Shown piece after piece: positions 1 through 20,153 of a stretch of DNA of 20,153 bases. The notes below the pieces were generated by a model. It was not told the origin of the DNA. It worked only from the letters and a program-made list of their open reading frames with translations, and ran no database searches. Within the stretch, counting starts at the first letter, position 1; the number at the start of each line of letters is the position of its first letter. The position numbers were made by a program, and so were the translations under genes. Source of the DNA: a virus; IMG/VR virus record IMGVR_UViG_3300036770_002097, positions 1 through 20,153 of that record; one strand, 5' to 3'.

Positions 1-3000
1 CTTACCACTTTAGGAGCAGATACCACACCAGCAAACGGGGAAATATTTAGAGCAGTGAGCCCAGGTAGTGTTTTAGTGTCAAGCACCAGCACAGTTCAAT
101 TGCTTCCGGCTGCTTCAGGTGGTAAAGAAATACTTAAATTAGGATTATCTACTAACGGCTCAGATAATCGAAGTGGAACAGGTATCACTACTCAAACACC
201 TGATCATGCTAATGCCACAATAAGAATCTTACAAAATATGAGATTCACCGGCATAGAGAATGTAAATCCAACTAGACCTAGCACTGCATTAGAATTAGAT
301 GCATACTCACAGCACCCTTCGCAGGCTACACTTCGTGTAATTGCCTATAACCTAACTGGTGGTGCTGGTGATCAGTTACCAGATAATATTGCAATATTGA
401 CAACAGACCAAACATTTAACTATGTAAAACCAAGTAGCAAGAGTAACGCATTAACTGGAGGTTACGGTTCAGCAGCTGGTGATACTAAAATAGCTGTTAA
501 TCAGATAACAACAAGCTACTTGATAGATTTACTTAATACAGGAACTTTACAGTTTAGTTGGGCAGGAAAAATGCATCGTATTGTCAGCTATACTGATGCT
601 ACACCTAGCTTAGATGCCTATATTACAATAGAAGATATACTTGACAATAATAATATTCCTGGTGCAGCAAGTGGACTAAGAGAACCTATTCCCAACGATG
701 CAACCAGAACTTTCCGTTCAGGTCTTCCAGCAGGTAGTTCTGGTGCAGTAACTATTAAGATTTCCACTTGTAGAGCTACTGGCCACGATTTTCTAGATAT
801 AGGAACAGGTGGATTCAACACTAGCAATTACCCAACTGCCATATATGGCAATCCTAGCATTGAACCTAGTGATGCTTACGAAATTAAAGAAGAAAATAAA
901 GGTCGTGTTTTCTATGTTACCACAGACCAAGATGGTGTATTTAAAGTAGGTCCATTCTTCAAAGTAGATCAAGGAACTGGAACTGTTACATTTAGTGCCA
1001 GCATTGCTCTTAGCAACTTAGATGGTTTAGGATTTAAACGAGGTGTTACTGTCAGTGAGTTTAGCACAGATAATACCATGACCAATAATGCTGCTGACAC
1101 TGTGCCTACCCAACAGGCAGTGAGAGGATACATTGATAAACGTCTAGGACTAGATCATAACGGAACTAATGTTCCTGTGGCCAACAAGATTGGCCCAGGA
1201 TTTTTACCATTGAACGGTCAAGTTCCTATGGAATCAAATCTTGCAATGGGTAGTAATTTTATTTCTGGGTTAGGCACTCCCGGTGATAGCGATTCAGACT
1301 ATGCTGCTACAGTGGGCTATGTTTTAGGAAAGTTAAACGTAAATGACGAATACGAAGAACTTAAAGATGTTGTAGTAAGATACGGTGAAACTCTAACTGT
1401 TATTGAAAGTGCCAGTGGAACTACTATAACGGTAGCAAGTGGTTATTCTACTAGCTTGTTATTTGTAGACATGCCAATAAGACTAGAGGCAGCATTAGGA
1501 TCTCTATCAGCAACTAAGACATACTATGTTTTATCAAAAACAACAACTACATTTACAGTAGGTGAAGAAAAGAGAGGTGCAGCAGTAACAGTAGGAACAG
1601 TCAGCTCTGTGTCTATTGATGTGTATAAGGCACTAACAGGACATCTTCCAATCTTTGCAGGCGGCAATAATGCTATTGTGTATGCAGACATAAAAGGAGA
1701 TATCTATAGTAAGTATACTGCCGACGGGGTTACTACACTACAGAATTCAATAGCTACAGATCCAGATCCAAGTATTGCACAGAGTATTGTAGCAGCAGGT
1801 GTAGAAGTATACGATGTTAGTGGATTTGTCAACAACTATTCAATATTTGGATCTACTCCAGGCATAGCTCCAAAAAATCATTTCCAAGTAAATGGCGAAA
1901 TCTTTAGTTATACTGGAGTCGATCTAGTTCCTATAGCACCTACATATCCTAATGCAGGCAAGTTAACAGGTGTAACTAGAGCACAAAAACAGTCAAGTGC
2001 TCAAGCACATCTTTCTGGATCTACAGTAATTCCTCTTAATAACGCCAAGCTTGATTTTCAAATTAGTCAAGAAGTAATTGTCAACGATGACGTTCATCCG
2101 AGTGCAGGAATACTACAAAGCAAATTGTCGATGAATGCTGCTACCACTAGAGCAAATGCTACTGGTATAACACAAGCTGACAGAGGACTAGCAAGTTTTG
2201 ATAGTGCTACATTTACCGCAAGCAGTGGTTGGATTAGTATTACTAACGGAAGCATTTCATATAGCAAAATACAAAATGTAGATGCAGGAAGTCTGCTAGG
2301 AAACCTAACAGGAAGTGCTACAACTATTCAACATGTTACACCACAATCTGCTTTAAAACGAGCCATGTGGGATTATTTTAGCAGTAGTTCAACTGCTGAC
2401 ACACAATATGCTTTCACATTTTTAAAACAAAGCAGTGGAGGCACAGAAGATAACTTCTTAACTAAAAACATTATTTCAACTACAGGAGAAAATAATGCCA
2501 TAGTTAAGACTAATAGCACAGGTGGAATTCAAGTTGCTCATGTTAAAACCAATGATTACCAAAACAGTGCAGGTAGCAGTTTAATTACAGCGAGCGGAAC
2601 AAATGTAACATATTACGGTGCTTGGAGTGCAGGTTCAGGAGCATCGTTAAGTGCTACCTATGCAACAAGTGCTGGAAGTGCTACAACAGCAGGTAGCACT
2701 ACCACAGTTACAACAGGAGGCAGTGTAACAACTACTGTTATATCATCAGGCGGTTCTTCTACTGCTGGCACAGTAACAGGCGACTGGACTCTAACTGCTG
2801 GTAGTAAATGGCAAGCCACATATGCTGACTTGGCAGAATACTATACAGCAGATCAAGAATATGAACCTGGCACTGTATTAGTATTTGGTGGCACAGCAGA
2901 AACGACAACTACAAAAACATTTGGAGACAGCCGTGTAGCAGGAGTAGTGACCACTAATCCAGCATATACAATGAATGCAGGATTAGAAGGCCTAAGAGTT

Positions 3001-3198
3001 TGTATTGCTCTACAAGGTCGTGTGCCTTGTAAGGTAGTAGGAAAAATTCGCAAAGGTGATTTGCTAACTACTAGTGCAATATCAGGACATGCAGCCAAAG
3101 CAGTTAATCCTCAAGTAGGAACTATAATAGGTAAAGCATTAGAAGATAAAGATTATGACCAAGCTGGCGTAATTGAAGTAGCAGTGGGGCGTGTATAA
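1..3198 (+). CDS. Large tail-fibre/virion structural protein, 5'-truncated by window edge
   Basis: The frame is open from base 1, with no stop before an internal GTG at 55, so the gene starts outside the window and that GTG is unlikely to be the true start. At least 1065 residues remain, rich in Gly, Ser, Thr and Ala, with no membrane segment. I recognise modules common in marine T4-like virion proteins: a segment reading GRVFYVTTDQDG then VDQGTGTVTFSASIALSNLD (about bases 900-1020), PTQQAVRGYIDKRLGLDH (about 1105-1160), a DYAATVGYV fibre-type module (about 1297), and a conserved C-terminus starting TYADLAEYYTADQEYEPGTV (about 2818) and ending GVIEVAVGRV. The C-terminus could be a folding or cleavable chaperone domain, but that is inference. 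The stop overlaps the next start (TAATG). A virion role is fairly sure; the exact position in the particle is not. Confidence 0.8.
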   Translation, partial: LTTLGADTTPANGEIFRAVSPGSVLVSSTSTVQLLPAASGGKEILKLGLSTNGSDNRSGTGITTQTPDHANATIRILQNMRFTGIENVNPTRPSTALELDAYSQHPSQATLRVIAYNLTGGAGDQLPDNIAILTTDQTFNYVKPSSKSNALTGGYGSAAGDTKIAVNQITTSYLIDLLNTGTLQFSWAGKMHRIVSYTDATPSLDAYITIEDILDNNNIPGAASGLREPIPNDATRTFRSGLPAGSSGAVTIKISTCRATGHDFLDIGTGGFNTSNYPTAIYGNPSIEPSDAYEIKEENKGRVFYVTTDQDGVFKVGPFFKVDQGTGTVTFSASIALSNLDGLGFKRGVTVSEFSTDNTMTNNAADTVPTQQAVRGYIDKRLGLDHNGTNVPVANKIGPGFLPLNGQVPMESNLAMGSNFISGLGTPGDSDSDYAATVGYVLGKLNVNDEYEELKDVVVRYGETLTVIESASGTTITVASGYSTSLLFVDMPIRLEAALGSLSATKTYYVLSKTTTTFTVGEEKRGAAVTVGTVSSVSIDVYKALTGHLPIFAGGNNAIVYADIKGDIYSKYTADGVTTLQNSIATDPDPSIAQSIVAAGVEVYDVSGFVNNYSIFGSTPGIAPKNHFQVNGEIFSYTGVDLVPIAPTYPNAGKLTGVTRAQKQSSAQAHLSGSTVIPLNNAKLDFQISQEVIVNDDVHPSAGILQSKLSMNAATTRANATGITQADRGLASFDSATFTASSGWISITNGSISYSKIQNVDAGSLLGNLTGSATTIQHVTPQSALKRAMWDYFSSSSTADTQYAFTFLKQSSGGTEDNFLTKNIISTTGENNAIVKTNSTGGIQVAHVKTNDYQNSAGSSLITASGTNVTYYGAWSAGSGASLSATYATSAGSATTAGSTTTVTTGGSVTTTVISSGGSSTAGTVTGDWTLTAGSKWQATYADLAEYYTADQEYEPGTVLVFGGTAETTTTKTFGDSRVAGVVTTNPAYTMNAGLEGLRVCIALQGRVPCKVVGKIRKGDLLTTSAISGHAAKAVNPQVGTIIGKALEDKDYDQAGVIEVAVGRV

Positions 3199-5603
3199 TG
3201 GCAAAGCAAACAATTAATGTAGGAACAGCAGACAAAGGTAATGGTGATCCCTTACGCACAGCATTTATTAAAGTAAACAGTAACTTTAATGAGCTATATG
3301 CTGCGCTAGGTGCGGACCTAACAAGTGTGGCATCTCATATTATCCCTGAAACAGACGATACATATGATTTAGGCAGTGCTACACATAAATGGCGAAGCTT
3401 ATATGTTAGCAGCAATACTATCTACTTAGATAACATTCCCCTAAGTGTAGTAGATGGTGTTCTAAAATTAGATAGCCAAACAGTAGGTGGAACACCTGCA
3501 TGGTCTGATATTACAGGAAAACCCGCTATACCATCAACTTTAGATTCACTTACTGATGTTTTTATAACAGGGGCAAGCTCAGGACAAGTATTAAAATACG
3601 ACGGATCTAACTGGGTAAATGGAACAGATAATAGTGGTGGCGGCAGTGGATCTATCTCAGTTGGTGACGGTCAAGGCCCAAGCGTTGAAAATGTCACAGA
3701 GATCTTAATCAACGGCACTATCACTGAAATAGAACCTGGATTAGTTGGTATCAGTGTAAGTGGCAGCGGATCAATTCAACCATACCTAGAACTGACCAAC
3801 GACCCATTCATCATACAGCCTGTAACATTTGGCGAGCCTTTTACAGTCACAGCACCAGTCAGCGGACAGGGAGCGACTTTTAATGTGATCATAGGTGCGG
3901 GACCATTGTTAACTCTCGTTGCTGTAGCCAGTCCTGGCACAGGTTATGTAGTAGGACAGAGATATAAGATATGGTATAACAACATTGGTGGTAATACAAG
4001 CACAAGTTACAACATCACTTTTGAAATAGAAACAGTAGGCGAATCAGGCGAGATACTGACTATCGTCAATCCGCAGTTTAGTGGATCTACTGGAGATAAC
4101 GTTCCAGGTAACTACAGTGGAGTTAGCATAGAACTAACGTCATCAGTGCGTGATGAAATCAGTCCAGGTGTTGTATTGACTAGGAGTCTAAATCAGGCTC
4201 TTTACAACCTCGTATCAGAAACAGAATACGACAACAGCAACTATCTAAGTCCCCTAAACACCGAATGGAACTCAGACGGCTGGGACAATCTAGTAGGCAT
4301 TGGCGGCAGAAGTTTTACAACATTTAGAGCCGCACTAGGTGGACAGGTTGGCAACAACGTAGTCGGTGCTGAGTTAGTAATGCGTGATACTACTACTGAT
4401 CGTTACTACAAGTTTGAGTTCACTGACTGGGGACAGAACAACGGCGGATCCTACACGTACACAAGAACAGAAATCACAGATCCTAACTTCTTCCGCAAAA
4501 CAGACGACGGCGATGAAGTTGATATATTTGTAGCAGATGATGGGCTAGGTGCTGGTATTGGTATCACCCGTGGCGCAGAACAGAGCATCTACAACCCCTA
4601 CAGAGAAGAAGGTTATGTAGAGGAAGACAGTCCAGCAGGCACATTATGGAACATAGGCGGCTGGGACGATCTATCAGACGTAGAGTCGAGAACATATACT
4701 AACTTTTATGCGGCCTACGGCGGTGGATTAGGTAATCGTGTTCCAGGCAGCAAAACTGTAATGTACATTCCAGAAACTGATACCTACTATGCTATACAGT
4801 GGCTATCGTGGACACAGAACGCTAACGGTGGTGGATTTACCTATGTACGCTACGAGTTAGATCTAACTCAAATCAACGAAGGCGTAAAATTCCCAGACGG
4901 CAGTGTGCTAAAATCTGCGGCAGGTGTAGGTCGTGTAAAATCTACAGCATCAGCGGGACGCAGGATAGAAGAAGTAGTAGGTAGTAATACAGTATCAATC
5001 ACTGCGGTAACTACATCTAACATCACTGCCGCGGCATCGAGATCGGTAACTGACAGCAATCAATTCTGGGTATCAAGTACCGCAACAGAAATCGCTCAAA
5101 TATTCAACGATCCTAACTCATATGGTATCCAAGATCTATCTACCATGGAGTTTAGTTTAGACAATGTGACCTGGTATCCTTATGACGGAGGTTACAGTTC
5201 AACTGGTACCGAAATAGGCGTTACTGTGCTCAATGCTAATGTTACCTATAACGAAGGAGATACTATATACTTTAGATACGACACAGGTGGTGCTCCTCAG
5301 GTATGGTGGGATAAAGCAGATTTACCTGGTGGTAGTAGTGACTTCCGCGGTGCTGTCATAGACTATCACGCCTACACAGGCGAAGCAACAATCATTGGAA
5401 CTATACACATCGTTGATGACAGTGGCGAACAGCACATCAGTCACACTGAAGTGGCCAGCGGATCAACTGACAGCGAAAACGATGACCTATGGTTAGTACA
5501 AAATGAAGGTACTATCAGTTATCGTCGCATAGACGGTGAAAGTAAAACATTAAAGATACATTGGACCGCCAAAGTATTCTACGGGACAGAGTTTTGGGAT
5601 TAA
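3198..5603 (+). CDS. Fibre-like virion protein with duplicated internal domain
   Basis: This 801-residue protein begins with an N-terminal module (INVGTADKGNGDPLRTAFIKVNSNFNELY, in part) that recurs in the gene at 8253 and probably docks the protein to a common site. Next comes YDLGSATHKWRSLYVSSNTI (about residues 55-74), a type seen in phage fibres, then a Gly/Ser linker near residue 145. Two homologous domains lie at about residues 321-427 and 451-554. Each has LTRS/ITRG, a YN motif, W(N/D)xxGWD(N/D)L, a (T/Y)xFxAAxGG segment, and ends in a G(S/G)(Y/F)TY(T/V)R signature. The C-terminal part has FPDGSVLKSAAG (about 564) and ends in GTIHIVDDSGEQ and FYGTEFWD. It starts at the ATG that overlaps the previous stop by one base. 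No enzyme motif is visible. A structural or adsorption role is inferred. Confidence 0.8.
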   Translation: MAKQTINVGTADKGNGDPLRTAFIKVNSNFNELYAALGADLTSVASHIIPETDDTYDLGSATHKWRSLYVSSNTIYLDNIPLSVVDGVLKLDSQTVGGTPAWSDITGKPAIPSTLDSLTDVFITGASSGQVLKYDGSNWVNGTDNSGGGSGSISVGDGQGPSVENVTEILINGTITEIEPGLVGISVSGSGSIQPYLELTNDPFIIQPVTFGEPFTVTAPVSGQGATFNVIIGAGPLLTLVAVASPGTGYVVGQRYKIWYNNIGGNTSTSYNITFEIETVGESGEILTIVNPQFSGSTGDNVPGNYSGVSIELTSSVRDEISPGVVLTRSLNQALYNLVSETEYDNSNYLSPLNTEWNSDGWDNLVGIGGRSFTTFRAALGGQVGNNVVGAELVMRDTTTDRYYKFEFTDWGQNNGGSYTYTRTEITDPNFFRKTDDGDEVDIFVADDGLGAGIGITRGAEQSIYNPYREEGYVEEDSPAGTLWNIGGWDDLSDVESRTYTNFYAAYGGGLGNRVPGSKTVMYIPETDTYYAIQWLSWTQNANGGGFTYVRYELDLTQINEGVKFPDGSVLKSAAGVGRVKSTASAGRRIEEVVGSNTVSITAVTTSNITAAASRSVTDSNQFWVSSTATEIAQIFNDPNSYGIQDLSTMEFSLDNVTWYPYDGGYSSTGTEIGVTVLNANVTYNEGDTIYFRYDTGGAPQVWWDKADLPGGSSDFRGAVIDYHAYTGEATIIGTIHIVDDSGEQHISHTEVASGSTDSENDDLWLVQNEGTISYRRIDGESKTLKIHWTAKVFYGTEFWD

Positions 5604-5616
5604 TAGGGGCAATTGA

Positions 5617-8223
5617 ATGACAACCATAAGAAAAATAGTAACCAGCCAAGTAGATGGCAATAGTGCTAACGCAGATAACATTGACGAAATTCGCCCCTTT
5701 GGTGAAACAAGTTTTTATCTAGATACCAGCGGTCTTAACGATAAACTTGTTTTGTCAATGTTTGACGGACAAAGAACACACCTGCGTAGCAAGGTCCTTG
5801 GTCCTGGCGTACTCTACGGTTCAAATGCTGACAGTGGCGATGGAGCAGGGTTTGACACTATCAAACTGATTCCAGACGCCAGCCTACACTATAACGATGG
5901 CAACTTTAGCAATGACCAATATCTTGTCGTAGATCCTACTGCTCCTAATCACATACACATCCGTGCTGGCGGAACTATTGATAGTTCCGGTGCTGACCTA
6001 TTCTTAGGCGGTGAGCAAACTAATGTTAAGATCAGCGACGGCGACGACTCTGTTACTATTAGAACTAGTGATGCTAGTGGTGGAAGTGTTATTCCTAAAG
6101 AATGGATCTTTGACAACACAGGCAAGTTATCATTTCCTATATTTGGTGCTATTGAAACTGTGGGTATGGGCTGGTTTGGCATTACCAATGGTGAGTCGGG
6201 CGGCCCTATCAGCATAGTTCAGAAGAGTATAAATGTAGCCTATACCGGTCAGTATCTGTCAGATATTACACTATCTAATAGCAATGATTGGACCACAGGT
6301 GACGCTCGAATCAGCACATCGAATTTAACGGCAGGAACATCTTACCAATGGATTTTTGGTTCAGATGGTACGCTAACGTTACCCGGCACAGCCACTATTG
6401 TCGATACTGCTGATGTTCAGGCTGCGGGTACTAAGATCACTGTTCCCTTAAATGCCGCGGGCGACACCGTAGATTATGTAGGTGGGGCTAGTGTAATAGA
6501 AATACCTAAAAACGCAGACACCAATCAAGTACAGGCAGGTTGGATTATCACATTCCCTGATAGTACGCAGAGAACGGTTAGCGGTGTAGTTGATGGTGGA
6601 AGTTATTGGGCCGTTACCTACAACGAAGCAAATCCGGGCTTAGGAGCAGGAACATATCCCTTAGACGTTCAGAGTCCCGATTATACCGTAGCCAGTGCCG
6701 GTGCGATCACACTGTCTAAAACTGGTCACTCTTGGAGTTTTGATTCCGATGGTAAGATAACCATGGGTGCCGGAGTTACCATCGACACTGAAGGTACAAT
6801 GAGTCAAGGTGACTTTAATCTCACTCTACCGGGCATAACTGGAACGCCACAGCAGTTTAGATTCACAGATGAAGGCGGAGTAGGAGAAATAGTATTTCCT
6901 ATAGGAACACGCACCGACGGTTTACTCACTGTAACTCCAGCAGACGAGGACATTGTTTTACAGACTAACTATCGTCCAACAATACCCGCACTGGCAACAT
7001 TTGGCAGTGGCAGTGGTGTTTTATTCATAGATATTTTTGAGAACGACGATGTCACTGCGGCAGGAGCTGGCTGGGAAATCAATATTGGCACAGAACTAGA
7101 ACCAACTTGGATACCAATCGTATCAACCGAGACCAGTGGATATACTTTTATTATCCATGTTTCAGGAAGTTTTGAATTTATTCAAGGTGTCGAATATACC
7201 GTTAGAAAAGTTGATGGTGTTGAAAAAGTATGGAGATTTAGGGCAATTGGTCCGCTAGTAGCACCAGGCGGTGCTGTACTCAGCAGTGAGACTGAAGATT
7301 TAGGAGTAGATGGTACCTACAGAGATTTCGCTATCGAACTGCCATCACAGGATGGTACCAATGAATTCCGTTGGGAGTTTGACAACAGTGGTGATATGAT
7401 CGCTCCAGGTGCTATCACTATAGCAGGCACACTAAACACACCATTAGGATCTGTAGTTGGTATAGGCATAGACACTGATACTTTTGTTGGACTACAAGGA
7501 GACACTGGTTCTGGAGTAATCATAAGAGCCACAGACGACGAACTTAACTTTATAGATTGGAAGTTTGGCACAGACGGTGGCTTAACTACACCATACGGAC
7601 TACAGATTTCAGATCAGTATATCCAGCATCCAGCAACAGGAAACTTCATCAGTCTCAACAATGACACCGGTGGCGACATTACTGTTGCTGGCGAAATTCG
7701 ATTAACAACAAATAATAACGATACACTAAATCGAAAAGTTTGGAGGCTATGGCAGAACGGAACTATTACATTCCCAGACTCAACAGTACAGACCACTGCT
7801 TGGGCAGGAGGGCGTGTCGTAAGTGTTCCAGCAAGTAGTTTAGGCACCACAGGTGACACGGAAGGGGACTTAGCATTTAGCAGTGGCTATCTCTACTACT
7901 GTACCGCAGACTATTCAGCAACACCAACCGCAGTTAGTTTCAGCAATTTGTCTGAGTTCGATGACGGTTTAGGCGATCATTATATACAAGCAACCATCGC
8001 AGATCCTTCACAGTTGTCCGGGGTTTTAAGCATAACAAATATTGTAGAAAATGGCGTAACTTCTGCTTCAGAACCTGTAACTAGTTACTCGTTAATCAGC
8101 GGAAACATCTATAAATTCTATCTAGCAAACACTACTAACCCGTGGAATAGTTTACAAATATCCACTCTACAGGTAGTGCCAAACATTTGGCGTCGAGTGG
8201 CTTGGAGCAACGATACTTGGTAA
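5617..8223 (+). CDS. Fibre-like virion protein with W-x-F...G...P repeats
   Basis: This 868-residue protein follows a 13-base gap containing AGGGG, a good ribosome-binding site. An N-terminal region leads to HIHIRAGGTIDSSGADLFLG (from residue 112) and ISDGDDSVTIRT, both familiar from marine phage virion proteins. A motif of the form W-x-F-x-x-(D/S)-G-x-(L/I)-x-x-P recurs with its Trp at about 163, 245, 373, 539, 586, 648 and 709, suggesting repeated beta elements of a trimeric fibre. FPDSTVQTTAWAGG (about 717) is a common fibre signature. The C-terminus has LYYCTADYS and ends IWRRVAWSNDTW, resembling small terminal domains in many fibres (YxCTA...WxRxA...W). No enzyme motif was seen. The first half is visibly richer in G+C than the fibre gene at 9370, which may reflect mosaic origin. 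Confidence 0.78.
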   Translation: MTTIRKIVTSQVDGNSANADNIDEIRPFGETSFYLDTSGLNDKLVLSMFDGQRTHLRSKVLGPGVLYGSNADSGDGAGFDTIKLIPDASLHYNDGNFSNDQYLVVDPTAPNHIHIRAGGTIDSSGADLFLGGEQTNVKISDGDDSVTIRTSDASGGSVIPKEWIFDNTGKLSFPIFGAIETVGMGWFGITNGESGGPISIVQKSINVAYTGQYLSDITLSNSNDWTTGDARISTSNLTAGTSYQWIFGSDGTLTLPGTATIVDTADVQAAGTKITVPLNAAGDTVDYVGGASVIEIPKNADTNQVQAGWIITFPDSTQRTVSGVVDGGSYWAVTYNEANPGLGAGTYPLDVQSPDYTVASAGAITLSKTGHSWSFDSDGKITMGAGVTIDTEGTMSQGDFNLTLPGITGTPQQFRFTDEGGVGEIVFPIGTRTDGLLTVTPADEDIVLQTNYRPTIPALATFGSGSGVLFIDIFENDDVTAAGAGWEINIGTELEPTWIPIVSTETSGYTFIIHVSGSFEFIQGVEYTVRKVDGVEKVWRFRAIGPLVAPGGAVLSSETEDLGVDGTYRDFAIELPSQDGTNEFRWEFDNSGDMIAPGAITIAGTLNTPLGSVVGIGIDTDTFVGLQGDTGSGVIIRATDDELNFIDWKFGTDGGLTTPYGLQISDQYIQHPATGNFISLNNDTGGDITVAGEIRLTTNNNDTLNRKVWRLWQNGTITFPDSTVQTTAWAGGRVVSVPASSLGTTGDTEGDLAFSSGYLYYCTADYSATPTAVSFSNLSEFDDGLGDHYIQATIADPSQLSGVLSITNIVENGVTSASEPVTSYSLISGNIYKFYLANTTNPWNSLQISTLQVVPNIWRRVAWSNDTW

Positions 8224-8224
8224 C

Positions 8225-8232
8225 GGTAAATA
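8225..8232 (+). promoter_or_regulatory. Candidate late-promoter-like site (GGTAAATA)
   Basis: GGTAAATA (two mismatches to TATAAATA) sits in the 29-base gap ahead of the fibre gene at 8253, the longest gap between structural genes here. The position is suitable for a late promoter, but the match is weak. Confidence 0.22.
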
Positions 8233-8252
8233 TACGATAAAGAGAGCGCAAA

Positions 8253-9356
8253 ATGGCCATACAAACAGTAAATTTAGGAACTTATGCTAACGATGGAACA
8301 GGCGACGATCTACGCACCGCTTTTACTAAAGTTAACAGCAACTTTGCAGAATTAGACACACTCACCATTGTTGGTGGAACTAATCTTGGCAGCGGCAGTC
8401 CCGTATTTGCAAGTGTTGTAGCAGATGCAGGAACAGGCAATAAACTAAGCTTTCGTAGCATTTCTGCGGGCACAAACATTGCAGTCTCTAACGATAGTAA
8501 CACAATATCTATCACAACTACAGGAACAATAACTGCTAACTTAACTGGCAATGTCACAGGTAATGTAACAGGAAATCTTACTGGAAATGTCACTGGTAAT
8601 GTAACAGGAAATCTTACTGGAAATGTCACTGGACAAGTTAGCGATATTACTAATCATGGCTTAGCAGCATTATCCAATGTCAGTGATCTAACGCCCACTG
8701 AAGGACAATTTTTAAGATATCAAGATAATCTTTGGAGATACGCCAACGTCTCAAGCGATAATATTCCTGAAGGCGGAACTAATTTATATTATACACAATC
8801 TAGATTTGATACTGCATTTTCAAATAAAACTACTACTAATCTAGCAGAAGGCTCTAATTTATATTACACTACAGCTAGACATAACAACGACTTCGATACT
8901 AGATTAGCTACTAAGTCAACAACTAATCTAGCAGAAGGCATTAATCAATATTTTACACAACTTCGAGCCAGACAATCTATCAGTGTAAGCGGAGTGCTTT
9001 CATATGATAGTAATACTGGCGTAATTAATTACGGTGGGCCGGACCTTAGCAGCTATGCTACTACTACATATGTTAACACAGCAATTAGCTCATTAGCAAC
9101 TGTAGCAACAAGCGGAAGCTATACAGATTTAACAAACAAACCAACATTGTTTAGTGGTAGTTATACAGACTTAACAAATAAACCAACAAGCATTTTAAAT
9201 TTTAATATCACTGATGGCACTGCGGGTCAAGTGTTAACTACAAATGGCTCAGGAACATTTAGCTTTACTACAATAACAGGTGGTGGCGGAGGTGATTTAG
9301 ACTTTGGATCATTCGCTAGTCCATCAGGATTTACACTAGACCTAGGGTCAATATAA
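8253..9356 (+). CDS. Fibre-like protein with NVTG tandem repeat and NLYYT motifs
   Basis: This 367-residue protein opens with the same N-terminal module as the gene at 3198 (here DGTGDDLRTAFTKVNSNFAE). Residues 96-127 are eight four-residue units of NLTG or NVTG. A fibre motif of the form EG-x-N-(L/Q)-Y-(Y/F)-T follows three times, near residues 177, 202 and 231. Then comes a duplicated GSYTDLTNKPT, and GQVLTTNGSG leading to a Gly-rich stretch and a hydrophobic tail. The last two modules also occur in the neighbouring fibre genes. The AGAGAG about 8 bases before the ATG is a modest ribosome-binding site. The composition is typical of thin beta-structured fibres. Which fibre it is cannot be told from sequence alone. 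Confidence 0.8.
   Translation: MAIQTVNLGTYANDGTGDDLRTAFTKVNSNFAELDTLTIVGGTNLGSGSPVFASVVADAGTGNKLSFRSISAGTNIAVSNDSNTISITTTGTITANLTGNVTGNVTGNLTGNVTGNVTGNLTGNVTGQVSDITNHGLAALSNVSDLTPTEGQFLRYQDNLWRYANVSSDNIPEGGTNLYYTQSRFDTAFSNKTTTNLAEGSNLYYTTARHNNDFDTRLATKSTTNLAEGINQYFTQLRARQSISVSGVLSYDSNTGVINYGGPDLSSYATTTYVNTAISSLATVATSGSYTDLTNKPTLFSGSYTDLTNKPTSILNFNITDGTAGQVLTTNGSGTFSFTTITGGGGGDLDFGSFASPSGFTLDLGSI
8538..8633 (+). repeat. 12-bp (NVTG/NLTG) tandem repeat, eight units
   Basis: Eight 12-base units encode NLTG or NVTG. At a higher order, a 36-base block (8550-8585) recurs at 8586-8621 with one difference (CACAGG versus CACTGG), then a partial third copy. The repeat lies inside the fibre gene at 8253 and keeps the frame, so copy-number change would only lengthen or shorten the shaft. 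Confidence 0.9.
9112..9187 (+). repeat. GSYTDLTNKPT duplicated segment
   Basis: Two diverged copies of a segment encoding GSYTDLTNKPT (about 9114-9150 and 9159-9187) lie in the same fibre gene. Codons differ at several third positions, so the duplication is older than the NVTG repeat. The motif is common in phage fibres, usually as a turn-rich spacer before a Gly-rich linker. Confidence 0.75.
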
Positions 9357-9369
9357 TCGGGAAAATAAT

Positions 9370-10641
9370 ATGGCATTGAAATTAAGAAGAGGAACAGATG
9401 CACAACGTATAGTTGTTACTCCAGAGGAAGGTGAACTTGTCTATACAATAGACACTAAAAAGCTATATGTAGGTGATGGTTCAACAGTGGGTGGAGTTGC
9501 CGTTGATACTGGCGGCAGTGGTATAACAGATATAGTCCAAGACACTAGTCCTCAACTAGGAGGTAACTTAGATTTAAACGGATATAACATCTATACAACT
9601 TCACAAAATATTAATATAGATCCTGGAGGGAATGGCAGGATACTTTTAGGAAAATCAATATTAGGTAATGTTACTATAACAAGAGATGAGTATTCATCAG
9701 CAGCTGGATCAGGATTTTCATTTAACCAATTTCATACTACTGCTGATGCTGTGAATTTCGCGTGGGTTCGAGGTAGAGGAAACACATTTAACCCTTCTGC
9801 TGTTATACCTGGTGATGACATAGCAGATCTTGTTTTTGCTGGGGTTAACTCCGCAAACGGAGTAACTGGAGTTGCTGTTATTAATTGTCAAGTAACTGGA
9901 CAACCTTTAACTAATCAGATTCCTGGAGCATTAACATTCCAAGTTAATAATGGAGCAGGGTTGCAAACTATAGCTAAAATGGATGATTTTTTTAGAGTAT
10001 CCAATATTAAAGCTGTAACTGGAAATAATATTAATGTAGCGACAGATAATATTATTTCTATAGGAAATATACAATTATCTCAAGACGGGCTATCTACAGC
10101 AAATTCAAATGCTAATCTTTATATTACAGCAAATAGTTCAGGAAGAATTTATCTAGATAATATGGCTTGGCCGAACAGCGATGGGTTATCCGGTCAGGTA
10201 TTAACTACTAATGGAAGTGGATCATTAAGCTGGTCAACAGTAAGTGGTGGTGGCGGATCTTTTTCAAGAACTAATGTGTCAGGATCAAGCACCGCTATAG
10301 CTAACGGTGCTAGTGCTTCATTTGATATTACCGGAGCAGCAAAAGGTTACATAATTTACAAAATTCAAGTTAATGAACCAGCATGGGTGAGAATATACAC
10401 AGATTCAGCTAGTAGAACAGCCGATTTAACTAGAGCAGAAGGTGTAGATCCTAGTCCAGGAAGTGGTGTTATAGCAGAAATAATTACTACTTCTACTTCG
10501 GAGACAGTGTTAATAACTCCAGGTGTTTTTGGGTTTAATAATGAACTAACACCTGTAACTGAAATCCCAATAACTGTAACAAATAAAGGAGGGTATACCA
10601 CTCCGATTACAGTTACAATGACTATTCTTGCATTAGAATAA
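9370..10641 (+). CDS. Fibre protein with Mtd-like N-terminal domain
   Basis: Residues 1-49 (MALKLRRGTDAQR, TPEEGELVYTIDTKKLYVGD) match the RRGT...GEL...D..KLYVGDG pattern of the N-terminal domain of phage receptor-binding proteins related to major tropism determinant (Mtd). A beta-rich middle follows, then YITANSSGRIYLDNMAWP and GQVLTTNGSGSLSWSTVSGG, a linker shared with the preceding gene. The C-terminus (about residues 315-423), with KGYIIYKIQVNEPAWVRIYT, SPGSGVIAEIITT and a final TMTILALE, is a domain I recognise from marine T4-like virion proteins. No C-type lectin variable domain, template repeat or reverse transcriptase is visible, so there is no sign of a diversity-generating system. 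The gene is much more AT-rich than the fibre genes at 3198 and 5617. A receptor-binding or fibre role is inferred. Confidence 0.78.
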   Translation: MALKLRRGTDAQRIVVTPEEGELVYTIDTKKLYVGDGSTVGGVAVDTGGSGITDIVQDTSPQLGGNLDLNGYNIYTTSQNINIDPGGNGRILLGKSILGNVTITRDEYSSAAGSGFSFNQFHTTADAVNFAWVRGRGNTFNPSAVIPGDDIADLVFAGVNSANGVTGVAVINCQVTGQPLTNQIPGALTFQVNNGAGLQTIAKMDDFFRVSNIKAVTGNNINVATDNIISIGNIQLSQDGLSTANSNANLYITANSSGRIYLDNMAWPNSDGLSGQVLTTNGSGSLSWSTVSGGGGSFSRTNVSGSSTAIANGASASFDITGAAKGYIIYKIQVNEPAWVRIYTDSASRTADLTRAEGVDPSPGSGVIAEIITTSTSETVLITPGVFGFNNELTPVTEIPITVTNKGGYTTPITVTMTILALE

Positions 10642-10652
10642 TAGGAATTTAG

Positions 10653-13442
10653 ATGTCTATAAGCCAATATCTCCGTAAAAAAGAATACATAGTAACTGTA
10701 AAAAACTTTGACGACTTAGATTCTGTTTACGATGATCTCGAAACAAAAGGCAAATCTCCTCCTAATACAGAAATTATTAGATCAGTAGACATAGTTTATC
10801 GCAGACCAACTAGTAGAAATACGCATTATCTACTAGCAGAATGGGAAGCAGAGCAGTTAAAATTAGATCCCAGAATATTATCAGTGGAGTTAGCTCCGCA
10901 CGAAAGAGGAATTACTCCTGGTCTTAATATTGAACATTCAGAAGAACTAATGGCTGCTCCACCCGAAGACGCATTAGAAATAGTATCCAATACTTCACAG
11001 ACATCGTCTAACTGGGATAAATCAAGCTCTACTACTAGCACTATGAAAAACTGGGGTCTATTACGCTGCACTGAAGGAAGTCAAAGATCAAACTGGGGCA
11101 GCTCTGGATATGAAGGCACAGGAGTAGCAGGAACTTCTGCACAAACAGGAACTATTACTTTATCACAAATAGGAAGAAATGTTGATGTTGTTGTATGTGA
11201 TGAGAATGGCCTAGTATGGAATCATCCCGAATTTGCAGTAAATGCAGACGGAACAGGCGGGTCCAGGGCTATACAATATAATTGGTATCAACACAATCCT
11301 GTAGTTAAAGGAACTTCAGCAGGAACTTATGTTTATGGCACAGGAAGCCACAGCACACATGTAGCAGGAACAGTGGCAGGAAATACTCAAGGCTGGGCAA
11401 GAGCAGCAAACATATACAATCTTTATTATCTTGCAGGTGATGAAAGTGATTACAACTTTCCATATGTTTTCGATTACATAAGAGAGTTTCATCGTAATAA
11501 ATCAACTAATCCTGCCATTGGCAGAAAAAATCCTACAATTGTTAATAACAGTTGGGGTATGAGCATATTTCCTAATGAATGGTCCTTAAGTGATATAACA
11601 CAGGTTACATATAGAGGAACAACTTATAACTCTTCTAGCGGAACTATAACTTATAACGGTCTCAGTGGAGTGTTTACTTCAAATGCAAAAATTGCCGATC
11701 TTCTAGGATTTGAAAACTATGGTAATCGAATAACAACTTCTGGAACCTATACCGCTCCTGGAGGCTATGTGCTTACTAAACCAGCATCGTGGAGCCAGGA
11801 AGGACAACAAGTTTACCTAACTCAATTTCTCGAACCTGCACTAACCTACGATGTAACTGTAGATGGTCCTGCCGATATTGACATTATCCATAATGTTGCC
11901 ATGGACACCTTAACAGGATCTATGAGTTTAGCTGTTTCAGTTTTAATAAAAGATGCCAGTAATAGCACCATACAAACCTATTCAGACACAGCACAGACAT
12001 TTGTTGGCGGAATAATAGAAACTAATATAAACACTTCTTATAATCTTCCAGGCGACCAAACTTACACGATAACCTATACTACTGCTTACACCGTAGGTGA
12101 TCCAGGAGATGGTGGAGGCGGCGGTGGAGGCGGCGACGGAGGCGGCGACGGAGGCGGCGACGGAGGAGGATTCAATGCTAATGTTACTTGGGCTGTGGCT
12201 ATGAGCTTGACTGCTTCAGAAGTAGAGTCATCAGGACCCGCAGCGACTGTTACCTCAATTACTAATAACATTATCGGAGCAGCTAGTTTAACTAGTGCAA
12301 CCGCACCTACTACCGGAAACAATGATGACGGTTATTGGACTTTATCGTTACCATTTAATATTTCATATTTCGGAAACACCTATAACACTATCTATGTAGG
12401 AACTAATCACTACCTAACCTTTACAGGAGGCAGCACAATTTATTCAGGAATAAGTGCTAGTAATCCTAATCTTCCTAAAATATGTTGGTGTGCTGCTGAT
12501 AATAGTGTCCAGAGGATTTATTATGGCACAGAAGGCACGGCACCAAACCGAACTTATAGAGTTCGTCTAGAAGGTAATGCAAGCACCAGTGGCACACTAG
12601 GATCTCCTAATATGGTTTGCGAATATACCTTCTATGAAAATACACCAGCTCAAATAGATTTACAGCTAGGACAAAATAACAGAAAATCTTCTACCGGTGG
12701 TGGGTTTACTACAACGCAACTAAACAGCTGGGGCTTTATTTCTGGGCAGCGTATACCTGCAAGAGTAGCTGCTATGGATGCAGATATAGAGGATGCTATA
12801 GCAGAAGGAATTATATTGGTAGGAGCTGCTGGTAATGGACGTTGGAAACATGATGTTCCTGGGGGTCTAGATTGGGATAATACCTTTCAAATGAATAATA
12901 GATATCCTGGAGAAACTTATTATTATATGAGGGGAACTAGTCCTACTGCAAATGATTCTACAATTAATATTACAAATATCTGCGTAGGATCAGTAGATAC
13001 AACAACCTCAGATAAAAAAGTATTGTATAGTGACTGTGGTCCAGGTGTAGATATATTTGCACCTGGAACTTACATTGTAAGCAGCTTGCCTAGCGGAACA
13101 GGTGATCCTAGAAACTCCAGTTACTATATAGGAAAATATAGTGGAACCAGTATGGCCAGTCCGCAAGTTTGTGGCGTATTAGCCTGTGCATTAGAAGTGT
13201 ATCCTTATTGGAATGAAGCTCAAGCCAAGGCATATATAATCGGAATATCAAAATCAAATCAACTAACTGATACAAGTGGTGGGCCGACTGACGGCGCAGA
13301 TCTTCAAGGAGCACCAAACAGGTTTTTATATTATCGTAAAGAACGCGAAACTACAGGAAATGTTTTTCCTAAAACCACATACAATAGCAGACCTACATCA
13401 GGGGCATTGTTTCCTAGACCAAGAATTAGAAGGAAATTTTAA
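10653..13442 (+). CDS. Subtilisin-family (S8) serine protease with large insert
   Basis: This 929-residue protein carries a full set of S8 protease landmarks: Asp183 in VDVVVCDENG, His233 in GSHSTHVAGTVAG, NNSWG at 298-302, the oxyanion Asn728 in GAAGNG, and Ser833 in GTSMASPQVCG. Residues 1-90 look like an I9-type propeptide: a YIVTV strand, then WEAEQLKLDPRILSVELAPH. About 425 residues separate NNSWG from AAGN, where subtilisins have roughly 30. The insert contains beta-rich sequence, a Gly/Asp linker (487-506), and a domain with FNISYFGNTYNTIYVGTNHY resembling nidogen-like domains. There is no signal peptide, so it probably acts inside the infected cell or on the virion. It lies among virion genes and ends TAATG into the next. 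Possible roles are fibre or capsid maturation, or degradation of host-surface protein. The family call is firm; the substrate is unknown. Confidence 0.9.
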   Translation: MSISQYLRKKEYIVTVKNFDDLDSVYDDLETKGKSPPNTEIIRSVDIVYRRPTSRNTHYLLAEWEAEQLKLDPRILSVELAPHERGITPGLNIEHSEELMAAPPEDALEIVSNTSQTSSNWDKSSSTTSTMKNWGLLRCTEGSQRSNWGSSGYEGTGVAGTSAQTGTITLSQIGRNVDVVVCDENGLVWNHPEFAVNADGTGGSRAIQYNWYQHNPVVKGTSAGTYVYGTGSHSTHVAGTVAGNTQGWARAANIYNLYYLAGDESDYNFPYVFDYIREFHRNKSTNPAIGRKNPTIVNNSWGMSIFPNEWSLSDITQVTYRGTTYNSSSGTITYNGLSGVFTSNAKIADLLGFENYGNRITTSGTYTAPGGYVLTKPASWSQEGQQVYLTQFLEPALTYDVTVDGPADIDIIHNVAMDTLTGSMSLAVSVLIKDASNSTIQTYSDTAQTFVGGIIETNINTSYNLPGDQTYTITYTTAYTVGDPGDGGGGGGGGDGGGDGGGDGGGFNANVTWAVAMSLTASEVESSGPAATVTSITNNIIGAASLTSATAPTTGNNDDGYWTLSLPFNISYFGNTYNTIYVGTNHYLTFTGGSTIYSGISASNPNLPKICWCAADNSVQRIYYGTEGTAPNRTYRVRLEGNASTSGTLGSPNMVCEYTFYENTPAQIDLQLGQNNRKSSTGGGFTTTQLNSWGFISGQRIPARVAAMDADIEDAIAEGIILVGAAGNGRWKHDVPGGLDWDNTFQMNNRYPGETYYYMRGTSPTANDSTINITNICVGSVDTTTSDKKVLYSDCGPGVDIFAPGTYIVSSLPSGTGDPRNSSYYIGKYSGTSMASPQVCGVLACALEVYPYWNEAQAKAYIIGISKSNQLTDTSGGPTDGADLQGAPNRFLYYRKERETTGNVFPKTTYNSRPTSGALFPRPRIRRKF
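12108..12170 (+). repeat. Gly/Asp-coding linker with 12-bp tandem repeat
   Basis: Within the protease insert, GGCGGCGACGGA occurs three times in perfect tandem (12129-12164), preceded by a GGTGGAGGCGGC-type run. It encodes about 20 residues of Gly with regularly spaced Asp. It is far richer in G+C than its surroundings and separates two parts of the insert, as a flexible linker would. Such a repeat is prone to slippage, so linker length may vary between strains. Confidence 0.85.
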
Positions 13443-16090
13443 TGCCATTAAGTATATGGACTCAAGCATCTGGTTTTCGATTCGCTAGTATAGAAGAAAA
13501 CACGTTAGTAGATATTAACTTACCAGTTCAATTTCCTAATGGGTTCGATGACAGTTCCAATCTAACCTTAACGATAGTTGCGGGTCAATTACCTCCAGGT
13601 ATTAGAATTAAGGACCAAAGACTTTTTGGCTCAGCTAGAGAAGTTCCTAGGTCTACGGATTTCAAGTTTGTGATAAGAGCTCAGCTAGGAACAGAGATTA
13701 GCGATAGAACATTCTTTATCACAGTAAACGGCAGCGACGATCCTATATGGCAAACACCAGCAGGAAGTCTTGCTGTGTTCAACTCAAATCAATATTATGT
13801 TCTAGATAGCAGTTACATTGATTTTCAATTAGTAGCAACTGATCAAGATACAGCAGCAGGCCAAGTCTTAAAATACAATAAAATCCGAGGAGAGTTGCCT
13901 CCAGGGCTAATACTAACAGAAACAGGAAGGATTGTAGGCTTTATACAACCTGCATTAAGTATATCAGAGATAGCAGGTGGCGGCGCTTATGATACCACAA
14001 TATTTGACTATATAGCATACGACATAGGAGAAAGGCCAACTAACGGGTACGATAGTTTCTTATTTGAAAACACCTTATACGATTATGCTACTCCTAGCCT
14101 GAGTCCTAAAAAATTAAATCGATATTATGAATTTGTTGTAAAGGTTTCCGACGGAGACAGTAGTTTTGATAGAACATTTAAAATATTTGTTGTAGGCGAT
14201 GACTACTTTAAAAGTGACTCTATCAGTATTAAAACTGGGTCTGGAACATTTACCGTAGATACTACTTTTGTAAGAGCGCCGATTTGGGTAACTCCTAAAA
14301 ACTTAGGAATTTATAGAGCAAGTAACTATCATACCTATAAACTAGACATTTATGATGATAAAAATTTAGGTCCTGTTAACTACGAGCTAGACGCTATTAA
14401 CCCAAGAATAAAAGCTATAGCATCAACTACGTCATCTTCTGAAAACAAAATCACCACAAACAAAATACGTATAACAGAAACAGATGGTGTCCCTAACCTA
14501 ACAGATAAAGTTTATTTAAAAAATTGGGTAGAGCGTTATATAATTCCAGAAAATCCTGGAGACCCTATCCAAGTAATACAAGCAGATGACACAGTCTATA
14601 ATATAACTCATATAGAAACTGTCAACAGTTCTGAATATGTTTTAACAGTCTATCCTAATTTGACCATTACCATTCCTAAACGAACTGCAATAGGACTAGG
14701 ACCTGTCAGTGAAATTCCACCTGGAATGAATTTTGATGTAGGCAGCGGCGAAGTGTTTGGTGTGATTCCTTATCAAACAAATATTACATTAACCTATAAT
14801 TTTACTGTAATCGCATACAGGTCTCAATTCCAAGGAGACCATATTGAGATTGGAAGATCACGTAGAACATTCACTGTGACCATATTAGGAACTGTCGATA
14901 GTGTGATTTCTTGGGATTCAGATTCTAACCTCGGACAACTTCCGGCTAATTTAATCAGCAACTTATTTGTTAAAGCAACTACAACTATTCCAAATACAAG
15001 TTTATACTATGTGATAAAATCAGGAAGTTTACCCCCAGGATTAACACTGAACTTAGACGGCGAAATTATAGGTAAAGTAAATCAATACGGAGATGTTAGT
15101 AACCCTGGGTTAATCACATTTGATGATACAGAAACAACCTTTGATAATACAGAAACAACCTTTGATAAAGTTTATCGATTTACCATAACTGCTCGTGATA
15201 TGGTTAATTTTGACAGTTCAGATAAAGAATTCACTTTAGAAATACTGACTCCTAATGAAGAACTGTATAGTAATATCAGTGCCAAACCATTCTTTAATCT
15301 TGCTCAACGAAATATCTTTAAATCTTTTATAAACAATACTGAAATATTTGTTCCGAACTACATCTACAGACCAGATGATCCAAACTTTGGTGTTCAGAAA
15401 AACTTAAAAATGCTAATCTATGCTGGCATCGAAACCCAAACTGCAAACACTATAGCACGAAAAATGATACTTAACCATAGAAGAAAAAGATTTATTCTAG
15501 GCAATATTAAATCAGCTCAAGCCAAGCTACCTGGAACTAACACTGTGGTTTATGAAATAATATATTTAGAAATCATAGATCCACTTGAGATTAACGGAAA
15601 AACATTACCTAATGTTATTAAAACTAGCGATGGAACAAGAGCGGTTACCGTGGATCAGAATAATGCCTATAATACTGGTCCGTTCGACCAACTTACTCCT
15701 TATTGGGGACCTGCTGATCCATTTTATGCGCCAGTAGATAGCAATTTTGTATTTGCAGGAGATAGCTACACAAGTTGGAAATTTCCTAGCAGTATAACAT
15801 TATGGCGTAAGCGTATAAAAGAACTAGGACTACGTGATAGAAACTACTTGCCTTTATGGATGAGATCTGTTCAAGAAGGATCTGTTGTAGAACTAGACTT
15901 TCAACTTGCGGCTCCTTTATGCTATTGCAAGCCAGGGTATAGCAAGGATATACTTTTAAATATAAAAAATAACTACTTTGATTTTACACAACTCGATTAC
16001 GAAATAGATAGATACATAATCGACAGCGTGACCGGAGATAGCTCCGATAAATATCTCGTATTTAGAAATGACAGGACCACTATATCATGA
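13442..16090 (+). CDS. Virion protein with four putative-Ig (He_PIG-like) motifs
   Basis: This 882-residue protein starts at an ATG overlapping the protease stop (TAATG), with AGGAAA just upstream. Four copies of the (L/I)PPG(L/I/M)...G.(I/V/L).G signature of putative-Ig/cadherin-like folds occur near residues 50-63 (LPPGIRIKDQRLFG), 152-166, 425-438 and 530-543. Beta-rich segments typical of such domains (for example FKFVIRAQLG, FTVIAYR) follow. The C-terminal part (about 610-882) is different and more polar, with NYLPLWMRSVQEGSVVELDF, APLCYCKPG and LDYEIDRYIIDS, a region I recognise from marine T4-like structural proteins. A perfect-frame 21-bp duplication sits near residue 560. Such Ig-like arrays often decorate virions or bind carbohydrate; that role is inferred. 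The stop overlaps the next start (ATGA). Confidence 0.78.
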   Translation: MPLSIWTQASGFRFASIEENTLVDINLPVQFPNGFDDSSNLTLTIVAGQLPPGIRIKDQRLFGSAREVPRSTDFKFVIRAQLGTEISDRTFFITVNGSDDPIWQTPAGSLAVFNSNQYYVLDSSYIDFQLVATDQDTAAGQVLKYNKIRGELPPGLILTETGRIVGFIQPALSISEIAGGGAYDTTIFDYIAYDIGERPTNGYDSFLFENTLYDYATPSLSPKKLNRYYEFVVKVSDGDSSFDRTFKIFVVGDDYFKSDSISIKTGSGTFTVDTTFVRAPIWVTPKNLGIYRASNYHTYKLDIYDDKNLGPVNYELDAINPRIKAIASTTSSSENKITTNKIRITETDGVPNLTDKVYLKNWVERYIIPENPGDPIQVIQADDTVYNITHIETVNSSEYVLTVYPNLTITIPKRTAIGLGPVSEIPPGMNFDVGSGEVFGVIPYQTNITLTYNFTVIAYRSQFQGDHIEIGRSRRTFTVTILGTVDSVISWDSDSNLGQLPANLISNLFVKATTTIPNTSLYYVIKSGSLPPGLTLNLDGEIIGKVNQYGDVSNPGLITFDDTETTFDNTETTFDKVYRFTITARDMVNFDSSDKEFTLEILTPNEELYSNISAKPFFNLAQRNIFKSFINNTEIFVPNYIYRPDDPNFGVQKNLKMLIYAGIETQTANTIARKMILNHRRKRFILGNIKSAQAKLPGTNTVVYEIIYLEIIDPLEINGKTLPNVIKTSDGTRAVTVDQNNAYNTGPFDQLTPYWGPADPFYAPVDSNFVFAGDSYTSWKFPSSITLWRKRIKELGLRDRNYLPLWMRSVQEGSVVELDFQLAAPLCYCKPGYSKDILLNIKNNYFDFTQLDYEIDRYIIDSVTGDSSDKYLVFRNDRTTIS
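15119..15160 (+). repeat. 21-bp tandem duplication in the Ig-like virion gene
   Basis: Two 21-base copies (15119-15139 and 15140-15160) differ at one base (GATGAT versus GATAAT) and are followed by a partial third start (TTTGATAA). They encode FDDTETT and FDNTETT. The duplication keeps the frame and looks recent, since only one base has changed. Confidence 0.9.
16046..16053 (+). promoter_or_regulatory. Candidate T4-type late promoter (GATAAATA)
   Basis: GATAAATA differs at one base from the T4 late consensus TATAAATA and lies 33 bases before the ATG at 16087, inside the end of the preceding gene. Eight-base matches occur by chance in AT-rich DNA, so this is only a candidate. Confidence 0.25.
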
Positions 16091-16680
16091 CCAGCCAAGT
16101 ATCAGAACAATTAATTAGTTACAATCAAAATTACCCTGTAGCAGGGCAAGACAATGATAGTCAACAATTCAGAACTAATTTTACTGTTATTAAAAATGCT
16201 TTAAATCAAGCAGATACAGAAATCACAGATCTTCAAAATAACACAGCAAAAACTAATGTTGATACAGACTTCAACGAAACTACTATCGAAAATGCTTTTT
16301 ATAAAAATATGTATGGAGTAGTAGCAGTAGAAACAGGAAATCAAATCGATGTCGATTCTGCTGAATTTTGGATCATTAATGCCAATGCTGATAAAACTGT
16401 AATGCTGCAAAACTGGCCTACTAGCGGAACTTCACAAAAGCATTTTAAAATTAGACTTTTACTAAAAACAACAAATAGCACAGCTTATCAAATTACATTT
16501 CAATCAGAAAGTGGTGGAAAAGTGTTTAGGGACGATAGCACTAAATTTAGCGGCACTGGCGGATTGCAAACTATCTCAACCCCAGCTCTAAATACATCTT
16601 ATATATTACTCGAAGCATCCACAATAACAAGCGGCGACACTGTATTTTTAAGATATCTAGGAACATTTATACAAGAATGA
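16087..16680 (+). CDS. Small virion protein with fibre-type N-terminus
   Basis: This 197-residue protein starts at the ATG of an ATGA overlap with the preceding stop. Its N-terminus (VAGQDNDSQQFRTNFTVIKN) resembles the DGxGDxLRTAFxKVNSNF module of the fibre genes at 3198 and 8253, suggesting a shared attachment role. A helical segment (ALNQADTEITDLQNN) follows, then a beta-rich domain (FKIRLLLKTT, AYQITFQSESGG, YILLEAST, FLRYLG). No enzyme motif or signal peptide is visible. It closes the structural block and overlaps the next gene by four bases (ATGA). A structural role is inferred from position and the N-terminal resemblance. Confidence 0.7.
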   Translation: MTSQVSEQLISYNQNYPVAGQDNDSQQFRTNFTVIKNALNQADTEITDLQNNTAKTNVDTDFNETTIENAFYKNMYGVVAVETGNQIDVDSAEFWIINANADKTVMLQNWPTSGTSQKHFKIRLLLKTTNSTAYQITFQSESGGKVFRDDSTKFSGTGGLQTISTPALNTSYILLEASTITSGDTVFLRYLGTFIQE

Positions 16681-16910
16681 TACATCCTTTAAGTGAAGAT
16701 CTCAGCAAATTAAAAGACACTGAACTAGAAGCTAAGATTCAAGACCTTAGTCGTAAATACTGGGTAGCTAAAAATCCCATGCTCCAACAACAAGTAGCTA
16801 CCTTTTTAGAAATATATAATCAAGAATTGAGAACTCGTCGACAAAAAACGTGGGAACAACAACGCCAAAATATGGACAAAGGACTTGACAAACTGATCAA
16901 TGTAAATTAA
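16677..16910 (+). CDS. Small helical protein of unknown function
   Basis: This 77-residue protein starts in an ATGA overlap with the previous gene. It is highly charged and apparently helical throughout: HPLSEDLSKLKDTELEAKIQ, then a QQQVATFLEIYNQELRTRR stretch and a Gln/Lys-rich tail. A short coiled coil is plausible. There is no membrane segment or Cys. Similar small proteins occur beside structural genes in marine T4-like phages as far as I recall, but I know of no assigned function. Confidence 0.7.
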   Translation: MIHPLSEDLSKLKDTELEAKIQDLSRKYWVAKNPMLQQQVATFLEIYNQELRTRRQKTWEQQRQNMDKGLDKLINVN

Positions 16911-16919
16911 AATGTCTAC

Positions 16920-17411
16920 ATGAGACATGACAAATACGGCAGACCTATTTTTCAAGAACAAGATTTATTTGATCTTCTGTATCAAGACAACTTAGATAAG
17001 TTACAAGACGTTATAGCAGAACATACAGCTCAAACAGAAAATATACCTGGTCTCAAGTTTGAAACTAAGGAAGCCCAGTCAATAACAGATTTTGATCAAA
17101 CACATCAAGCAATTTGGTTCATGCCTGAAGAATACTATGACATAGACATAGAAAAACATATTATCGAACTTTGCCCGCCTTGGGACCCGGAGCATTCTAG
17201 AGTTACAGAAGAATTAACCAGTTTTAAAGAAAAGAATATGCTGAATCTTTTGAAATGGCTAAAATATTTTGTAGATACTGCTAGGAAAAATAACATTGTA
17301 TGGGGAGTAGGTCGCGGCAGCAGTGTAGCAAGTTATGTGTTATTTTTACTAGGAGTCCATAAAATTAACAGTATCAAGTATAATTTAGACTTCAAAGAAT
17401 TCTTAAGATAA
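16920..17411 (+). CDS. DNA polymerase III alpha-like fragment protein
   Basis: This 163-residue protein has a C-terminal half that resembles the start of the polymerase palm region of bacterial DnaE/PolC. Residues 94-163 show the order RVTEEL...F...NMLNLLKWLKYF, ARKNNIVWGVGRGSSVASYV (121-140), LGVHKINSIKYNL, FKEFLR. In DnaE the equivalent GPGRGSxxGSLVAYxLGI...FERFL segment is followed within about ten residues by the catalytic PDxDxDF. Here the protein stops at FLR, so the catalytic aspartates are missing, and there is no PHP domain. The first 90 residues are unlike DnaE to my eye. It could be a regulator, decoy or small accessory factor derived from a Pol III palm. The resemblance is clear; function is unknown. 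The start lacks a strong ribosome-binding site and lies 9 bases after the previous stop. Confidence 0.75.
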   Translation: MRHDKYGRPIFQEQDLFDLLYQDNLDKLQDVIAEHTAQTENIPGLKFETKEAQSITDFDQTHQAIWFMPEEYYDIDIEKHIIELCPPWDPEHSRVTEELTSFKEKNMLNLLKWLKYFVDTARKNNIVWGVGRGSSVASYVLFLLGVHKINSIKYNLDFKEFLR

Positions 17412-17424
17412 GTATATAGTTATT

Positions 17425-17429
17425 AGGAG
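17425..17429 (+). promoter_or_regulatory. Strong ribosome-binding site
   Basis: AGGAG lies six bases before the ATG at 17436 in one of the few real gaps of the window. It decides the start of the 71-residue gene that follows. Confidence 0.8.
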
Positions 17430-17435
17430 AACAAA

Positions 17436-17651
17436 ATGGCTATGAAACAACCCCAAAGACAAGTTTATAGAACAATGCAGGGAAAAGAAATTGACATGGA
17501 TAAGCTAAGAATTAAACACGAAATGACCTTAGCAGTTGGCAATGCTAAAATGAATGCTCGTGGAGACGAAATTGGACCTGGAGGAAGAATTGTTCGCAAA
17601 CGCGAAGAATCTTCAGTAGAATACCACACAGATAACAAGGATATGAAATAA
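17436..17651 (+). CDS. Small basic protein of unknown function
   Basis: This 71-residue protein is preceded by a good AGGAG. It is rich in Lys, Arg and Met, with MAMKQPQRQVYRTMQGKEID at the start and a compact motif VGNAKMNARGDEIGPGGRIV near residues 34-53. The second motif, NARGDE(I)GPGG, looks conserved-type and turn-rich. A basic, largely unstructured protein such as this could bind nucleic acid or a virion component, but nothing in the sequence decides. It sits directly upstream of the co-chaperonin gene with a three-base gap, so the two are probably co-translated. Confidence 0.72.
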   Translation: MAMKQPQRQVYRTMQGKEIDMDKLRIKHEMTLAVGNAKMNARGDEIGPGGRIVRKREESSVEYHTDNKDMK

Positions 17652-17654
17652 CAA

Positions 17655-18002
17655 ATGGGATTTGAAACTTTAACTAACCTAAAACTTAGACCTTTAAGAG
17701 ATACTATCTTAGTAAGAGACCTAGACTCTGAAGGGATCCAACTTAAATCAGGCATTTACATACCTAGTCAAGATGGTAAAACTGCTGGCATTAAACCCAG
17801 ATGGGCAAAAGTCTACGCCACTGGTCCAGATCAAAACAATGTAAAAGAAGGTGAATGGGTTTATGTAGAGCATGGACGATGGACTAGAGGAGTTGAAATT
17901 GCCGAAGGCGGTGAAACTTTTACTGTAAGAAGAGTAGACCCAGACAACATCTTATTGTCTGCCGATGAACGCCCAGAAGATACACTTATTAAAAATGACT
18001 AA
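17655..18002 (+). CDS. GroES/gp31-like co-chaperonin
   Basis: This 115-residue protein resembles GroES, the cap of the GroEL folding chamber. LKLRPLRDTILVRD (residues 9-22) matches the GroES opening strand (the RPLxDRxxV pattern). SGIYIPS (32-38) lies where GroES has its mobile-loop GG(I/V)VL tripeptide. RWAKVYATGPD corresponds to the GEVLAVG strand, VKEGEWVYVEHG (63-74) to the VKxGDxVxF strand, and RRVDPDNILLSADE (92-105) to the ESDILAI end. T4 uses gp31 in this role to fold its capsid protein with host GroEL; this is a likely analogue. It is slightly longer than GroES (about 97 residues), with an extra tail. It follows the 71-residue gene and overlaps the next by eight bases. Confidence 0.85.
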   Translation: MGFETLTNLKLRPLRDTILVRDLDSEGIQLKSGIYIPSQDGKTAGIKPRWAKVYATGPDQNNVKEGEWVYVEHGRWTRGVEIAEGGETFTVRRVDPDNILLSADERPEDTLIKND

Positions 18003-18354
18003 TCCTTTTAAAGATCAAACTAAATTCATGGTTAGCTGCGACCAAACTGTATGCGATATAAATGGCCCACAGTTTAGTCTATACAATAAACTAATCGAAG
18101 AAGAAGTTCAAGAACTTAGAGATGCCCGTAATCAAGAAGAACAACTAGATGCCCTAGTTGATATTTTAGTAGTGACTATTGGTGCTATTAATTCCATGGG
18201 CGCAGACGGGGAAGGAGCATGGAATGAAGTTATGAGAACTAACTTTGCTAAGATTGATCCAGATACCGGAAAAGTTCGTAAACGTGAGGACGGCAAAGTT
18301 CTCAAGCCCGAAGGATGGCAACCTCCTAATCTCAAACCTTTCCTACACGCATGA
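17995..18354 (+). CDS. MazG-like nucleotide pyrophosphohydrolase
   Basis: This 119-residue all-alpha protein carries the acidic motif pattern of MazG/HisE-type pyrophosphohydrolases: LIEEEVQELRDA (residues 33-44) followed by DALVDILVVTIGAINSMG (52-69), giving E-x3-E and D-x3-D metal ligands. A segment with NFAKIDPDTGKVRKREDGKV ends the fold. Such enzymes hydrolyse nucleoside triphosphates to the monophosphate and pyrophosphate; MazG-like proteins are frequent in marine phages. An upstream in-frame ATG at 17965 would add ten residues lying entirely inside the co-chaperonin gene and has no better ribosome-binding site, so I prefer 17995. The stop overlaps the following small gene's start (ATGA). 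Exact substrate is not inferable. Confidence 0.85.
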   Translation: MTNPFKDQTKFMVSCDQTVCDINGPQFSLYNKLIEEEVQELRDARNQEEQLDALVDILVVTIGAINSMGADGEGAWNEVMRTNFAKIDPDTGKVRKREDGKVLKPEGWQPPNLKPFLHA

Positions 18355-18497
18355 AATGCGACATCTGCCGTAAAGAATATTCACCTTCCTGTGATTTTCA
18401 ACAAGGCAGATGTCCACTTCACCCTCCTACTATTGACATTCACTATCTTAGATTTTATAATCTATTCCAAGCAATTAAAAACTTTTTCAAGAGGTAA
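18351..18497 (+). CDS. Small Cys-rich (zinc-ribbon-like) protein, 48 residues
   Basis: This 48-residue gene is read as MKCDICRKEYSPSCDFQQGR, then CPLHPPTIDIHYLRFYNLFQ, then AIKNFFKR. It starts at an ATGA overlap with the MazG-like gene and ends three bases before the clamp-loader gene, filling that gap exactly. Cys at 3, 6, 14 and 21, with His24 adjacent, form a CxxC...C...C(PLH) pattern likely to bind one zinc ion. A short amphipathic tail follows. The AAGAGG needed for translation of the next gene lies inside its last codons. Packing into the gap, overlap architecture and the Cys spacing support a real gene. Function is unknown. Confidence 0.75.
   Translation: MKCDICRKEYSPSCDFQQGRCPLHPPTIDIHYLRFYNLFQAIKNFFKR
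18489..18494 (+). promoter_or_regulatory. Ribosome-binding site inside the preceding gene
   Basis: AAGAGG lies five bases before the clamp-loader ATG at 18500 and within the final codons of the 48-residue gene. The layout implies translational coupling of the two genes. Confidence 0.65.
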
Positions 18498-18499
18498 CA

Positions 18500-19417
18500 A
18501 TGAAAGAACTTTGGACAGAGAAATACAGACCTAGAACCTTGGACGGATATGTGTTTAAAGATGAGGCTACCAAAGCACAAATTGAACAATGGACTAAAGA
18601 AGGTAGTATTCCACATCTTATGTTTAGCGGCAGTGCTGGAGTAGGTAAAACTACTTTGGCAAAAATATTAATCAATCTTCTTAATGTAGAAGACACAGAT
18701 GTATTATTTGCCAACGGCAGTAAAGAAGGACGCAAGATCGAATGGGTCGACAAACTAATAGGTTTTTGTCAAACCATGCCGTTTGGAGAATTTAAAGCAG
18801 TCATTATTGACGAAGCTGACTACCTTAACGCACAAAGCGTTCAGCCTGCCATGCGTAATCTAATGGAGCAGTATAGCCAAACAGTCCGTTTCATCCTAAC
18901 CTGTAATTACCCAAATAAAATAATTCCTCCTTTACATAGTCGTTGTCAAAAAATACACATCGAACGCACTGACATAGACGAGTTTACAGCTAGAGTAGCA
19001 ACTATACTAGTCGAAGAGAACGTTGACTTTGAGCTAGACACATTAGACACTTTTGTTAAAGCAACTTATCCCGATCTTAGAAAATGCATAAACAATGTTC
19101 AAATGAACAGCATCGGCGGCGTGCTAAAACGTGAAGAATCCAGTAATGATTCTCAAGACTATCGTATTGAAATGGTGGAATTATTTAAGATAGGTAAGAT
19201 TTCAGAAGCACGAAAACTTGTATGCAGTCAAGCAAGACCAGAAGAAATGGAAGATATCTATCGCTGGCTCTATGACAATGTAGAAATATTTGGAGATGAA
19301 GCCCGACAAGAAAAGGCTATTCTTACAATTAAGCAAGGGCTGGTAGATCATTCCTTAGTAATGGACCCAGAGATCAATCTAGCAGCCACTCTTATCAGGC
19401 TAAGTCATATTAGTTAA
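18500..19417 (+). CDS. 44: Sliding-clamp loader ATPase subunit (T4 gp44-like)
   Basis: This 305-residue AAA+ ATPase resembles T4 gp44 and the small subunits of replication factor C, which open the sliding clamp and load it at primer ends. It begins WTEKYRPRTLDGYVF, the RFC box of this family. Walker A is GSAGVGKTT (44-52), Walker B is VIIDEAD (101-107), a sensor-1 segment is LTCNYPNKI (133-141), and the SRC arginine-finger motif is at 147-149 in HSRCQ. The length is close to T4 gp44 (about 319). The upstream 48-residue gene carries its ribosome-binding site. In T4 gp44 neighbours gp45 and gp62; neither is visible here, and the gene instead faces phoH. Confidence is high for the family. Confidence 0.93.
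   Translation: MKELWTEKYRPRTLDGYVFKDEATKAQIEQWTKEGSIPHLMFSGSAGVGKTTLAKILINLLNVEDTDVLFANGSKEGRKIEWVDKLIGFCQTMPFGEFKAVIIDEADYLNAQSVQPAMRNLMEQYSQTVRFILTCNYPNKIIPPLHSRCQKIHIERTDIDEFTARVATILVEENVDFELDTLDTFVKATYPDLRKCINNVQMNSIGGVLKREESSNDSQDYRIEMVELFKIGKISEARKLVCSQARPEEMEDIYRWLYDNVEIFGDEARQEKAILTIKQGLVDHSLVMDPEINLAATLIRLSHIS
19414..19417. other. TTAA shared by two convergent stop codons
   Basis: The clamp-loader stop (TAA, 19415-19417, + strand) and the phoH stop (TAA read on the - strand, 19414-19416) share the palindromic TTAA. There is no intergenic DNA between the converging genes. Confidence 0.97.
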
Positions 19418-20130
19418 TCACCGTATATTGATAATATCTCCTTTACGGCGTGATGACGCTCAATGTCTTTGTGATCAAACTGAACTACAGTTAGATATTC
19501 TGTCTGTTTATGTTCTTGTAATAATTCAATAAAGTTAATAAGTCCATTGTCTTTGAGCCTGTCTGCCTGATTCAAGTCTCCGGTTACTACCATTTTACTA
19601 AAATCACCTAGCCTAGTTAACAACATTTTCATTTGGTTAGGTGTGGCATTTTGCATTTCATCTGCTATAATATAACTGCTTTTGAACGTGCGGCCCCTCA
19701 TATAGGCTAATGGGCTTATTTCAACTACTCCTTCATCTAGCATGTTTCCTATATCTTTTTGACTGTAATATTCTCCTAGCACATCAAAAATAGGTCTTGT
19801 CCATGGAGCCATTTTTTCCTGTAATGTTCCCGGCAGAAAACCTAGGTCTTCATCTACACTCACGGCGGGTCTAGTGATTATGATTTTGTCTACCTTACCT
19901 TCTTGAAACATACGAATACCATGTTGGACTGCTAACATAGTTTTACCTGTGCCGGCTGGTCCCACTGCTATGACAATACTCTTATCGTCATTTTGTAGTT
20001 GTTGTAGGTATAGTTGTTGGTTTCTGTTGCGAGGATTGACATCTACACGATGCTTCTTCGCTGGAAGGTATGTATGAAAATCAATTACGTTTACATTGCT
20101 ATTAAAACGCTTCTTCACTCTTTTACTCAT
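19414..20130 (-). CDS. phoH: PhoH-family P-loop ATPase
   Basis: This 238-residue protein shows the features of PhoH: Walker A GPAGTGKT (57-64), IIITRPAVSVDEDLGFLPGT (83-102), MRGRTFKSSYIIADEMQN (144-161) with a Walker B-like IIADE, and TGDLNQAD (183-190). A basic N-terminus (SKRVKKRF) precedes the P-loop. PhoH proteins are ATPases related to the helicase domain of NTP-dependent enzymes; the phage role is still uncertain, though phoH is a frequent marine-phage gene. Upstream on the minus strand, GGGAG ends seven bases from the ATG. It is the only minus-strand gene visible. The family call is firm; role in infection is inferred at most. Confidence 0.93.
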   Translation of the reverse strand: MSKRVKKRFNSNVNVIDFHTYLPAKKHRVDVNPRNRNQQLYLQQLQNDDKSIVIAVGPAGTGKTMLAVQHGIRMFQEGKVDKIIITRPAVSVDEDLGFLPGTLQEKMAPWTRPIFDVLGEYYSQKDIGNMLDEGVVEISPLAYMRGRTFKSSYIIADEMQNATPNQMKMLLTRLGDFSKMVVTGDLNQADRLKDNGLINFIELLQEHKQTEYLTVVQFDHKDIERHHAVKEILSIYGD

Positions 20131-20153
20131 TAAGTTCTCCCACTTTTGGTAAA

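Follow-up and report, generated by a model that had tools for sequence, protein, structure and literature searches.

Gene content of the locus

The window, a 20,153-nucleotide stretch of viral DNA (positions 1 to 20,153 of IMG/VR record IMGVR_UViG_3300036770_002097), encodes a 163-residue protein that is read from an ATG start codon to a TAA stop codon and is referred to here as the N-half. It is followed by the 'NARGD' gene, by a gene for a GroES-like co-chaperonin and by a gene for a gp44-like sliding-clamp loader (Table 1). The initial annotation considered it odd that such a protein should lie between virion genes and a co-chaperonin. This placement is in fact the usual one: of 90 distinct relatives drawn from IMG/VR and genome-contig loci, 88 share the order N-half, NARGD gene, GroES-like gene, and one of the two exceptions is a contig end. 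In isolate phages, a gp44-type clamp-loader gene and often a PhoH gene are found downstream of these three genes, and the position of the clamp loader in this order is the same in Paride, Phosso, SCTP-2, GAP32 and Atu_ph07.

A search of Pfam returned no match for the NARGD protein, whose core ('VDM..L...NE.T.AVGN..VNARGD.LG.GG.I') is conserved and whose tail is variable. The segment 'EIDMDKL' of this protein was considered as a possible donor of a DxD motif, and was rejected because neither acidic position is constant among relatives: D, E, G, A, N or H occurs at the second, and N or E may stand at the first. Among the virion genes of the window, positions 10653-13442 encode a 929-residue protein that includes a protease domain of the subtilisin type (Peptidase_S8, E=2.5e-21) and whose N-terminal part matches phrog_9158. 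Positions 3198-5603 encode a large virion protein with a T4 gp9/10-like N-terminus (PF07880), and positions 13442-16090 encode a virion protein with a putative Ig domain (He_PIG).

Table 1. Features of the N-half and of its downstream neighbours in the window.
Feature	Position	Strand	Basis
N-half of split minimal DNA polymerase III alpha (phrog_11127 family), 163 aa; very probable assignment	16920..17411	+	PF07733 E=6e-13; phrog_11127 E=3e-40; AF2 pLDDT 92
Palm-entry segment, residues 92-162, corresponding to E. coli DnaE about 322-392	17193..17405	+	PF07733, alignment, profile comparison
GRGS motif, residues 131-134, corresponding to E. coli G361-S364, NTP-binding loop of the Pol III palm	17310..17321	+	Alignment of relatives; ungapped alignment to DnaE
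Conserved break point, last residue R163 and stop codon	17406..17411	+	Exact end in 86/90 relatives; C-half starts at M-DIDIDF; DxD in a separate gene of complete relatives, absent from the window
'NARGD' gene, 71 aa, phrog_14844 (unknown function), immediate downstream neighbour	17436..17651	+	Conserved in relatives
GroES-like co-chaperonin (Cpn10), conserved neighbour	17655..18002	+	PF00166 E=3e-7; by motif near 88/90 relatives
gp44-like sliding-clamp loader, nearby replication gene	18500..19417	+	phrog_168 E=2e-77

The N-half is homologous to the palm entry of DnaE

Positions 24-94 of the 260 in PF07733 (DNA_pol3_alpha), which Pfam describes as the 'NTPase' domain of the Pol III alpha subunit, align with residues 92-162 of the N-half (E=6.3e-13; 49.4 bits against a cut-off of 23.9 bits). 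The whole protein is covered by phrog_11127, annotated as 'DNA polymerase' (E=2.8e-40). In a profile-profile comparison, the N-half matched a set of 34 cellular DnaE sequences with E=9.5e-10, whereas ten column-shuffled N-half profiles scored 0.096 or worse. The alignment to E. coli DnaE is ungapped, such that residue i of the N-half corresponds to DnaE residue i+230, and the core GVGRGSSVASY, the LLGV helix and the sequence FKEFLR follow one another in the DnaE order, as initially annotated. The GRGS motif is invariant in 61 aligned relatives, and the position of E. coli R390 is taken by a nearly invariant glutamate (E160).

The initial annotation also noted that the protein stops before the catalytic aspartates. 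It ends one residue past the equivalent of E. coli DnaE L392 and about 9 residues short of D401, and no PDxDxDF motif lies directly downstream of the open reading frame. The N-half is therefore not a complete DnaE or PolC replicase, which would combine the PHP, palm, thumb and fingers domains in a single polypeptide. Its endpoint, EF[LMF][RK], is exactly conserved in 86 of the 90 relatives, and the other four end within 2-6 residues of it.

An AlphaFold model of the N-half, built from the 61 relatives, had a mean pLDDT of 92, and its 15 best PDB matches in Foldseek were all C-family polymerases. The first-ranked match, 5fkv_A, is partial (probability 1.00, E=0.018, TMq 0.47), and the modest fold scores are attributed to the protein being only half of a palm domain. 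The predicted structure thus agrees with a Pol III palm fold.

Distribution and selection

N-half genes are common in large phages. A tblastn search retrieved 76 phage records and, among the matches listed, nearly all were jumbo phages, including the RaK2/GAP32/121Q group, the PA5oct/Paride group, Atu_ph07, Phosso, SCTP-2 and a Vibrio phage. Relatives are encoded by at least 591 viral stretches in IMG/VR. For a major cluster of marine jumbo phages, PF07733 has been reported as the one distinguishing gene that reaches a frequency of at least half (51.9%; PMC9123017). Six further matches came from bacterial and candidate-phyla metagenome-assembled genomes; the contigs carry the same NARGD and GroES-like neighbours and so are probably phage contigs. 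The bins that hold such contigs were assigned to Saccharibacteria, Rickettsiales, Neomarinimicrobiota, Pelagibacter and Methylophilaceae. Close pairs within the N-half family gave dN/dS values of about 0.05-0.13, indicating strong purifying selection and arguing that these genes are not debris.

A palm-entry segment also occurs near the C-terminal end of two longer phage protein families, phrog_7513 (461 aa; residues 393-439) and phrog_13169 (463 aa; residues 340-409). These may represent a different two-gene split of DnaE in other phages.

A second gene carries the catalytic residues

The catalytic aspartates missing from the N-half are encoded elsewhere in the same genomes. A profile of the 34 cellular DnaE sequences weakly matched a 204-residue open reading frame in a 382-kb relative (E=0.034), and its motifs then confirmed it as a C-half, a protein that is typically about 190 residues long. 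Paride, Vibrio phage 2.275.O and GAP32 encode orthologues (phmmer 6e-62 to 1e-40), the GAP32 gene lying at 213271-213921. The PF07733 search and a scan for the PDxDxDF motif had both missed this gene, because Met or Thr usually stands in place of the proline and the thumb has been lost. A weak PF07733 match at 56579-56737 of GAP32 was rejected as a candidate C-half, since it scored below the cut-off and contained internal stop codons. In many deposited genomes the C-half (for example GAP32 213271-213921, or 4947-5597 of locus L308) is annotated as a 'putative membrane protein' or 'hypothetical protein'.

The motifs of the C-half follow the DnaE order: DIDIDF; HNTGVY (DnaE HAAGVV); GYFKxDfLN (DnaE GLLKfDFLG); a fingers core, FHxNGh..iL..mKP..i.qLA..LAmIRP (DnaE FQfES.gM...L...kP..fedl.A..ALyRPG); and FKKxHAxSYA (DnaE FNKSHAAAYA). 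The K-x-D of the third motif holds the third catalytic aspartate, and the last motif holds the steric-gate histidine. Many of the open reading frames begin Met-Asp-Ile-Asp-Ile-Asp-Phe, with the start methionine in place of the proline of PDIDIDF. Residues D2, D4, D6, K62, D64 and H167 are invariant in all 31 C-halves and correspond, by motif and alignment, to E. coli D401, D403, D405, K553, D555 and H760. In the E. coli enzyme, D401, D403 and D555 are active-site residues, and H760, the steric gate, is reported to be the same in every Pol III alpha subunit (PMC8485763).

Profile searches and modelling point to the same family. The fingers profile PF17657 was matched by 26 of the 31 members (best 2.9e-6), members also match phrog_11778 ('DNA polymerase'), and the C-half profile scored E=4.4e-7 against DnaE in a profile-profile comparison, in which none of its ten shuffled controls did better than 0.0065. 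The 13 best PDB matches of an AlphaFold model (pLDDT 89.4) were all C-family polymerases, the best with E=7.6e-4. The surroundings of the C-half gene include helicase, primase and DnaB-type helicase genes, such that both halves adjoin replication genes. A small gene on the opposite strand is found just downstream of the C-half in five of five isolate phages viewed.

The two genes are complementary and co-occur

The break falls in the linker before the catalytic strand, and the C-half begins at the catalytic motif, so that each protein retains the catalytic residues of its own side. Parts of the enzyme are absent from both chains. The first catalytic aspartate is separated from HNTG by 28 residues in the C-half, compared with a median of 110 between the aspartate and HAAG in DnaE; the third aspartate is separated from the steric-gate histidine by 100 residues, compared with 194. 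From the domain map of E. coli DnaE, we take the first interval to be the thumb and the second to lie in the fingers. On this basis, the split enzyme lacks a thumb stretch of about 80 residues between DxD and HAAG, its fingers are shorter by about 95 residues, and neither half contains a PHP, OB or tau-binding/C-terminal domain.

Among the matches listed for each search, 59 of the 60 phage records with an N-half and of the 60 with a C-half were the same; the remaining two were one record with the N-half only (Bacillus phage KLEB27-3) and one with the C-half only (a 109-kb partial genome). Both were found in all six isolate genomes and in all four N-half metagenomic contigs of at least 270 kb. 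Shorter metagenomic contigs often carry just one half, as is expected of fragments. The distance between the genes ranges from 34 kb in GAP32 and 43 kb in Paride to over 200 kb in Phosso, which precludes operon-level coupling. As the window record spans just 20 kb, the C-half of its own phage is inferred from these relatives. A family B polymerase was present in all nine related phage records tested, in agreement with the initial presumption of a T4-type polymerase.

A model for the split polymerase and its alternatives

Taken together, these observations make it very probable that two genes of these phages encode a minimal, phage-specific DNA polymerase of the C family (DnaE type), and that the window protein is its N-terminal, NTP-binding half. 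In structures of C-family polymerases, the GRGS loop places the triphosphate of the dNTP. It is proposed that the distant C-half gene provides the metal-binding aspartates and the fingers core, and that the two proteins come together to form a single palm. In this arrangement, the incoming dNTP would be gripped at its triphosphate by the GRGS loop of the N-half, both metal ions would be bound by the DxD motif and third aspartate of the C-half, and the C-half fingers helix, with the steric-gate histidine, would close onto the sugar. Because PHP, thumb, OB and tau-binding parts are absent, the complex probably acts with other replisome proteins of the phage, beside the family B replicase. It would probably serve as a short-tract, repair or lagging-strand polymerase rather than as the main replicase. 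We infer that the halves bind each other and could polymerise without a thumb.

One alternative is that the halves assemble but have been repurposed as a nucleotide-binding or structural replisome subunit, or as a terminal nucleotidyltransferase, and do not copy a template. The loss of the thumb and of much of the fingers makes DNA grip and processivity doubtful, the replacement of R390 by glutamate could be read in the same way, and these phages already own a replicase. We nevertheless consider repurposing unlikely, since every one of 31 C-halves retains the three catalytic aspartates, the lysine before the third of them and the steric-gate histidine; such conservation is difficult to account for unless dNTP chemistry is involved.

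The initial annotation instead envisaged a lone palm fragment with no catalytic role, which could bind the primer strand or interfere with the replicase of the host. Its observations were correct: the open reading frame itself lacks the catalytic aspartates, and the phages do use a family B polymerase. Its main conclusion was wrong, as the catalytic half co-occurs almost perfectly and each half retains exactly the residues of its own side. With the aspartates in a second gene of the same genomes, a split Pol III alpha is much likelier, and a free-standing binder or inhibitor now appears quite improbable.

Two further readings carry next to no weight. The loss of many domains might suggest a decaying relic of a once complete DnaE, a view that the dN/dS values refute for the sampled relatives and that is opposed by the narrowly fixed endpoint (within 0-6 residues in all 90) and the wide viral distribution. 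An intron, intein or frameshift interrupting a full-length DnaE at this site, for which the pieces of DnaE flanking an HNH endonuclease gene in KLEB27-3 offer a precedent, is refuted for the phages examined: in six complete N-half phage records, PF07733 has no other match that exceeds the cut-off; the C-half is encoded at a distant locus by a gene of its own, which has a start codon, is shortened and lacks the thumb; and the gene downstream of the N-half belongs to an unrelated conserved family. The reading frames downstream likewise speak against a frameshift. Nor was a fused protein of both halves found near either gene across 59 C-half loci.

More broadly, the evidence leaves us evenly divided on whether a C-family polymerase built from two separately encoded half-palms, lacking PHP and thumb, is functional beside a family B replicase in a very widespread group of large phages, its assembly perhaps aided by the GroES-like and NARGD proteins. 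To our knowledge, such an enzyme would be without precedent as a demonstrated C-family polymerase that is heterodimeric and thumbless, and no form of Pol III would be smaller. If the halves do make up an enzyme, the amount of protein required for C-family catalysis is far smaller than has been supposed, and two unrelated DNA polymerases operate in these phages. The split system is widespread and poorly annotated: the N-half gene is very common, yet its partner mostly bears an uninformative label. Both genes, encoding about 165 and 190 residues, are short enough to be synthesised.

Comparison with known systems

Like DnaE and PolC, the split system has the GRGS palm entry, the DxD motif, the third aspartate, a fingers motif ending in RP (RPG in DnaE) and the steric-gate histidine. 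It differs from them in being divided between two chains, in lacking PHP, thumb, OB and tau-binding domains and in having fingers about 95 residues shorter. The full-length DnaE of group 3.2 phages and that of KLEB27-3 are likewise C-family polymerases of large phages, but are of cellular-type architecture, sometimes with an intron-like endonuclease gene. In KLEB27-3 (locus L315, 1373-5297), a larger DnaE-like polymerase is annotated in two pieces around an HNH endonuclease gene, which suggests an intron, an interruption of another kind than the division into N-half and C-half.

Individual genes of the split type have been noted in genome papers, as a 172-residue truncated alpha subunit in CBB (PMC5259590) and as a conserved alpha gene in Atu_ph07 (PMC6102473). 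A search of the open-access literature returned no experimental production or test of the split enzyme. In the available portion of their text, Iyer et al. (2021) predict from genomes, for jumbo phages of their group 2.2 (Atu_ph07 among them), a 'phage-specific minimal version' of the Pol III alpha subunit that is split, with distant genes for the NTP-binding and the Mg2+/template-binding subdomains beside a family B polymerase, and suggest that it cooperates with the latter in one-strand synthesis or repair (PMC7824862).

The window protein belongs to this family, a reading reached here independently. A standalone N-terminal, NTP-binding half is present in the window; the separate, distant Mg2+/template-binding gene is found in complete relatives, beyond the 20 kb of the window; and the family B polymerase is found, likewise outside the window, in the nine related records. 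Atu_ph07 itself carries both halves. Between the present genes and the available text of Iyer et al. no difference was found, the match being one of text and shared phages. That the two halves reconstitute an active enzyme is a prediction. Relative to the prediction as given in that text, the present analysis adds the exact break point, the loss of the thumb, the near-perfect co-occurrence of the halves and their conserved neighbourhoods.
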